Source: Candidatus Thiodiazotropha sp. (ex Myrtea sp. 'scaly one' KF741663) (lineage in GTDB: Bacteria; Pseudomonadota; Gammaproteobacteria; Chromatiales; Chromatiaceae). From it: a stretch of DNA of 64,000 nucleotides. The position numbers were made by a program, and so were the translations under genes. A model generated the notes under the pieces. The model saw only the letters and a program-made list of their open reading frames with translations. It did not search any database and was not told the DNA's origin. The DNA lies in the NCBI GenBank assembly GCA_025655555.1, contig JAHXIQ010000001.1, positions 620,001-684,000 on the forward strand, written 5' to 3'. Positions 1 to 64,000 of the stretch are shown here, one piece after another (the stretch's first letter is position 1; each line of letters starts with the position of its first letter).

Positions 1-1
1 C

Positions 2-226
2 AGCCTCTTCGGTCTCACTGAGCGACGACTTGCACTGGCCGACTCCGAGGCCATTGTCATGCACCCCGGACCGATCAACCGCGGCGTGGAAATGGACTCC
101 CAGGTGGCCGACGGATCCAAATCGGTGATTCTGCAACAGGTCAGCTACGGTATCGCCATCCGCATGGCGGTCATCTCCATGGTCATCGGCACCCAGAACC
201 TTCGCATGCAGGATGTGGCGGTATGA
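2..226 (+). CDS. pyrB: Aspartate carbamoyltransferase, C-terminal part (PyrB)
   Basis: Only the last 74 codons are inside the window; the gene starts upstream. The translated end carries the family signature [11 protein letters not shown], part of the ATCase aspartate-binding region, and an [10 protein letters not shown] helix typical of the C-terminus. ATCase condenses carbamoyl phosphate and aspartate in pyrimidine synthesis. Its stop TGA overlaps the start of the pyrC-like gene (ATGA at 223-226), which implies translational coupling. In pseudomonads and relatives this type of PyrB forms a dodecamer with an inactive PyrC-like partner; that partner is the next gene here. Identity is confident even though the 5' part is missing. 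Confidence 0.93.
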
Positions 227-1521
227 AAAAGAAGAAAAATATCAGCATCCTGGGCGGCCGGGTGATCGATCCGGCCAATGACCTCGACCGGGTCACGGAC
301 CTGCATATCGCCGGCGGCAAGATCCTCGCAGTGGGCGAAACCCCTGAAGGTTTTCAACCCGACCAGACCATCGACGCGACCGGCCAGGTTGTCTGCCCCG
401 GCATTATCGATCTCTGTGCTCACCTGCGTGAGCCCGGCGCCGAACACAAGGCCACGATTGCCAGTGAGACTGCCGCCGCTACCAGTGGTGGTATCACCAC
501 ACTCTGCTGCCCTCCCGACACACTTCCTGTGATCGACACACCGGCGGTTACCGGTCAGATCCGTCACAAAGCCCGCAAGGCCGGCTTCTGCAGACTTCTG
601 CCCCAGGGTGCAGTGACCCATGACCTGGACGGTTCAAGGTTGAGTGAGATGGCCGCCTTAAAATCAGCTGGTTGTGTCGCCGTCACCAATGCCTACACCC
701 CACTGGCCAATACACTGGTGCAGCGAAGGGCCATGGAATATGCAGCCACCTTCGGCCTATTGACCATCATCCGACCGGAAGATCAGTATCTGAGCAATCA
801 CGGCTGTGCCCACGAAGGCAGAGTGGCTGATCGCATGGGACTGCTTGGTATCCCCGAGGCAGCGGAGACCGTCGCCGTTGCCCGTGATCTGGCATTGGCT
901 GAAACCACCGGTGCGGTCATCCATTTTCACACCCTCTCCAGCGCCAGCGCCGCCCGCACTATGGCCTGGGCCAAGCGGGAGGGCAGGCGCGTCAGCGCCG
1001 ACGTCGCGATCCACCAACTGCATCTCACAGAGATGGACCTGGAGGGTTTCGACAGTAATTTTCATGTACGCCCACCCTTGCGTACCGACACCGACCGGGA
1101 TGGCCTGAGAGATGCCGTGGCAAATAACGTCATTCAGGTGATATGTTCCGACCATCAACCCCACGAAGCAGACGCCAAGGCCGCACCTTTCCCCGATACC
1201 GAACCTGGTATCTCAGGACTGGAAACGCTGCTGCCGCTGACGCTCAAGCTGGTGGAGCAAGATGTCATGGACCTGAGTAGCGCCATTGCCAGACTGACCT
1301 GTGGTCCGGCAGAGATACTGGGCTTGCCACTGGGCACCCTGTCTCCCGGCCGTGCGGCAGACATCTGTATCTACGATCCCGAGCAACGCTGGTTTGTTGA
1401 AGCTGACGCGCTTCTCAGCAGGGGGAAAAATACACCCTTTCAGGGCTGGGAGATGCCTGCCCGTGTCACCCACACTCTGCTCAAGGGCCGACTGGTCTAC
1501 AGTTTTGCAATAAACGAATAA
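223..1521 (+). CDS. pyrC: Pseudo-dihydroorotase (PyrC'-like partner of ATCase)
   Basis: 432 residues, amidohydrolase/dihydroorotase fold by overall similarity (REPG near 69-72, NFHVRPPLR at 279-287, CSDHQPH at 308-314). Several metal ligands of active class I dihydroorotases are missing. The HxH pair is C65-A-H67, the SDDG aspartate is replaced by the T155-N156 region, the HCED histidine is R184 (RPED), and the HxxHVS histidine aligns with T237. Only H67 and D310 remain. Known pseudo-dihydroorotases (PyrC' of Pseudomonas) are structural subunits of ATCase, so this is probably scaffold rather than enzyme. The start ATG overlaps the pyrB stop by 4 bp and pyrK follows after 5 bp. A true dihydroorotase must then be encoded elsewhere (inference). 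Confidence 0.88.
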
Positions 1522-1526
1522 CACCC

Positions 1527-2396
1527 ATGAACAAACCCCATCGCGACACTATCTTTCTCGAGGATGCAGACATCCTTTCTCACCAGGCTTTCGAGGGCGA
1601 TCAGTTCGTCATGCGACTGCTGGCGCCTCACTGTGCTCAGAAGGCCCTACCTGGCAGTTTCGTACATATCACCTGTGATCCCCAGCTGCCTATGCGGCGG
1701 CCAATATCGATCATGCGCGTCTCACCCGAAGATGGCTGGGTCGATCTACTCTATAAGCGGGTTGGGCGGGGTACGACCCTGCTGGCAAAACGCCAGGCGG
1801 GTGAGAAAGTCAGCCTCATGGGACCTATCGGCAAACCATTCTCACCCTCCCCCGAGCGTGACAAGCCGTTGCTGATTGGCGGTGGGGTCGGGATGCCGCC
1901 GATGATCTTCCTCGCTGATGCGTTACACAAGGAAGCAGGTAAAGAACCGATGGTCATCCTCGGCTCAGAGGTCCCTTTTCCATTTAAACCTGCCCCATCC
2001 CGCATCATGGTACCGGGTATACCGAAAGGTGTGATTGCCGCCATGCCGCTACTCGATGACTGGGAAATTCCCAGCAGGTTGGCAAGTCTGCAGGATTTTC
2101 CCGGCTGTTTTGAGGGGTACGTTACCGACCTGGCGCGTCACTGGATTGATGCATTGGATATGACTACCCGGAAATCTGTTGAGATCTTTGCCTGCGGGCC
2201 TCACCCAATGCTGGAAGCGGTAGCCGCGCTGGCCAAAGCATACGATATTCCCTGTCAGGTCTCCCTGGAGGAGTTTATGGCCTGCGCTGTTGGAGGTTGT
2301 GCCGGCTGTGTAGTGGAGGTGGGAACACCCGAGGGACCAGCCATGAAACGTGTCTGTGTAGACGGCCCGGTATTCGATGCGCGTCAGGTTTTCTAA
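1527..2396 (+). CDS. pyrK: Dihydroorotate dehydrogenase electron-transfer subunit-like protein (PyrK family)
   Basis: 289 residues, ferredoxin-reductase-like. An N-terminal FAD-binding barrel contains MRRPISIM. A NAD(H)-binding region follows with LLIGGGVGMPP and FACGPHPM, and the C-terminus has the PyrK 2Fe-2S motif with C253, C258, C261 and C277 (CAVGGCAGC then CVDGPVF). In the family this subunit moves electrons from dihydroorotate via PyrD type 1B to NAD+. It is 5 bp after the pyrC-like gene, so it belongs to the pyrB operon. No pyrD lies next to it; many gammaproteobacteria use a quinone-linked PyrD instead, so its partner is uncertain. The longer N-terminus and insert around residues 150-190 are somewhat atypical. 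Confidence 0.85.
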   Translation: MNKPHRDTIFLEDADILSHQAFEGDQFVMRLLAPHCAQKALPGSFVHITCDPQLPMRRPISIMRVSPEDGWVDLLYKRVGRGTTLLAKRQAGEKVSLMGPIGKPFSPSPERDKPLLIGGGVGMPPMIFLADALHKEAGKEPMVILGSEVPFPFKPAPSRIMVPGIPKGVIAAMPLLDDWEIPSRLASLQDFPGCFEGYVTDLARHWIDALDMTTRKSVEIFACGPHPMLEAVAALAKAYDIPCQVSLEEFMACAVGGCAGCVVEVGTPEGPAMKRVCVDGPVFDARQVF

Positions 2397-2415
2397 AGCA
2401 TTGCGGATGGATTAA

Positions 2416-2970
2416 TCACATCCGCCAACCTTTGTTCCGCGCCTTGTTGGTCCAGACCCAAACATAGAGTCCGCCACTGACCAGGGTCGTCACCCCAGTG
2501 GCCAGCATTAACCCCTGCAGTAGGATTTGCGGCAGGGGATAGGGTCCGGCATCGGTCACCACCAACAGAACCAGCATGATCTGAAACAGGGTGTTGAGTT
2601 TACTGATGAGACTCGGATTGGCATCCACTTCTTCCACGCTGTAGTGGTAGTAAAGTGCGCCGCCCATAATGGTCAGATCACGAAAAATAACCAATATCAC
2701 CAACCATACCGGGATCAGGCCCAGCCCTCCTAGGACCAGAAAAGAGCTCATCAGCAGTGCTTTGTCGGCCAACGGATCGAGCAGGCCGCCCAGGTGGCTC
2801 TGCCAGTTGAAGCGTTTGGCAAGGAAACCGTCCAGCCCATCAGAAAACCCGGCTACCGCGAAAAGCATCAGTGCGTAGGAGAACTCGCGCTCGAACAACA
2901 ACCAGACGATAGGCAGCGTCAGGAGTATCCTCAGAAAGCTGATCAGATTGGGTATATCACGCGCATTCAT
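2416..2970 (-). CDS. CDP-alcohol phosphatidyltransferase family protein
   Basis: 184 residues, integral membrane protein with several hydrophobic segments. The family motif D-x2-D-G-x2-A-R-x8-G-x3-D-x3-D is present at about 44-69 as DGLDGFLAK...GGLLDPLAD, with lysine in place of the usual arginine. Such enzymes transfer a phosphatidyl group from CDP-diacylglycerol to an alcohol, most often glycerol 3-phosphate (PgsA-like) or phosphatidylglycerol. The start codon touches the stop of the DUF2066 gene (shared base 2970), so the two are coupled. It may be a PgsA paralogue; the substrate cannot be fixed from sequence alone. Confidence 0.85.
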   Translation of the reverse strand: MNARDIPNLISFLRILLTLPIVWLLFEREFSYALMLFAVAGFSDGLDGFLAKRFNWQSHLGGLLDPLADKALLMSSFLVLGGLGLIPVWLVILVIFRDLTIMGGALYYHYSVEEVDANPSLISKLNTLFQIMLVLLVVTDAGPYPLPQILLQGLMLATGVTTLVSGGLYVWVWTNKARNKGWRM

Positions 2971-4085
2971 TAACGTAGACGATAGTTGAGACTCTCGCCC
3001 TCCAGCTCTACCGGTACCGTGTTATCTTCTGTCACAGTCGGTTCCTGCGCCAACACAGGCTCCAGCACCGCTCCCAACTGAATGCCCCGCTCAAGCACCT
3101 CGCGGCTACCTTGCACCTTGGCCAGAAAACTGACATTTTCCGGGTCGGCCGCAAGCAGGTCCAACTGCTCGATCATGGCCAGTGATTGCAGGTAGTCTTT
3201 GACCAAAACATAGTTAGAGAGCTGGCTGAGTCCATGGATACGTATCCGCAATGTCGTACTCCCTTCACTCACCTGTTGTGGTGCAAAGCGTAGCGCCAAC
3301 GCATCTGCCGCCTGCTGCAATCCCTCATTCAACAATCCATACTTACTGTTGGCGCGTGTCTGCCAGCGATTGACTTTGTCCGGCAGGTAGAGCGTCCACT
3401 GCCCCTGCCAGTCATTTCCACCACGCCCGCGTAGACGCCCCACCAGGATAACATCCGGCAGGTAACGGTTTGAGGCGCGGCGGATATCCGTCTCAAAACC
3501 ACCCCAGAGATCACTAACCGGCAACGCGGCACGATCCTCCATATCCATCAAAGGAAGCAGCACCGGCAACCCCCGATCATTTGCCGCATGCTTGACCATG
3601 CGCTTTAGCTGGGGTTGCCGCTCTAATGAAACCAGGCTGCGACGCGTCCCCGATTCTTCACCCAGCCAAATCAATACAGAAGGCCGTGTCGTACCCCAAA
3701 CCGGTACACCACTCTGGCGTAACAGTCGGTTGACTGCCCGCTCGTCGAAGCGTGCCCAGAGTAAACGATCCGGTTTGTCGGCATCAGATACCCCTGGCTT
3801 ATCATCCAACATACGATAGCGATACTGCTGCACATAGCTCGAAGCCTTACGCAGCAGTCCATCGATCTCAGGATTAGACAACAGACTGCGGTCACCGCTC
3901 ACTTTCACCAAAACCTGCGCAAAGGTATTTTTTATACCCTTGGCCCGGGCTTCGGTACCCTGTCCCACCACGGCTGACTCTGCCTCATAAAGATTGCCAA
4001 CCTGCTCAGCCTGCGCACTCTGCCAAAAAAGCAGGGACGCCAGGAGTAGCCAGCAATAGGGAGGAAAAATTCTTCTATCAATCAT
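2970..4085 (-). CDS. DUF2066 domain protein, exported
   Basis: 371 residues with an N-terminal signal peptide (hydrophobic stretch at 11-25 ending SAQAEQ). The body matches the DUF2066 pattern: an E-A-E-S-x-V motif near 34-39, a conserved K-V-S-G-D segment near 61-65, then a mixed alpha/beta region. Function is unknown; the family is common in gammaproteobacteria directly before a CDP-alcohol phosphatidyltransferase and divergent from purM, exactly as here. It is probably periplasmic or envelope-attached. It is transcribed with the downstream phosphatidyltransferase, which suggests an envelope role (inference). Confidence 0.8.
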   Translation of the reverse strand: MIDRRIFPPYCWLLLASLLFWQSAQAEQVGNLYEAESAVVGQGTEARAKGIKNTFAQVLVKVSGDRSLLSNPEIDGLLRKASSYVQQYRYRMLDDKPGVSDADKPDRLLWARFDERAVNRLLRQSGVPVWGTTRPSVLIWLGEESGTRRSLVSLERQPQLKRMVKHAANDRGLPVLLPLMDMEDRAALPVSDLWGGFETDIRRASNRYLPDVILVGRLRGRGGNDWQGQWTLYLPDKVNRWQTRANSKYGLLNEGLQQAADALALRFAPQQVSEGSTTLRIRIHGLSQLSNYVLVKDYLQSLAMIEQLDLLAADPENVSFLAKVQGSREVLERGIQLGAVLEPVLAQEPTVTEDNTVPVELEGESLNYRLR

Positions 4086-4349
4086 GGCAAGCCGCTTCTA
4101 AGTAAGATCAACGGAGAATCTTAACTCGCCGGCTGACAGGATGAAAATTTTACGCGCAGATTTGACGAATGTTTCTAATCACAATGCCTATACCTGTGAT
4201 TATGAAATAAAAGATTTTTCCCTTTGGGCTGGTTCGGGCCTGTTAACACCCGCTCGATTCTCGCCGCCATTCACACAATTTGCTGCCCGCCGGACCACGC
4301 CACACGGGGATTCTTCTGTTAGAATCGCGTTTCGAATTCATCCCAGCCA
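4086..4349. promoter_or_regulatory. Divergent promoter region between DUF2066 gene and purM
   Basis: 264 bp, AT-rich in its first half. It must hold promoters for both directions. No clear PurR operator was seen. It contains GGGCCTGTTAACAC at 4236-4249, identical to the first 14 bases of the terminal repeats of the 265-bp elements at 39267 and 42668. Confidence 0.4.
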
Positions 4350-5441
4350 ATGCCGGAGTATTTTTCTGTGGAGCAAGAGCCCAAAGACAGCCAGCCAACC
4401 TCTCTCAGTTACCGGGATGCCGGTGTAGACATCGATGCTGGAAATGCTCTGATCGAGCGCATCAAACCGATCGTCAAACAGACCTTCCGGCCGGGTGTAC
4501 TGACCGGGCTAGGTGGTTTCGGCGCGCTATTCGAGCTGCCCCTAGACCGTTATAAAGAGCCGGTACTGGTCTCTGGCACAGACGGCGTCGGTACCAAGCT
4601 CAAGCTGGCCCTGGAACTCAACCGACATGACACCATCGGTATCGATCTGGTTGCCATGTGTGTCAACGATATCGTGGTCGCGGGCGCGGAACCGCTCTTC
4701 TTTCTCGACTACTACGCCACCGGGCGCCTGGATGTGGACGTAGCGGCCGATGTCATCAAGGGCATTGCCAAAGGCTGTGAGCTATCAGGGGCTGCGCTCA
4801 CTGGCGGCGAAACTGCTGAGATGCCAGGCATATATAGCGAAGGCGACTATGATCTGGCCGGATTTTGTGTCGGCATTGCAGAGAAAAGCCGCCTGATTCA
4901 ACCGGATCGCGTACAGAGCGGTGATGTGCTGATCGGCCTCGCCGCTTCCGGCCCCCACTCCAACGGCTACTCCCTGATCCGCAAGATTCTCCAGGTCAAT
5001 GACAGTGATTTGTCACAGCCGTTGGGGAATTCAACCCTGGGTGACGCCCTGCTGGAACCGACCCGCATCTATGTCAAATCCCTGCTGCAACTGATGCAAC
5101 AAGTGGAGATTCATGCCCTCGCCCATATCACCGGCGGCGGTCTACCGGAAAACCTGCCGAGAGTCCTGCCCGAGGGATGCAGAGCGGTGATCGACAGTGA
5201 CAGTTGGCAGCTCCCAGCGGTCTTTGCCTGGTTGCAGTCCCAAGGGGGAGTAACCAACAGCGAGCTGCTGCGCACCTTCAACTGTGGTGTCGGCATGGTG
5301 GTTTGTGTTTCTGAAACCGATGCAGCCCGTACGATTGAGACACTCAATGCCCTGGGTGAAACCGCTTGGCGACTGGGCAGTATCGAAACCGCAACGGAGG
5401 AAAAGACACCTGGCGTGGAAATCCTTGGGCCGCTTGCATGA
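4350..5441 (+). CDS. purM: Phosphoribosylformylglycinamidine cyclo-ligase (AIR synthetase)
   Basis: 363 residues, usual PurM length. Recognisable blocks are [13 protein letters not shown] near the N-terminus, [11 protein letters not shown], the ATP-site region [33 protein letters not shown] and [16 protein letters not shown]. It makes 5-aminoimidazole ribonucleotide from FGAM using ATP, in cytosolic purine synthesis. The stop TGA overlaps the purN start (ATGA at 5438-5441), giving the classical purMN pair. The N-terminal extension of about 20 residues before SYRDAG is slightly long, but no better start is visible. Confidence 0.96.
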
Positions 5442-6106
5442 CACTCGAGCAGCGACTCCCGGTCGTCGTCCTGATTTCCGGCAGCGGCACCAATTTGCAG
5501 GCGATCATCGACCGGGCTGGCACGGATTTGCCGATTGAAATCCGTGCAGTCATCAGTAACCGACCCGGGGTTTTCGGCCTGCAGCGCGCTGAGTCGGCAG
5601 GCATAGAGACCGCAGTGCTGGATCACAAGGCCTTTGCAGACCGGGAGAGTTACGATCAGGCCCTGATCGAGCTAATCGACAGATACCAACCGGGGTTAGT
5701 GGCGCTGGCGGGCTTCATGCGTATCCTGACACCTGCCTTTGTGCGTCACTATGCAGGCCGCCTGTTCAATATCCACCCCTCTCTACTGCCGAAATATCGA
5801 GGCCTGCATACCCATCAGCGCGCCTTGGATGCCGATGACTCCCTGCATGGCGCCACCATTCACTTCGTGACTGAAGAGCTGGATGGCGGCCCGCTGATCG
5901 TGCAGGCACAGGTCCCGGTGCAACCGGAAGACGATGCCGACCGGCTTGCTGAGCGGGTACTGCAGAAGGAACATCAGATCTATCCGCTGGCCATCCGATG
6001 GTTCGCGGAGGAACGACTCAAACTGGATGAGGAAGGTCATGTCAAATTGGACGACAAATACTTACAGGGGCCGGTGGTTTACGCTGACCATGAACCTATC
6101 GGGTAG
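5438..6106 (+). CDS. purN: Phosphoribosylglycinamide formyltransferase
   Basis: 222 residues from the ATG that overlaps the purM stop; an in-frame upstream ATG at 5366 lies inside purM and is rejected. Motifs include [13 protein letters not shown] (phosphate loop), a substrate-site LAGFMRIL, the signature [13 protein letters not shown] with the catalytic N/H pair, and [11 protein letters not shown] with the catalytic aspartate. It transfers the formyl group from 10-formyl-THF to GAR. It is the second gene of the purMN operon, and the DUF3108 gene overlaps its 3' end. Confidence 0.96.
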
Positions 6107-6845
6107 ATTCACCCTATTCGGCAACCGATCAGCCCCCGGCTGGTGGCTGAGCATGGGGATCATGTTCTTGTGTTTCTCTCCGACAGCCAACTCAGATTCC
6201 ATTTTCAAGCCCTTCTCTGCCTCATTCAGTGTTTATCGCAGTGCCATCCCTCTGGGGAAACTGGAACTGGAATTCAGCCTCCCGGAGAAAGGGCGCTATT
6301 TTTATCATGCGCACACCAGGCCGGGGCTATTGGCCGGTTTGTTCAGTGGTGATGAAATTGTGGAGGAGAGTCATGGCAGCCTAAACCCCCAGGGCGTTAC
6401 ACCCGAACGCTACCATTACCAACAGGACGATGGAGACGAAGAGAACACCCTTGTTCACTTCGATTGGTCTGAGAATAAGGTCAATACAACCAGCGAAGGC
6501 GTCACATGGTCGCAGCCGATCGAGGCTGGCACACAGGACAGACTCAGTCAGCAACTGATGGTCAGGCTGCATCTGGCTCAAGGCAGCGACGACCTGGAGT
6601 ATGAGGTCGCCGATGGCGGTAAAATCAAGCACTACCGATTCCAGGTGGTGAGCCGGGAGACCGTCAAAACACCTTATGGAAAACTCAACTGCCTGAGGGT
6701 GGAGCGAAGCAAAGAGTCCCGCCCACCGGACTACACAATCTGGTTCGCCACGGAACTCGACTATCTACCGGTCCGCATCGAACGCAAACAATCGAGCGGT
6801 CACTACCGAATGGTGCTGGATGAGTTGAAGGGGTTTGAGTTTTGA
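6090..6845 (+). CDS. DUF3108 domain protein, exported
   Basis: About 251 residues from the ATG at 6090, which overlaps the purN 3' end by 17 bp. The first 36 residues form a signal-like segment (hydrophobic WWLSMGIMFLCFSP, then ANSDS). The body fits DUF3108: an early SVYRSAIPLGKLELEF block, RYFYHAHTRPGL, then Y-G-K-L-N-C-L-R-V-E-R and WFATELDYLPVRIE. The family is periplasmic, of unknown function, and often follows purN in gammaproteobacteria. The last codons (FEF-stop) lie inside a GAGTTTT tandem repeat. Confidence 0.82.
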   Translation: MNLSGRFTLFGNRSAPGWWLSMGIMFLCFSPTANSDSIFKPFSASFSVYRSAIPLGKLELEFSLPEKGRYFYHAHTRPGLLAGLFSGDEIVEESHGSLNPQGVTPERYHYQQDDGDEENTLVHFDWSENKVNTTSEGVTWSQPIEAGTQDRLSQQLMVRLHLAQGSDDLEYEVADGGKIKHYRFQVVSRETVKTPYGKLNCLRVERSKESRPPDYTIWFATELDYLPVRIERKQSSGHYRMVLDELKGFEF

Positions 6846-6868
6846 GTTTTGAGTTTTGAGTTTTTGAG
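6834..6868. repeat. Tandem heptanucleotide repeat (GAGTTTT) over a stop codon
   Basis: GAG triplets recur at 6837, 6844, 6851 and 6858 with a perfect 7-bp period, then once more after 8 bp at 6866. The stop codon of the DUF3108 gene (6843-6845) lies in the second unit. Confidence 0.85.
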
Positions 6869-6949
6869 AGCCTAGATACAATATTTCATTGTGTAAGGCT
6901 CAATCTGGACAACCGTCGGTGTAGGGTGCGGCCCTGCCAAACAATCCGA

Positions 6950-7471
6950 TTAATCCGCACAACGTAAAAAGAGACTCATTACCTTTTTGAAAAAGCCCCC
7001 GGGCGCAACGGTGATCTGGGCATTGTCGATGTTGATTTCATCCAGCGCATATCCGGTCACCTCAACACCTGCCTCCCGGTACATCTCGGTGGACAACTTG
7101 AGGTCATCGGCCCAGCGGGAGAGAAAATCCTCGCTGGGTGAAATATAGACGATACGTCCCACCTCCTCCTGGATCAGTTTGGAGGCACAACGCGGGCATG
7201 GGGGATGGGTCACATAGACGGTGCAGCCGGTGAGATCCCGCTTGGCGAAGATCATGGCGTTCTCTTCGGCGTGGATGGTCAGATTAAGTTTGCAGGCCCG
7301 GTCGTCGAGCCGCTCCGTCTTATCCTCCACACCGGCGGCGAAACCATTGTAGCCGAGAGAGACGATACGGTTACCATCGGTAATCACCGCACCCACCTGT
7401 GAAGAGGGATCCTTACTCCAGGCCGATATATGTGCTGCCAGCCCGAGGAATCGGGTATCCCACTTGGTCAT
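6950..7471 (-). CDS. dCMP deaminase-like cytidine/deoxycytidylate deaminase family protein
   Basis: 173 residues. The zinc site is clear: HAEENA (His ligand and catalytic Glu) and PPCPRC (two Cys ligands). An early SKDPSSQVGAVI block and the NGFAAGV loop match dCMP deaminase / ComEB-type proteins. Such enzymes turn dCMP into dUMP, feeding dTMP synthesis. The N-terminus begins directly at MTKWDTRFLGLA, as in relatives. The start overlaps the stop of grxD by one base, so the two form an operon. The C-terminal 40 residues are less conserved. Confidence 0.85.
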   Translation of the reverse strand: MTKWDTRFLGLAAHISAWSKDPSSQVGAVITDGNRIVSLGYNGFAAGVEDKTERLDDRACKLNLTIHAEENAMIFAKRDLTGCTVYVTHPPCPRCASKLIQEEVGRIVYISPSEDFLSRWADDLKLSTEMYREAGVEVTGYALDEINIDNAQITVAPGGFFKKVMSLFLRCAD

Positions 7472-7815
7472 CAGGCCTGGCTTTCGCTCTGCTCCGATGA
7501 CTTCGCAGCCGCCTCTTCCATCATCTTCTTGAGCTCACCGCTCTCATGCATCTCCAGTGTGATATCACAGCCGCCCACCAGCTCTCCCTCAATGTAGACC
7601 TGGGGAAAGGTCGGCCAATCGGCAAAGCGGGGAAGATTCTCGAAAATCTCCGCATCCGACAACACATTGACGTAGGCAAAGGGAACGCCACACTCCTGTA
7701 GCGCTGCAGCAGCCCTTGAGGAGAAGCCGCACATGGGAAACTGCGGAGTACCTTTCATATAGATAACCACGGGATTGTTTTCTACCTGCTCCCGAATTCG
7801 ATCCAGAACATCCAT
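7471..7815 (-). CDS. grxD: Monothiol glutaredoxin (Grx4/GrxD type)
   Basis: 114 residues. It has the monothiol active site CGFS within KGTPQFPMCGFS, the cis-Pro segment WPTFPQVY and the glutathione-site GGCDI. Proteins of this type bind a glutathione-ligated 2Fe-2S cluster as a dimer and deliver clusters or take part in iron homeostasis. It is the first gene of a pair with the deaminase. The C-terminal tail is Ala/Ser/Glu-rich and probably disordered. Confidence 0.95.
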   Translation of the reverse strand: MDVLDRIREQVENNPVVIYMKGTPQFPMCGFSSRAAAALQECGVPFAYVNVLSDAEIFENLPRFADWPTFPQVYIEGELVGGCDITLEMHESGELKKMMEEAAAKSSEQSESQA

Positions 7816-8223
7816 CGCAAATTACCTCTTAAACTGTTGTCGTGCGTACATGGGGGTGAATCCCCGAAGAATCAAACACAACGTAATGGTGAGAATTCTA
7901 ACTCATGCGCCAGAGGAAATAACCCACATTAGGATAAGCTAATCATTCAATTCTCCCCTGACAGAGTATTTGACCAAAGATCGGGGATTCAGTTTGTGAC
8001 AACGCCCTGCCAGTCCTACCTCGCATCACACGGCCCAGCACGATGTTTGTCGGAAATCTTTACAATAACTAACTGAAATAATTATATTTTTAGTCTATCT
8101 TTACAGAATTATTTAGCCAAAAAAGGGCTGTCTGGCAAATGGCAACGGCATGGGTCATTCAATGAGATTCCCTAAAACAGCCATTCCAAACTGTCATGCA
8201 ATTCCAGAATAGGTATTGGATCT
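7816..8223. other. Intergenic region, 408 bp, no gene seen
   Basis: This lies between the divergent grxD and HD-GYP genes and must carry their promoters. It is AT-rich around 8050-8120. Only a short GGGG/CCCC hairpin at about 7852-7865 was noticed; no reading frame of interest was found. Confidence 0.5.
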
Positions 8224-8853
8224 ATGGACCTCGGCACCCCAACACAGACGATAAAACAGCGCCGTTCCATGCTTGAACAGCATATTGGTTTCAAACTCGA
8301 TGCCATTATGCAGCAGATTCTCAATGCGAGAGACAGCTATACCAGCAAGCACTGCGAGCGGGTACTCTCACTTTCCGAGGCCATAGGACATAAACTGCAG
8401 CTGAACGAGCATGAGATAGTGGTTTTGACACTATCGGCGGGATTCCACGATATCGGCAAGATAGGCATACCTGACCACATTCTCTTAAAGCCGGGAAAAC
8501 TCGAACCCCAAGAGTACGAGATCATCAAAACCCATCCTCAGATCGGCGCCAATATCCTGCGCAGTCTGGGTAACCCGCTGCTCGACGAGGTCGCTGAGTG
8601 CATCCTGCACCACCACGAATATTGGGACGGTAGCGGCTATCCTGGAGGATTGTCCGGTGAACAAATCCCTCTGATCAGCCAGATCATTTCGGTGGTGGAT
8701 GCCTATGACGCCATGACCACCACCCGCACCTATCGCGTCGGCGCAACACAGGAGGAAGCGCTGAAGGTCATTCAGAAAGGGAGCGGGAGACACTTCTGTC
8801 CAGACATCGTGGATGTGCTGACAAAGCTCTCTCAAGAGGTCACAGTCGACTGA
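8224..8853 (+). CDS. HD-GYP domain protein (putative c-di-GMP phosphodiesterase)
   Basis: 209 residues, essentially a stand-alone HD-GYP domain. The metal pair H75-D76 sits in GFHDIGKIGIPD, followed by LHHHEYWDGSGYPGGL (H129-H131 and the GYP loop at about 136-140) and DAYDAMTTTRTYR. Catalytic residues look intact, so hydrolysis of c-di-GMP is likely. There is no receiver, PAS or membrane domain, so the input must come from a partner or from expression. It is not closely coupled to neighbours. Confidence 0.9.
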   Translation: MDLGTPTQTIKQRRSMLEQHIGFKLDAIMQQILNARDSYTSKHCERVLSLSEAIGHKLQLNEHEIVVLTLSAGFHDIGKIGIPDHILLKPGKLEPQEYEIIKTHPQIGANILRSLGNPLLDEVAECILHHHEYWDGSGYPGGLSGEQIPLISQIISVVDAYDAMTTTRTYRVGATQEEALKVIQKGSGRHFCPDIVDVLTKLSQEVTVD

Positions 8854-8981
8854 AATGGCGTCACACTTTGTTCCAGATCAAAAAGACCCACGACGACAGA
8901 CTGCAACAACCACTTCGTCTGCTATTCAAATGCTAAGATGAAAGCCGCTACCAACCATATCGGTGTACCCAGCAGGTCGCG

Positions 8982-11693
8982 ATGGCAGACGAACAGAGAC
9001 CGATCAGTTCCAAGGCGCCTTATGCACTGGACAAAGCATCCACACTGTCGGCGTTCTCCACCTCCATCCATGGATTGAGTGAGGACGAGGCCGCGTCACG
9101 GCTGAAAACCCAGGGTCCCAACACCCTGCCGAAGACCAAACCGCCGGGTGTCGCCAAAGTTTTTCTCAATCAGTTCCTCAGCCCGCTGATCTATGTTCTG
9201 CTCGCGGCCGCGGCTATCTCAGTGGCCATTGGTGAGTTTTCCGACGCCGCCTTCATCTCAGGTGTGCTGCTGATCAACGCCGTCATCGGTACCATCCAGG
9301 AGTTCTCCGCGCAACGGGCGGCAGCTGCCTTGAACCAACTTGTCAGCACCCGCTGTGATGTCTTGAGGGGTGGCGAAAGCTACGAGGTGGATGCCGAGGA
9401 GCTGGTGCCGGGTGATATCGTCCTGCTCACCTCCGGCAGCCGCATCCCGGCGGACATCCGCCTGCTGGAAAGTCTCGACCTGGAGATCGACGAGTCCCTG
9501 CTCACCGGGGAATCGATTGCCGTGCTGAAGGATTCGGGCCAAACACTCGAGGATGAAACCGTCCTCGGCGATCGCTGCAACATGGGCTTTGCCGGCACTT
9601 TGGTCAATCACGGCCGGGGCCGGGGTGTGGTCACGGCCACCGCCCTATCCACAGAACTGGGTGAAATTGCGGCTGCCGTACTCACCAAGCCCCAGGCCAA
9701 GGCGCCGCTACTGGTACGCATGGAGCGGTTCACCCAGCGTGTGGCTTTCTTCGTCGGCATTGCCGCGTTGCTGATGGCGGCAGTCGCCTTGAGCCAGGGC
9801 ATGCCCTTGAAGGAGATCTTCTTCCTCGCAGTGGCGCTGGCGGTCTCCATGATTCCCGAGGGGTTGCCGGTGGCCCTCACCGTGGCCCTGGCAGTGGGCA
9901 TGCGGCGCATGGTGAAGCGGCATGTGATCATCCGCCGCCTGGTGGCCGTGGAGGGGCTCGGCTCCTGCACCTTCATCGCCACCGACAAGACCGGCACTCT
10001 CACCGTTAACCAGCTCACAGCCAAACAGCTCCTCTTACCCCATGGAGAGCCACTACAGATTACCGGTGAAGGCATGACGCCGGAAGGCGAGATCCTGAGC
10101 GGGCCGGGTGAACCCGCCCCCCATCTCAACGACATGGTCGAATCCCTCTGTCAGGCGGCTGTTCTCGCCAACGAGGGTTTCCTCGGCCGACGTGACCATG
10201 CCTGGGCTCACCACGGCGATGCGGTGGACGTGGCGCTGCTGGTCCTCGCCCACAAAGCCGGGGTGGTGAAGGCGGAAACCGAGAACAGCTATCCGCCCAT
10301 CAAATCGATCCCCTACGAATCGGAGCAGGGCTTCTCCGCCAGCCTGAATCGGGTCGACGGCAATCACCAGGCCTTCGTGAAAGGGGCACTGGAACGGCTT
10401 CTGCCCATGTGCGACCGCATCCCGACCCCCTCCGGTCCGCAACCCCTGTTGGCCGAGCAGGCGACACAACAGGCCGAGACACTGGCTGCGCAGGGTCATC
10501 GGGTGCTCGCCTTCGCCAGGGGGGATGTGCAGCTGAGCGAGAACGAGGTCTTCTCCCGGGAGCATCTCACCGGCCTGACCCTGATCGGTCTGGTGGGGAT
10601 GATCGACCCCCTGCGGCCGGAGGCCAAAGCTGCCGTGGCCGACTGCCATAAGGCGGGCATCGAAGTGGCGATGGTCACCGGCGACCACCCGGCCACCGCC
10701 GCCACCATCGCCCGCGAACTCGATCTGATCGAGCGGCCGCAGCAAGTGGTCACAGGAAACCAACTGAAACAGGCCGAAACCACCGAGGCCGTCGATAGGA
10801 TCACACGCGACGCCCGGGTCTATGCCCGGGTCGAACCCCAGCAGAAACTGGAGATCGTGCAGTCGCTGCAGCGCAACGGCCACTTCGTCGCCGTCAGCGG
10901 CGACGGTGCCAACGACGCCCCCGCCCTGCGCGCAGCCCAGGTCGGCGTCGCCATGGGGGAGTGCGGCACCGACGTGGCGCGGGAGACCGCCGAGCTGATC
11001 ATCACCGACGACAACTTTGCCTCCATCGTCGCCGGCGTCGAAGAGGGACGCATCGCCTACGCCAACGTGCGCAAGGTAATCTTTCTATTAATCTCAACCG
11101 GCGCAGCAGAACTGGTCCTTTTCACCCTGGCCCTGCTGACCGGACTGCCGCTACCGCTGCTCGCAGTACAACTGCTCTGGCTCAACCTGATAACCAACGG
11201 CATCCAGGATGTGGCACTGGCCTTCGAGCCGGGTGAAGGGGATGAGCTCAAACATCCCCCACGAGACCCCAAGGAGTCGATCTTCAACCGCATCATGATC
11301 GAACGGGTTGTGGTCTCCGCCCTGGTCATCGGCATCGCCGCCTTTATCATCTTTCAGATGCTGATCTCTCAGGGGTATACCGTCGACGAAGCCCGCAACG
11401 GCACCCTGCTGCTGATGGTGTTGTTTGAAAACATCCACGTCTTCAACTGCCGCTCAGAGACCCGCTCGGCCTTCACCCACAACCCGCTGCGTAATCCGAT
11501 CCTCCTGTTCGGCACCCTGGCTGCCCAACTGATCCACATCGGCGCCATGTACACCCCCTGGATCAGCGACGTCCTTGGCATCCAGCCCGTGTCCCCGTGG
11601 AATTGGTTCCAGTTATTGCTGGTCGCACTCTCAGTACTGATCGCCATGGAGTTGCAGAAGGTCTATCACCGTCGGCTGTTTGGGAAAAAATAG
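8982..11693 (+). CDS. P-type cation-transporting ATPase (P2 type, probably Ca2+)
   Basis: 903 residues, full-length P2-type pump. Seen in order: cation ATPase N-terminal domain, actuator loop TGES (LLTGESIAV), M4 motif MIPEGLPVAL, phosphorylation site DKTGTLT, nucleotide domain, MVTGDHPATA, GDGANDAPAL hinge, then M5-M10 with M6 LNLITNGIQDVALAFE. PEGL in M4 is typical of Ca2+/Mg2+-type P2 pumps. M6 has N-G where SERCA has D-G, so the ion is not certain. It is a monocistronic-looking inner-membrane protein; the 21-bp repeat array begins about 40 bp after its stop. Confidence 0.9.
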   Translation: MADEQRPISSKAPYALDKASTLSAFSTSIHGLSEDEAASRLKTQGPNTLPKTKPPGVAKVFLNQFLSPLIYVLLAAAAISVAIGEFSDAAFISGVLLINAVIGTIQEFSAQRAAAALNQLVSTRCDVLRGGESYEVDAEELVPGDIVLLTSGSRIPADIRLLESLDLEIDESLLTGESIAVLKDSGQTLEDETVLGDRCNMGFAGTLVNHGRGRGVVTATALSTELGEIAAAVLTKPQAKAPLLVRMERFTQRVAFFVGIAALLMAAVALSQGMPLKEIFFLAVALAVSMIPEGLPVALTVALAVGMRRMVKRHVIIRRLVAVEGLGSCTFIATDKTGTLTVNQLTAKQLLLPHGEPLQITGEGMTPEGEILSGPGEPAPHLNDMVESLCQAAVLANEGFLGRRDHAWAHHGDAVDVALLVLAHKAGVVKAETENSYPPIKSIPYESEQGFSASLNRVDGNHQAFVKGALERLLPMCDRIPTPSGPQPLLAEQATQQAETLAAQGHRVLAFARGDVQLSENEVFSREHLTGLTLIGLVGMIDPLRPEAKAAVADCHKAGIEVAMVTGDHPATAATIARELDLIERPQQVVTGNQLKQAETTEAVDRITRDARVYARVEPQQKLEIVQSLQRNGHFVAVSGDGANDAPALRAAQVGVAMGECGTDVARETAELIITDDNFASIVAGVEEGRIAYANVRKVIFLLISTGAAELVLFTLALLTGLPLPLLAVQLLWLNLITNGIQDVALAFEPGEGDELKHPPRDPKESIFNRIMIERVVVSALVIGIAAFIIFQMLISQGYTVDEARNGTLLLMVLFENIHVFNCRSETRSAFTHNPLRNPILLFGTLAAQLIHIGAMYTPWISDVLGIQPVSPWNWFQLLLVALSVLIAMELQKVYHRRLFGKK

Positions 11694-11733
11694 CGGTAAG
11701 CTGCTCAAATTGGCTCATCAAATCCATGATTAT

Positions 11734-11966
11734 CGTCGGCGATGGGTCAAATGAACTCACCGTTGATCATAAAGAAGTCGCCGATGGCACTGATGAACTC
11801 AGCGTTGACTCAAAAATCATCCCGGCGTTGACCCAAAAAAAGTCAGCATCGAGTCTCTGAGAGTCATCGTTGCGTAAAATTTAGTCAGTGTTGACTAAAA
11901 ACTAGTCAATCACGAGTCTCGACAAGTCAACGTTGAGTTAAATTCAGTCAACGGCGAGTCAAAATG
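11734..11966. repeat. Degenerate tandem array of 21-bp units with a palindromic core
   Basis: Eleven units begin at 11734, 11755, 11776, 11797, 11819, 11841, 11862, 11883, 11904, 11925 and 11946. Spacing is 21 bp except two steps of 22. The approximate consensus is AGTCANCGTTGAGTCAAAA plus two variable bases. The idealised core AGTCAACGTTGACT is a perfect 14-bp palindrome. Units diverge but keep phase, about two helical turns per unit. It lies between the ATPase gene and the cassette cluster. Confidence 0.85.
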
Positions 11967-12298
11967 TGTCTTAAGCCTAGCAACCCGGGTCAAACCAGGA
12001 TTTAGATGAGAGGGAGTCGCTGTGTAGGAAAAAGACTACAGACAACCACGAATTGATATGGCATCTTTGAACGAAAGGGGAATAAATTATTATCAAATCA
12101 GAAACATGGGTCGCCAAGTCATGAATTCTACGGAAACACAAGGTAATACCTTCTTGCAAAAAGAAATGAGAACATTTTGCAACATAAGTCAATATTTGTG
12201 CTTGCGGCATAACACATTATTCGTGCTAGCAATATAATCCACTGTTAGTGGTCAATAGATTAAAAACATATAGGCAAATTCAACCATAGGTTTTAAAA
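11967..12298. other. AT-rich intergenic stretch before the cassette cluster
   Basis: No convincing gene. It may carry a promoter for the first cassette; no integrase gene or clear attI site was found here. Confidence 0.4.
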
Positions 12299-12541
12299 AT
12301 GAATAAATGCCCAGATAAGTGCACTGGCGGAAACGCATCAAGACAACATGATTTATCAGATAATCAAATTTCACAGTTATCTGAGCTTGCACAAAAAGAA
12401 ATTACTAATTCAACTGGTAGAGTTATGAGGTGTAACTATTGCGGTTGTGTCTATATCGATGAATATACAACTAGTAGAAAATTAGGGGATTTAGATGGCG
12501 GTGTAACTGGTGAAGGCTGGGTGTCATCAAAATACCCATAA
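12299..12541 (+). CDS. Small cassette protein with a CxxC pair, function unknown
   Basis: 80 residues, not recognised. It contains CPDKC near the N-terminus and CNYCGCVY at 45-52, so a small zinc-binding knuckle is possible. The DNA is AT-rich compared with the flanking chromosome, and the gene is followed after 22 bp by a well-formed attC site, which marks it as an integron gene cassette. No strong Shine-Dalgarno sequence precedes the ATG. It could be non-coding filler, but the position directly before attC supports a real cassette gene. Confidence 0.55.
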   Translation: MNKCPDKCTGGNASRQHDLSDNQISQLSELAQKEITNSTGRVMRCNYCGCVYIDEYTTSRKLGDLDGGVTGEGWVSSKYP

Positions 12542-12563
12542 TGTTCAGCACCCAACTAAAGCC

Positions 12564-12635
12564 ACTAACAAGTCGTTCGTGTGGGAATTTCACTACGCTG
12601 CGCTTCGTGAAATCCCCACAACTCAAACGTTAGAT
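12564..12635 (+). repeat. Integron attC site 1
   Basis: The left end is ACTAAC and the right core GTTAGAT (12629-12635) fits GTTRRRY. The interior folds as an imperfect hairpin: TGTGGGAATTTCAC pairs with GTGAAATCCCCACA with one mismatch. Length is 72 bp. Confidence 0.9.
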
Positions 12636-12677
12636 GAAAAACATGGATTGAACCACTTACAAAGAATCCTGGAGTCG

Positions 12678-13193
12678 ATGGACAAGGCTCGCGCTGAAGG
12701 CGATGAGAAACTAGCAAAATCGATTCAGGAGCTAACGTTTCACATGAACCGTTTTGGTCATGCTTCAGCCCTGCAAGAACGAAAAGAAATCCTGTCCCAC
12801 GTTTATCAAAAAGCGGCGGGATATACGAATCTGGTAATGATAGGTGGCTATGCATCAGCATTTGCCATCTGGCAGTTGACGAAGGAACACCTAAGTACCG
12901 AGCAATCTATGGTGGTTGGTTTCATGATAATCACATCTGTGATTCTCTTTGCCGGGTTTGAAGTATTCAAAATGATTTCTCATGCTTTCTTTTTTCGTCG
13001 CCTCAACCGCGTTCTCGAAAAGGAGGTTCCCGAACATGAACATACAGCAGCCTGGAAATCGGCATGGGATGAGCATCAGGCATCAGAATCCAGAATGTGG
13101 GCATTGTTCTTAACACCAACAGTGTTTACCGGCTTTGGTACAGGTTTTTATCTCTTGTGGGTGTTTGCCACCAATTTGGCGAATGGCATCTAA
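12678..13193 (+). CDS. Cassette-encoded membrane protein, function unknown
   Basis: About 171 residues from the first in-frame ATG at 12678, with GGAG 3 nt upstream; a TTG at 12648 would add ten residues and is possible. The reading frame runs back into attC 1, so the ATG inside the attC right core (12634) is out of frame. The N-terminal 50 residues are charged and helical (possible coiled coil). Three to four hydrophobic segments follow: YTNLVMIGGYASAFAIW, VVGFMIITSVILFAGF, then FLTPTVFTGFGTGFYLLWVF near the C-terminus. An attC site overlaps its stop codon. No family was recognised. Confidence 0.7.
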   Translation: MDKARAEGDEKLAKSIQELTFHMNRFGHASALQERKEILSHVYQKAAGYTNLVMIGGYASAFAIWQLTKEHLSTEQSMVVGFMIITSVILFAGFEVFKMISHAFFFRRLNRVLEKEVPEHEHTAAWKSAWDEHQASESRMWALFLTPTVFTGFGTGFYLLWVFATNLANGI

Positions 13194-13271
13194 CAAGGAA
13201 ATCAAGGCGCATCCCCTTCGGGGCTGCTGGGACCTCGGCTTCGCCTCGGCCCCTTATCATTGGCGTTATGG
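13188..13271 (+). repeat. Integron attC site 2
   Basis: The left core ATCTAAC fits RYYYAAC and overlaps the stop of the preceding gene. The right core is GTTATGG (13265-13271). The GC-rich interior has nested complementary stretches (CCCCTTCGGGG; CTCGGCTTCGCCTCGG). Length is 84 bp. Confidence 0.85.
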
Positions 13272-13287
13272 CTACTAAACGCAGAAT

Positions 13288-14085
13288 ATGATCGAGCAAG
13301 AGGTAATAATTTTAAGGAATGTTTACGATCACATTGGTGAGATGGTGAACTTTTCTTTAATGGATATCCAAGGTCGCGATCCAAATTCAATGATCATGTT
13401 TAAAGATATGAATCAGAGAAAGTTGTTTTTCATCCTATTAGTAGACTTTCTATCAGTCACTGATAAAAGAGGACCAATAGTACAAACTAGCTTTCTCGGT
13501 GGCCTGCTAAGGGTCTGTGAAAACCCTCAGTTTTCTGAAGCAGATTCAGAGAAAGGCCTGAAGGAAGTGGTGATTCGATTCAAGGTTTGGCTTCAAGAGA
13601 AACGTATTATTGATATTTGGATGCCTTCGATTAGCGAGGAAGTAAAGTTATCCATTTCAAGATTAGACGCAATAAAAATGTCTGGCGATGTGTCAAAGCA
13701 TAATTATCTTAGGGCATCTGGGGTCGCACTAAGGCTACAAGAAATATTGAAAGAATCAGGTGTTTCAGTTGAGACCGAGCAAGCTATGCTCGCGCTACCT
13801 GACTTCTATGAAAGATTTCATGACGATATTCTTATTTATCTATCTAGTCATATTTGTGAGTTTTTAAACGATATTCGTTGGGCTATTCATACATATTTAA
13901 GGCCTGAATTTTCAAAGAGCTTCCATCGTACAAGTAGCTCGGTAATCGACTATAGCTATCATGTACCAAAAGAAATACAGTCAGAATATGCTAGAGATTG
14001 CTATTGGGAGCTTATGAACGAGCTAAGACGAAAACCCTATATGAGGCAATTTGTTGTCTCGGAGAGTTTCAAATCCGAGTACTAA
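13288..14085 (+). CDS. Cassette-encoded hypothetical protein
   Basis: 265 residues, not recognised. It looks like a soluble, mostly alpha-helical protein with no signal peptide or transmembrane segment. A hydrophobic KLFFILLVDFLSV segment lies around 45-57, and the C-terminal part is rich in aromatic and basic residues. It starts 17 bp after attC 2 and ends inside attC 3, the normal geometry of a single-gene cassette. AT content is clearly higher than in the chromosomal flanks. No catalytic motif was identified. Confidence 0.75.
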   Translation: MIEQEVIILRNVYDHIGEMVNFSLMDIQGRDPNSMIMFKDMNQRKLFFILLVDFLSVTDKRGPIVQTSFLGGLLRVCENPQFSEADSEKGLKEVVIRFKVWLQEKRIIDIWMPSISEEVKLSISRLDAIKMSGDVSKHNYLRASGVALRLQEILKESGVSVETEQAMLALPDFYERFHDDILIYLSSHICEFLNDIRWAIHTYLRPEFSKSFHRTSSSVIDYSYHVPKEIQSEYARDCYWELMNELRRKPYMRQFVVSESFKSEY

Positions 14086-14147
14086 ACAGCCATAATAAAG
14101 TAATCAAGCACGACGGCTTACAGCCGCAGCTTATTTAGGCGTTATGT
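14081..14147 (+). repeat. Integron attC site 3
   Basis: The left core ACTAAAC overlaps the stop of the preceding gene; the right core is GTTATGT (14141-14147). The ends pair imperfectly (GCCATAATAAAG with CTTATTTAGGC) and the centre has an ACGGC/AGCCG-type stem. Length is 67 bp. Confidence 0.75.
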
Positions 14148-14155
14148 TTTAAATC

Positions 14156-15130
14156 ATGGATAGATCGAAACTCATCAAATACATACAAGCCTCTAACATG
14201 GTAACGAGTTGGCACTGGTATCAATACCACTTCAGTATGCTCGACCGCGGTATTGAGCATCCTTTTGCAACCTCGATAATTGATGCGCTTCTAAACGTTG
14301 AAGTGAAAATGCCTGGTTATGCAAAAAAGGCTGTTGATACCTTGGCTTCACACCATGGAAGAGACAGATTTCTTCCTCACTACGATCTATTAAAGCAATT
14401 CTTGGCAGAGCTCTATGTGGTCAATCATCTTGCTTCGATTTTTCCTGACGCTCGCTTTCTAGATGAACCGACAATTGGTGGCTCAAAGAAGAATCCCGAA
14501 ATAACAATTGAAACTGAAAATTACATTTTAGGGATCGAAGTTAAGTCTCCAATGCTGAGGGAACATGAAGAGCAAAGAAGCACAAATCCGGTCCAACTAC
14601 CTGGCAGGTTAGAAATCGCAGCCGATTTAATTTCTGATGCCGGTGGGAAGGAATATGTGACCTTACCTCGCGACAATCCAGTTAAAGATTTTTTAATTAG
14701 CGCAAATGATAAATTCGAGCAATTCCAAGAAAAGGTCGAAAACTTCTATGGAATTCTGGTTATTGTTTGGGATGACTATATCTACGAGCCAATAACATCA
14801 CTGGTAGCACAGCACTCAGGGCTACTTACGGAGAATAGTTTTGCTAGAGATGAAGATGGCAGTCCTCTCAAGTTTCTAAATATTAACTCGATAATTGTAA
14901 TTCGACATTTGCATCAGATACGTAGAGCTGCCGGAGATCAGCCTTTAATTGATGGGAAACTACACGCACTGGACTTCGGGCAACAGGGTGAATTTCCTTA
15001 CAATGTAGTCTTACATCCCCCAGATGTAAAACAAATACCCGAAGAGGTAATTCGCGCTTTTCATGCGGTAGAACTAAATGAAAGGCTAGGGTCTGAATAC
15101 CGTCCTCAAGAATATGTAATGTGGATATAA
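14156..15130 (+). CDS. Cassette-encoded PD-(D/E)XK-like protein
   Basis: 324 residues. Residues 113-132 contain NPEITI, a turn and GIEVKSP. This is the arrangement P114-E115 ... E128-V-K130 of PD-(D/E)XK nuclease folds, on predicted beta strands, with a preceding helix carrying E85 (FLAELYVVNHL). The remainder has alternating strands and helices and no other motif seen. It could be a DNA-cleaving effector, a repair-type nuclease or an inactive fold relative. It begins 9 bp after attC 3 and attC 4 starts 4 bp after its stop. AT-rich coding. Confidence 0.7.
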   Translation: MDRSKLIKYIQASNMVTSWHWYQYHFSMLDRGIEHPFATSIIDALLNVEVKMPGYAKKAVDTLASHHGRDRFLPHYDLLKQFLAELYVVNHLASIFPDARFLDEPTIGGSKKNPEITIETENYILGIEVKSPMLREHEEQRSTNPVQLPGRLEIAADLISDAGGKEYVTLPRDNPVKDFLISANDKFEQFQEKVENFYGILVIVWDDYIYEPITSLVAQHSGLLTENSFARDEDGSPLKFLNINSIIVIRHLHQIRRAAGDQPLIDGKLHALDFGQQGEFPYNVVLHPPDVKQIPEEVIRAFHAVELNERLGSEYRPQEYVMWI

Positions 15131-15133
15131 AAA

Positions 15134-15206
15134 ACATAACAAGCGCATGCAGTCGGACATTTTGCCCGCTACGCGCGCAAAATGCCGCTGATGCGAGGCG
15201 TTAAAT
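15134..15206 (+). repeat. Integron attC site 4
   Basis: The left core is ACATAAC and the right core GTTAAAT fits GTTRRRY. The interior shows strong pairing: GACATTTTGC with GCAAAATGCC, and GCGCATGC with GATGCGAG. Length is 73 bp. Confidence 0.9.
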
Positions 15207-15218
15207 TTCAATGTCGTT

Positions 15219-15539
15219 ATGAAACCAGCACTAAAACTTGTAACCGGCATCGTTGCTGCCTTGGTAGTTTTCGTATCCGGAATTATTGTTGGCAACTCCT
15301 ATCAAATCACCGACCTCCTTTGCCCCGGCACAGCATCACCCTATTTGCTGGATGAGGATTTCGTCACCGATGGTGGAATTCTCTTCCCAAAAGGTACCGT
15401 TATCCCGCTACGGCATTGTGCTTACATGCAACGATTCAAGTGGCACTTTGCCATCGACAACTCAGTCCAACTCAACCAAGCAAAGCCCCAGAGTGGGCAT
15501 GACTATGGATTCTCTGAACTGAGCAAGAAGGTACAATGA
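15219..15539 (+). CDS. Cassette-encoded single-pass membrane or exported protein
   Basis: 106 residues, not recognised. A single hydrophobic N-terminal segment (LVTGIVAALVVFVSGIIVG, about 7-25) is followed by a hydrophilic domain with two cysteines (C35, C67). It would be anchored in the inner membrane with its C-terminus in the periplasm, or be secreted. It starts 12 bp after attC 4, so it is the fifth cassette gene. Codon use resembles the chromosome more than the other cassettes do. Confidence 0.7.
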   Translation: MKPALKLVTGIVAALVVFVSGIIVGNSYQITDLLCPGTASPYLLDEDFVTDGGILFPKGTVIPLRHCAYMQRFKWHFAIDNSVQLNQAKPQSGHDYGFSELSKKVQ

Positions 15540-15566
15540 AACACCACAGTCACATCAAGGATCGAC

Positions 15567-15626
15567 ACTGAACGGCTAGGTCCAACGATGACAAGTCGCC
15601 TTTGACTCATTATCAGGGCGTTAGTT
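15567..15626 (+). repeat. Possible attC site 5 (weak)
   Basis: The right end GGGCGTTAGTT resembles an attC right core and the left end CTGAACGGC a degenerate left core. Internal pairing is poor, so the site may be decayed. Confidence 0.4.
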
Positions 15627-15717
15627 TAAAAAGGTTGACCTGACTACAGCTTCATACTTGATGCTACGGACCAGCGGTGGTTAGCCGTTCAATCAGAAGC
15701 AACTAAGGAGCTAGGCA

Positions 15718-15900
15718 ATGAAATCCAACAACGTAAACAAAGAGCAGTGGGTCGCGATGTTTCGAGACATTGGGCTGGATGACGCAACCATGAAGAGATG
15801 GCACCAGATGTTTGAGACTCGTAATCCTGAAGGTCATCAGGAATTCCTCGAGTGGCTGAGTATTCCAAGTAGTGAAATCACTGAGATCCGATCTCTGTAA
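15718..15900 (+). CDS. 60-residue protein homologous to the C-terminal part of the adjacent MerR regulator
   Basis: Sixty residues with a good ribosome-binding site (AAGGAG 10 nt upstream of the ATG). The sequence aligns along its length with residues of the next protein's C-terminus. Shared positions include K-E-x-W-V-A-M, G-L-D, M-K-x-W-H, F-E, P-E-x-H-Q-x-F-L-E and E-I-T-x-I-R. It therefore corresponds to the MerR-type regulator's C-terminal domain without HTH. It may bind the same ligand, form a heterodimer with the regulator, or be a duplication relic. It is 71 bp before the regulator, same strand. Confidence 0.8.
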   Translation: MKSNNVNKEQWVAMFRDIGLDDATMKRWHQMFETRNPEGHQEFLEWLSIPSSEITEIRSL

Positions 15901-15971
15901 TTGTGTCTGATGCATGAGGTGGTTGGAACTTGCGGCCACCTCGTGCGTATTCATCAAAGGTTGTAAATAGC

Positions 15972-16499
15972 ATGTATACAATCGGTCAACTGGCAAAACG
16001 CTATTCGTTATCAAGAAGCACACTTATTTACTATGACAGCAAGGGGTTGCTGAAACCCAGCGGAAGAAGTGGTGCAAACTACCGAACATATTCTGATAGT
16101 GATGCAGAAAGACTGGAACGAATAATTCTGTTTCGAAATGCGGGTATGCCACTATCAGCAATCGCCGATATCATAGATCAAGACACTGATGAGGTTGAAT
16201 CAGCCTTGGAAAACCGTTTGATTACTATAAATCAAGAGATACAAGTACTTAGAGGCCAGCAAAAAGTCATTATCGATATCATTAAGAATCAAGGTGCCAT
16301 TGAAAACACAAGAATTGTTACCAAAGAAAAATGGGTGGCCATGCTAAAAGCTGCAGGTCTGGATGAAGATGGAATGAAGCATTGGCATATTGAGTTCGAA
16401 AAAACTTCTCCGGAGGCACATCAAGACTTTCTTGAATCAATTGGTATAGAGGATGCTGAAATCACTGCCATTCGGGATTGGTCAAAAAGTGCGATGTAA
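15972..16499 (+). CDS. MerR-family transcriptional regulator
   Basis: About 175 residues from MYTIGQLAKRY; an upstream in-frame ATG at 15930 adds 14 residues not seen in the family. The N-terminal winged HTH (about 1-70) has the MerR signature YTIGQLAKR, SLSRSTLIYYDSKGLL and a YR-T-Y-S-D-S-D segment. A dimerisation helix follows (about 80-115). The C-terminal about 55 residues form the KEKWVAML...GMKHWHIEFE domain, duplicated in the small upstream gene. No metal-binding cysteines, so probably a drug- or small-molecule-type MerR protein. Target genes are unknown. Confidence 0.9.
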   Translation: MYTIGQLAKRYSLSRSTLIYYDSKGLLKPSGRSGANYRTYSDSDAERLERIILFRNAGMPLSAIADIIDQDTDEVESALENRLITINQEIQVLRGQQKVIIDIIKNQGAIENTRIVTKEKWVAMLKAAGLDEDGMKHWHIEFEKTSPEAHQDFLESIGIEDAEITAIRDWSKSAM

Positions 16500-16577
16500 C
16501 ACGAAACTAATGCCGTTCACTGCGCTCACTCGTATGCGCCCTCGAATAATAGCGTGGCCAGCTTCCTATTCATCTTT

Positions 16578-17375
16578 TCACTCTTTCTTCTGCGAGAGAT
16601 AAGCAAACACTTCAAAAGCTATCGCTCGGGGATGCAGCTCACCCAAATAGGCAAGAATTTTATTGGACATACCGGGGATCGCAGAAACTTCGCCCTTTTG
16701 ACAGGCCTTGTAGGCCACTCTGGCAATCTCGCCGACTGACGGGCCGTCAATTGATTGATAGGCCCGCATATCGGCAGCGTCTGCGGTTTTTACGAAATCT
16801 GTCGCCGTTGTCCCGGGAGAGACAACAGTAACCGCAACACCAGTACCTTTAACCTCTCTGGCCAGCCCCTTACTGAAGGAAAGCACATACTGTTTACTGG
16901 CGCCGTAAGCTGCCCAGTTCGGGGTCCCGGAAAAATAGGCAACCAGAGACCCTACGTTCAGGATGCGGCCGTGATTTCGTTCCAACATGGGCTGCAGGAA
17001 GAGATGGGTTAACTGGCTCAGCGCCAATATATTGAGCTGCAGCATACGGGTCATTTTCAGGTAGTCGCCCTTTGCAAAATCTCCTGTCATCCCCACGCCT
17101 GCGTTGTTAACCAGCACATCGACTGAGACACCGGCATCTTTTACCTGCTCGAATAGACGCTCGGGTGCATGGGTTTCACTAAGATCTATCGCAAAGGTCA
17201 GCACATTCACCTGCGCACTATTCCTGATCGCTTGGGCTGCCCTCTCCAGTTCTTCCTGACCCCGGGCCACCAGGATAAGATCATGACCCTGCGCGGCAAA
17301 CTCTTCTGCAATGGCCAATCCTATACCCTTTGAACCACCCGTCACCAATACAGTCGCGTTATCAATTGGTTTCAT
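16578..17375 (-). CDS. Short-chain dehydrogenase/reductase (classical SDR)
   Basis: About 265 residues starting at MKPIDNATVLVTGG; an upstream ATG at 17411 would add 12 residues. The Rossmann motif is TGGSKGIG, with NNAG in strand 4, the catalytic serine in NVGSLVAYFSG and Y-G-A-S-K for the YxxxK pair. It is an NAD(P)-dependent oxidoreductase of the DltE / YqjQ-like group; substrate unknown. It seems monocistronic, divergent from nothing close, and downstream of the MerR gene on the opposite strand. Confidence 0.9.
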   Translation of the reverse strand: MKPIDNATVLVTGGSKGIGLAIAEEFAAQGHDLILVARGQEELERAAQAIRNSAQVNVLTFAIDLSETHAPERLFEQVKDAGVSVDVLVNNAGVGMTGDFAKGDYLKMTRMLQLNILALSQLTHLFLQPMLERNHGRILNVGSLVAYFSGTPNWAAYGASKQYVLSFSKGLAREVKGTGVAVTVVSPGTTATDFVKTADAADMRAYQSIDGPSVGEIARVAYKACQKGEVSAIPGMSNKILAYLGELHPRAIAFEVFAYLSQKKE

Positions 17376-17563
17376 GTATTTACCCGATAGAGCGTGGCAT
17401 CTGTTACTCATATAGTGAAGTACAGACAGACAGAGACTGCAATCTTGTCATAGTCGATCTTTTGATCGGTTCGGATATACCTGACTTCCTATGTATTAGA
17501 GACAACAAACCAACTGCAATGTGTCACAGAGACAATTGCTTGCCTCGGATAACCAACTAACGC

Positions 17564-19945
17564 TTATCTGACACCAATACGTTGGGGCTTACCGGCAAAG
17601 CCTCCTTTTACGGCAGCAATCATCAGCAAGCTGAGAAGCCATAGAAGATCGAATGCACCGCCGCCACCTGAGTCAGAGGAGGTATCCGAATCTGTGCCAG
17701 GCTCCGGTGCGACTGGCTCACCGGGATCAGGTGGGTCAATAGGATCGGGTGGATCTACAGGGTCAGGTGGGTCAATAGGATCGGGGGGATCAACAGGGTT
17801 GATCTCATTATCACCACCCTGCTCTACAGTTGCGCAATTCACACCACCTGCAGTCTGTCCGGTGACTGTGAGGTCTGCAGATGAAAGGGCATAAAAGACA
17901 TTATTGCTACAGGAGACCCGAAAACGCGCATGGGGTACGGAGAGATCGGGCAGGGTCACTTGAGCCGTACCACTATTTGCCGTCTGACTTGCCAGTATCT
18001 GCACGCAATAGTTTTCTTTTCTCTCGTCCAGCATGACCAGATCGATATCAACTTGCGCACAGTTGATAGTGGCGGTTTGCGTGTTCGCAGCGTTCCAGTT
18101 AACGGTTTCGACACTCCCTCCGCTGATTGAAGATGAGGAAGTGTGCGAAGTCACTCTGAATGGCCCCGCGGCACTATTGACGGTGATGGCTGTATCATCG
18201 CTGGTCATTCCACTCTTGCCATCACGTACTGTGAGCCGCATGTTAATCGTGCGATTGGTCGTGGGTAGTGTTTCTGCCTTGCTGTTCGTGTTGTTCAGCA
18301 CGTTCTTAAGTGTCGGGAAATAGCGCACCCCAGAGGCCCTAGGCAGATAGCTTCGCATCAGGGGGTTATTACCAAGGTCACTGCCATAGGTGCTGCTGCT
18401 GGTTTCACTGCCGATATCCATCTGATCCCAGCTGTAGCTGAGCGTGTCACCATCCGCATCCGTACCGCTGCCTGCGAGGCGAAAGGGTGTCGAAGCCGGG
18501 ATAGTGTAATCGCTCCCCGCGTTCGCTACCGGTTCACTGGGATTATTAATCGAAATCAAAGCGCCGCAATTTGATGCACTGCCGGATGTATGCGAATTGA
18601 TACGTTGGATGGAACCGGCGTGAAACATGGCATCCGATGAGTTCTGCACGTTCTCTGTCCCGCAGATGCCAGCGTAGGACATGATAGTGGAGCCACTGCC
18701 TGGCTCCCAGGCCTGGGAGCTGCTTCGATTTCCTCCGCAGCCATAAGTCGTGCCATTGAACGAGTGACTGGCATTGAACTGATGTCCCAACTCATGCGCG
18801 GCAAGATCAATGGCAAACCCATCACCGGTTGGACGGGAACCGGTACTGACGCCACGAGCCTTATAGTTGTTTTCACAAACCACACCGACGTAGGCGACAC
18901 CACCGCCGCCCGTACCAAAAACATGGCCGATATCGTAGTTGGATGAGCCGATTACATTATCGATATTGGATTGGTTCTCACTCATCATGGTGCTGGCACT
19001 ACCGTTACTGTAAGGGTCACTGCCCGTATACATAAGCGCATCGGTATTGGCCACCAGTTGCAGCCTGACGCCAAGATCACGTTCGTAGATCTGATTGATG
19101 CGGTTGATATTGCTGGTAACCGCACTCATAGCATCTGCCTTTGTACCACCGGCTGCGTCCACAAACTCTTCTGTGGCGGCCACCGCCAAACGGTAAACGT
19201 GTAAATTGCCCGCGCTACGCATTGCCAGCGTCGGCTTCAGGTTTTTCTCAATCGAGGGGGCGTGATGGTGTTCTTTCACCTCGCATGTGAACGGCTCATT
19301 GGAGAGATCTCTTGATCTGCGGACAACCCGGTATTGGTCGTTGTCCTCATGATCGATATAAAAAGTACCGTCAGAACTGCTGACCATACCCGCAAATCCT
19401 TTGGGTGAGATGCTCAGTCGACCACTGGCCATCGGATTGTCTATGCCGTACACCTTGTATGTCTTGATGTCCGGATACCGCGCAGCCAGCGCGGGCGCCA
19501 TGATAGGAGATTCCAGTAACTGAAACTTCTGGATCTCTCCACCGGGGGTCGGCAATTCGATATCGCCGCTTGCGGAGCTACCCTCAAAGCCGGCTCGACT
19601 CAGACGATGCGCCAGCTGAAACCTGTCGACCCGGAATGTCAGACCGGCTTTGGTTTGGTTAGGGCTGTTTTTTTGCTGTAGCTGGACAAGCTGCCATAAA
19701 TCGGTGCTCTCCGCGTATGACAGTGGAATGTGTAAGAGATAAAGCAGAAAAAACAAAACAAAGAATAAGGATGCAAATTCCCAATGGACAGAGAATGCGA
19801 TTCGTATCCGCTGAAAGGCCGAAAAGCAGAATGCTGTCTGCGTAACATCGACTTTGTTTGATTGGTCCGCCATTACATCAGTCCTGTTTTTTATTCTTTC
19901 ACAAACAGGCTCATCCTTTCGAGATTGGAATTCAACGATAGACAT
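17564..19945 (-). CDS. Secreted reprolysin-like zinc metalloprotease
   Basis: Up to 793 residues; a start at ATG 19873 (MADQSN) is an alternative because the hydrophobic export segment (about 57-77, cleavage near SYAES) is far from the first Met. A proprotein-like region (about 80-240) precedes the metzincin domain with H384-E-L-G-H388-x5-H394 and a Met-turn I-M-S-Y-A-G near 427, matching M12-type peptidases. A Ca2+-binding or Ig-like portion follows, then a (D/N)PP-D-P repeat linker at about 715-745. The C-terminus has a Ser/Gly stretch, GGGGAFDLLWLL-type hydrophobic segment and basic end, like GlyGly-CTERM tails. It probably acts outside the cell or on its surface. Confidence 0.88.
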   Translation of the reverse strand: MSIVEFQSRKDEPVCERIKNRTDVMADQSNKVDVTQTAFCFSAFQRIRIAFSVHWEFASLFFVLFFLLYLLHIPLSYAESTDLWQLVQLQQKNSPNQTKAGLTFRVDRFQLAHRLSRAGFEGSSASGDIELPTPGGEIQKFQLLESPIMAPALAARYPDIKTYKVYGIDNPMASGRLSISPKGFAGMVSSSDGTFYIDHEDNDQYRVVRRSRDLSNEPFTCEVKEHHHAPSIEKNLKPTLAMRSAGNLHVYRLAVAATEEFVDAAGGTKADAMSAVTSNINRINQIYERDLGVRLQLVANTDALMYTGSDPYSNGSASTMMSENQSNIDNVIGSSNYDIGHVFGTGGGGVAYVGVVCENNYKARGVSTGSRPTGDGFAIDLAAHELGHQFNASHSFNGTTYGCGGNRSSSQAWEPGSGSTIMSYAGICGTENVQNSSDAMFHAGSIQRINSHTSGSASNCGALISINNPSEPVANAGSDYTIPASTPFRLAGSGTDADGDTLSYSWDQMDIGSETSSSTYGSDLGNNPLMRSYLPRASGVRYFPTLKNVLNNTNSKAETLPTTNRTINMRLTVRDGKSGMTSDDTAITVNSAAGPFRVTSHTSSSSISGGSVETVNWNAANTQTATINCAQVDIDLVMLDERKENYCVQILASQTANSGTAQVTLPDLSVPHARFRVSCSNNVFYALSSADLTVTGQTAGGVNCATVEQGGDNEINPVDPPDPIDPPDPVDPPDPIDPPDPGEPVAPEPGTDSDTSSDSGGGGAFDLLWLLSLLMIAAVKGGFAGKPQRIGVR

Positions 19946-20005
19946 CTCGCTTTACTAAACACATTTAGTGATAAAGCGACTGGGTTGGCATTTTCAGGTT
20001 AGTCG

Positions 20006-20140
20006 ATGGAAGAATTACATCGAGTGAGCAAACCGGGAGGCCGACTCGATATAGGATTCAGATACGACAATAGCGCCATCAGATCCTTCTCTGAAAACGC
20101 TCATACATTTCGTTCGGAAGAGGAAAGCTACATGCTATAA
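20006..20140 (+). pseudogene. Remnant of a class I SAM-dependent methyltransferase
   Basis: An open frame of 44 codons begins MEELHRVSKPGGRLDIGFRY and contains HTFRSEEE near its end. This matches the segment after motif III of methyltransferase type 11 proteins (E-x-x-R-V-L-K-P-G-G-R-L). The frame has a stop just upstream, and the SAM-binding N-terminal part is absent, so this is a decayed piece rather than a gene. It lies in the gap between the protease and amidotransferase genes. Confidence 0.65.
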
Positions 20141-20312
20141 CGTTGAACAGTGCATAAGCGATATCAACGACAAACGTTCACTGTAATGACTGGTTGCATA
20201 TAAAACTCTCTGACGGATATCGTTGGATCGTGTTATTCAGGGCAGGTAGAACAAACCACGCTTAGTTCTGCAGCCAGTTAAATCACGCTTTCCGACCCCA
20301 ATAATATTTACA

Positions 20313-22106
20313 CTAGCTTGCGGAGTGACTTGCCTCCAACTGCCGCTGCAACCAAAACTCAAATACCGCGATATGCCACAGCTTGCTGCCACGGATACGG
20401 GTATGGTGCATCTCCGGCGCCGCCATCAGCATGTCGATATACTCCTGGCTGAAGATGCCGCGTTCGCGGGCGGCCCGGGTGTCGAGGATATCGCGCATGA
20501 ATTCGAAGAACTCACCACGCACATACTTCAATGCAGGCATCGGAAAATAGCCCTTGGGACGATCGATCACGGAATCCGGCAGTATCCCTCTTGCCATTGC
20601 TTTGAGCGGGTACTTACCCCCTTCACGTAGCTTCAGTTCCGGCGGACATCGGGCAGCCAGTTCCACCAGGTGGTGATCGAGAAAGGGGACCCGGGCTTCC
20701 AGACCCCATGCCATGGTCATGTTGTCCACCCGTTTGACCGGGTCATCAACGATGAGCATGGACTGATCCATGCGCAATACACTGTCGATCAGGCTGTCGG
20801 ACTCCGGCTCCCGCAGATGTTCTGCGATCAGCTCGCGGGTGTAGTCCCCTCCCCCATAGGCCGATGTCACCATGCGCAGATATTCATCGTGATCCCGATC
20901 GAAGTAGTGCCGGGCAAAGCGGTCCACCGGCTCACCCTCGGTCTCTTGCATGATGCGTGAATACCAGAAGTAGCCGCCGAAGACCTCGTCGGCACCCTGT
21001 CCTGACTGCACCACCTTGATCTGTTTCGATACCTGTTCGCCAAGTAGAAAGAAAGCCACCGCATCCTGACCGAACATGGGCTCTGCCATCTGGTCCACCG
21101 CTTCCGGCAGGCGTTTCAGCACTTCCCCGTTGGGAACAAGAAATTTGTGGTGCTTGGTGCCGTACATCTCCGCCACGGGATCGGAGTATTCAAACTCATT
21201 CCCCTTCTCCTCCGGCTGGTCTTCGAACCCCACCGAGAAGGTATGCAGATCCGATATACCTGCTTCTACCAATAGCGCCACCAGTAAACTGGAGTCGAGC
21301 CCGCCGGAGAGCAGCACACCTACCGGCACGTCGGCGATCTCGTTACGCTTGCGCACTGCCTCGCGCAGGGCGGTATGGATGGCGTCGAGCCACTCATCTT
21401 CAGACTTCGCCATGGCATGCCGGGTAGCGGGATAGTGCCAGTAGCGGCGCAGGCGCTGGGTTCCCCGCTCATCGATTGAGAGACAGTGGGCCGGGGGCAG
21501 TTTACGGATACCCTGGAACACCGTATGGGGAGCCGGCACCACGCCGTGCAGGGTGAACTGGTGGTGCAAGGCGACCGGATCGATACCGGTGTCCACCCCA
21601 CCCGCTGCCAACAATGCTTGCGTGTTGGAGGCGAAACGCAATCGTGCACTGTCCTGGCTATAGTAGAGCGGTTTGATGCCGAAACGGTCACGGGCAAGAA
21701 AGAGGGATTTACGTTCACAGTGCCAGATGGCAAAAGCGAACATGCCGTGCAGACGATCGACGCAATCTTCCCCCCAGGCGTGGTAGGCCTTGAGGATCAC
21801 CTCGGTATCGCCGTGGGAGAAAAACTCATAGCCAAGCCCACTCAGCTCAGCCCGCAGCTCCTTGTAGTTATAGATGGTACCGTTGAAGACCAGGGCCAGG
21901 TTGAGCTTTTGGTCCACCATGGGCTGGTTGGCGTGTTCCGACAGGTCGATGATGGAGAGCCGCCGATGGCCGAGTCCCAGAGCCCCGTCGCTGTAGCTGC
22001 CCCCATGGTCGGGACCGCGTCGCCAGAGGCGCTCGGTCATCTTGTTGATGGCGCTTAGATCCGCCGCTCGGTTGTCGAAACGTAATTCACCGCAAATTCC
22101 ACACAT
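20313..22106 (-). CDS. Asparagine-synthase-type glutamine amidotransferase (NAGGN-amidotransferase-like)
   Basis: 597 residues. The N-terminal Ntn glutaminase has C2 (MCGICGE), RGPDHGG, GHRRLSIIDLS and NGTIYNYKELR. The C-terminal ATP-PPase has GVLLSGGLDSSLL and VVQSGQGADEVFGGY. The best match from memory is the N-acetylglutaminylglutamine amidotransferase group (osmolyte NAGGN), which shares QDAVAFFLL and SGQGADEVFGGY. A plain asparagine synthase B is the alternative. The usual NAGGN-synthase partner is not next to it. It probably has its promoter in the 22107-22331 gap shared with recQ. Confidence 0.85.
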   Translation of the reverse strand: MCGICGELRFDNRAADLSAINKMTERLWRRGPDHGGSYSDGALGLGHRRLSIIDLSEHANQPMVDQKLNLALVFNGTIYNYKELRAELSGLGYEFFSHGDTEVILKAYHAWGEDCVDRLHGMFAFAIWHCERKSLFLARDRFGIKPLYYSQDSARLRFASNTQALLAAGGVDTGIDPVALHHQFTLHGVVPAPHTVFQGIRKLPPAHCLSIDERGTQRLRRYWHYPATRHAMAKSEDEWLDAIHTALREAVRKRNEIADVPVGVLLSGGLDSSLLVALLVEAGISDLHTFSVGFEDQPEEKGNEFEYSDPVAEMYGTKHHKFLVPNGEVLKRLPEAVDQMAEPMFGQDAVAFFLLGEQVSKQIKVVQSGQGADEVFGGYFWYSRIMQETEGEPVDRFARHYFDRDHDEYLRMVTSAYGGGDYTRELIAEHLREPESDSLIDSVLRMDQSMLIVDDPVKRVDNMTMAWGLEARVPFLDHHLVELAARCPPELKLREGGKYPLKAMARGILPDSVIDRPKGYFPMPALKYVRGEFFEFMRDILDTRAARERGIFSQEYIDMLMAAPEMHHTRIRGSKLWHIAVFEFWLQRQLEASHSAS

Positions 22107-22162
22107 CTTGCCTACACCTGGGGTTGTTCAGGCTGAAGTATGACAAAAAACGGGGGCCTTGG

Positions 22163-22186
22163 CCTGGTGGTTCTCACCGGGTTTTT
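22163..22186 (+). terminator. Hairpin followed by a T-run in the recQ leader
   Basis: CCTGGTG pairs with CACCGGG (one G-T pair) over a GTTCT loop, followed by TTTTT. It lies upstream of recQ, not after a plus-strand gene, so it may be a leader attenuator or chance. Confidence 0.35.
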
Positions 22187-22331
22187 AGTATCGATACGCT
22201 TATACTCAGCATCACCCAATATCGGTTACACTCAGCCAGAGTAGGCTGACCATCCCCACTTTTTCTCACAGAGAAGGCGTTTAAAGCTAAATACACTGAC
22301 ACAGGCCAGGAAGGCCGGGATAATACCAAGG

Positions 22332-24482
22332 ATGAACGACACACCAGCACCCTCACCATGCCTCGACCAGGCCCTGGAAATCCTCCAGCATGCCTTTGGC
22401 TATACAGAATTCCGCCCGCCCCAGGACCGTATCATCGGACACCTGATCGACGGTGGTGACGCCCTGGTGCTGATGCCCACTGGTGGTGGCAAATCGCTCT
22501 GCTACCAGATCCCCGCCATGGTACGGGCGGGTACCGGTATCATCATCTCCCCCCTGATCGCGTTGATGCAGGATCAGGTGAGCGCCCTGCAGCAACTGGG
22601 CATTCGCGCCGCCTGCCTCAACTCGGCCCTGACGCCGGAGAGCGCCAGGGAGGTGGAGGCTCAATTGCTGGCGGCGGAGCTGGATCTCCTATATGTGGCG
22701 CCGGAGCGGTTACTGACATCGCGCATGATCGATTTGTTGGAGCGAAGCCATATCGCCCTATTCGCCATTGACGAGGCCCACTGCGTCTCCCAATGGGGCC
22801 ACGACTTCCGGCCTGAATATATCCAACTCTCACAATTGCATGAACGGTTCCCCAACATACCCAGGATTGCCCTCACCGCCACCGCTGACGAACCCACACG
22901 CAAAGAGATCATCGAACGGCTCGCGCTGAATGAGGCGGAGCGATTTATCGTCGGTTTCGACCGCCCTAACATTCGCTATCGTATCGACGAAAATAGCGGC
23001 AATGCCCGCGAGCGCCTGTTACGGTTTATTCAGGATGAGCACCCGGGCGAGGCCGGTATCGTCTACTGCCTGTCCCGCAAACGGGTGGATGAGGTCGCGG
23101 CCTGGTTGCGTACAAAATATATTGAGGCCCTGCCCTACCATGCAGGTCTCGATAGCAAGACACGGGAACTTCACCAAACACGATTCCTGCGTGAAGAGGG
23201 CGTGGTCATCGTCGCCACTATCGCCTTCGGCATGGGCATCGACAAACCCGATGTGCGCTTTGTCGCCCATCTCAATCTACCGAAGAGTGTTGAGGCCTAC
23301 TACCAGGAGACCGGCCGTGCTGGTCGTGACGGCCTGCCTGCAGACGCCTGGATGGTCTACGGCCTGCAGGATGTGATCATGCTGCGACAGATGCAGGCAT
23401 CCTCCGAGGCCGACGAGACGCACAAGCGGCTCGAGCGCCACAAGCTCGACGCCATGCTCTCACTCTGCGAGACCATCGAGTGCCGCCGCCAGGCCCTGCT
23501 CGGTTACTTCGCTGACCCCATGGAAAAGCCTTGTGGCAATTGCGACACCTGTCTGGAGCCCCCCGAAACCTGGGACGCCACGGTGGCCGCACAGAAGGCG
23601 CTCTCCTGCGCGCATCGCACCGGCCAACGCTTCGGCGTGAACTATCTGGTCGATGTGCTGCTCGGCAAGGATAATGAACGTATCCAACAGTTCCGTCACC
23701 ACCAAGTATCAACCTATGGTATAGGTGACGAACACAGCGCGCCTGAGTGGCGGACGATCTACCGGCAACTCATTGCCCGAGGTCTTCTCGCGGTCGATCT
23801 AGAGGGTTATGGCGGACTGCATCTGACACCCGCCAGCCGAACCGTACTGCGCGGCGAGACACAACTGATGTTGCGTAAGGTTCGCAAGATCTCGAAACGG
23901 ACCAAGCGCGAAGCACGCCGGGACACAAAAATCACAGATGCTCATCGGGATCTCTGGGAGGCATTGCGAAAGCTACGCCTGAGCCTCGCCGAGGCACAAG
24001 GCGTACCGGCCTACGTCATCTTCCACGACGCCACCCTGATGGAGATGGCCGAACGATGCCCGCAGACCCGGGAGCAGCTGGCCACCGTTTCGGGCGTCGG
24101 AGATCGTAAGCTGGAGGCCTATGGCAATGATTTCCTCCAACTCCTGCAAACCTCCAACCCGTCTCCCGATGACCCGACACTCGACACCATTGAGGAGACG
24201 CTAAAACACCTGCAACAGGGACAAGACGTCACAGAGATCGCCCAGCAGCGGGAATTGACGGAAACCACCATCTACAACCACCTGGCCACAGCCATTGAAC
24301 AGGAGCGGTTGTCGCTACATGAAACCCTCACGCTACCGGAAGAGCAACTGAACACCATTCGCTTCGCTTTTGAGCAATATGGCGTGGATGGCCGGCTCAG
24401 ACCGGTCTATGAGGCACTGGAGGGAGAGTACGAATATGGATTACTGAGGTGTGTACAAGCGCATTTGCGAATCGAGCGATAA
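22332..24482 (+). CDS. recQ: ATP-dependent DNA helicase RecQ
   Basis: 716 residues, about 100 longer than E. coli RecQ. Helicase motifs are intact: [15 protein letters not shown] (Walker A), [17 protein letters not shown] (motif II and aromatic loop), [19 protein letters not shown] and [12 protein letters not shown]. The zinc site follows ([10 protein letters not shown]...CGNCDTC), then RQC winged helix and an HRDC-type domain. The C-terminal extra part (about 615-716) contains a helix-turn-helix like stretch ([19 protein letters not shown]), seen in some RecQ relatives. It unwinds DNA in recombination and replication-fork repair. Confidence 0.95.
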
Positions 24483-24506
24483 CAACACGCCATACACAGT
24501 TTTCAG

Positions 24507-24533
24507 GTAGGGTGCGGCCAGACCGCACACTAC
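24507..24533. repeat. REP-like palindrome
   Basis: GTAGGGTGCGG and CCGCACACTAC are near-complementary around a short CCAGA loop. The same left half plus CC (GTAGGGTGCGGCC) occurs at 6921-6933, suggesting a dispersed extragenic palindrome. Confidence 0.55.
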
Positions 24534-24698
24534 TTCTGCTCTCCTGCATCCCTAATCTCACCAGTGAGCAGCAAAAATCATCCTACGAAAGATTTCTCAA
24601 GGTATTTTGCCCGGTACACCGAAGCCTATATCCCATATGGAGATTCAAAAACTGCGTCCTCCTGACGATAACCTCTCTGATACCCATAAGGAATTGAC

Positions 24699-25976
24699 GT
24701 GTACGACATCACACTACTGACTATTATCTGGGCTTCCGTTTTCATTGCCTCGTTCGCCGCGCATAAAACCAAACTGACGCCTGTACTCTGGTTTCTCTTC
24801 TTCGGCTCACTGATGGTGAACCTGGGCATACTGCCGGTGGAGATGCCGGCGTTCATCATAGACTTTGCTGAGATAGGCATCATCCTGATCATGTTTGCTC
24901 TCGGCTTCGAGGAGAACTCGGAGAATTTCATCCGGGGGGTCAAGAAAGCCTGGGGTATCGCGCTGTTCGGTGCACTTGCACCGTTTGCGACCGCCTATAC
25001 CACCGCCTACTATTTCTGGCAGGACAGCAACCTGGCGCTGATGTGCGGCCTCGCCATGACCGCTACCGCCGTCTCACTGACCATGGTCTCACTGCGTAGT
25101 GAGAAGCTACAAACCTCTGCCGCTGCCACCGGCATCATGACCTCAGCCGTACTGGACGACATTGCCTCCCTGGCTATGGTTGCTATTCTGGTACCCATGG
25201 CGACCGGTGAAGCGACGCTGTCTGTCATGGGCATCGGCGCCATCCTGCTAAAAGCTGTCTTCTTCTTCACCATTGTCACACTATTGGGCGCCTGGCTTTT
25301 CTCCGCGGACAAAAGCCCGTTGCGAAAGATCCCGATCATCGGTCGTTTCAATCTGCGCCACTTTGTCGCCATGGGCGACAGCCAGCATGCAACCCTGAGT
25401 ATGCTGTTGGTTGCGCTGGTAGTCAGCCTGCTCGGCCACGAGTTTGGCTTTCATCCTGCAGTCGGCGCCTACATGGCAGGACTGATCCTGAAAGAGGAGT
25501 ATTTTCTTCACCAGGAGAAACTCTACGATCGCACCAAACGGATCATCGACGATGTGGCCTTCTCGTGGATCGGTCCGGTTTTCTTCGTCGTACTCGGCAC
25601 CCGGCTGATTATCGATGTAGAGATATTTGTCTCAGTACTACCGCAGACTTTTGTTTTATTTTTCGGCCTCTTCTTTGCGCAGATCATCTCCGCCTCGCTG
25701 GCAGCTCGTTATACCGGGAAATACAGCTGGGAAGACAGCATGATGATCGGCTTCGGCATGCTGGGCCGCGCGGAGCTCGCTTTTGTGGTGATGGATATCG
25801 CCTATGTGCAGAACAGCATTCTCTCCACCGAGGCATTCTATACGCTGATGTTCACCGCCTTTTGGCTCAATGTGGCGGTGCCGCTGACTATTCGGTGGTG
25901 GAAGCCCTATTACGCAGGTGAGAAGCCAATGCCATTGAGTAAAATACAACAAGCTACAGATGACACTTCAGCTTGA
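24699..25976 (+). CDS. Cation:proton antiporter (CPA2 family)
   Basis: 425 residues from a GTG start at 24699, supported by AAGGA 7 nt upstream. About 12 hydrophobic segments, with typical CPA2 blocks: LIMFALGFEENSENF, ATAVSLTMVSLRSEKL, a conserved VLDDIASLAM (the D-D pair of the ion site), GHEFGFHPAVGAYMAGL and GFGMLGRAELAFVVMDI. There is no RCK/TrkA-N regulatory domain, unlike KefB/C. It probably exchanges Na+ or K+ for H+ across the inner membrane. It stands alone after recQ. Confidence 0.88.
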   Translation: MYDITLLTIIWASVFIASFAAHKTKLTPVLWFLFFGSLMVNLGILPVEMPAFIIDFAEIGIILIMFALGFEENSENFIRGVKKAWGIALFGALAPFATAYTTAYYFWQDSNLALMCGLAMTATAVSLTMVSLRSEKLQTSAAATGIMTSAVLDDIASLAMVAILVPMATGEATLSVMGIGAILLKAVFFFTIVTLLGAWLFSADKSPLRKIPIIGRFNLRHFVAMGDSQHATLSMLLVALVVSLLGHEFGFHPAVGAYMAGLILKEEYFLHQEKLYDRTKRIIDDVAFSWIGPVFFVVLGTRLIIDVEIFVSVLPQTFVLFFGLFFAQIISASLAARYTGKYSWEDSMMIGFGMLGRAELAFVVMDIAYVQNSILSTEAFYTLMFTAFWLNVAVPLTIRWWKPYYAGEKPMPLSKIQQATDDTSA

Positions 25977-26049
25977 TGGCGGAGCAAAGACTACTCCTGT
26001 CTCTCATGTGAAAAATATCTGGGAACCACTACTTCATCTTTTACCAGTT

Positions 26050-26085
26050 AAAAAAAACCTCACAAATGCAGAACATTTGCGAGGT
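26050..26085 (-). terminator. Intrinsic terminator of the porin gene
   Basis: Read on the minus strand, CCTCGCAAATG pairs with CATTTGTGAGG (one G-T pair) over a TTCTG loop and is followed by TTTTTTT. It lies about 95 bp after the porin stop. Confidence 0.85.
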
Positions 26086-26177
26086 CCGTGCGTGGCCTGT
26101 TACACAACGCGAAAAGACCACCAAACCATCTTTTCAATACTGCAGCTCTTCGGCTGCTCAGTGGGCTCAGGTGTGTA

Positions 26178-27521
26178 TCAGTATTTATACGATGCGATGA
26201 CCCTGAAGTGGTTCTGGGTCAGATCCTTACCTTCGATACCATCGTATTCACTGCCCCGGTTGGCCAGAAACGCTTTCAACATGAGATTCTTTTTGGGTTT
26301 GTAGACAAGCACGATATCTGTCTCGTAGGCATCCGTCTGCGGTGCCACCATACCCGGCCCACTCAAACCCAGCACTTTGCGCGGTGCAGAGGTTTCTGAC
26401 TTGCCATAGTTGGCATAGCTCACTTTGAGAATGAGATTTTTCATGATCTTGTAAGAGGCGCCAATTTTGTACGCATCGACATTCTTGCGGTACTCATTAC
26501 GGGAGAAGATGGAACTGGTGTAGGCAGGATCGCCACCCCAGGCATTTAACATGGCGGTATCGCCACCGGAGCTGTTAACCGCACCGTATACTGACCACTT
26601 TTTGCTACCCACTACAGCCTTGAGTCCAAACAGATCAAAATCGAGGACACCCGCAAACTGATCACCCGTCTCCTGCTGAGTCAGATACTGCCCTGATAAT
26701 TTCAGCTTCATCCCGTCCATCGGAATCATGGTGTCGGCATGCAGATAGACGTTGTTGGCGATGTCATCCACATAGTAGTCCCAGAGTCCTATCTTGGTAT
26801 TTTTCCAACCGGTGTAGGCCGCGTTTGCTACCGTGATGCCATCGGTATCCGATGCCCCGCTACCGAATGTAGCTGTACTGATTTCGTGAAATTCCGCCTG
26901 TCCGATCAGACTGGATTTAATCGCAGCACCGGCGGTTTTTGTACCTTCGCCAATCAGTCCGAAGTCGGTCATGGCGCGGGAGCCGAAAGACATCTCGGTG
27001 ATTTGTGCCGCACCCAACTCAAAGCCTTCAATGGCGGTCGTCGATGCACCATAGGCCCTGTAGAAATTCGGCATATTGCTATAGGTGATGGTGGTCAATG
27101 GGGTGGCATAACGCTGATTACCACCAATCAGGTTAAATTTGTCAGCGTTGTATTTGAGGTAGAGTTCGCCCAGATGTGATTTTGTGGAGCCATCATCGGT
27201 CACAAACATGCCTCGTGCTACACGTTCCGTGTCAAAATCGGTGATACCGAATATATCACCGTTGGCATAGAAACCAGCGCCAGCTCTCAGGTTATTCCAT
27301 GCCTGGCTCTCATACTTCAGCTTAAGCAGGTAAGAGGTGCCATTGTTCGGATCATAGCCATTATCCTTGGCAGACAGGATGGACATGGCCTTGATCATGA
27401 CATCGAGATTACCGAGATCTTTCCCGTCAGACGTTATACTGACTGCCATTGCCGAATGCGCATACAGCCCCAGGACTGTACCCGTTGCGCAAACGAATCG
27501 CTTCATACTTTTATTCATCAC
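26178..27521 (-). CDS. Outer-membrane porin, OprD-like
   Basis: 447 residues with a signal peptide (basic start, hydrophobic centre, cleavage after AHSAMA near residue 26). The mature part is rich in alternating hydrophobic/polar strands and ends in an aromatic residue (IASYKY), as expected for a beta-barrel. Blocks such as GELYLKYNADKFNLIGGNQRY and QTDAYETDIVLVYKPKKNLMLKAF match OprD-type porins known from epsilon- and gammaproteobacteria. Substrate unknown. A strong terminator follows; the 5' region has room for its own promoter. Confidence 0.8.
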   Translation of the reverse strand: MMNKSMKRFVCATGTVLGLYAHSAMAVSITSDGKDLGNLDVMIKAMSILSAKDNGYDPNNGTSYLLKLKYESQAWNNLRAGAGFYANGDIFGITDFDTERVARGMFVTDDGSTKSHLGELYLKYNADKFNLIGGNQRYATPLTTITYSNMPNFYRAYGASTTAIEGFELGAAQITEMSFGSRAMTDFGLIGEGTKTAGAAIKSSLIGQAEFHEISTATFGSGASDTDGITVANAAYTGWKNTKIGLWDYYVDDIANNVYLHADTMIPMDGMKLKLSGQYLTQQETGDQFAGVLDFDLFGLKAVVGSKKWSVYGAVNSSGGDTAMLNAWGGDPAYTSSIFSRNEYRKNVDAYKIGASYKIMKNLILKVSYANYGKSETSAPRKVLGLSGPGMVAPQTDAYETDIVLVYKPKKNLMLKAFLANRGSEYDGIEGKDLTQNHFRVIASYKY

Positions 27522-28044
27522 TCCTCCCGCCGGTTATTCTTAAAATCTGAGGAAAACACTTTGTGTTCTCATCAGCCATTCATGTTCAGACACAACCCGC
27601 ATGGGTATCAGTGGTAACCGCAGATATCCTTTCGTAACAGCCGAATCAAAAATAGTGGGGAAACATATAATTATTTTAATATGAAGAGCAGATGACCCAT
27701 TCACTCACACCCGACTTATCCACTCCCAAACCTTTCTTACCGATTGAAATGGTCTGACTCCAGGTGTTTTCTACCCACTGAACCACTTGAAATATGCCAC
27801 CCTGGCAGACTATTCAATGCATACCGTCGCGTCTTGAAGGTGCAAAGCTACCTTCAAGAGAGAGACTGGACAAAAGTTTTTTTCGTTGGAGTTCGTACGT
27901 TTCGGAGCAGGACTTTTATTCAATACTTTCAGTTAATTACAGGACCTACAAATCACAATTCAACGAAATATAACGTGTGGTCTCGGGAAAAAAACAGGGT
28001 GTGCTGCGGTAACGGAAAGCGGGGGGTTACAAAAAGGTGTTCGG
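27522..28044. other. Intergenic region, 523 bp, no gene seen
   Basis: This is the upstream side of the porin gene and the downstream side of the sensor gene. The porin promoter must be here. An open frame starting at 27744 runs into the opposite strand of the sensor gene and has no family-like sequence. Confidence 0.45.
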
Positions 28045-29904
28045 TTATCTTGGGTTGCCGTTCAGGCCTGAAAGCAACAACCGAAGCTCATCCAGCGATT
28101 GCTGAAGTCTGGTACGCATGTGCGAAGATTTTCGATTCATACACTTCAGTACGAATTCAGCCGTATCGATAACCCGCTTACTGCGTGGATTCTTGGGGCA
28201 GCTATCGACGTGAAGATACCTGTCCAGGGTGCGGGTCGTAGGTGTGGACTTATCGATATAGACAGGCCAGATCCCGCTCTCCTCGGCCAATTCCAATTTG
28301 CTTTTGCCGAGGTCACGCTCCCAACAGGCGAGGGAAGCATGCATTACCTGCACAACCCGCTCCTTTACCAATTGCTTTTCAGCGTCATTTTCCGATCCAT
28401 TGACAGGATGAGAATCTTTACTGCTTCCTATCCTATGGCCCGGACCCATACGCGCAAGCTCCAGGATGGTACCCAGAGACTGCTCGACCGCTTTGATGCG
28501 ATGTTCGTTCTGTTCGATACTGCTGACAAGATATTCGGTCAGTTTCTCACCCTCTTCACCGGAGAGCGGGCGCATGACAATTGTCTGTCTCAGACCACCT
28601 GAAATCTGCATCAGATTGATAGCGGCATCAGCCTCGAACCGACGCCCATCTTTAGTCAAGCATTCCAGCCGCTGATGATGCGGTTGGTCTGACGGAGCGC
28701 CCGCAACCATCTCACCGAGAGTCTCTAAATGAGGAAACAGATCCACCAGATCCAGCTGACTGATCTCTTCTTCCGAATAGTAAAAGAGCTTCTGCGCCGC
28801 TCTATTGAAATAGATGGCTTCACCTTCCTCGCCGAAACAGAGGATAGCGCTATCATCCAGATCGAGAAGCCGCTCGAGTTCGTTGTTGCGAATCCGTATC
28901 TGACCGGCCATGCTCTCAAAACCCTGCGCGAGTGTAGCGAATTCAAGCAAGCCTCTCTTGCTGACGTGAATATCCCGTTTCCAGTCAGCCACCTGCCGCA
29001 TTCCCTCCACCAGCCTATCCATTGGAACAAACAGAAACCGGTTGAACATCCAGAGGGCCATCAGCAGGATGGTCAGTGTAAGCAGGATAAATCCACCAGT
29101 GGTTATCACTTGAGTGAGCCCCATTTCTTCCAGCAGAACACTAACATCCTCGTAACCGACAATCCTAAATACAGGCCTTCCTGCGGATGTCTGTAACGTG
29201 TAGGCCACCGGAAGATGATTTTCATTATCCACAACCGCTTCAGAACCGGGATTGATGTCGGAGATATTGAATATCTTTACCGGGGTTTTGGTGATGCGGC
29301 TAATCTCAGGAAGATTAAAGGCTGGATCGACAACGACTTCGAGATAACCGACGGCACGCAACCCTCCCACCGGCACTAACGTCGAGAAGAGCGGTCCCAC
29401 CGGTGAAGTCCAGAGTGCATCCACTGCCTTCAGACGATCGATCTTTTTCCTCTGCACCAGTTGAGTTGCCAGGTAAGGCGGGAGATGATTTTCCAGTTGC
29501 TTCTCACCCGCATCGCTTTGCACCAGCAACTCCAAGTCCAGGCTATAGACTCTCAGCCTTACCAAGTTGATCTCTGCAAAACCGGCAAAACCACTGATAA
29601 ATGGATCATTCAGGACCTCTACGATATTGGAAACCTTCTCCTTATCGTGCGGGAACTGTAGTGCCTCTATTAACTGGGCGTTGTGGCCAAGCTTCATACC
29701 CAGATCAAATGCGTGGCCGCTGATCTCTCTGATAACCTCTTGCGAAGCCACTTCGATTACCCGAGACAAACTCTTGATCTGAGCATCGAGTGCCGCTTGT
29801 TTGAAATAGGAACTTGCCAATAGGGAAAGCAGCACGGACGATATGCCAACCATCACATAGATAGCGACAGTGACAGTCTTTATGGATAAGCTCTCTATAC
29901 GCAT
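28045..29904 (-). CDS. Membrane-bound PAS sensor protein with an unrecognised C-terminal output region
   Basis: 619 residues. Transmembrane 1 (about 11-31), periplasmic sensing region (about 32-260), transmembrane 2 (about 268-292), HAMP-like linker (about 293-345), then PAS (about 350-455, DSAILCFGEEGEAIYFNRAA). No histidine-kinase H-box or ATPase, GGDEF, EAL or methyl-accepting region follows. The C-terminal about 150 residues contain a conserved-looking block (CWERDLGKSKLELAEES, then a TRTLDRYL helix and basic tail), not recognised. It is in an operon with the rhodanese gene, whose stop is 29 bp upstream. Confidence 0.75.
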   Translation of the reverse strand: MRIESLSIKTVTVAIYVMVGISSVLLSLLASSYFKQAALDAQIKSLSRVIEVASQEVIREISGHAFDLGMKLGHNAQLIEALQFPHDKEKVSNIVEVLNDPFISGFAGFAEINLVRLRVYSLDLELLVQSDAGEKQLENHLPPYLATQLVQRKKIDRLKAVDALWTSPVGPLFSTLVPVGGLRAVGYLEVVVDPAFNLPEISRITKTPVKIFNISDINPGSEAVVDNENHLPVAYTLQTSAGRPVFRIVGYEDVSVLLEEMGLTQVITTGGFILLTLTILLMALWMFNRFLFVPMDRLVEGMRQVADWKRDIHVSKRGLLEFATLAQGFESMAGQIRIRNNELERLLDLDDSAILCFGEEGEAIYFNRAAQKLFYYSEEEISQLDLVDLFPHLETLGEMVAGAPSDQPHHQRLECLTKDGRRFEADAAINLMQISGGLRQTIVMRPLSGEEGEKLTEYLVSSIEQNEHRIKAVEQSLGTILELARMGPGHRIGSSKDSHPVNGSENDAEKQLVKERVVQVMHASLACWERDLGKSKLELAEESGIWPVYIDKSTPTTRTLDRYLHVDSCPKNPRSKRVIDTAEFVLKCMNRKSSHMRTRLQQSLDELRLLLSGLNGNPR

Positions 29905-29933
29905 GCAACTGGCCGTTTATATTATTTTGCGGG

Positions 29934-30404
29934 CTACTTGGTTACTGCCGGCAACCGCTTATCCAGCCACTCCTTCCACCCACCTCGAAACCAGAAAATG
30001 GTTGAATAACCCCATTTGACAGCTTTTGAGATCGCATCGGAACTCCGTTGACAACGAATCCCATTACAGTAAAAAAGTAACGGTACTGACCTGTCAGGGG
30101 ATACCACTTCGAGGTCGGCAAGGGTAAGCGTTGTGTTTAGAAGATTGTGAGCACCTTCGATATGACCCTTAATATATTCAGTTTTTTTTCTTGCATCGAT
30201 CACAATAAGATCTGGATTGGCAAGTATCAGTTCGATCGTCTCTTCTGCACTGACAACTGTTGCTCCCGGGAGACTTTCAGGGACATAGGGCTTATCATCA
30301 GCCGACGAAACAGTGAAAAACCCAACAAACAGTATGGCGATTAATCTCAATTGACTCAGTTCCCGCAGATTTAAAATAGACTGGCACCAGCGATTGTTTA
30401 CCAC
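29934..30404 (-). CDS. Exported or membrane-anchored rhodanese-like protein
   Basis: 156 residues, single rhodanese domain after an N-terminal hydrophobic segment (LRLIAILFVGFFTVSSA, about 19-35). The active-site loop is FYCNGIRCQRS with the catalytic cysteine first; a conserved DARKKTEYIKGHIEGAHN block precedes it. It likely handles sulfane sulfur or acts as a redox/sulfur relay in the periplasm. It is the first gene of an operon with the PAS sensor, which suggests that the sensor responds to a sulfur or redox cue (inference). Confidence 0.88.
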   Translation of the reverse strand: MVNNRWCQSILNLRELSQLRLIAILFVGFFTVSSADDKPYVPESLPGATVVSAEETIELILANPDLIVIDARKKTEYIKGHIEGAHNLLNTTLTLADLEVVSPDRSVPLLFYCNGIRCQRSSDAISKAVKWGYSTIFWFRGGWKEWLDKRLPAVTK

Positions 30405-30654
30405 TTAGTCAAAGCGGAAAAAAGAAGTTTGTCATAATACCGTACAACGCAGCTCAAAACAGCCTTATACAGTCCTATATTTGAATTTAAGTCATTGAAA
30501 CATAGACCCATTGACAGTGGGAAATGCCACCTTGACTCTCTGTCCCTTTCATTGAAACCAGTTTATTATTCATCATAATTGACACAATTCGGCGACCCTA
30601 TCCCACCCTGCAACGGGTATACTAAGGAAAACAGAATACCCATATCATGGAACC

Positions 30655-31449
30655 ATGACGCTACCGCATACGATCGTCAGGGAAGCGGATCTCCCCTCCC
30701 CCTCTCCGATTCTCAACCACCTGTTCGACATGATGTTCGACCCGAACACATCACTGGATGACCTGGCCGATACCATCTCCACCGATGCCGGTCTGTCTGC
30801 CCGGACGCTTCGTTCCGCCAACGCGGCCTTCTCATCGCCGGAACAGAAAATCGAGAACGTCAGAGATGCCGTGGTACGCATCGGCCTGATCACGACCATT
30901 CACATTCTCACTGCGACAGAGATCAAGGCAGTCTTTTTTTCCGTGCCCGGTCACCATGGTGATATGCAACAACTTTGGCGGCACAATCTGGTCACGGCCT
31001 GCATTGCAGACGCATATGCTCACCACTATGATTTTGAGAAACCGGCGCGCTGGTTCACGGGCGGATTGCTGCACGATATCGGCAGACTGGTTCTCTTGAG
31101 ACACGACCCGGTAAAATATACCGACGCGGTCACCAGGGAAATCTCCGGTGAGCAAGCCATCTGCGATGCCGAGCGGGAGATCTTCGGTATCAGTCATGAA
31201 GAGGTTGGCGCCGAACTGATGAGACTCTGGCAATTCCCTGATGAGATCGCTGAAGCGGCTTATCATCATGACCAGCCTTTTGTCTCCCATGATGACTTTC
31301 GCACCGGCATCTGTATTGCGAATGCGTTGGCCAAAGCCCTGGAAAGCGATGAACCACTACCGAAGCATGATGATTTTTCTGCAGAGAAAATCATAGCCGA
31401 GGCCGGCGAAAAATATGAGGTTATGAAGAAGGCTTCGGGAACATCCTGA
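30655..31449 (+). CDS. HDOD domain protein
   Basis: 264 residues, one HDOD domain over almost the full length. It has SPSPILNHLFDMM, the ISTDAGLSARTLRSANAAF segment, LLHDIGRLVLLRHDP, and IANALAKALESDEPLP. HDOD proteins are regulators related to HD phosphohydrolases, usually acting in stress, competence or motility signalling; enzymatic activity is generally not shown. It is separated from the small ABM gene by 32 bp and may be co-transcribed. Confidence 0.88.
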   Translation: MTLPHTIVREADLPSPSPILNHLFDMMFDPNTSLDDLADTISTDAGLSARTLRSANAAFSSPEQKIENVRDAVVRIGLITTIHILTATEIKAVFFSVPGHHGDMQQLWRHNLVTACIADAYAHHYDFEKPARWFTGGLLHDIGRLVLLRHDPVKYTDAVTREISGEQAICDAEREIFGISHEEVGAELMRLWQFPDEIAEAAYHHDQPFVSHDDFRTGICIANALAKALESDEPLPKHDDFSAEKIIAEAGEKYEVMKKASGTS

Positions 31450-31481
31450 AAAGCATCAGTCATCTCTACAGGCCCTAGCAA

Positions 31482-31772
31482 ATGTATGCCGTTATCTTCA
31501 AAGCACAAATCAAACAACTGGATGAAACCTATCGGCAAACCGCAGCACAATTGAGAGAACTTGCCGAGAAACAATACGGTTGCCGGGAGTTTGTTTCAAT
31601 CACACAGGATGCTCATGAAATTGCCATCTCCTACTGGGATAGCCTGGCGCAAATACAAACCTGGAAAGAGGATGCGGTGCATCTCGCCGCACAGGTGAAA
31701 AGTCCTGCATGGTACAAGTCTATTCAGATTCAGATTGTTGAGGTGGTGCGAGAGTATGACAGAACGTATTAG
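31482..31772 (+). CDS. Antibiotic-biosynthesis-monooxygenase-like (ABM) dimeric alpha/beta-barrel protein
   Basis: 96 residues, small ferredoxin-like fold of the ABM group: first strand YAVIFKAQI, middle FVSITQDAHEIAISYWDS, then W-K-E-D-A-V-H and YKSIQIQIVEV. Such proteins bind hydrophobic or haem-like ligands or are cofactor-free oxygenases; function is unknown here. Its 3' end overlaps the start of the next gene (31756) by 17 bp, implying coupling. Confidence 0.82.
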   Translation: MYAVIFKAQIKQLDETYRQTAAQLRELAEKQYGCREFVSITQDAHEIAISYWDSLAQIQTWKEDAVHLAAQVKSPAWYKSIQIQIVEVVREYDRTY

Positions 31773-32280
31773 CTCGTTTGCTCGGGCACAACCACACCGA
31801 CCGACAACGAATACCTTTCGAGCCTATGGCTTACTGGTACTGACACTATTATCGACACACACAGGATTCATCTACGGCGGCGAGCTTAGACCCTTCACCA
31901 CAGACGGGTGCAGCGTATTCCCCGACGGCACGCCAAGACAGCAATCACTTTGGGCTGAATGCTGCATCCGCCATGACCTTGCTTATTGGAAAGGCGGCAC
32001 CAACCAGGAACGACTGGCAGCGGATCAAGCGTTACAACGATGCGTCGCTCAGTCCGGTGAACCTGAGATCGCCCAACTGATGCTGGCTGGCGTGCGCGTG
32101 GGTGGCTCACCCTATTTCCCCACGCCCTATCGCTGGGGGTATGGTTGGCCATACCAACGCGGCTATCAGGCATTGAGCGGGGAGGAAAAAATCGAGGTCA
32201 ACCAACAACTCGATAGATTGCAGGCTATTATCCAAAGCCTTTCAACTGAGGTGGACGCTGATGAACAGCCTTCACAGTAG
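31756..32280 (+). CDS. Exported protein with a phospholipase-A2-like CCxxHD motif
   Basis: About 174 residues from the ATG overlapping the ABM gene. A hydrophobic stretch (AYGLLVLTLLSTHTGFIYGG) suggests export. The body carries DGCSVFPDG, then W-A-E-C-C-I-R-H-D-L-A-Y-W, the CCxxHD arrangement of secretory phospholipase A2 sites, and a K-G-G-T segment. The family is otherwise uncharacterised; similarity to PLA2 is by motif only. The C-terminal part is rich in Gly, Tyr and Pro (PYFPTPYRWGYGWPY) and ends with a helical Gln-rich tail. Confidence 0.7.
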   Translation: MTERISSFARAQPHRPTTNTFRAYGLLVLTLLSTHTGFIYGGELRPFTTDGCSVFPDGTPRQQSLWAECCIRHDLAYWKGGTNQERLAADQALQRCVAQSGEPEIAQLMLAGVRVGGSPYFPTPYRWGYGWPYQRGYQALSGEEKIEVNQQLDRLQAIIQSLSTEVDADEQPSQ

Positions 32281-32332
32281 TGCATCAATTGTCAGAGGCC
32301 AAAAACTCAATATAAAGAACCCCCAGGAACGA

Positions 32333-32353
32333 TATTGATTCTAATTCTCAATA
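32333..32353. promoter_or_regulatory. Inverted repeat upstream of the FNR-like gene
   Basis: TATTGA is mirrored by TCAATA across nine bases. The spacing does not fit a classic FNR box; it could be an operator for another regulator or chance. Confidence 0.3.
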
Positions 32354-32536
32354 GGCGCCATATCTCATGAAAGAAGTTCCCACGCCAATGTAGAAATGTC
32401 ATTGAACCGTCTACCCTAGACGCTTAGGATTTTGTATATTTCTCAGGCAGGCAATGGTCCAATATAAGTTAGGCATACAATACCCGATGAAGCCCAATTG
32501 CGATCTGCTCCTGCCACCACTAACTCCAGGCAAGCC

Positions 32537-33259
32537 ATGACCCCTAAACTACGTCTTGTTAAACATCGGCATCGCTGCACTCACTGTCTATTCCGGCGTT
32601 TTTTCGTCAATGTCGGGCTCAACTGTGACGAAATAGACCAGACGGGGCAGACCACAACCACCAACATCGGGCCTTATCATCCTGGCGAGTACCTCTACCG
32701 CGCCGGGGACCCCTGTAACTCGCTCTATGTTGTCCATGCAGGCACCGTCAAGACAGAAACGGTTACCTACGATGGAGACCTGCATATCAGTGGCTTCTAT
32801 TTGGCGGGGGATCTGTTCGGTGCAGACGGCATACACCAGCGCCGCTTCGCTACCGATGCCATGGCTATCGAAAAAACCTGGGTATGTGAGCTTACGTTTG
32901 ACAACTGGGCAACCCTGGCCAATGACTACCCTGATCTTCAGAGTCAGCTGATATCTGAGTTGGGCCGGGTGATCGCGAATAAAGAGCATGAAGCGCTATC
33001 CACCCATCATCACCTGTTGACGCAGAGGTTGATGGGCTTCCTGACCGATCTGCTTTATCGCGTCAGAGAGCGGCAGGGACTGCAGACCAATGAAATCGAA
33101 TTGACCATGACGAAAACAGATATCGCTCGCTATTTGGGTGCCACACCCGAATCCATCAGCCGGACACTGGCCAAGCTGGAGAAAGCAGGTTACATCGTCA
33201 ATACGAAACGCAGAATCCGTATCCTAAAAGACTATTCGAGTCTGGATGTTGCCATCTGA
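32537..33259 (+). CDS. Crp/Fnr-family regulator, FNR-like with altered cysteine set
   Basis: About 240 residues from the ATG at 32537. Sensor domain: GEYLYRAGD, SGFYLAGDLFGADGI, then W-V-C-E-L (C117, matching C122 of E. coli FNR). The HTH is TKTDIARYLGATPESISRTL, with E-S-x-S-R matching the E-x-x-S-R DNA-reading residues of FNR. The N-terminal cysteines are C14 and C17, but the residue matching C29 of FNR is Phe; another cysteine is at C30. Whether a 4Fe-4S cluster forms is open. It is a candidate activator for the FNR box in front of nap. Confidence 0.88.
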   Translation: MTPKLRLVKHRHRCTHCLFRRFFVNVGLNCDEIDQTGQTTTTNIGPYHPGEYLYRAGDPCNSLYVVHAGTVKTETVTYDGDLHISGFYLAGDLFGADGIHQRRFATDAMAIEKTWVCELTFDNWATLANDYPDLQSQLISELGRVIANKEHEALSTHHHLLTQRLMGFLTDLLYRVRERQGLQTNEIELTMTKTDIARYLGATPESISRTLAKLEKAGYIVNTKRRIRILKDYSSLDVAI

Positions 33260-33321
33260 GTCACCTCAGAACGTCAAATCATAGACAAGGACTGCAGTTT
33301 AGCGCAGTCCAACGATTTCAT

Positions 33322-33903
33322 TCAATGCGCAAGAATATCTGAAATCTTCAAGCGGAGCGGTGGAAGCAGTTCCTGCTCAAACCAAGCATTCTTTCGAAGC
33401 CACAGATTATTTCTGGGACTTGGGTGTGGCAGGGGTACCCGATGCGGCCAATAGTCCTGCCAGGATTTCACCAACTCAGTGAGTGATGAACTCGCTGACC
33501 CAAAATGATAGGCCTGCGCATACTTGCCAAGCACTAACACCATCTCTACATTTGTCAGCTCATCAAGTAACTGTTTGCGCCATTTGGTTTCACACTCCGG
33601 TCGTGGTGCAAGATCGCCGGATTTCCCTTTGCCGGGGTAGCAGAAACCCATCGGTAGTATTGCAATTTGATGGGGGTCGTAGAACACCTCAGGTGTAACC
33701 CCCATCCACTCCCGCAAACGATCTCCACTCGCATCGTCAAACGGCACGCCAGAATTATGAACCTTTATCCCCGGCGCTTGCCCTGCAATTAGAATCCTCG
33801 CGCCCGGATTGATCTGTAAAACAGGCCTTGCACCATTGGGTAAATACTTTTCACAAATGGTGCATTTTCTAACATCGCGCAATAGAGACTCGAATTCAGT
33901 CAT
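33322..33903 (-). CDS. Uracil-DNA glycosylase superfamily protein
   Basis: About 193 residues if started at ATG 33903; the longer form from 33978 adds 25 poorly conserved residues. Motifs are CTICEKYLP near the start, then LIAGQAPG (phosphate/ligand loop), VPFDDASGDRLREWMGV, and PHPSPRN at the C-terminal side (substrate-binding HPSP). It belongs to the uracil-DNA glycosylase-like group; the exact base specificity is unknown. Monocistronic. Confidence 0.82.
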   Translation of the reverse strand: MTEFESLLRDVRKCTICEKYLPNGARPVLQINPGARILIAGQAPGIKVHNSGVPFDDASGDRLREWMGVTPEVFYDPHQIAILPMGFCYPGKGKSGDLAPRPECETKWRKQLLDELTNVEMVLVLGKYAQAYHFGSASSSLTELVKSWQDYWPHRVPLPHPSPRNNLWLRKNAWFEQELLPPLRLKISDILAH

Positions 33904-34109
33904 TGAATCATCCCGACTAAAGGCATGGTTTTCATCGCCATCCAGATCTATAGAGATAGCATAGACAGGTAATGCCAACCGGTACCGGCAAACAATTGGC
34001 GATTAATTGTCAGACAATGAAAGTGTTTTGAAACACTTGCTGATCAAGCGGTAATCATTATTGATTGTGGATAGATCGCAGATCCAACCATCGGTGTTGG
34101 TAAGTTTTA

Positions 34110-35651
34110 TCACTCTGACTCAACCCCCCATCCCCCACCACCCGGCGTCTCAATGCAAAGCCTGTCGCCAGCTTCTACCTGCAAACTCACCTTGGGCGGT
34201 AACGGCTTGCCATTGTAGCTGTTGATACCCACCTGCCCAGGTAGTCCATCCAGGATTCCCCAGGGTTGGTGAGTTCGGCGCTCGGTAAGCAGCGTCACTT
34301 GGGTCGGCGCGAGGAACTCGAACTCCCTGATCAACCCGTCACCACCATATCGCTGCCCCTTACCACCAGAGCCCTTTCGCAACGCATAGCGTCTCACACG
34401 CAGCGGAAACCGGCTCTCGATCACCTCGATGGGTGTATTGAGGGTATTGGTCATATGGGTCTGCACCCCATGCTGCCCCCCTCCCTTTCGACCTGCCCCC
34501 ATACCGCCACCGATGGTTTCATAGTAGTCCCATCGGAGTGCGTCACTGTCACTGCCCATGGCCAGATTATTCATACTGCCGTGACTGGCAGCCGGAATAC
34601 CTTCCGGCAGTGCCTGGGAAAGGGCGCCGAGTACCACATCCACCACACGGGTACTGGTTTCCACATTACCCGCAGCAACTGCCGCAGGACGTTCTGCATT
34701 CAGCAGGCACCCCTTGGGAGCTGTGATGTTGATCGGACGAAAAGTACCGGCACATGCCGGTGTCTGCACAGGCATGAGACAGCGAAATACGTAATAGGCA
34801 GCTGCTGCAGCCACGGAGAGCGGGCAATTGATATTGCCCTTCACCTGGGTGGCACTGCCGGAAAAGTCGACCACCACACCCTGAGGGTCAATTCGGAGTT
34901 CAACCCGGATGGGAATGTCATGATTCCCCTGACCATCATCATCCATCACGTCTTCGAACTGATAGATACCCACCGGCAATCGTTGCAGCGACTCACGCGC
35001 CAGACGTTCAGCATAGTCATTCAGGGCCTCAAGACCCTGTTTAAAACCTTTCAATCCCCAAGCCTCAACCAACTGTTCAAGACGCTGCAAGCCACTGCGA
35101 TTGGCGCTCAGCTGGGCGGAGAAGTCTCCCTCCGACTCTTGTGGATTTCTGTTCTCTCCACAAAGCTGCAGCAAAAAATCCCGATCCAGGGCTCCCCGTC
35201 GGATCAGCTTCCCCGGGGGTATTACGCGGCCTTCCTGATCCAGCGAATGGGAAACCGGCATCGACCCCGGCGAGCTGGCGCCGATGTCGGCATGGTGAGC
35301 CCGATTGACCACAAAAGCGATCAGCCGGTCTTCGAGGAAGAGAGGCGCAATCAGCGTCACATCGGGTAGATGGGTTCCCCCCAGAAACGGGTCGTTGAGC
35401 ACAACCATGTCGCCATCATGCCATTCGATGGGAGAGACAATATCCGCCATGGCAAAAGCCATACTGCCTAAGTGGACCGGGATATGGGCTGCCTGCGCAC
35501 ACAACTGGCCCATCGCGTCGAAAACCGCACAGGAGAAATCGAGGCGATCACGAATGTTGGGAGAGAAGGCCGCATTCCTCAGCACAGCCCCCATCTCGTC
35601 ACAGACTGCCTCAAGGCGAGAGGCAAAGATATTCAGTTCAATCGGGTCCAA
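34110..35651 (-). CDS. Hydantoinase B / 5-oxoprolinase beta-type subunit (HyuB family)
   Basis: 513 residues, HyuB-type. Conserved blocks: AHIPVHLGSM, VVLNDPFLGGTHLPDVTL, NRAHHADIGASSPGSMP, then Ala/Gly-rich YYETIGGGMGAGRKGGGQHGVQTHMTN and a C-terminal GDGLIREFEF segment. The family partners with HyuA in ATP-dependent opening of cyclic amides. No HyuA-type gene lies beside it, so the subunit is either orphan or encoded apart from its partner. Transcribed away from sodB. Confidence 0.88.
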   Translation of the reverse strand: MDPIELNIFASRLEAVCDEMGAVLRNAAFSPNIRDRLDFSCAVFDAMGQLCAQAAHIPVHLGSMAFAMADIVSPIEWHDGDMVVLNDPFLGGTHLPDVTLIAPLFLEDRLIAFVVNRAHHADIGASSPGSMPVSHSLDQEGRVIPPGKLIRRGALDRDFLLQLCGENRNPQESEGDFSAQLSANRSGLQRLEQLVEAWGLKGFKQGLEALNDYAERLARESLQRLPVGIYQFEDVMDDDGQGNHDIPIRVELRIDPQGVVVDFSGSATQVKGNINCPLSVAAAAAYYVFRCLMPVQTPACAGTFRPINITAPKGCLLNAERPAAVAAGNVETSTRVVDVVLGALSQALPEGIPAASHGSMNNLAMGSDSDALRWDYYETIGGGMGAGRKGGGQHGVQTHMTNTLNTPIEVIESRFPLRVRRYALRKGSGGKGQRYGGDGLIREFEFLAPTQVTLLTERRTHQPWGILDGLPGQVGINSYNGKPLPPKVSLQVEAGDRLCIETPGGGGWGVESE

Positions 35652-35829
35652 TTATATTTCCTGCCGCCATCGGGAAAGGCGTATCATTCTCCCCCACAAT
35701 GTACCCTGTTGCATCCCTGTTGCGGCATCGCTAGAATAGCCGACCATTCTACTAGGTTTTAGTTGGCTCAGTGTCAGTACTCAGGGCCATAACAAGAATT
35801 CTTAATATTTAACGAAGGAGCACTATCCC

Positions 35830-36411
35830 ATGGCACATGAACTTCCCGCCCTACCCTACGCCATCGATGCGCTGGAGCCGGTAATCTCAAAAGAGACGCT
35901 GGAGTTTCATCACGGAAAACATCACAACACCTATGTGACCAATCTGAACAATCTGATTCCGGGTACCGAGTTCGAGAACGCCTCCCTGGAAGATATCATC
36001 ATGAAATCATCTGGCGGCGTCTTCAACAATGCCGCCCAGATCTGGAACCACACCTTCTACTGGAACTGCCTGCGCAGCCCTGCAGACGACAACGCACCAA
36101 CCGGTGCACTGGCCGATGCCATCAACAGCACCTTCGGTTCTTTCGACGAATTCAAAAGCAAATTCGCCACTTCCGGCGCCACCAATTTCGGTTCCGGCTG
36201 GACCTGGCTGGTTCAGAACGAAGACGGGAGTCTGGAGATCTTCAACACCTCCAATGCCGGCTCACCGATGACATCCGGTAAAAAGGCCCTGCTGACTGCC
36301 GATGTTTGGGAACACGCCTACTACATCGATTACCGCAATGCCCGTCCTGCTTACCTGGAGGCATTCTGGAAAGTGGTCAACTGGGATTTCGTCGCAGGCA
36401 ACATGAGCTAA
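35830..36411 (+). CDS. sodB: Superoxide dismutase [Fe]
   Basis: 193 residues. Family signature [11 protein letters not shown] with metal ligands, H in [11 protein letters not shown], and [13 protein letters not shown], the pattern of the Fe-type enzymes. It dismutes superoxide in the cytosol. A good ribosome-binding site (AAGGAGCA) precedes the ATG, and a strong terminator follows, so it is a single-gene unit. Confidence 0.96.
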
Positions 36412-36435
36412 GCAAGCCAAGCCCACAATCTAAGA

Positions 36436-36469
36436 CCCCCGGTATCCTGACGATATCCGGGGGTTTTTT
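36436..36469 (+). terminator. Intrinsic terminator of sodB
   Basis: CCCCCGGTATC pairs with GATATCCGGGGG (one bulged A) over CTGAC and is followed by TTTTTT. Confidence 0.9.
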
Positions 36470-36545
36470 ATGCCTCATCCAGACACAACGCCACTGCGTG
36501 GTTACTATAAAAAAACCACTTTAAAGAAAAAACTCCTTAACCAGT

Positions 36546-37433
36546 TCAGGTAGTCAGTGCCGCATATATCTTGGCTGCCACATCGGCGTCTGACAGATAG
36601 CCACTGATACCATGTCTGTTAGGTGTAGGGTTGTCGACATCCGTTTTGTTTTCAATAGATGGATCAACATCGAATCGATCATCATCAAGGGGATAAAGTG
36701 CGACTATGTCTCTTTCATCCATGGCATTGAACCACTTGACTGCACAAGCAGGATGGGCAATCGGCCTTACAGTTTTACGGATTGCCTTAACACCGAGGGG
36801 TGAACCAAGGGTAACAAAAAGTGGTATTTCCCATTCTTTCGCCTGCACATCCTTATTCAGAAGATTGTACGCAACTACTGTACCGAGTGAGTGGCTGACC
36901 ACCACAGTCTGGACACCTGGTGTAATGGCTTTGCGCACACCATCATTGATGGTCTTATGAATGACTTGATTTTTCATGTATTGATAAACGTCGCTTGTCG
37001 CCAACGCTATGCTTGCGCCACTTGCCCCCGGCACATATGTATCCACCGCCTTGAGAATACCCTGCAGCCATTCCCATTCCAGCGGCCCACGCTGTACAAC
37101 TTCAGCACCGGCAACCGCCTGGAGTTTCGTCTCGTCGATGTTTTCACGTTCTCGCAGCTCTTCAAACACTGCCTGAAAAAAAGCTTTTTGCGCATCGTCC
37201 TGGGCAGTACCCCTTACAATGATATCTGCCGCATCCCCGTTATCAGCACCATCAACCAGATCAAAAAGCGTCTGTCCGTAATAGGGGAACCGGATGTCGC
37301 TCTCCGTGACAGGCATGGGAAGATTGTTTTTCGCCAGACCCTTTTCAAAGGCATCGATCCATTCCGCTTTCAGCGCGATTGAGTCTTTGTGTTGTTGTGA
37401 TCTGCCATGAATAAAAACCAGTTGCTTGGTCAT
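36546..37433 (-). CDS. Alpha/beta-hydrolase-like serine hydrolase
   Basis: 295 residues. First strand and oxyanion region: QLVFIHGRSQQH (5-15). The nucleophile elbow is VVVSHSLGTVV with S182. Acid and base candidates are D239/D242 and H274 (PNRHGISGYL). No signal peptide, so cytosolic. It could be a lipase, esterase or thioesterase; substrate unknown. The start overlaps the stop of the caspase-like gene (ATGA at 37430-37433), so the two are translationally coupled and likely work together. Confidence 0.82.
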   Translation of the reverse strand: MTKQLVFIHGRSQQHKDSIALKAEWIDAFEKGLAKNNLPMPVTESDIRFPYYGQTLFDLVDGADNGDAADIIVRGTAQDDAQKAFFQAVFEELRERENIDETKLQAVAGAEVVQRGPLEWEWLQGILKAVDTYVPGASGASIALATSDVYQYMKNQVIHKTINDGVRKAITPGVQTVVVSHSLGTVVAYNLLNKDVQAKEWEIPLFVTLGSPLGVKAIRKTVRPIAHPACAVKWFNAMDERDIVALYPLDDDRFDVDPSIENKTDVDNPTPNRHGISGYLSDADVAAKIYAALTT

Positions 37434-39178
37434 AACACCACTCCTTGCTTAAGTGCCTTGTGAATCAGCGCTGCCCCTTCGGGATTAAACATCGTCCAAG
37501 GTGAATTCAGAAGATAGCGCTCCATACCATCGAAGGGCCGGGGAAACCTGACTCTATGGGCAGCCAACTGTGCCCAGCCCTGAGCCAACAGAGGTACAAA
37601 CCCCATGACTGCACGATCACTGCCGATCTTCGTGTCACGCAACTCACCGGCAAGCAGTGCCAGATCGAAGAAACGCGCACCGATATCACCCCGCATATAC
37701 CCACACATTTTTTTTATCAGATCCGTTCTTTGCAGATCCTGATAAGCATAAGCAGCATAGACCGCGAGCGCGGGATCCACACTCTTGGCATACTGCATCT
37801 GACGGGCCAATTTGAGTGCATCCTTCTGATCCAGTCGAAACACCCCATTGAGTGTTGAGGAGGATGCAACGGCACGCAGTGTTCGAACCTCAGCCGCCCG
37901 TTGTTCGAACATGGACCAGCGATGACTATTGGCAGAAGGCTCATAAGCCACATCCACCAGTTCTCCATCATCAATCGTCAAGGCACAGAGAAACTCAGAT
38001 ATGGCCGGCAACACGATAGCCGCACCGGTATCAAGCGTCAGCAGTACGCTGGCATAGGGTCCGTTGTTCACTTGCACACGCAGGTCGTCAATTGGCTGGT
38101 CAGGTTCTTCGACCCAGGCGCCCTTGGAGTAGGCCTTCGTGAACAGCGCCCCACGAATCTTGAATCCACACTGGGTCTCATGATGCATAGGACCAAACGG
38201 TGCTGCGGCACTTGTCAGAGTGGTGGAGAGATCATCACTCCCCCCTGATGCAACATTGCGCAAGCGAACACTATCTACGATTTGATCTGCTGCTTCACCA
38301 TCGAGGGCAGAGTCAAGCAATGCTTGAGAGACCGCTACCGGACTGTCGGGCACCGACACCCGCGCTCTCCCGCTGCGAGTCCTTCGAGGCGGTTTTACGT
38401 CTGCTTTTTTTAGCTTTGCCAGCCAGGTATTACTATCAGAGGTAATACGCGCATCAGGCACCTGTATGATTTTCGTTTGCAGACCAAGCCGTGCAATCTC
38501 TTGCGTCACCTCATCATAGAGATGTTGCTTCAGCTTACGTGGCCGGACAAACCCGGTTGAATCATCCGCCCAGTCAATGACTGTATTCGGCGCCCCCTGA
38601 AGAGAGTCTAACAGCACTCCCGTATACAAGGCCTTGTATTCGTTAGTGGTGATCGCAGGGTTTTTTAGTTCGTGTGCCGGGCGTCCCAGTGTGCAGGCAA
38701 AAAACTGGTCGACAGGTTGCTCCAGTCCGCCCCCACCCTCATTGGGAAAAATCTGTCCACCTGTAACAAATTGCGCCTGAATTCCATCGGCCGCTGTGCG
38801 ACACGCATCCGAGATGAGGATCACATGAGGGATACCACAATAAGCAGCCAGGAGGGCACTACCCCTGACATTGACCGCTTCATCCGGATCATCGGGCGCA
38901 TCACTCAGCAACCAGTATTCACTGTAACGGATATTGACACCGTGGCCGGCAAAGTAGACAAGCAACTGTTCGACATTGCCCTTATTAACAATGTTTTTTA
39001 CAGCGTCCTTGACCTTTCCAATCGTAACCTTGGCACGTTGATCAGTAATGACCTTGACAGGATCTACACCCTGCGTCCGCGCCCATTTTGCAAAGCGCCG
39101 AGCCCCTTTGGCTGCATCATTGAGCTTAGGCAAGCCGCCGGTTTTATCGACTCCTATCACCACAGCTGCTCGTTTCAT
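37430..39178 (-). CDS. Caspase-like cysteine protease (C14 family)
   Basis: 582 residues. The caspase-like domain is N-terminal (about 1-260): VVIGVDKTG, then the catalytic His in VYFAGHGV (H79) and the catalytic Cys in ISDACRTAADG (C126). An about 300-residue C-terminal region follows with no recognised motif; it could be a sensor or an adaptor. No signal peptide. It is coupled to the serine hydrolase gene. A minus-strand promoter is expected in the 39179-39584 gap, where one copy of the 265-bp element sits. Bacterial caspase-like proteases often act in regulated cell death or immunity; whether this one does is inference. Confidence 0.88.
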   Translation of the reverse strand: MKRAAVVIGVDKTGGLPKLNDAAKGARRFAKWARTQGVDPVKVITDQRAKVTIGKVKDAVKNIVNKGNVEQLLVYFAGHGVNIRYSEYWLLSDAPDDPDEAVNVRGSALLAAYCGIPHVILISDACRTAADGIQAQFVTGGQIFPNEGGGGLEQPVDQFFACTLGRPAHELKNPAITTNEYKALYTGVLLDSLQGAPNTVIDWADDSTGFVRPRKLKQHLYDEVTQEIARLGLQTKIIQVPDARITSDSNTWLAKLKKADVKPPRRTRSGRARVSVPDSPVAVSQALLDSALDGEAADQIVDSVRLRNVASGGSDDLSTTLTSAAAPFGPMHHETQCGFKIRGALFTKAYSKGAWVEEPDQPIDDLRVQVNNGPYASVLLTLDTGAAIVLPAISEFLCALTIDDGELVDVAYEPSANSHRWSMFEQRAAEVRTLRAVASSSTLNGVFRLDQKDALKLARQMQYAKSVDPALAVYAAYAYQDLQRTDLIKKMCGYMRGDIGARFFDLALLAGELRDTKIGSDRAVMGFVPLLAQGWAQLAAHRVRFPRPFDGMERYLLNSPWTMFNPEGAALIHKALKQGVVL

Positions 39179-39266
39179 GGTCTGCGTCTCTCCCTTTAAT
39201 CAGATCCCACTAACCGTTTATGCGCTAGACTAACCTTATTGATCCAGATATTTACCCGGCAACCTA

Positions 39267-39531
39267 GGGCCTGTTAACACTAATCCAATACGCCCTGCTG
39301 GAGCTGTTTTTGTACCCAGCAAGGCAGAATGAGCGTGGTGTAGCCCGGCTACATGAGCGAATGATAACGCCGCTGGGTGCAAAAACAGCCCCAGCCCTTC
39401 GGGTTGAGCCTGAAAAAGCACCACTCTGTGTTGCTCGTCGCTCATTTGGAATAACCAAACTTCTCTCCTCGCGCCTTGATTGGCGCTTTTTCAGGCTCAA
39501 CAGGGCGCATTGGATTAGTGTTAACAGGCCC
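39267..39531. mobile_element. MITE-like element, copy A (265 bp)
   Basis: Both ends carry about 30-bp terminal inverted repeats beginning GGGCCTGTTAACAC. The interior has further palindromes (GTAGCCCGGCTAC). It lies between the divergent caspase-like and CHAT genes. The left flank is TA, the right GA, so a TA target duplication is only half visible. No transposase inside. Near-identical to copy B but in opposite orientation. Confidence 0.85.
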
Positions 39532-39584
39532 GAATATGCAGTTTTGATAATAAGAACATATAGCATCAGGCAAGGAGGATTGCC

Positions 39585-42500
39585 ATGACAAGCATGTCAG
39601 ACGAAGAGGTCGTTCAGGCTCTCTACGCACCAGCCCTGAACATCCTTCAAGGCGTGATCAGCTACGAGAATGCTGTTGAGCAGATGGACATGCAACAGAT
39701 CGCAGCTTCACTTAGCGATGGATTAGTGATTCAGATCTCCCGTGAAGCTTTTAACCTCATCAAACAACCAGAGCCGAAATGGCAACCCGCCATCGCTTTA
39801 CAGATATTGCTCTATGCCTGTCTCGATGCGCGTAGCGAACCACCTCCACACTCAGTGCTCGAAGAGCTGGCGTGGAACTTCGTCAGTGCAACTTCAAGGG
39901 CACTCTGGTTTGTGCCGGACCCCTGGCTCTACAAACAGGCGACCGAGAAAGGAGCTGCAGCAGTCGAGCTGGCTAAAAAACATGACAACTTGCCGGGCGC
40001 AGGCGATCTGCTTCACGCACTTGGCACCTTGAATCTGGATCCCTACGGCGCCAATCGCGCAGTCGCAATGTTCGATCAGGAAATGCAAACCTGGCGGGGC
40101 CGTGCCAGCAATGGAGAAACCTGGAACCATATCCACTACTACGACCTGGAGGCGGATGGCTATCCGAGCATTCAGCAGGCCTACGATGCCGCAGCAAAAT
40201 ACTATCGGGAAGCCGCTTCGCTTAGAGAGGGACGCGCACGCGCACTGTCACTGAAAGCACTGGCGCAAACACTTTACAATAGCCACGAACAAAAACTGCC
40301 CTACGATAAAGCGGAAATCGAACAAGCAGCCAGAGAGGCGCTCGAGTACTTTGATGAGAAGGAAGACCCTGCCGTTTATTTCGAGACGCTCAGCTACCTG
40401 AAGTTTGCAGCGGGTAGTGATAGTGATATTTCAGGCGGGTTTCCCAAAGATTGGCTGGAGGGTTCCATTGATCGTTCAGTCAAACGCCTGGGTGAGGAAA
40501 AAACAGTTCAACTCGTCAGCCAAGCCTATGCCAATATCGATGATTACCCGCAATTATTGCGTATTTTACTCGATGCGGCATCTCTGTTTAAACATAGTAT
40601 CAGAGATGATTTTTATCACCTGGCTGTCATAAGAACATTCATTCGTTCGGTTGGAGCGGCGACCTTTGACCTTAACAATCCCCCAAAGGAATCCATTGAG
40701 GATTTATTTAACATCGCCACGGCGTCAGCTAACAAGGAAGACTGGGACCCTGCCCGCTATGCCGCCGCACTTCTCGCACTTGCAGACGTATCTGTCGCCA
40801 CGAACGAAGAAGCCATTGCTATCCAGATCGTGGATATGGCAACCAAGACCGCACCCTACGCCTTGGAAAAAATCCATAACTCCATCGCTCATCTGCGCGC
40901 ACAGTTACTACGAAATGATGGCGTGAATGCCTATAGGCGAGATGACTGGAACGAAAGCACGAGCCGCTATGCTGAAGCGCTGTCTTCATTTCTTGATTTA
41001 GGTGAGGCACGACACATCAGTAAATCACTGACCGAACTTAGTGACGTGGTTAAACTCGGCGATGATGAAGCAGCCGTCTCAGTCTGTGCAATTCTGGAGG
41101 ATAAGATAGATTCAATCGAGGTACTTGCCGGCGATCAAGTCACTGAGCAGATACGCACGTTAATTGAATACGCCGTTCGTAATCAGCTAGATCACAATGC
41201 CAACACCCATGTCCTTTGGCGGCTCATGCAGCTTTCCAGTGCACGGCGATTTGCTGCCATGTTGGCGGCGGGGAGCGCTCACCAACTACGTTCAGAGTTT
41301 ATCGCACCGCATATGCTTGAACAGATCGATGAACTACGCAGACAGGTTTTCCTTGAAGGGTACGTAGTGACTGCCAGCGACCGGCTGACAGACTCTGTAT
41401 TACTCAGCCCTTATGCCGCGGATGGAATAAGAATGAGCGGGAACGTGGCCGCTGAACAACTGGCAAACCTGGAGCACCAATATGACAGAGTGCTCAACCA
41501 CGCTATGGCTCAGACGGCGATGGGGAAAGTGGGACTACTGGCGGCGGAATCCGATGTGCAAGCTTATCTTGGCCCTACAGATGTCATTGTTCAGCTTTTC
41601 ACAGTCGATGCATCAAGAGACGGGATGGCACCGGCAATACTCTTATCTGCTGTCACCACTCGTGAGGACTCAACATGGATGGCCGTCAAATTCGGCAACC
41701 AACCTCGCATGAAAATGGAGATTGACGGCGTTGCAGTCGAAATGACCGAACTCAGTGCCATGGTTGAGTCGTTACGTACACATATCCAGGAAGACCCCGA
41801 AGATGAACCACTCAACGAGGATGCAATTTCGTCAATCGAGTCGATCACGGGTTTACTGACAAATCCGATACAGCAGCGCCTAAACGAACTACATCAGGCG
41901 GGAAAACGCCACTTGTGCTTTGTCCCGCCAGGACCACTGGCCTATACACCCTTCCATGTTCTTGGCGAGGTCCCGGGTGCTCTGCAGTCATCCTGGACCA
42001 TCACCTATCTCCCGACACTACAGCTACTGGTGCGCAACTACGGCGGTCCGGCACTACTGCGCAGACGTGATACAAACGTCAGTGCATGCGGAATCTCTTT
42101 TAAAGACAATACCGATGGTTACGACGAATTACCTGAAACCATTTCGGAAGCACGTGCAGTAGCAAAGACCATGGGTGGGAAACTTCTACTGGAGGAGGAT
42201 GCCACTGAGCGCAATCTGAAACATGCGATGCTGACTTCAGAATATGTGCATATTTGTACCCACGGGTACCAGAACGTGGTTGCACCCTGCTTTCATAAAC
42301 TGGTCCTGTCACCTGATGATGAGGATGACGGCAATCTGCATGCACATGAACTGCTCGGCATGGATCTCAGAGGCTTGAATCTCGTCACACTCAGTGCCTG
42401 CGAAACCGCTCTCGGGAGATTTGATCGTGGCATGAATCCGCACGGCCTGCCCGCCACACTGCTGTCAGCCGGCACAGAAACCGTCATCGGTACCCTGTGG

Positions 42501-42668
42501 GAGATTGAATCAACTTGCTCCGAACGGTTCTTCACTACACTCTACACATTACTTGGCAAGGGGCAGAGCAAATTGGCTGCTTACAACGAGGCACTGCAAG
42601 TCACACGGGAGCATCACCCGGAATTTAGAGATTGGGGCGCGTTCTACTTTCTGGGAGATTGGAACTAG
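39585..42668 (+). CDS. CHAT-domain protease with a long helical N-terminal region
   Basis: 1027 residues. The N-terminal about 550 residues are helical and repeat-like, consistent with TPR-type repeats though no clean consensus was drawn. The C-terminal CHAT protease domain (about 680-1027) has the catalytic His in YVHICTHGY (H893) and Cys in TLSACETALG (C939), 46 residues apart. CHAT proteases are caspase relatives, often in defence or programmed cell death systems. A strong ribosome-binding site (AAGGAGGA) precedes the ATG. The stop codon TAG is formed by the TA target site plus the first G of MITE copy B. The gene is bracketed by inverted MITE copies. Confidence 0.9.
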   Translation: MTSMSDEEVVQALYAPALNILQGVISYENAVEQMDMQQIAASLSDGLVIQISREAFNLIKQPEPKWQPAIALQILLYACLDARSEPPPHSVLEELAWNFVSATSRALWFVPDPWLYKQATEKGAAAVELAKKHDNLPGAGDLLHALGTLNLDPYGANRAVAMFDQEMQTWRGRASNGETWNHIHYYDLEADGYPSIQQAYDAAAKYYREAASLREGRARALSLKALAQTLYNSHEQKLPYDKAEIEQAAREALEYFDEKEDPAVYFETLSYLKFAAGSDSDISGGFPKDWLEGSIDRSVKRLGEEKTVQLVSQAYANIDDYPQLLRILLDAASLFKHSIRDDFYHLAVIRTFIRSVGAATFDLNNPPKESIEDLFNIATASANKEDWDPARYAAALLALADVSVATNEEAIAIQIVDMATKTAPYALEKIHNSIAHLRAQLLRNDGVNAYRRDDWNESTSRYAEALSSFLDLGEARHISKSLTELSDVVKLGDDEAAVSVCAILEDKIDSIEVLAGDQVTEQIRTLIEYAVRNQLDHNANTHVLWRLMQLSSARRFAAMLAAGSAHQLRSEFIAPHMLEQIDELRRQVFLEGYVVTASDRLTDSVLLSPYAADGIRMSGNVAAEQLANLEHQYDRVLNHAMAQTAMGKVGLLAAESDVQAYLGPTDVIVQLFTVDASRDGMAPAILLSAVTTREDSTWMAVKFGNQPRMKMEIDGVAVEMTELSAMVESLRTHIQEDPEDEPLNEDAISSIESITGLLTNPIQQRLNELHQAGKRHLCFVPPGPLAYTPFHVLGEVPGALQSSWTITYLPTLQLLVRNYGGPALLRRRDTNVSACGISFKDNTDGYDELPETISEARAVAKTMGGKLLLEEDATERNLKHAMLTSEYVHICTHGYQNVVAPCFHKLVLSPDDEDDGNLHAHELLGMDLRGLNLVTLSACETALGRFDRGMNPHGLPATLLSAGTETVIGTLWEIESTCSERFFTTLYTLLGKGQSKLAAYNEALQVTREHHPEFRDWGAFYFLGDWN

Positions 42669-42932
42669 GGCCTGTTAACACTAATCCAATGCGCCCTGTT
42701 GAGCCTGAAAAAGAGCCAATCAAGGCGTGAGGAGAGAAGTTTGGTTGTTCCAAATGAGCGACGAGCAACACCGAGTGGCGCTTTTTCAGGCTCAACCCGA
42801 AGGGCTGGGGCTGTTTTTGCACCCAGCGGCGTTATCATTCGCTCATGTAGCCGGGCTACACCACGCTCATTCTGCCTTGCTGGGTACAAAAACAGCTCCA
42901 GCAGGGCGTATTGGATTAGTGTTAACAGACCC
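42668..42932. mobile_element. MITE-like element, copy B (265 bp)
   Basis: Same length as copy A, in inverse orientation, with the same terminal repeats. It is flanked by TA on both sides (42666-42667 and 42933-42934), the target duplication of IS630/Tc1-mariner-type elements. Its first base is the G of the CHAT gene's stop codon. Confidence 0.88.
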
Positions 42933-42976
42933 TAAGGCCTGTAAAAATGATTTCGTAAATATGCTTTTTTATTCCG

Positions 42977-43795
42977 TTACACCAGGCAACGCCGAATGAT
43001 GTACCCGCCCGAGCGCTCATCCCGCTCCAATTCAAGTATGCCGTTGGTCTCCGCCTCTTCAAGCAGATCGCTAAATGAACGGAAGCCGTAATAGGATTCA
43101 CTGAAACCCGGCTTACGGCGTTTCAGGGTCTGCTTGATCATCGAACCCCAGATCTTTTCTCCCTCTCCCCGCTCTTCCATTAAAGCCTCATAGGTGGCAA
43201 CAATCAGATTCCAGGCATCCTGTTTTTTTGACTCTGCCGGTTTCTCGCTACCTTTCTTTGTGGATGTCTTAGCAGACTTTTTGCTACTTTTCGCGGTTCG
43301 CTTTCTTTGTGGCTTTTGTCGTTGAACAAGGTCGTCGTAATAGATGAATTCGTCACAATTGGCAATCAGGAGATCTGACGTTGAGTTCTTTACCCCAAGC
43401 CCGATAACCGTCTTGTTGTTTTCCCGCAATTTACTCACCAGGGGTGAAAAATCAGAATCACCACTGATCACGACAAAAGTATCGACATGCTCTTTCGTGT
43501 AGCAGAGATCAAGGGCATCGACGACCAAACGGATATCTGCTGAGTTTTTTCCGGATTGCCTCACATGTGGAATCTCGATCAGCTCGAAAGAGGCCTCGTG
43601 CATTGCCGGCCTGAATTCTTTGTATCTGGACCAATCGGCATAGGCCTTCTTGACGACGATATTGCCTTTGAGCAGAAGCTTTTCCAGCACTTTTAAAATA
43701 TCAAACTGTGCATAATCCGCATCTCTCACACCCAGCGCCACATTCTCAAAATCGCAGAACAGTGCCATGATTTTAGTGTCCGAGGATTGTGTCAT
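42977..43795 (-). CDS. NYN-domain (LabA/DUF88-like) putative ribonuclease with a C-terminal OST-HTH-like domain
   Basis: 272 residues. The N-terminal NYN/PIN-like domain (about 8-160) has the acidic residues of the family: FCDFENVALG, SADIRLVVDALDL and VISGDSDFSPLVSKLRE. A Lys/Ser-rich linker (about 165-200) leads to a C-terminal domain resembling OST-HTH/LOTUS (about 205-272, GSMIKQTLKRRKPGFSES). It likely cleaves or binds RNA. It is common in gammaproteobacteria; its place next to the protease block may be accidental. Confidence 0.88.
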   Translation of the reverse strand: MTQSSDTKIMALFCDFENVALGVRDADYAQFDILKVLEKLLLKGNIVVKKAYADWSRYKEFRPAMHEASFELIEIPHVRQSGKNSADIRLVVDALDLCYTKEHVDTFVVISGDSDFSPLVSKLRENNKTVIGLGVKNSTSDLLIANCDEFIYYDDLVQRQKPQRKRTAKSSKKSAKTSTKKGSEKPAESKKQDAWNLIVATYEALMEERGEGEKIWGSMIKQTLKRRKPGFSESYYGFRSFSDLLEEAETNGILELERDERSGGYIIRRCLV

Positions 43796-44134
43796 CTTGA
43801 GGGCCTCCTGGCCGGGCTTGATAGTACTCGCCGATAGTTTGGCGGCTAAAGGCTTGGCTTCACATAAAGCAGTCGACAGTTCGCTGATTTACACAGGCTA
43901 GCAGATAATCAAGCATATTACCCTGCCAGAAGACGTCCGCTATTACTGCGGAACAACCCACCAGTCTCCCCTCCACCGCGCATATAGCACTTTTTGATAA
44001 TATGATGAGAGATGACGCACCAGTTATCGTCAAAGCACTAAGCGGCCTTCGCGAGACTGGAGCGTTCTCTATAACCTATAATATGCGATGATTTCACGCT
44101 ATAACCCAAAGCCCATGGTAGCTGGAGCACGCCT
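43796..44134. other. Intergenic region, 339 bp, probable narX promoter
   Basis: TATAAT at 44077-44082 would suit a -10 box for narX, with a weak -35 (AGACTG) at 44054-44059. No NarL heptamer pair or FNR box was seen. Confidence 0.35.
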
Positions 44135-46069
44135 TTGAAACGTTCACTGTTACTCAGATTCGGCATTGTCATTTCCATTCTCTTTGTGGTTGCTGTTTCC
44201 GGCATGCTGAGCTCAGTCATCATCGCCGAAACGGCCGAAGGCTATGCCGCCGCCATCAATCAGGCCGGTACACTGCGCATGCAGTCCTACCGAATCACCA
44301 CCAGTCTGGTACACGGTACCGCCTACGAGAACGATTATTCCGCCAACAGAACCGACAACCTGGTAGAGGAATACAATCAGCGCCTCTTTAGCCCACGCAT
44401 CCAGAACGTTATCTCAAAGGGCCCCAGTCAGCGTGTGACTGAGACCTATCAAAAAGTAGAACGCCAATGGCAGGATACGATTCTTCCCAATCTCAATAAC
44501 TATCTGACCTATCAACGTGCTGCCGCACTTTCCAGCCTCAAGACAGAGCGGATCACCAGTTACCAGACAAAGCACCTAAGGCTGGTGGATAACTTCGTTG
44601 ATGACATTCACCGCTTCGTAGAGGCACTGGAGGTGGATGCAGAGAGAAAAAATGAACAGTTGAGGCTACTACAGATAGCACTTTTGTGCCTGACCTTCAT
44701 TCTGGTGATTGTCAGCCTCTATCTGATTAAGCGCTATGTACTCGCCCCACTGAACGACCTACTCACCTGTGCCAATGCAGCCCGTCATGGCGATTTTTCT
44801 GTGAGAAGCCGATTTCTCAGCGAGGATGAGCTGGGCCAGCTGGGCCAGGCCTTCAACGTCATGGCCGAGGACCTCTCTATCATCTATGCCGATCTTGAAG
44901 CACGCGTAAATGAGAAAACTCAGGATCTGGAGCGAAGTAACAGGACGCTTGAACTCCTCTACTCCGCCACCAAGCGATTGAGCGATTCAACGCTCGGCGC
45001 CGAGGTGCTCGAAGCGGTAATCCATGATATTGAGGACCTCATGGGTGTGGACAGCGGTACCATCTGTATCGGCCATCCCGGAGATGAACAAGCATACCGA
45101 TACGCATCCACAAGCCCCAGGGACATCGTTATCAAGGAGAAACCCGACAACCAATGCACCCTCTGTCTGGGACGAGGTAACTCTCATACCTTTCAGGTCA
45201 AAAGCCAGGGAACGGGAGATCTCGTCAACATCTTCTCAACCCCGATCAAAGATAAAAGCCAGCAATATGGCGTACTCCTGATTGAGTTTTCCAAGGAGAT
45301 GATCCTAGAGCCATGGCAGGAGCGCTTATTGGAAACTGTGGCAAGCCATATTGCACTGGCCATCAATGTTGCCCAGCAAGTTTCGGAAAGCCGCAGACTC
45401 TCTCTCCTTGAAGAGCGCAGCGTGATCGCACGGGAATTGCACGACTCAATCGCCCAGTCCCTCTCCTATTTAAAGATACAGGTCAGCCTACTGGAGAAGG
45501 CCGTCAGCGAAAATGCGGAGAGCACACAACTGCTTCACTCAACCGGTATACTCAGGTCGGCACTCAATGGTGCCTATCGGCAACTTCGGGAGTTGCTGAC
45601 AACTTTCCGCCTGCGCATCAGTGAGAATGAACTGGGTGGCGCGATCAAAACTACGGTCGATGAATTCTCTGAGCGGTCCGGTCTGTCTATCGAATACCTT
45701 AACCAGATAGGTAACTGTCAGTTCACCCCCAACGCCGAAATCCACATCATTCAGATTATCAGGGAGGCGTTATCCAATATCATCAGACATGCAGACGCCA
45801 CACGTGCAGGCGTCGCCCTACAATGCGACCAGGAGGGGATGGTCACTGTTACCGTAGAGGATGACGGCGTCGGCATTGATGACCAGCGTGATATGATGCA
45901 GCACTATGGCCTGCCTATCATGAAGGAACGAGCCGAGTGTCTGGGAGGGGATCTCAGTATCGTGGAGTCGAAATTGGGTGGCACGCAGATTAAATTGACC
46001 TTCAACATCAATAATTCAACCATTAACAAATCCAATCAATCATTCGTCGAGCAACTCAACAATGCCTGA
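44135..46069 (+). CDS. narX: Nitrate/nitrite sensor histidine kinase, NarX type
   Basis: 644 residues from a TTG or nearby start. Two transmembrane segments (about 8-31 and 178-199). Right after the first is the P-box INQAGTLRMQSYRI (41-54), the nitrate-binding signature of NarX/NarQ. HAMP (about 200-250), a GAF-like central region with C-T-L-C, then the dimerisation/phosphoacceptor block ARELHDSIAQSLSYLKIQVS and an HATPase domain (VEDDGVG). It phosphorylates NarL in response to nitrate. It overlaps narL by 8 bp and lies upstream of nap. Confidence 0.95.
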   Translation: MKRSLLLRFGIVISILFVVAVSGMLSSVIIAETAEGYAAAINQAGTLRMQSYRITTSLVHGTAYENDYSANRTDNLVEEYNQRLFSPRIQNVISKGPSQRVTETYQKVERQWQDTILPNLNNYLTYQRAAALSSLKTERITSYQTKHLRLVDNFVDDIHRFVEALEVDAERKNEQLRLLQIALLCLTFILVIVSLYLIKRYVLAPLNDLLTCANAARHGDFSVRSRFLSEDELGQLGQAFNVMAEDLSIIYADLEARVNEKTQDLERSNRTLELLYSATKRLSDSTLGAEVLEAVIHDIEDLMGVDSGTICIGHPGDEQAYRYASTSPRDIVIKEKPDNQCTLCLGRGNSHTFQVKSQGTGDLVNIFSTPIKDKSQQYGVLLIEFSKEMILEPWQERLLETVASHIALAINVAQQVSESRRLSLLEERSVIARELHDSIAQSLSYLKIQVSLLEKAVSENAESTQLLHSTGILRSALNGAYRQLRELLTTFRLRISENELGGAIKTTVDEFSERSGLSIEYLNQIGNCQFTPNAEIHIIQIIREALSNIIRHADATRAGVALQCDQEGMVTVTVEDDGVGIDDQRDMMQHYGLPIMKERAECLGGDLSIVESKLGGTQIKLTFNINNSTINKSNQSFVEQLNNA

Positions 46070-46709
46070 ACATCAAAGACACACCATTCTGGCCATCGAT
46101 GATCATCCACTCTTTCGCAAGGGTGTCGCCGACCTTATCGATATGGATGCAACACTTGAGCTGATTGGTGAAGCCGCCAGCGGCATGGATGGTCTTGAAT
46201 TAGCGAAATCTCTGCAGCCGGACCTTATTCTCCTTGATATCAACATGAAAGGCATGAGTGGCATCGACACACTCAAGGCAATCAAGCAGGAGGATATCGA
46301 CGCCCTCATCCTCATGCTGACTGTATCGGATAGTGAAGATGATGTGCTGACAGCCTTGAGGATCGGTGCTGATGGATACTTATTAAAAGACATGGAGCCG
46401 GAGGATATCCTCAAATCCATTAGCAAAGCGCTGCAGGGTAATGTCGTCATCAGCGACCATTTGACACAACTGCTGGCAAAAGCGCTGAGGGATGAGGACA
46501 AACTCACTGACAATCAGGAACTGACGCCACTTACAACCCGTGAACAGGAGATCCTGGAACACATCTCCAACGGCATGAGCAATAAGCTGATTGCAAAGAC
46601 GCTCAACATCTCCGAGGGCACGGTCAAAGTCCATGTCAAACATCTACTGAAAAAGCTCAATCTCCACTCACGTACGGAAGCTGCCGTTTGGGCGCTACGC
46701 CGCCAGTAA
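46062..46709 (+). CDS. narL: Response regulator, NarL type
   Basis: 215 residues. Receiver domain with the phosphorylated Asp in LILLDINMKGMSGIDT and a LuxR-type HTH at the C-terminus (LTTREQEILEHISNGMSNKLIAKTL...SEGTVKVHVKHLLKKL). Partner of NarX, with which it overlaps by 8 bp. The perfect 7-2-7 site at 46770 is the expected binding sequence for this regulator in front of nap. Confidence 0.95.
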   Translation: MPEHQRHTILAIDDHPLFRKGVADLIDMDATLELIGEAASGMDGLELAKSLQPDLILLDINMKGMSGIDTLKAIKQEDIDALILMLTVSDSEDDVLTALRIGADGYLLKDMEPEDILKSISKALQGNVVISDHLTQLLAKALRDEDKLTDNQELTPLTTREQEILEHISNGMSNKLIAKTLNISEGTVKVHVKHLLKKLNLHSRTEAAVWALRRQ

Positions 46710-46769
46710 ATCCAATTCAGGGTGGGCCTTCCTCCCTGCAAAACACCCTACCCAGCACGGCTTATAAAC

Positions 46770-46785
46770 TACCTATATAGAGGTA
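46770..46785. promoter_or_regulatory. NarL/NarP 7-2-7 site
   Basis: TACCTATATAGAGGTA matches the inverted heptamer consensus TACYYMT-N2-AKRRGTA at every position. Confidence 0.85.
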
Positions 46786-46855
46786 TAGCACGCTACCACA
46801 AACTTGGTAACTTGCTGATTCTATTAATATTTTCTTAATTTTTTCGGACCCGAAA

Positions 46856-46869
46856 TTGATCGGCATCAA
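46856..46869. promoter_or_regulatory. FNR box in the nap promoter
   Basis: TTGATCGGCATCAA fits the consensus TTGAT-N4-ATCAA exactly. It lies 51 bp before the napF start. Confidence 0.88.
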
Positions 46870-46919
46870 AGCGGCTGATCATTTCTGGTGAAACACTGCA
46901 CACCGATTGAGGTGAACAG

Positions 46920-47432
46920 TTGAAAAGATCCATAGACAGAGTTCAATTTCTTCGTGGCGACCTACGCGGCAGTCGTCAGGGTATTCGTCCGCCTTGGGCC
47001 AAGTTCGAAGCAGATTTTACGGATAACTGCGAACGCTGCGATGCATGCATTGAGGCCTGCCCGACACAGATTCTCAGCAGAGGTTCGGGTGGTTTTCCGG
47101 TGGTTGATTTTTCCCATGGCGCCTGCACCTTTTGCGGTAAGTGCGTGGAAGCATGCAAACACCACGCCTTTGATGTACCACAGGATTTTGATGTGCCCGC
47201 ATGGGAGTTGGAAGTCTCCATCACAGAACAGTGCCTCTCTGTCAGAGGGATCGTCTGCAGAAGCTGTGGTGATGCCTGTGAATCTGCTGCTATCCGATTC
47301 AGGCTCGAGACCGGTGGTCGTTCCATACCACTCATCGATAACGAACGTTGTAACGGTTGTGGCGAATGCCTTGCCCTCTGCCCTAACCGATCCATATCTA
47401 TTTTACCAAGTCAGCGGGATTGTGCCGCTTAA
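46920..47432 (+). CDS. napF: Ferredoxin-type protein NapF
   Basis: 170 residues from a TTG start; GAGGTGA lies 4 nt upstream. Four cysteine clusters of the 4Fe-4S kind: CERCDACIEACP, CTFCGKCVEACK, the divergent CRSCGDACE and CNGCGECLALCP. NapF is a cytosolic accessory protein for maturation of NapA. First gene of the nap operon, under the FNR and NarL sites. Confidence 0.93.
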   Translation: MKRSIDRVQFLRGDLRGSRQGIRPPWAKFEADFTDNCERCDACIEACPTQILSRGSGGFPVVDFSHGACTFCGKCVEACKHHAFDVPQDFDVPAWELEVSITEQCLSVRGIVCRSCGDACESAAIRFRLETGGRSIPLIDNERCNGCGECLALCPNRSISILPSQRDCAA

Positions 47433-47455
47433 GTCACTGGGGGGATTACCTATCC

Positions 47456-47725
47456 ATGAATATATGCAGCTTAATCGTTCATACCAAGCCGGCGGCGGGG
47501 ACTTTAGTCTCTAAACGCCTGCAAGCATTCCATGGCGTCGAGGTCCATGGCGGATCGGAAGAAGATAAATTGATTGTTTCTGTGGAGGACGAGGGTGAAT
47601 CGATGTCACCTGTGTCTGACACAATGAATGCATTACGCGACGTCGAAGGCGTCGTGAATACAGTGCTGATTTACCACTATGGCGGTGAAGAGTCGATGGA
47701 GGAAATGAACCGTGAAATTAACTAG
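47456..47725 (+). CDS. napD: Chaperone NapD
   Basis: 89 residues from the ATG at 47456, preceded by a GGGGGA purine run. Begins [12 protein letters not shown], as NapD proteins do, with a ferredoxin-like fold and [10 protein letters not shown] near the C-terminus. It binds the Tat signal of NapA and assists its maturation. Its 3' end overlaps the napA GTG start by 14 bp. Confidence 0.93.
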
Positions 47726-50282
47726 AAGAGACTTTATTAAGAGCAATGCAGTAGCAGCAGCGGCCACAGTCGCTGGCGTTACCCTGCCGGTAACTAATGC
47801 CGTATCTGCTGATGCAGATGATGGTATTCGTTGGGACAAAGCAGCTTGTCGTTATTGCGGCACCGGCTGTAGTGTTTTGATGGGTGTCAAAGATGGCAAG
47901 GTAGTGGCCAGTCAGGGTGATCCTGACGCACCGGTCAACAAGGGCCTGAACTGTATCAAGGGTTACTTTTTACCGAAGATTCTCTACGGAGAGGATCGTC
48001 TGACCAAACCCCTGTTGCGTAAAACCAACGGCAAGTACGACAAGAACGGTAAGTTCGAAGCGGTTTCTTGGGACGAGGCCTTCAAGACCATGGCCGAAAA
48101 ATGGGTCGCGGCGCGTAAGGCTAAAGGTCCTAAGGGTATCGGCATGTTCGGTTCCGGACAGTGGACCGTCTGGGAAGGTTATGCGGCTTCCAAATTGTTG
48201 AAGGCGGGTTTCCGTTCCAACAGTCTTGAGCCTAATGCCCGTCACTGTATGGCTTCCGCTGTGGGCGCCTTCATGCGTGGTTTCGGTATCGATGAGCCGA
48301 TGGGCTGCTATGACGACCTGGAACACGCTGACGTATTCGTGCTCTGGGGCGCCAATATGGCAGAGATGCACCCGATCCTCTGGTCACGTCTTACAGACAC
48401 ACGTCTGACCAAGCCGGGCTGTGAAGTCCACGTGCTCTCCACCTACGAGCATCGTTGTTATGAGTTGGCCGATAACGGCATGGTTTTCGAACCGCAGACC
48501 GATCTGGCCATCCTCAACTATATCGCCAACTACATCATCCAGAACAAGGCGTATAACAAGGATTTCATTGACAAGCACGTCAATTTCACCAAGACCCCGA
48601 CCGATATCGGTTACGGCTTGCGTGCCTCGGATCCCCGTGAAAAAGCGGCCAAGAACCGGAACAAGGGCAAGCTCTCCAAAATCAGTTTTGAAGAGTACGC
48701 CAAGTCGGTTGAACCTTACACATTGGAGCACGCTTCCAAGCTCTCCAAGGTGCCCAAGGACAAGCTGCTGAGACTGGCCAAGGCCTATGCGGATCCCAAC
48801 AAGAAGGTCGCTTCCTACTGGACCATGGGTTTCAACCAGCATACCCGCGGTGTCTGGGTCAACGGTCTCTGCTACAACGTCCATCTGCTGATGGGCAAGA
48901 TCGCCGAGCCGGGCAACAGCCCCTTCTCACTGACCGGTCAGCCTTCTGCCTGCGGTACCGCACGCGAAGTCGGCACCTTCACTCACCGTCTGCCCGCCGA
49001 TTTGGTGACCAAGAAAGATGCACACTGTAAGTTTGCCGAGAAGACCTGGAAACTGCCTGCAGGCACCATTCCCCGAGCTAACGGTAAAACTGATAAAGCC
49101 GATCAATCGGACATCAGCGGCAAGCCCATGGGCAAGACGCTGATCCATGCGGTCGCTATGCATCGTGCACTGAAAGACGGCAAGATGAATACCTTCTGGG
49201 TCATGTGTAACAACAACATGCAGGCCGCTGCCAACATGAATGACGAGAGTCTTCCCGGTTGGCGCAATCCGGATAACTTCATCACGGTCTCCGACCCTTA
49301 CCCGACCGTTTCGGCCCAGGCTGCTGACCTGATCCTGCCGACTGCCATGTGGATCGAAAAAGAGGGTGCTTATGGTAATGCCGAGCGACGCACCCAATTC
49401 TGGCGCGAACAGGTATCCGCACCAGGCGAGTCCAAATCCGATGTATGGCAGATCATGGAGTTTGCCAAGTACATCAAGGTCGAGGACGTCTGGCCGGCCG
49501 ATCTGATTGCCAAAAAACCGGAATATGCGGGCAAAACCCTTTACGACATACTCTACGCCAACGGTGTGGTCAACAAGTTCCCTGCGGAACAGGTCACCGA
49601 CAGCCGCGGCAACAAGTACAACAACCACGAGTCTGCCGACTTTGGTTTCTACGTTCAAAAGGGCCTGTTCGAAGAGTACCGCCTGTTTAACTCGGCTGAA
49701 GGCATTCCAAAGAAAGGCCATGAGATGGCTGAGTTCGACACCTACCACAAGGTGCGCGGTCTGCGCTGGCCGGTGATTGACGGTAAAGAGACCCTGTGGC
49801 GTTTCCGTGAAGGTTATGACCCGCATGTTGCCAAAGGTGAAGGCGTCAAGTTCTACGGTAAGCCGGACGGACGGGCCAATATCATCACCGCACCTTATGA
49901 GCCCGCAGCCGAGCCACCGGATAAAGAGTTTGATCTGTGGCTCTGCACCGGTCGCGTACTGGAGCATTGGCACTCCGGCTCAATGACACGTCGTGTGCCT
50001 GAGCTCTATCGTGCCGTACCCGATGCCGTGATCTACATGAACCCGAAAGATGCCAAGAAGCGTCGGTTACGTAACGGTGCGACAGCGAAGATCAGCTCTC
50101 GTCGGGGTGAGATCGTTTGTAAGATCGATACTAAGGGCCGTAACAAGTGTCCAGAGGGCCTTGTCTTCGTTCCCTGGTTCGATGCCGGTCGTCTGGTCAA
50201 TAAGCTCACGCTGGACCAAACCGATCCGTTGTCGAAAGAGACGGATTACAAGAAGTGTGCAGTGAAGATCTCACGCGCCTAG
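47712..50282 (+). CDS. napA: Periplasmic nitrate reductase, catalytic subunit
   Basis: 856 residues from a GTG start overlapping napD. The Tat signal is [15 protein letters not shown] with a following Ala-rich stretch. 4Fe-4S ligands in [10 protein letters not shown] then C in GLNCIKGYF. The molybdopterin domains follow, with blocks such as [20 protein letters not shown] (Mo-ligand Cys), [10 protein letters not shown] and a C-terminal [14 protein letters not shown]. It reduces nitrate to nitrite in the periplasm with two Mo-bis-MGD. It is the core of the operon. Confidence 0.97.
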
Positions 50283-50363
50283 CTTGTACAAATGCCGGTC
50301 CGGGTCAACCGGACCGGCCCTTTAACTGGAAACGGATAAGCTGAATCGCAGTATCAATCAGTC

Positions 50364-51221
50364 ATGTCAGAATCTGAGAAAAAAAATGAGCTAAACCGGC
50401 GGCAGTTCCTGGGCAACATGCTCAAGACAGCCTGTGGTGTGGGATTGGTCGGACTGGGCCTGGGTGCCTATTCCAATCGAGCCTCATCCATGCCGGCGAA
50501 CTACGTACGTCCACCCGGCGCCCTGCCGGAGGAGGATTTTCTCGGAGCCTGTATTCGCTGTGGTCTGTGTGTACGGGACTGCCCTTACGACATCCTCTTT
50601 CTGGGTGAAGTCGGGGATGAAGTCGCCACGGGAACACCCTATTTCATCGCCCGCACCGGGCCTTGTGAAATGTGTGAGGACATCCCTTGTGTGGTGGCCT
50701 GCCCGACCAATGCACTGGATCACGACTTGAAAGATATTGAAGATTCACGCATGGGTTTGGCGGTCGTCATCGATCAGGAGAGCTGCATTGCGTTTCACGG
50801 CCTGCGCTGTGAAGTCTGTTTCAACGTCTGCCCCATCCGGGGTCGTGCTATCAGCCTGGATATGCAGCACAACACGCGTTCTGGAAAGCATGCGCTGTTT
50901 ATTCCGGTAGTGCATTCCGATGCCTGTACCGGTTGTGGATTGTGTGAACGTGCCTGCATTCTGGAAGAGGCTGCCATCAAGATCTTCCCGATGCATCTGG
51001 CAAAAGGCGAGCTGGGTAAGCATTACCGTTTGGGCTGGAAGGAGAAAGACAAAGCGGGCGAGTCATTGGTCACACCCGACACCGAGCATCGTTATAACCT
51101 GCCCGAAGGGGTGCGTTACGACCTGCAAGGTGAAGGTTTGATCATTGAAGGCGAGGCAGAAGAGACACCGTTCTCTTCCAATCCTCTGGATACACTCAAT
51201 AGCGGATTTATGGACAAGTAG
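50364..51221 (+). CDS. napG: Ferredoxin-type protein NapG
   Basis: 285 residues. N-terminal Tat-type signal NRRQFLGNMLKTACGVGLVG. Then four 4Fe-4S cysteine motifs: CIRCGLCVRDCP, CEMCEDIPCVVACP, CEVCFNVCP and CTGCGLCERAC. It carries electrons, with NapH, from quinol to the nitrate reductase. It follows napA after about 80 bp; napH starts just after its stop. Confidence 0.94.
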   Translation: MSESEKKNELNRRQFLGNMLKTACGVGLVGLGLGAYSNRASSMPANYVRPPGALPEEDFLGACIRCGLCVRDCPYDILFLGEVGDEVATGTPYFIARTGPCEMCEDIPCVVACPTNALDHDLKDIEDSRMGLAVVIDQESCIAFHGLRCEVCFNVCPIRGRAISLDMQHNTRSGKHALFIPVVHSDACTGCGLCERACILEEAAIKIFPMHLAKGELGKHYRLGWKEKDKAGESLVTPDTEHRYNLPEGVRYDLQGEGLIIEGEAEETPFSSNPLDTLNSGFMDK

Positions 51222-51222
51222 T

Positions 51223-52131
51223 ATGGTCGATATGACAACATTGGGTGATGACGCGATTGCAGCGAAGGGCTGGTTCAAGTCCCATAAGTTCTTGATCCTG
51301 CGCCGGCTCAGTCAACTCGGGATTCTGGCATTGTTTCTGACCGGACCCTGGTTTGGGTTATGGATAGTGAAGGGGAATCTGGCTTCCAGTCTGACCCTGG
51401 ATTTTCTTCCACTAACCGATCCCTATGTCCTGCTGCAAGCCATGCTATCCGGTGTTGTCCCAGAAACAGCCGCCATCATTGGTGTCGTGATCGTACTGCT
51501 CTTCTACATTCTGGTAGGTGGTCGTGTCTACTGTTCCTGGGTCTGTCCGGTGAATATGGTTACCGATTTAGCCGCTTGGCTAAGACGTAAGCTGGGTATC
51601 CGCACGACTTCGCAGATCTCACGGACGACACGTTACTGGATGCTGACACTCACATTGATTCTGCCATTGGTTGTGACCGGTGGGATCGTCTGGGAGTTGG
51701 TCAATCCGGTCTCCATGATGTTCCGGGGAATCGTGTTCAGCATGGGAGCCGCCTGGATCATGATCGCCGGGATCTTTCTGTTCGATCTGCTGGTGGCAAA
51801 GGATGGCTGGTGTGGGCATATCTGTCCGGTAGGCGCGTTCTATAACCTGGTCGGAAGCAAGAGTCTGTTGAAGGTGAATGCTCTCCAGCGTCAAGCCTGT
51901 AACGATTGCATGGAGTGCTACGTGGTTTGTCCAGAGCCGCAAGTCATCAAACCGGCGCTGAAGGGAGAGAAAAAGGGCCTGAGTCCCGTAATTCTCTCTT
52001 CTGACTGCACCAATTGTGGACGTTGCATCGATATCTGTGCCAAAGATGTTTTCAGTTATGGCGGTCGTCACGCCATTAAAATCGACGAGTACAAGTGTGA
52101 GGGTGAAATCAATCGGGGTGTCCGGGTCTAA
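51223..52131 (+). CDS. napH: Quinol dehydrogenase membrane component NapH
   Basis: About 302 residues from ATG 51223, one base after the napG stop; an earlier in-frame ATG at 51145 lies within napG. Four to five hydrophobic segments. Conserved cytosolic motifs are C-S-W-V-C-P-V-N and CGHICPVGAFY, and the C-terminal ferredoxin motifs are CNDCMECYVVCP and CTNCGRCIDIC. It passes quinol electrons to NapG. Confidence 0.94.
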   Translation: MVDMTTLGDDAIAAKGWFKSHKFLILRRLSQLGILALFLTGPWFGLWIVKGNLASSLTLDFLPLTDPYVLLQAMLSGVVPETAAIIGVVIVLLFYILVGGRVYCSWVCPVNMVTDLAAWLRRKLGIRTTSQISRTTRYWMLTLTLILPLVVTGGIVWELVNPVSMMFRGIVFSMGAAWIMIAGIFLFDLLVAKDGWCGHICPVGAFYNLVGSKSLLKVNALQRQACNDCMECYVVCPEPQVIKPALKGEKKGLSPVILSSDCTNCGRCIDICAKDVFSYGGRHAIKIDEYKCEGEINRGVRV

Positions 52132-52179
52132 CCGGTACACCAAACAATTTCTGTTTAGAGAGTGATGATGGAGAAAGGT

Positions 52180-52605
52180 ATGAAAAAGATCGCACTATTA
52201 ACCATTGCGGCAATAGCAGCCATGTTCTTGTCGACTGCTTTGCTGGCTGATGTTCAATCACTGCGTGGCGATGAACTGAATAACTCGGCAAAAAAGCCGG
52301 CCAATTTAAAGCTCGTCAATGTCAAAGGAGGCATCGAACGCAGTTACAAGTTGCAACCACCTATGGTGCCTCATGAAGTCGACAAGTATGAAATCAACCT
52401 GAAAAACAATGGCTGCATGAAATGCCATAGTGAAGACACCTACGAGAAAGAGAAGGCCCCCAAAGTGGGTGACAGCCACTATGAGGATCGTGACGGCAAG
52501 GTATTGAAGACCGTCTCAAGCCGTCGTTATTTCTGTAATCAGTGTCATGCACCTCAAATGGGTGCGGACCCTCTGGTACAGAACAACTTTCAAGGTGCCA
52601 AATAG
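52180..52605 (+). CDS. napB: Periplasmic nitrate reductase, diheme cytochrome subunit
   Basis: About 141 residues from ATG 52180, preceded by GGAG and GAAAGG; a GTG six codons further upstream is possible. Signal peptide KKIALLTIAAIAAMFLSTALLA. Two haem motifs: CMKCH and CNQCH. Electron acceptor from NapC and donor to NapA. A hairpin follows its stop codon. Confidence 0.93.
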   Translation: MKKIALLTIAAIAAMFLSTALLADVQSLRGDELNNSAKKPANLKLVNVKGGIERSYKLQPPMVPHEVDKYEINLKNNGCMKCHSEDTYEKEKAPKVGDSHYEDRDGKVLKTVSSRRYFCNQCHAPQMGADPLVQNNFQGAK

Positions 52606-52614
52606 TGGTGTTAT

Positions 52615-52638
52615 GGGCCTCCTGCTTTAAGGAGGCCC
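52615..52638. other. Stem-loop between napB and napC
   Basis: GGGCCTCC pairs perfectly with GGAGGCCC over TGCTTTAA. No T-run follows, so it is more likely an RNA-processing or stability element than a full terminator. Confidence 0.6.
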
Positions 52639-52680
52639 TACCACATTTAGGCAATAGTCGATAAAAAATTTGGTGTAACA

Positions 52681-53253
52681 ATGAGCGATAGTAAAAAAAG
52701 AGGTGGTCTGTTCCTGGTAGTTGTCGGCATCATCGCCGGTATCATACTCTGGGGTGGATTCAACACCGCAATGGAAATGACCAATACTGAGACCTTCTGC
52801 ATTTCATGTCACGAAATGGAGAATACCGTATATCAGGAGTTACAGGAGACGATTCACTTTACAAACCGAACCGGTGTTCGCGCTACCTGTCCCGACTGTC
52901 ATGTACCCAAAGAGTGGATACATAAGGTTGTACGTAAAATTCAGGCATCGAATGAGCTGTACCACAAGATGCTGGGCACCATTGACACGCCGGAGAAGTA
53001 CGAAGCGAAACGACTGGAGCTGGCGCAGAATGTGTGGCGTTCCATGAAGAAAACCGACTCCCGAGAGTGCCGCAACTGCCATAAGTTCGTTTCCATGGAT
53101 CTGGACAAGCAGGCCCCACGTAGTTCTGAACAGCATGATCCGCACTACTGGGATGCCGTGGACGGCAATGAACCGAAGAAGACCTGTATCGACTGCCACA
53201 AGGGCATTGCACATTCGCTACCCGAAGGCTTTGATCCAGCAGCTGAGTATTAA
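52681..53253 (+). CDS. napC: Tetraheme cytochrome c, NapC/NirT family
   Basis: 190 residues. One N-terminal membrane anchor (GLFLVVVGIIAGIILWGG). Four haem motifs: CISCH, CPDCH, CRNCH and CIDCH. It passes quinol electrons to NapB. Last gene of the nap cluster. Confidence 0.94.
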   Translation: MSDSKKRGGLFLVVVGIIAGIILWGGFNTAMEMTNTETFCISCHEMENTVYQELQETIHFTNRTGVRATCPDCHVPKEWIHKVVRKIQASNELYHKMLGTIDTPEKYEAKRLELAQNVWRSMKKTDSRECRNCHKFVSMDLDKQAPRSSEQHDPHYWDAVDGNEPKKTCIDCHKGIAHSLPEGFDPAAEY

Positions 53254-53267
53254 GGCATTACCTGTAT

Positions 53268-53301
53268 GACTGGAGGGACAATATACGCATTCCCTCCAGT
53301 C
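53268..53301. other. Stem-loop between napC and moaA
   Basis: GACTGGAGGGA pairs perfectly with TCCCTCCAGTC over a 12-base loop. No T-run follows; it may still end or stabilise the nap transcript. Confidence 0.5.
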
Positions 53302-53346
53302 AACTAAGATAGACTTATCGATATCCAACCCTGGGAAAACGCAGGC

Positions 53347-54321
53347 ATGCTGAAAGATTCATTCAACAGAGAGATTCATTACCTGCGCCTGTCAGTAACA
53401 GACCGGTGTGATTTTCGCTGCTTCTACTGCCTGCCCAGATCTCACAGAGAGTTCGAGACGCCAGATGAGTGGCTTACCAGTGATGAGATAGAGCGAATCG
53501 TGGGCCAGTTTGCCATGCTAGGCGTCAAGCATGTCAGGCTCACAGGCGGAGAACCACTCGTACGCAAAGAGCTGAATGAAATCGCCAGCAAAATTTCTGC
53601 ACTGCCCGGCATCGAAGAGCTGTCCCTCAGCACCAATGCCTCGAGGCTTGCCCAGTTTTCTGGACCGCTTCATACTACCGGTGTTCGACGCCTGAACATC
53701 AGCCTTGATTCACTCGATGAAGAGAGATTCAAACAGATTACGGGCAGTCATCTGCAGCCTGTACTGCAGGGTATTGATGCCGCTCTTGATAGCGGCTTTC
53801 ATCCAATCAAGATCAACATGGTTGTCATGCGTGGTATCAACGACCATGAGGTCGAGGGCATGGTCGAATACTGTCTCGATCGCGGCCTGACACTCCGATT
53901 CATCGAAACCATGCCGGTTGGTGAGGGTGGCCGCAGTGCCAGCCAACACTATCTGCCACTTTCTGAGATCGAGGCAAGACTGAGAAAACGCTATACACTT
54001 CAGCCAGCAGCCATGCGTGGCAGCGGGCCTGCCAGCTACTTCCAGATCGACGATTCAGGGCTCGTTATCGGTTTTATCACACCGCAATCACAGCACTTTT
54101 GCGATACCTGCAATCGTGTTCGCTTATCTGTCACAGGCGATCTGCATCTCTGCCTGGGACAGGAAGACCGGTTGGAACTGAGACCCATGCTGAGATCCGG
54201 CGCCAGCGATGAAACCATTCGTCAGGCAATCCGGGACGCTATTATGAAGAAGCCGGAACGGCACAATTTCAACGAAGTGCCGGAAGCCATCCTCCGTCCC
54301 ATGTCTGCACTTGGCGGATAG
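53347..54321 (+). CDS. moaA: GTP 3',8-cyclase MoaA
   Basis: 324 residues. Radical-SAM motif CDFRCFYC (C21, C25, C28). Blocks typical of MoaA: RLTGGEPLVR, RLNISLDSL, and the C-terminal second cluster FCDTCNRVRLSVTG ending with a C-L-G. The protein ends in Gly-Gly, as in other MoaA. It starts molybdopterin synthesis, which fits its place after the Mo-dependent nap genes. Confidence 0.95.
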   Translation: MLKDSFNREIHYLRLSVTDRCDFRCFYCLPRSHREFETPDEWLTSDEIERIVGQFAMLGVKHVRLTGGEPLVRKELNEIASKISALPGIEELSLSTNASRLAQFSGPLHTTGVRRLNISLDSLDEERFKQITGSHLQPVLQGIDAALDSGFHPIKINMVVMRGINDHEVEGMVEYCLDRGLTLRFIETMPVGEGGRSASQHYLPLSEIEARLRKRYTLQPAAMRGSGPASYFQIDDSGLVIGFITPQSQHFCDTCNRVRLSVTGDLHLCLGQEDRLELRPMLRSGASDETIRQAIRDAIMKKPERHNFNEVPEAILRPMSALGG

Positions 54322-54340
54322 CCCGGCCATCATCGCCGGG
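54322..54340 (+). terminator. Hairpin after moaA
   Basis: CCCGGC pairs with GCCGGG over CATCATC directly after the moaA stop. Only a short T-containing stretch follows, so a weak terminator at best. Confidence 0.4.
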
Positions 54341-54393
54341 ACCTTGATTTCTGGCAAATCGCTGTAGAGAGGGACTGAAATCTCTATAACACC

Positions 54394-54588
54394 TTAGGTG
54401 ATTGGCTTGTAGAGACTCTTCTTCTTGGAAGTGGCAATATCGACGACACTGTGACTGATTTGGTGCGGCGAGTAGATTGTGGTCCGCAGCAACCAGCCAC
54501 CGCCGGGGACACGCGCCTGTTCCGTCATGGTTCTGATGTGCGTGGTATCATCGTACTCGTCTTCAATGAGTTCGTAGTCCAGTTTCAT
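54394..54588 (-). CDS. Small acidic-start hypothetical protein
   Basis: 64 residues from ATG 54588, preceded by the strong ribosome-binding run GGGGGATAAG; a longer form from 54630 is less likely. It opens with an acidic stretch (YELIEDEYDD) and has a central R-V-P-G-G-G-W-L-L-R-T-T. It is not recognised, but resembles small conserved proteins with a single beta-strand core. Confidence 0.6.
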   Translation of the reverse strand: MKLDYELIEDEYDDTTHIRTMTEQARVPGGGWLLRTTIYSPHQISHSVVDIATSKKKSLYKPIT

Positions 54589-54772
54589 CTTATCCCCCAG
54601 TTTTTCGTTTTGTCGTTTGTATCCCTCCAAGCATAGGTAGCATCAGACGGTTTTTCCAGATTCATTAATTGTGCACCAACTAAAAAGAACGGGTCGGCAC
54701 GCCTGGATGCGGGCAGATCACTCATGCTCCCTGAAACAATACACACTAACGTCTGGTTCGATTAGTACTTGA

Positions 54773-56458
54773 TCATTGCGGAAGTTTGACATCTCCACTC
54801 AGTGTCATTTGTGGGAAAGGAATCTCCCACCCGTTTTCAGTACAGGCGTCAACACACCAACGTTGCATGGCACGTCGCAGGCGATTGTAAAGATCACCCA
54901 ACTTTCCATCGAAATCGGCAATCACAGTCAGGTCGAGGGAAGAGCTGTTGGCCAGAGCGAACTCTACGCGCAAATTTAACAGTTGATCGGTATAACCCTC
55001 TTGATCGATCTGCTTTTGAATAAAGGCCTGGAGCAGTTCGGGTATCTCCCGGGTACTCCCCTGCTGCAGATTGTAGCTGACGCCGATGGTCTCTTTGAGT
55101 CGAAAATTGGTCGACAGATTTCGTGGTGAGGCAGCCAGAAAATCACCGGTCTGATAGGTTATGTGCGAACCACCCCGTTCCACCAACTGCACCATCTCAT
55201 GAGAGATACCGGCCACCTTGCCTCGAATCCCGTCACTGAGTATTACCCAGTCATCTTTCCTACAGGGAAACCAGGGTTCATCAGGTTTACCGGGCCTCGA
55301 TTTAAGATCCACCAAATCATCGATCGGCACCCGCTGACTGATCTCTGCAATCGGATTGAGCAACGTACTGTAAACGTTAATCTGTTCAACCCGCCAGGGT
55401 ATGCCCTCCATCAAGATTCGTTCACCCTCACGAACTGAGCCGATATTAAGAAACAGTTGGATCTGATGCCAATATCTTGGCAATGCCTGCCTGAGTGTCC
55501 AGGCCAAGCCCAGGAGTAATAAGATACCCAAGCTGAACAACACCCAGTCTTCACCCAGATAAAATACAACCATGGGACCCAGTATGATCAACAGCATGGT
55601 CACTATTCGGTGAATCAACTCCACTAAGCGCGTACGAAAGCTGCGGTGTTTTTTTCGGAAGCCTGGGAGGTAGCGCTGCATAGCCCTGTGGCTGACGCGT
55701 GACAGCAATATGACCAAAAGAACAACGCCTAATGCTTCTGTCAGAAATAGCCCGCGCTTTTGAAAAAAAGATTTCAGGTAACTTGTGGAAGCATCTGCAA
55801 TGGAGGCTTCGGCGGCAAGCAATTCATCGAGTTGAAGCTGTGCTGATTGAAGCTCGCTAGTCATAAAGGCCCGGCTTTTCTCCCAGTTTTCCGTCATGAG
55901 AGAGAGTGCTTCATTTAAGGTTTCAGAGTCACTCTGCTGTTGCAAACTTTCGATATTACCCAATGCAGATTCCACAATCTCAAGCCGCTCTGAGTAGAAG
56001 ATGATTTTCTCTTTCAGCTCAGATTTTTGACGAATTCGGGACGTCATGTCCTTCATTTCATCGATCGCCGGTTTTAGCAGGGCGAACAACTCCTGCTGAA
56101 TATCAAACTTTGACTCCTTTTCATCACGCAGACCGGCAAGATCAACTCCAGCAGATATATTCTCAAGGTTTCTGCTGGTTGCTTTGAGCTCGGTTTCGAG
56201 CTTTACCAGCTTTTCCGTCAATGCCTGTTTTTGAGTATCAGTCCTGGCCTCGGCCAGTGCCTGATTCAACCTGTCGATATCTCCCTCCAAAACCGACTGC
56301 AGATTAACAAGATTCTGCAGCGTCTCCAGCGCAGCATGGCCATCTTTTTCAGCCAGGCTTGCCTCCTCCGCCAGGATATTCGGAGAACACAATACCGCCA
56401 AAAAAGCACAACCGATAATCAGGAGAGCGCCAAAATCAGACTGTTTTTTTCTATTCAT
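54773..56458 (-). CDS. Mechanosensitive ion channel (MscS family), exported N-terminus
   Basis: About 561 residues from ATG 56458; an upstream ATG at 56503 is less suited to the signal peptide. Signal-like segment (LLIIGCAFLAVLCSPNILA), a long coiled-coil-rich periplasmic region (about 25-240), then four membrane segments. Next comes the MscS core with a conserved beta region (GSVREGERILMEGIPWRVEQI) and a C-terminal domain. It releases solutes on osmotic downshift. Downstream of the CopD-like gene on the same strand. Confidence 0.85.
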   Translation of the reverse strand: MNRKKQSDFGALLIIGCAFLAVLCSPNILAEEASLAEKDGHAALETLQNLVNLQSVLEGDIDRLNQALAEARTDTQKQALTEKLVKLETELKATSRNLENISAGVDLAGLRDEKESKFDIQQELFALLKPAIDEMKDMTSRIRQKSELKEKIIFYSERLEIVESALGNIESLQQQSDSETLNEALSLMTENWEKSRAFMTSELQSAQLQLDELLAAEASIADASTSYLKSFFQKRGLFLTEALGVVLLVILLSRVSHRAMQRYLPGFRKKHRSFRTRLVELIHRIVTMLLIILGPMVVFYLGEDWVLFSLGILLLLGLAWTLRQALPRYWHQIQLFLNIGSVREGERILMEGIPWRVEQINVYSTLLNPIAEISQRVPIDDLVDLKSRPGKPDEPWFPCRKDDWVILSDGIRGKVAGISHEMVQLVERGGSHITYQTGDFLAASPRNLSTNFRLKETIGVSYNLQQGSTREIPELLQAFIQKQIDQEGYTDQLLNLRVEFALANSSSLDLTVIADFDGKLGDLYNRLRRAMQRWCVDACTENGWEIPFPQMTLSGDVKLPQ

Positions 56459-56563
56459 TCGTCTACATCCATCAATGCGATACTGTTCCCGGCCTGGACA
56501 CAAGAAACCTGAAGTGAGAGCTGTATTGTTGATTTCAGAAATCTATCCATCGGGTTTAAAAAT

Positions 56564-57019
56564 TCAGATGAGGCCGTACTTACCAAACAACGTCACCACA
56601 GTAACCAGTATTCCGAGACTGAGATTTGTCAGAATAAGCTGGCGAATCCGCACGATCGCGGCAAGCGCCTTAGGCACATCATGGCCTTTCAATGCGTGGC
56701 TCAATTGATGATAGGGCAGCACATAGATAAAGATAAAAATGACGGCCATCAGGGTTCCTATCACCGACATAAACAAGAGCCAGAATGTCGTTTCTGTCTC
56801 GTAGACGGTAAATAGCATCCAGAAACCACTGGCAAGAATCAGTACTACCGATAGCCAGACCCAGGGAAAAAAACCGTCAAAAACCTTCAACAGGAACGGC
56901 AGGCGATCCTGGGGTTCAAGCATCTTATTCAGTACACCACGCAACACCACATGCGCGAAAAACATGCCTCCAACCCAGATGATTACGCCTAAAAGATGCA
57001 AGGTTACTGCAATTGACAT
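56564..57019 (-). CDS. CopD-like membrane protein
   Basis: About 151 residues from ATG 57019; a longer start at 57082 adds 21 unlikely residues. Four hydrophobic segments. The opening TLHLLGVIIWVGGMFFAH and the H-Q-L-S-H pattern (YHQLSH) match the CopD/DUF2269-type small membrane family that may bind copper or haem. Function is not established. It is 105 bp upstream of the MscS gene on the same strand. Confidence 0.75.
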   Translation of the reverse strand: MSIAVTLHLLGVIIWVGGMFFAHVVLRGVLNKMLEPQDRLPFLLKVFDGFFPWVWLSVVLILASGFWMLFTVYETETTFWLLFMSVIGTLMAVIFIFIYVLPYHQLSHALKGHDVPKALAAIVRIRQLILTNLSLGILVTVVTLFGKYGLI

Positions 57020-57204
57020 AACTAAAGACCTCAGATGACAAGTTATCATTGTGCCTAAGCCGGTACAGATCGCCAACTGCACCTAGTGTTTGAAAATTAC
57101 TGTCTCGCTGGGTAAACTATCTGATTTCCTGCCTTTTGCAGCGGCAAAAGGGTAAATTGGCGTCCGATTCAGCGGATGCCTTTTTTGTTTTTTGGGATAG
57201 ATAA

Positions 57205-58374
57205 ATGTCCGACGCACTGATGACAACATACAATCGCTTACCTGTGTCTTTCTCACGGGGTGAGGGAGCGTGGCTGTGGGATACCCAGGAAAAACGCTAT
57301 CTGGACGCTATTTCCGGTATTGCCGTTTGTGGTCTTGGGCATGCGCACCCGGAGATTCAGCGCGCCATATGCGACCAGGCCGGCAGCCTGCTCCATACAT
57401 CCAATATCTATCGTATCGCCCACCAGGAGACGCTGGGGGAGCGGCTCTGCGCCGTAGCCTCCATGGAACGGGTATTCTTTGCCAATTCGGGTGCCGAGGC
57501 CAACGAGGCGGCGATCAAAATCGCTCGTCTCTTTGGTAATCGCAAAGGCATCAAGAACCCCATGATCGTTGTCATGGAGCAGAGCTTCCACGGCCGTACC
57601 CTGGCGACACTCACGGCTACAGGCAACCGCAAGGTACAGGCTGGCTTCGAGCCCCTCGTTCAGGGCTTTGTGAGAGTACCTTACAACAACATCCAGGCCA
57701 TTGAGGATATTGCCGAAAAAAGTGGCAATGTTGTCGCTGTGCTGGTGGAGCCGGTACAGGGTGAAGGCGGCATCAACATCCCCGACATCGATTATCTCAA
57801 CCGTATCCGGGAGATCTGTGACCAACAGAACTGGTTGATGATGCTGGATGAGATTCAAACCGGTATGGGCCGGACCGGCAAAATGTTTTCCCATCAGCAC
57901 AACGGCTGCCTACCCGACGTCATGACGCTGGCGAAAGGACTCGGCAACGGTATGCCCATCGGCGCCTGCCTGGCACGGGGTGCTGCAGCTGAAGTGTTCG
58001 CACCAGGCAACCACGGCTCAACTTTCGGAGGTAATCCACTGGCTTGCAGAGTGGGTCTCAGTGTGCTCGACGCAATTGAATCCGCTAACCTCTGCGACCG
58101 GGCAGCCGAGTTGGGTGCTCGTATGCAGACCGGCTTTGAGGAGAGGCTCAGCACGCTTGAAGGCGTGGCGGCCATCCGGGTCTCCGGTCTGATGATCGGC
58201 ATCGAACTCGATCGGCCCTGTGGTGAATTGGTCACTCAGGCCTTACAGAATGGCCTGCTGATCAACGTCACAGCCGAACGCGTGATTCGGTTACTGCCAC
58301 CACTCATCATCTCTGACGAGATCTGCGACGAAATCATTGAGAAAGTCGTCGCTCTCATCAGCAATTTTCTCTGA
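57205..58374 (+). CDS. argD: Acetylornithine aminotransferase
   Basis: 389 residues, class III aminotransferase. Blocks: G-E-G-A-W-L-W-D-T, SGIAVCGLGHAHP, FFANSGAEANEAAIK, E-Q-S-F-H-G-R-T-L, VEPVQGEGGI, DEIQTGMGRTGK, and the PLP lysine in TLAKGLGNGMPIGA. It moves an amino group to N-acetylglutamate 5-semialdehyde in arginine synthesis. It ends 30 bp before argF and the two form an operon. Confidence 0.94.
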   Translation: MSDALMTTYNRLPVSFSRGEGAWLWDTQEKRYLDAISGIAVCGLGHAHPEIQRAICDQAGSLLHTSNIYRIAHQETLGERLCAVASMERVFFANSGAEANEAAIKIARLFGNRKGIKNPMIVVMEQSFHGRTLATLTATGNRKVQAGFEPLVQGFVRVPYNNIQAIEDIAEKSGNVVAVLVEPVQGEGGINIPDIDYLNRIREICDQQNWLMMLDEIQTGMGRTGKMFSHQHNGCLPDVMTLAKGLGNGMPIGACLARGAAAEVFAPGNHGSTFGGNPLACRVGLSVLDAIESANLCDRAAELGARMQTGFEERLSTLEGVAAIRVSGLMIGIELDRPCGELVTQALQNGLLINVTAERVIRLLPPLIISDEICDEIIEKVVALISNFL

Positions 58375-58404
58375 TTCAGATCACTGTTTCCAAGGCAGCG
58401 GCGT

Positions 58405-59322
58405 ATGGCAAAGCAACCGAGACATTTCCTTTCACTACTCGATCTCAACAAGGATGAGCTTCAAGGCATCATCCGCCGGGCCAGTGAACTCAAACGCATG
58501 CAGCACAGGGGAGATATCCATACTCCGCTGAAGGGAAAAAACCTCGGCATGGTGTTCGAGAAATCCTCCACCCGCACCCGCGTCTCTTTCGAAGTTGGCA
58601 TGTCTCAGCTCGGTGGCCACGCTCTGTTTCTCTCACCACGAGATACCCAGCTAGGCCGCGGAGAGCCCATTGAGGACAGTGCCCAAGTGCTCTCACGGAT
58701 GCTCGACATCATCATGATCCGAACATTCGAGCACGAAAAGCTCGAGCTTTTCGCTGCCCATTCGCAGGTACCGGTCATTAACGCGCTGACTGACCTGCTG
58801 CACCCCTGCCAGCTACTGGCGGATATGCAGACCTATTTTGAACATCGGGGCAATATTGAGGGCAAGACTGTTACCTGGATAGGTGACGGAAACAATATGT
58901 GCCACTCCTATATCAATGCTGCCCAGCGATTTGGCTTCCGCTTGAATATCGCATGCCCTGAAGGATACGACCCCAATCCTGACATACTGGGACCTGCTGG
59001 CGAGAACGCAGGTATCGTACGTGATCCGTTGACTGCGGCTGTCAATACAGATCTGGTGGTCACCGATGTCTGGGCCAGCATGGGGCAGGAAGAAGAGCAG
59101 TTGGCCCGCAGCAAGGCCTTTGCCGGGTACCAGGTCAACGATGAACTGATGGCACAGGCTAATGACGACGCACTCTTTTTCCACTGTTTGCCGGCCCATC
59201 GTGGTGAAGAGGTAACCGCCTCGGTCATGGATTCGCAAGACAGTGTGGTTTGGGATGAAGCGGAGAACCGACTACATTCTCAGAAGGCCTTGATGGAATT
59301 CCTGCTGCTCGGCAGGGTGTGA
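58405..59322 (+). CDS. argF: Ornithine carbamoyltransferase
   Basis: 305 residues. Substrate motifs: STRTR in [14 protein letters not shown] (carbamoyl phosphate), HPCQLLADM, the ornithine-side DVWASMGQE and [12 protein letters not shown]. It makes citrulline from ornithine and carbamoyl phosphate. It follows argD on the same strand and both belong to arginine synthesis. Confidence 0.95.
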
Positions 59323-59407
59323 AGGCAGTAAAATTGTGGGCTGTTTCGTAAATCTGATTGCTGTACCTTGTACAATACCACCCGATATATCTAGCCGAAT
59401 CGTCAAA

Positions 59408-60079
59408 ATGAAGAAATACTCACTGCTCCTGATCTGTGTAATTTTGCTCTTACCTCAACTGGTACAGGCCGAAACCCGCTATGTAACTGACATCTTCAAG
59501 ATCACCATGCGCAGCGGTGAAAGCACTTCACACAAAATCATGCGCATGCTCGATAGCGGCAGTACCGTCAATGTCATCTCGACCAACCCGGCCAACGGCT
59601 ACAGCAAGGTTCGTATCGGCGCTGCTGAGGGCTATGTCCTGACCCGCCAGTTGATGAATCAACCCAGCGCGCGAACTCAGCTTGATAGCATGCGAAAGGA
59701 GATCGAAGCACTCAAAGCCGCACCTGGTGAGCTGCGCACCAATCTGGCCAATCTGCAGAAAGACCATCGCAAACTCAAACAGGCCCACAAAAGCCTGTTG
59801 GAGATCAAGAACAAACAGGAGCAGGAGCTACAAAGCATCCAACGCACCGCCTCCAATGCTATCCGCATATCCAACGAACGCAACGAACTGCGCAAGCAGG
59901 TAGCCGACCTCACGCGTGAAGTGGAAGACTTCAAGCAGGAGAACCGGGACCTCAGCAATGAAGCAACCCGTGACTGGTTCCTGATAGGAGCCGGCGTCAT
60001 CATCGCGGGCATTCTTATCGGGCTGATTCTGCCTCATCTGCGTTTTCAACGCCGACGTAACAGCTGGGGTTCTCTCTAG
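59408..60079 (+). CDS. TIGR04211-type SH3-domain protein with a coiled coil and C-terminal anchor
   Basis: About 223 residues from ATG 59408; an in-frame ATG at 59336 gives an unlikely N-terminus. Signal peptide (KYSLLLICVILLLPQLVQA, cleaved before ETRYV). An SH3b-like domain follows (about 20-90, ETRYVTDIFKITMRSGES). Then a long coiled coil (about 95-190) and a C-terminal transmembrane segment (WFLIGAGVIIAGILIGLILP) with a basic tail. The YgiM-like family is of unknown function in the envelope. Confidence 0.88.
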   Translation: MKKYSLLLICVILLLPQLVQAETRYVTDIFKITMRSGESTSHKIMRMLDSGSTVNVISTNPANGYSKVRIGAAEGYVLTRQLMNQPSARTQLDSMRKEIEALKAAPGELRTNLANLQKDHRKLKQAHKSLLEIKNKQEQELQSIQRTASNAIRISNERNELRKQVADLTREVEDFKQENRDLSNEATRDWFLIGAGVIIAGILIGLILPHLRFQRRRNSWGSL

Positions 60080-60138
60080 GGTCTAACGTTCTTTCATCGG
60101 CTTTTGGCAATCCGTTCAGGAACGAACGCGCTTTAGAC
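60077..60138. other. Inverted repeat after the SH3-protein gene
   Basis: GGGTCTAA is mirrored by TTTAGACCC about 45 bp later, with an inner CGTTC/GAACG pair. No T-run; role unclear. Confidence 0.4.
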
Positions 60139-60720
60139 CCACGAACCTTCTTCAAAATTCTCGCTAGTTTTATATCTAGCATGAAGAAGAGCCAAAATCA
60201 GGCGCTGAAACTATTGGCATCCCTACCTGCTAATTCGTAGGAAACTCACACTTAATTTATGCAGCAACCCTGAAAATCAATCCGACCGGTCGAACAACTC
60301 GACCGACTTCTAGAACGCTACCGGCATGAGTCGGATGCCATTTAACAACCAGGCAAGCGCCAATAACAGACTGAATCGTTTCGAATTTTCTCGAATAGTA
60401 ATCCCGAAGTGGAAAACATCTCCACACTTATCTCAACTTATCAAAATCTCCCTCACCTCCCCATACATCATGAATCATGGCTACATAATTGGCATGCGAC
60501 ATGATGGATACTCACCGGCCAGGATCAATTCAGATAGCGGACAAAGTGGACATGCTGTCCTGAGTATTCATTTGAACACTCACCCAGAACCCGTTACACG
60601 CAACCGATTTAAGTTCCCAATCGTGCAGCCGATAATGGAAGAGGCAACGGATTGATAATTAGAAGTCGTACCGCTGCATTCGTCTCACATACGTAACGAC
60701 TAGATCAGGGACACACGTCC
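60139..60720. other. Intergenic region, about 580 bp, no gene recognised
   Basis: An open frame of 109 codons exists at 60326-60655 but has no family-like features and no good ribosome-binding site, so it was not called. The region presumably carries the promoter of the HDOD gene. Confidence 0.4.
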
Positions 60721-61563
60721 ATGAACGATATTGCCTTCGAATTCGTACAACAACTCAGTGCAGAACTTTCTACCGGCGAACTCAAGCTTCCCGCTTTTCC
60801 TGATATTGCGGTTCGCGTTAAGCAGGCCCTGGAGGGAGATGATGTTTCTGCGGACAAAGTCGCCAAGGTAGTCGGTAGCGACCCGGTACTGACAGCTAAG
60901 TTGCTCAAGGTGGCAAATTCAAACTTTGCCAACCGAAGTGGCGCTCAGATTAAAGATCTCCGCACAGCAATAGCCCGGCTTGGTTACGACCTGGCCTACA
61001 GCACAGCCGTCTCTATCGCTGTCGAGCAAATCCTTCACTCCAAGTCTGTAGGTGACCTGAGAGAGCACCTGAAAGTTCTTTGGAAACACAGTGTTCACGT
61101 TTCGGCCATTGCCTACGTCATTGCAAAAACACACAGCAAGGTCAATCCTGACGAGGCAATGCTCGCCGGACTACTGCACGATATCGGCAAATTCTACATC
61201 TTCACACGCTCTGAAAAATATCCTGAGTTATTTAGTGATGATGAGGCCATGAATAACTTGATGAATCAGTGGCACACCGGCATCGGTCACGCCATTCTTG
61301 AAGCCTGGGACTTCAGTGAAGACATAGCCAACACAGCCAATGATCACGATGATCTCGAGAGACCACACATCGGTCAGCCGGACGTAACTGATGTAGTAAT
61401 CACCGCAAACCTTTGTGCTTACTGGGATAAACTGGAAGATGATTTTGACTGGTCGGCAGTCACCGCCGCTCAACGACTAAAACTTGATCACGATGCCATT
61501 CAGGATATTCTCAAAATCTCGAACGAAGAGATCCAGTCGATTATGAAGGCTCTGGGTAGCTAG
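60721..61563 (+). CDS. HDOD domain protein
   Basis: 280 residues, single HDOD domain. Blocks: LKLPAFPDIAVRVKQALEGDDVSADKVAKVVGSDPVLTAKLLKVANS, ARLGYDLAYSTAVSIAVEQI, LAGLLHDIGKFYIF, and DVVITANLCAYWDKL. Likely regulatory, as in the family. Directly after its stop TAG comes GCCTGTTAACAC, similar to the start of the 265-bp elements. Confidence 0.88.
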   Translation: MNDIAFEFVQQLSAELSTGELKLPAFPDIAVRVKQALEGDDVSADKVAKVVGSDPVLTAKLLKVANSNFANRSGAQIKDLRTAIARLGYDLAYSTAVSIAVEQILHSKSVGDLREHLKVLWKHSVHVSAIAYVIAKTHSKVNPDEAMLAGLLHDIGKFYIFTRSEKYPELFSDDEAMNNLMNQWHTGIGHAILEAWDFSEDIANTANDHDDLERPHIGQPDVTDVVITANLCAYWDKLEDDFDWSAVTAAQRLKLDHDAIQDILKISNEEIQSIMKALGS

Positions 61564-61682
61564 AGCCTGTTAACACAGATATCCCATTCTTCGATTCATG
61601 TATCAGGCGCTTTTTTGCATCAACAGAAATCGGTTCTCCCAAGCACAGCTGACATCAACGACTGAATAGCAAAGACACCCAG

Positions 61683-63944
61683 TTACCGACCAGCACGCAT
61701 CAGGCCACCCAGTCCCATATCATCCAAAGCATTACCCAGGAGCGCCTTTACCTCTGACGCCCTTTCACAGCGTAGGGCAGCCTGTAAAAGCGCCTTGGCT
61801 CGCGCCTTCGAGACTGAACGAATCACCCACTTGACCCTTAGCAGACTACCACTATTCATACTCAGGCTTTCGACTCCCATACCGAGCAGCAGCACAGCGG
61901 TTGCCGGGTTACCCGCCATTTCTCCGCAAACACTCACTTCCCGATGATAGGTCTTGGCGCCAGCGACAATCTGAATCAGCGCTCTGAGAACTGCAGGGTG
62001 CAGATCGCTATAAATATCCGCCACATGCGCATTGTTTCTGTCGACAGCCAACAGATACTGGGTCAGATCATTGGTGCCCACAGAGAGGAAATCGACTCGT
62101 CTGGCCAGCCCTTCCACTTGATAAACCGCAGCCGGCACTTCAATCATGACACCGATCTTGGGCATGCTGACATCATACCCCTCCTCGGTGAGCTCATCGT
62201 GGGCACGCTGAATCAACGCAAGCGCATCATCCACCTCATCCACATTACTGATCATCGGTAGCAGTAACCGGAGATTGTTGAGTCCTATGGCTGCACGCAG
62301 CATAGCGCGTACCTGGGTGAGAAAAATCTCGGGGTGATCCAGGGAGATACGAATGCCACGCCATCCGAGAAAAGGATTCTGCTCCTCCACCGGAAAATAG
62401 GGCAGCGGCTTATCGCCACCGATATCCAATGTGCGGATGATTACCGGTCGCGGGTGGAAGGTCTTCAAGACCTTGCGATAGTTTGTCACCTGCACCGATT
62501 CGCCAGGAAAACTGTCCCGCACCATGAAGGGCAGCTCGGTGCGATAAAGCCCAACACCTGCAGACTCTTCTATCCCACTGTTATTCATCTCTGAGATGAG
62601 ACCGGTGTTCAGATAGAGTGGCACCCCTACACCATCGGTGGTTTCACAGGGCAGGCCCTTGTTAACCTGCAGCTCTTCCGACAGCTCCCGGTCCTCTTCG
62701 GCCAGACGGCGATACTCCTGCAACACGGAAGGCGCAGGTGAAACATAGACCCTACCCACATAACCATCCAGGATAACGAAGCGGTCATCCATTCGGGTGA
62801 CCGGCAGATCACTCATACCCATGACAGCGGGAACATCCATGGCGCGCGCCAAGATGGCGACATGGGAGAAACTGGCGCCTCGAGCTGAGACAATTCCTGC
62901 CAAACGATCCTTGGGCACTTCGGCGAGTTGCATCGCACTCACTTCGTCACCGACCAGAATGGTGCCCTGCGGATATTCAACCTGACTTTCGACGCTTTGC
63001 TGCAAGTGCATCAAGATGCGACGCCCCAAGTCCCGAACATCGGAGGCACGCTCACGCAGATAGACATCCTCCATGGCATCGAAGACCTTGGCATGCTCCT
63101 CAATGGTCTGACGCAGCGCGCCCGGCGCCCAATACCCCTGATGTATTCGCTGCACTGTTTTGCCAATCAAGGAATCACTACCCAGCATCATCAACCAAGC
63201 ATCGAAAAGTGCACGATCTTCTGCCGGCAGGCTGTCCTCAAAACGATCTTCCAGTGCCATCAGATCCTGTATCACAGCGGCGACAGCGGTACGGAACTCC
63301 TCCTCCTCCACATCAGGATCCTGTGCTTTTTTATCGGGAACAGCATCGAGATCTGCTGGAGGATAGACGACAACGGCCGTGCCAAAGGCAACACCCGGCG
63401 AGCCCGGCCTACCCTGTAGAAAGCGTTTGGGTGGTGCAGTCTCTTCCGAGGTCACAAGTTGCCCGCTTGCCTGGGCATGTGTAATAGCGCCGGCAAGTTG
63501 TGCTGCCAAAGTAAAGAGAAAAGTAACTTCGTTGTCTGCGAAAGTTCGCATCTCAATCTGCCGCACCACCAGTACGCCCAACACCTTACGATTTTGGATG
63601 ATAGGTACGCCGAGGAAACCCTTATATTGTGTCTCCCCCGTCTCATTGGCGAAAAGATATCGGTTATGGCTCGGCGCATCGGCCACATTGACAGGCTCAG
63701 CCCGTTCACAGACGAGACCGATGAGTCCTCGATGATAGGGCAGACTGACCTTTCCCACAGCCTCCAACCGAAGACCATCGGTCGCCATCAACACATGACT
63801 ACGACGCTCGAAATCAGTCAGATAGACAGAACAGACATCCACCTCGATAGTCTGTTTGACCTGCTGAACGATAATCTGCAGGACTTCTTGCAAATCGGAA
63901 GCGGCATTGACCTCTTTGACGATACGGTGGAGTGGATCAAGCAT
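61683..63944 (-). CDS. ptsP: Phosphoenolpyruvate-protein phosphotransferase PtsP (EI-Ntr)
   Basis: About 753 residues starting at MLDPLHRIVKEV, which matches the start of other PtsP proteins; an ATG at 63983 would add 13. N-terminal GAF domain (about 1-165), then the EI N-terminal domain with the phosphorylated His in GASFSHVAILARAMDVPAVMG, and the PEP-binding TIM barrel with RTELPFM, DIGGDKPLPYF and SVGTNDLTQYLLAVDRNN. It starts the nitrogen-type phosphotransfer chain to NPr and EIIA-Ntr (neither lies in the window). Its stop is about 55 bp into the region before the HDOD gene. Confidence 0.95.
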   Translation of the reverse strand: MLDPLHRIVKEVNAASDLQEVLQIIVQQVKQTIEVDVCSVYLTDFERRSHVLMATDGLRLEAVGKVSLPYHRGLIGLVCERAEPVNVADAPSHNRYLFANETGETQYKGFLGVPIIQNRKVLGVLVVRQIEMRTFADNEVTFLFTLAAQLAGAITHAQASGQLVTSEETAPPKRFLQGRPGSPGVAFGTAVVVYPPADLDAVPDKKAQDPDVEEEEFRTAVAAVIQDLMALEDRFEDSLPAEDRALFDAWLMMLGSDSLIGKTVQRIHQGYWAPGALRQTIEEHAKVFDAMEDVYLRERASDVRDLGRRILMHLQQSVESQVEYPQGTILVGDEVSAMQLAEVPKDRLAGIVSARGASFSHVAILARAMDVPAVMGMSDLPVTRMDDRFVILDGYVGRVYVSPAPSVLQEYRRLAEEDRELSEELQVNKGLPCETTDGVGVPLYLNTGLISEMNNSGIEESAGVGLYRTELPFMVRDSFPGESVQVTNYRKVLKTFHPRPVIIRTLDIGGDKPLPYFPVEEQNPFLGWRGIRISLDHPEIFLTQVRAMLRAAIGLNNLRLLLPMISNVDEVDDALALIQRAHDELTEEGYDVSMPKIGVMIEVPAAVYQVEGLARRVDFLSVGTNDLTQYLLAVDRNNAHVADIYSDLHPAVLRALIQIVAGAKTYHREVSVCGEMAGNPATAVLLLGMGVESLSMNSGSLLRVKWVIRSVSKARAKALLQAALRCERASEVKALLGNALDDMGLGGLMRAGR

Positions 63945-64000
63945 ATTCGATCGATGAGAGTGACCGCCAGCCTTGATACTCACCTGCGGTTCTGTCTCAG

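Follow-up and report, generated by a model that had tools for sequence, protein, structure and literature searches.

The unlocking of effectors by proteolysis has only recently been recognised as a principle of bacterial immunity (PMC12799240). In canu systems, as set out in the accessible part of that paper, a caspase activates a downstream pro-nuclease with an MBL fold, TPR domains and additional genes are present at some loci, and its authors anticipate that further classes of enzyme are activated by proteolysis; CHAT is not named in its main text (PMC12799240). In VMAP systems, according to the accessible part of their description, the caspase domain is always accompanied by a neighbouring alpha/beta-hydrolase gene and belongs to VMAP proteins that are encoded with MoxR and vWA genes (PMC7159879). 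Two further designs invite comparison: the Craspase protein TPR-CHAT (Csx29), a CHAT protease that is extended by a long N-terminal region, and the EACC1-caspase systems, which follow a two-gene logic. A search of the openly licensed literature, preprints excluded, found no paper on a stand-alone caspase-hydrolase pair with CHAT.

Such a set lies in the window (the whole stretch of 64,000 nucleotides that was analysed), which comes from Candidatus Thiodiazotropha, a sulfur-oxidising clam symbiont. It is compact, at about 6 kb (Table 1). The sequence-only reading had described three genes, the His and Cys of both proteases, the hydrolase serine, and a four-base overlap of the caspase-like gene (CASP) with the hydrolase gene (HYD), all of which were borne out, and the three genes are intact; through the overlap, translational coupling from CASP to HYD is likely. 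Relative to the sister species, omega is 0.035 for HYD, 0.107 for CASP, and 0.091 for CHAT, and these low values indicate purifying selection on all three genes.

Table 1. Features of the caspase, hydrolase, and CHAT locus, in positions of the window.
Feature	Position	Strand	Description
HYD, alpha/beta serine hydrolase	36546..37433	-	295 aa; S182 in SHSLG; S182/D242/H274; proposed effector
Candidate cleavage/gating loop (putative), HYD residues 61-80	37194..37253	-	holds Arg74-Gly75
ATGA four-base overlap, CASP stop / HYD start	37430..37433	-	
CASP, caspase-like (paracaspase/metacaspase-like) protease	37430..39178	-	582 aa; H79 in AGHG; C126 in SDACR
MITE-like palindromic repeat, left copy	39265..39531	.	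inside the divergent intergenic region
CHAT protease	39585..42668	+	1027 aa; H893, C939; CHAT domain ~753-1025; optional partner, proposed sensor/initiator
MITE-like repeat, right copy	42668..42934	.	inverted, 98%; begins at the CHAT stop codon

CASP belongs to the caspase superfamily (C14) by its Pfam Peptidase_C14 match (3.5e-07, over the cut-off), its His/Cys dyad, and its predicted p20 fold; H79, D124, and C126 are invariant in all 67 aligned CASP proteins, the window's own included. The AlphaFold2 model (pLDDT 91.0) places a beta-rich segment before C-terminal helices, and the top Foldseek match is MALT1 (9.2e-10), with which the canu caspase has also been compared (PMC12799240, accessible part). 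MALT1 is the closest solved fold, and some alignments of the model span both its caspase and its Ig domain; however, identity in the MALT1 alignments is 11-18%, CASP has further C-terminal helices, and the two domains are placed differently, the rmsd being about 23 A in alignments that include both.

HYD has no NCBIfam match and no Pfam family above the cut-off, with LCAT and PGAP1 appearing only below threshold. It nevertheless shows the nucleophile elbow and the Ser-Asp-His triad of an alpha/beta-hydrolase: S182, D242 (the Asp being assigned by conservation), and H274 are invariant in 79 of 79 aligned HYD proteins, again including the window's own, and the AlphaFold2 model (pLDDT 91.5) consists of strands and helices. 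Among 15 matches of the HYD profile to PDB sequences, all weak (best 0.019), eight are named lipase, phospholipase, esterase, or serine hydrolase. Model confidence is lowest over residues 61-80 (pLDDT block means of 55 and 65), within which position 74 is R or K in 71 of 79 proteins and position 75 is G in 73. This Arg/Lys-Gly is absent from five of the 69 HYD proteins that have CASP and kept in four of the eight without detected CASP (one of these being cut upstream), and two further basic columns are equally conserved. A phage origin was rejected, there being no relative in viral_contigs and no PHROGs match; two phage records hold a partial match covering 53% of HYD.

The CHAT protein, with H893 and C939 as its His/Cys residues, matches PF12770 at 1.3e-44 (153.3 bits against a cut-off of 24), and its long N-terminal region has no Pfam match over the cut-off. 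In PADLOC, CASP and CHAT score weakly, against 'caspase' (5.5e-06) and BovA (4.1e-06), respectively. The five window neighbours scanned with Pfam are housekeeping or regulatory in appearance, with no defence island seen among them; an NYN protein, the sole neighbour also run against PADLOC, matches an NYN nuclease model (4.4e-07).

The locus resembles each of the described systems in part. As in canu, a caspase gene lies upstream of an enzyme gene, but the downstream enzyme is an alpha/beta-hydrolase with no MBL match in Pfam rather than an MBL-fold nuclease (PMC12799240, accessible part). The MoxR, vWA, and VMAP genes that define the VMAP ternary systems (PMC7159879, accessible part) have no counterpart among the eight window proteins scanned; VMAP-C occurs somewhere in four of 12 HYD-holding genomes, and an ORF in one of five VMAP stretches examined (L189) gives a weak local HYD match (9.2e-07). 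The N-terminally extended CHAT recalls Csx29, yet it scores 34.5 bits against NCBIfam NF041237, whose cut-off is 300, and, unlike in Craspase, no Cas proteins were found among the window neighbours scanned with Pfam. CASP similarly reaches 27.7 bits against the EACC1 model NF047832 (cut-off 140), and its partner, in contrast to that system, is the hydrolase without an NCBIfam match. The earlier suggestion that two clan CD proteases and a lipase-like enzyme form an effector set known in pieces does have precedent in print (PMC7159879 and PMC12799240, accessible parts).

CASP and HYD occur together in many distant bacteria. In the hydrolase scan, whose counts are among the matches listed (419 further hydrolase relatives were counted beyond these), CASP adjoins HYD in 78 of 89 distinct loci; three of the remaining 11 are cut less than 1 kb upstream of HYD, and four have a CHAT-like gene adjoining HYD, one of these being among the three cut loci. 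Geometry in 76 pairs is tight: 31 overlap by four bases, 10 by one base, and four otherwise, two are fused in single ORFs (L035 and L059), 12 lie within 50 bp, and 17 are further apart. By a strict rule (scans for hydrophobicity or motif alone being too noisy), twin-arginine-like leaders are carried by both proteins in 18 of these pairs, by neither in 56, and by CASP only in two, so that 74 of 76 are concordant; the Tat-leader pairs, however, trace to about one event on the HYD tree, and thus the concordance does not represent many independent cases.

The unit is also patchy and mobile. Full-length CASP was found in three of 22 genomes of the genus, each also with HYD, and strong HYD in four of 397 other genomes; some pairs are carried on plasmids, and the HYD tree mixes phyla. 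Against the sister species, dS is 1.2 and 2.4 for the pair and about 0.2 for CHAT and the flanks, by which measure the pair has been replaced as one block. Comparison at the sequence level establishes that CASP and HYD form a conserved unit of two coupled genes that moves horizontally and has like leaders and intact catalytic residues. Among 199 flanking ORFs listed, nine chosen proteins were run with PADLOC and other chosen ones with Pfam; when neighbouring ORFs were grouped (first 60 of 76 clusters), the largest cluster, of 65 loci, was taken as ORFs overlapping CASP, and several others reflect synteny within one genus.

Besides the window, CHAT sits no more than 140 bp from the unit in eight of the 78 distinct loci that the hydrolase scan gave, four of them divergent as in the window, and in 44 loci 11 CHAT genes were observed against about 0.22 expected, about 50 times chance. 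The co-occurrence of all three homologues, on which the sequence-only reading had staked its three-gene module, was thus found, but most CASP-HYD pairs have no CHAT, and an obligate three-gene operon was rejected. An independent sample of 398 genomes gave 10 stretches, one of only 5 kb, and none held CHAT. The pair's history apart from CHAT, seen in its distinct dS, and the presence of CHAT domains in genomes that gave no full-length CASP likewise tell against an obligate module. The CHAT label changes 10 times on the HYD tree, and single common descent of the divergent CHATs is unsupported, as they interleave with background CHATs (taken from relatives of the window). Judged from these alignments and trees, CHAT has been recruited beside the unit repeatedly, and the arrangement is one of a constant CASP-HYD core with an optional CHAT partner. 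In three loci (L021, L047, and L052; one further locus is doubtful) CHAT adjoins HYD with no CASP within about 8-9 kb upstream, as though clan CD proteases could replace each other; the CHAT cysteine is unaligned in L047 and L052. For the L060 protein, the caspase profile scores as well as the CHAT profile.

The sequence-only reading did not mention the palindromic repeat that flanks CHAT on either side as two inverted copies of 267 bp each; 103 matching pieces of this repeat recur through the genome, and the right copy has TA on both sides. The closeness of the two copies to CHAT would suit a mobile cassette that brought CHAT into the site between two MITEs. In the sister genome, however, CHAT is syntenic and 96% identical, and neither copy is present at the orthologous site (L014); the MITE-like copies therefore came later, and an origin of CHAT as a MITE-borne cassette, being highly improbable, was rejected.

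Tentatively, the locus is best explained as a protease-effector pair. HYD would be an effector of lipase or esterase type that is kept in an inactive state, and CASP an arginine-preferring, paracaspase-like endopeptidase that cleaves or otherwise releases it, possibly at the Arg/Lys-Gly of the flexible loop. Where present, CHAT would use its long N-terminal region to sense a trigger and would act as an initiator protease upstream of CASP. Once freed, HYD would damage the lipids of the membrane (or some other pool of esters) and so cause growth stop or cell death, with abortive infection or another form of self-restriction as the outcome; in the branch with Tat export, the pair's action would take place beyond the cytoplasm. 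That one pair in four is exported by Tat fits poorly with a phage sensor confined to the cell interior. A more specific version is unlikely as a whole: a two-protease cascade, with CHAT as initiator and a MALT1-like caspase as executor, that unlocks the lipase, in most lineages through a cut after the conserved Arg/Lys, in parallel to canu and gasdermin but with a lipase, and with one branch moved whole out of the cytoplasm. Both accounts are weakened by the absence of Arg/Lys-Gly from three of the four other loci with divergent CHAT (L059, L064, and L105).

It is also possible, if rather doubtful, that CASP-HYD is the whole system and CHAT an independent conflict gene, made adjacent by shared insertion sites. 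The many pairs without CHAT and the unequal divergence agree with this, as do other conflict-type neighbours (a trypsin and a NucA-type endonuclease in Cellulomonas, a caspase-helicase in Hymenobacter, and a NACHT-WD40 protein adjoining HYD). CHAT nevertheless turns up repeatedly next to the unit across different families, frequently abutting or overlapping it, adjoins HYD even where no CASP was found, and is missing together with HYD and CASP at the orthologous site in another Thiodiazotropha (G013). A physiological role, in which the protease matures a (phospho)lipase for envelope turnover or stress rather than conflict, is improbable: whilst Tat-like leaders throughout a clade, purifying selection, and the character of the scanned window neighbours would all suit it, the patchy distribution, plasmid carriage, mixing of phyla, and recruitment of a second protease speak against it.

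Under the protease-effector reading, the three-gene set may serve as a cell-suicide or defence switch, perhaps with an anti-phage function. If the caspase indeed has a lipase-type partner, the principle of unlocked effectors would be extended to lipid hydrolysis; and if the second clan CD protease acts beside the pair, the locus would provide a bacterial initiator/executor pair, comparable with those of animal and plant cell death.

The caspase-like protease gene (CASP), the alpha/beta serine hydrolase gene (HYD) and the divergent CHAT protease gene, all located between sodB and a NYN-domain gene, encode the catalytic residues that the sequence-only reading had given for them. Pfam backs the identities of CASP and CHAT; HYD matches no Pfam family above the cut-off.

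The three genes of the window and the repeat copies around CHAT
Feature	Position	Strand	Length
HYD	between sodB and NYN-domain gene	-	295 aa
CASP	adjoins HYD, 4-base overlap	-	582 aa
CHAT	divergent from CASP	+	1027 aa
MITE-like palindromic repeat, left copy bracketing CHAT	39265-39531		267 bp
MITE-like palindromic repeat, right copy bracketing CHAT	42668-42934		267 bp

Genome contigs were scanned with a HYD alignment of 7 rows, which yielded at least 499 relatives, and 80 loci were kept; with plasmid and genus loci added, and the window and duplicates L026 and L067 left out, 89 distinct loci span six phyla by their assigned labels. The linkage is well conserved: CASP adjoins HYD in 78 of the 89 (69/78 scan loci, 9/11 others). 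CASP was not found in the remaining 11, three of which (L041, L049, and L060) are cut less than 1 kb upstream. A CHAT-like gene lies directly 3′ of HYD in the CASP-less loci L021, L047, L052, and L060, a NACHT-WD40 gene overlaps HYD in L024, and no partner was recognised beside HYD in L056 and L101-L103. Type I-E CRISPR genes are encoded downstream of the HYD relative and NACHT-WD40 gene on the Streptomyces plasmid of L024 (L024:8992-14258).

In the 76 pairs with measurable starts, as picked by script, CASP and HYD overlap by four bases in 31, by one base in 10, and otherwise in 4; another 2 are fusions, in 12 the genes are no more than 50 bp apart, and in 17 the distance is greater. Upstream of one fused gene there is a second caspase-like ORF (L035:3309-4388). 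Twin-arginine (Tat)-like leaders, called by motif, occur on both proteins in 18 of the 76 pairs, on neither in 56, and on CASP only in 2. On the HYD tree, this amounts to around one gain and one loss, each hitting both genes; the counts are therefore not independent, and a Fisher value calculated from them is not a valid probability.

The sister genome G018 has a gene order identical to that of the window. Synonymous divergence (dS) between the two is 1.18 for CASP and 2.42 (saturated) for HYD, but only 0.21 for CHAT, in line with eight genes on the flanks (0.15-0.26); most simply, the pair, lying between CHAT and sodB, would have been swapped as a single block, with CHAT staying with its surroundings. 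The MITE-like repeat bracketing CHAT matches 103 pieces across the genome, many of them almost complete, and probably has a TA target, the right copy having TA on either side and the left TA and GA. Both copies are absent in G018 and were inserted later, the left one now splitting the divergent intergenic region.

Another Thiodiazotropha, G013, is syntenic with the window on both sides (hyuB, sodB; NYN, narX, narL, nap), and in its sodB-NYN interval of about 1.9 kb none of the three genes was found, only a 449-aa ORF that does not match them. Thus, at this site in the three comparable genomes (window, G018, and G013), the three genes occur either all together or not at all. At another place, G013 has a CASP-HYD pair whose proteins bear Tat-like leaders, and its genome has no CHAT match. 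Of 22 genus genomes, 3 have a full-length CASP; a full-length CHAT is present in 2 of 190 genomes, counting that of the window. The NYN plus OST-HTH/LOTUS protein encoded beside CHAT (window 42977-43795) keeps its synteny in G013 without the three genes.

An iterated CHAT profile, applied to the scan and plasmid loci, located CHAT in 12 of the 78 scan loci (L037, L044, L045, L047, L052, L053, L059, L060, L061, L064, L093, and L105) and in plasmid locus L021, where it is annotated as such. Pfam confirmed CHAT in all nine loci submitted, and PF12770 matches lie at the corresponding contig positions in L052 and L093; the L060 call is doubtful, since a caspase profile scores that protein equally well. 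In 11 of the 12 scan loci, CHAT is no more than 140 bp from the unit, and 8 of these loci also have CASP; the L037 gene lies 3.9 kb away. The window's arrangement, with CHAT and CASP divergent, recurs in four of them: Amycolatopsis (L044), Janibacter (L059), Knoellia (L064), and Embleya (L105). Weak ZorA/ZorB-like genes are found close to the HYD-CHAT pair on the Sinorhizobium plasmid of L021 (L021:4021-6518).

CHAT is strongly enriched at these loci. For 44 of the 78 scan loci, among them 11 of the 12 with CHAT, the source genomes contain 74 CHAT matches over 245.7 Mb (locus CHATs included), and 11 were observed in 44 loci of 16.9 kb against 0.22 expected (Poisson 1e-15). The 44 were chosen after CHAT positions were seen, so the 78 loci form the fair denominator; by estimate, this roughly doubles the expected count and leaves the result unchanged. 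Counting against a recurrent partnership, CHAT is absent from the stretches of all 10 other genomes with a HYD relative (HYD search at E 1e-20) in a sample of 398 genomes from the phylum; four of these HYD relatives are full-length, all beside CASP, two being already-known loci and one (L193 in G477) having both genes broken by stop codons.

The sequence-only reading took all three genes as one module. Changes on both trees speak against inheritance of CHAT and the unit as one block: the CHAT label requires 10 changes on the HYD tree (14 rows; L037 left out), and the divergent CHATs require 5 on the CHAT-domain tree, at least 3 by well-supported branches. The Janibacter and Knoellia CHATs are nearest the window's, at a fork (92/86) that is not among the starred ones. 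These phylogenies indicate repeated recruitment of CHAT, a recurrent, optional partner.

Other genes also occur near the pair. In two Cellulomonas loci, a gene divergent from CASP-HYD encodes a protein that combines trypsin with a NucA-type endonuclease (L054:3402-6308 and L073:3885-6428). On a Hymenobacter plasmid, a caspase-DEAD helicase fusion, HamB-like in PADLOC, lies upstream (L020:1999-5052); the 533-aa protein of no assigned kind beside it recurs in four loci (L020, L082, L086, and L094). In L019, an S8 peptidase gene overlapped by that of an MBL-fold hydrolase (L019:2872-6203) is possibly another protease-effector pair.

AlphaFold2 models of HYD (pLDDT 91.5) and CASP (pLDDT 91.0) are confident. 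Foldseek places MALT1 structures best for CASP (9.2e-10), followed by metacaspases and caspases; a profile search favours the same kind, with metacaspase-4 at 1.4e-08 and MALT1 at only 0.021. A beta-rich segment (approximately 338-414) follows the caspase domain, and then helices. Basic residues are the ones after which paracaspases and metacaspases cut. In the HYD model, confidence is lowest over residues 61-80, a stretch that contains Arg74-Gly75; position 74 is R or K in 71/79 and position 75 is G in 73/79. R/K-G is present in 64/69 HYD with CASP versus 4/8 without, a weak association. Besides the window, four loci have a divergent CHAT, and three of them (L059, L064, and L105) lack R/K-G. 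Against the PDB, the HYD profile gives 15 weak matches (best 0.019), 8 of them named lipase, phospholipase, esterase, or serine hydrolase. Linkage, conservation, block replacement, and CHAT enrichment are what the sequences show; for activation, substrate, order, and purpose, we infer a cascade in which CHAT would sense a trigger, CASP would release HYD, and HYD would damage lipid.

In VMAP systems, as described in the available sections of Kaur and others (PMC7159879), the caspase domain is always accompanied by a neighbouring alpha/beta-hydrolase gene, and the pairing as such is therefore already known; those sections yield 0 hits for CHAT. The pair plus CHAT was not recognised in accessible parts of the literature searched, PMC8195603, PMC10907252, PMC7159879, and PMC12799240 among it, and the available text of PMC11171427, on Thiodiazotropha defence genes, gives 0 hits for caspase and CHAT. 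In canu, a caspase activates a downstream pro-nuclease, and its authors, in the portion available, expect other enzyme classes (PMC12799240). The unit described here is best regarded as a caspase-hydrolase pair that stands alone and has CHAT for a recurrent partner.
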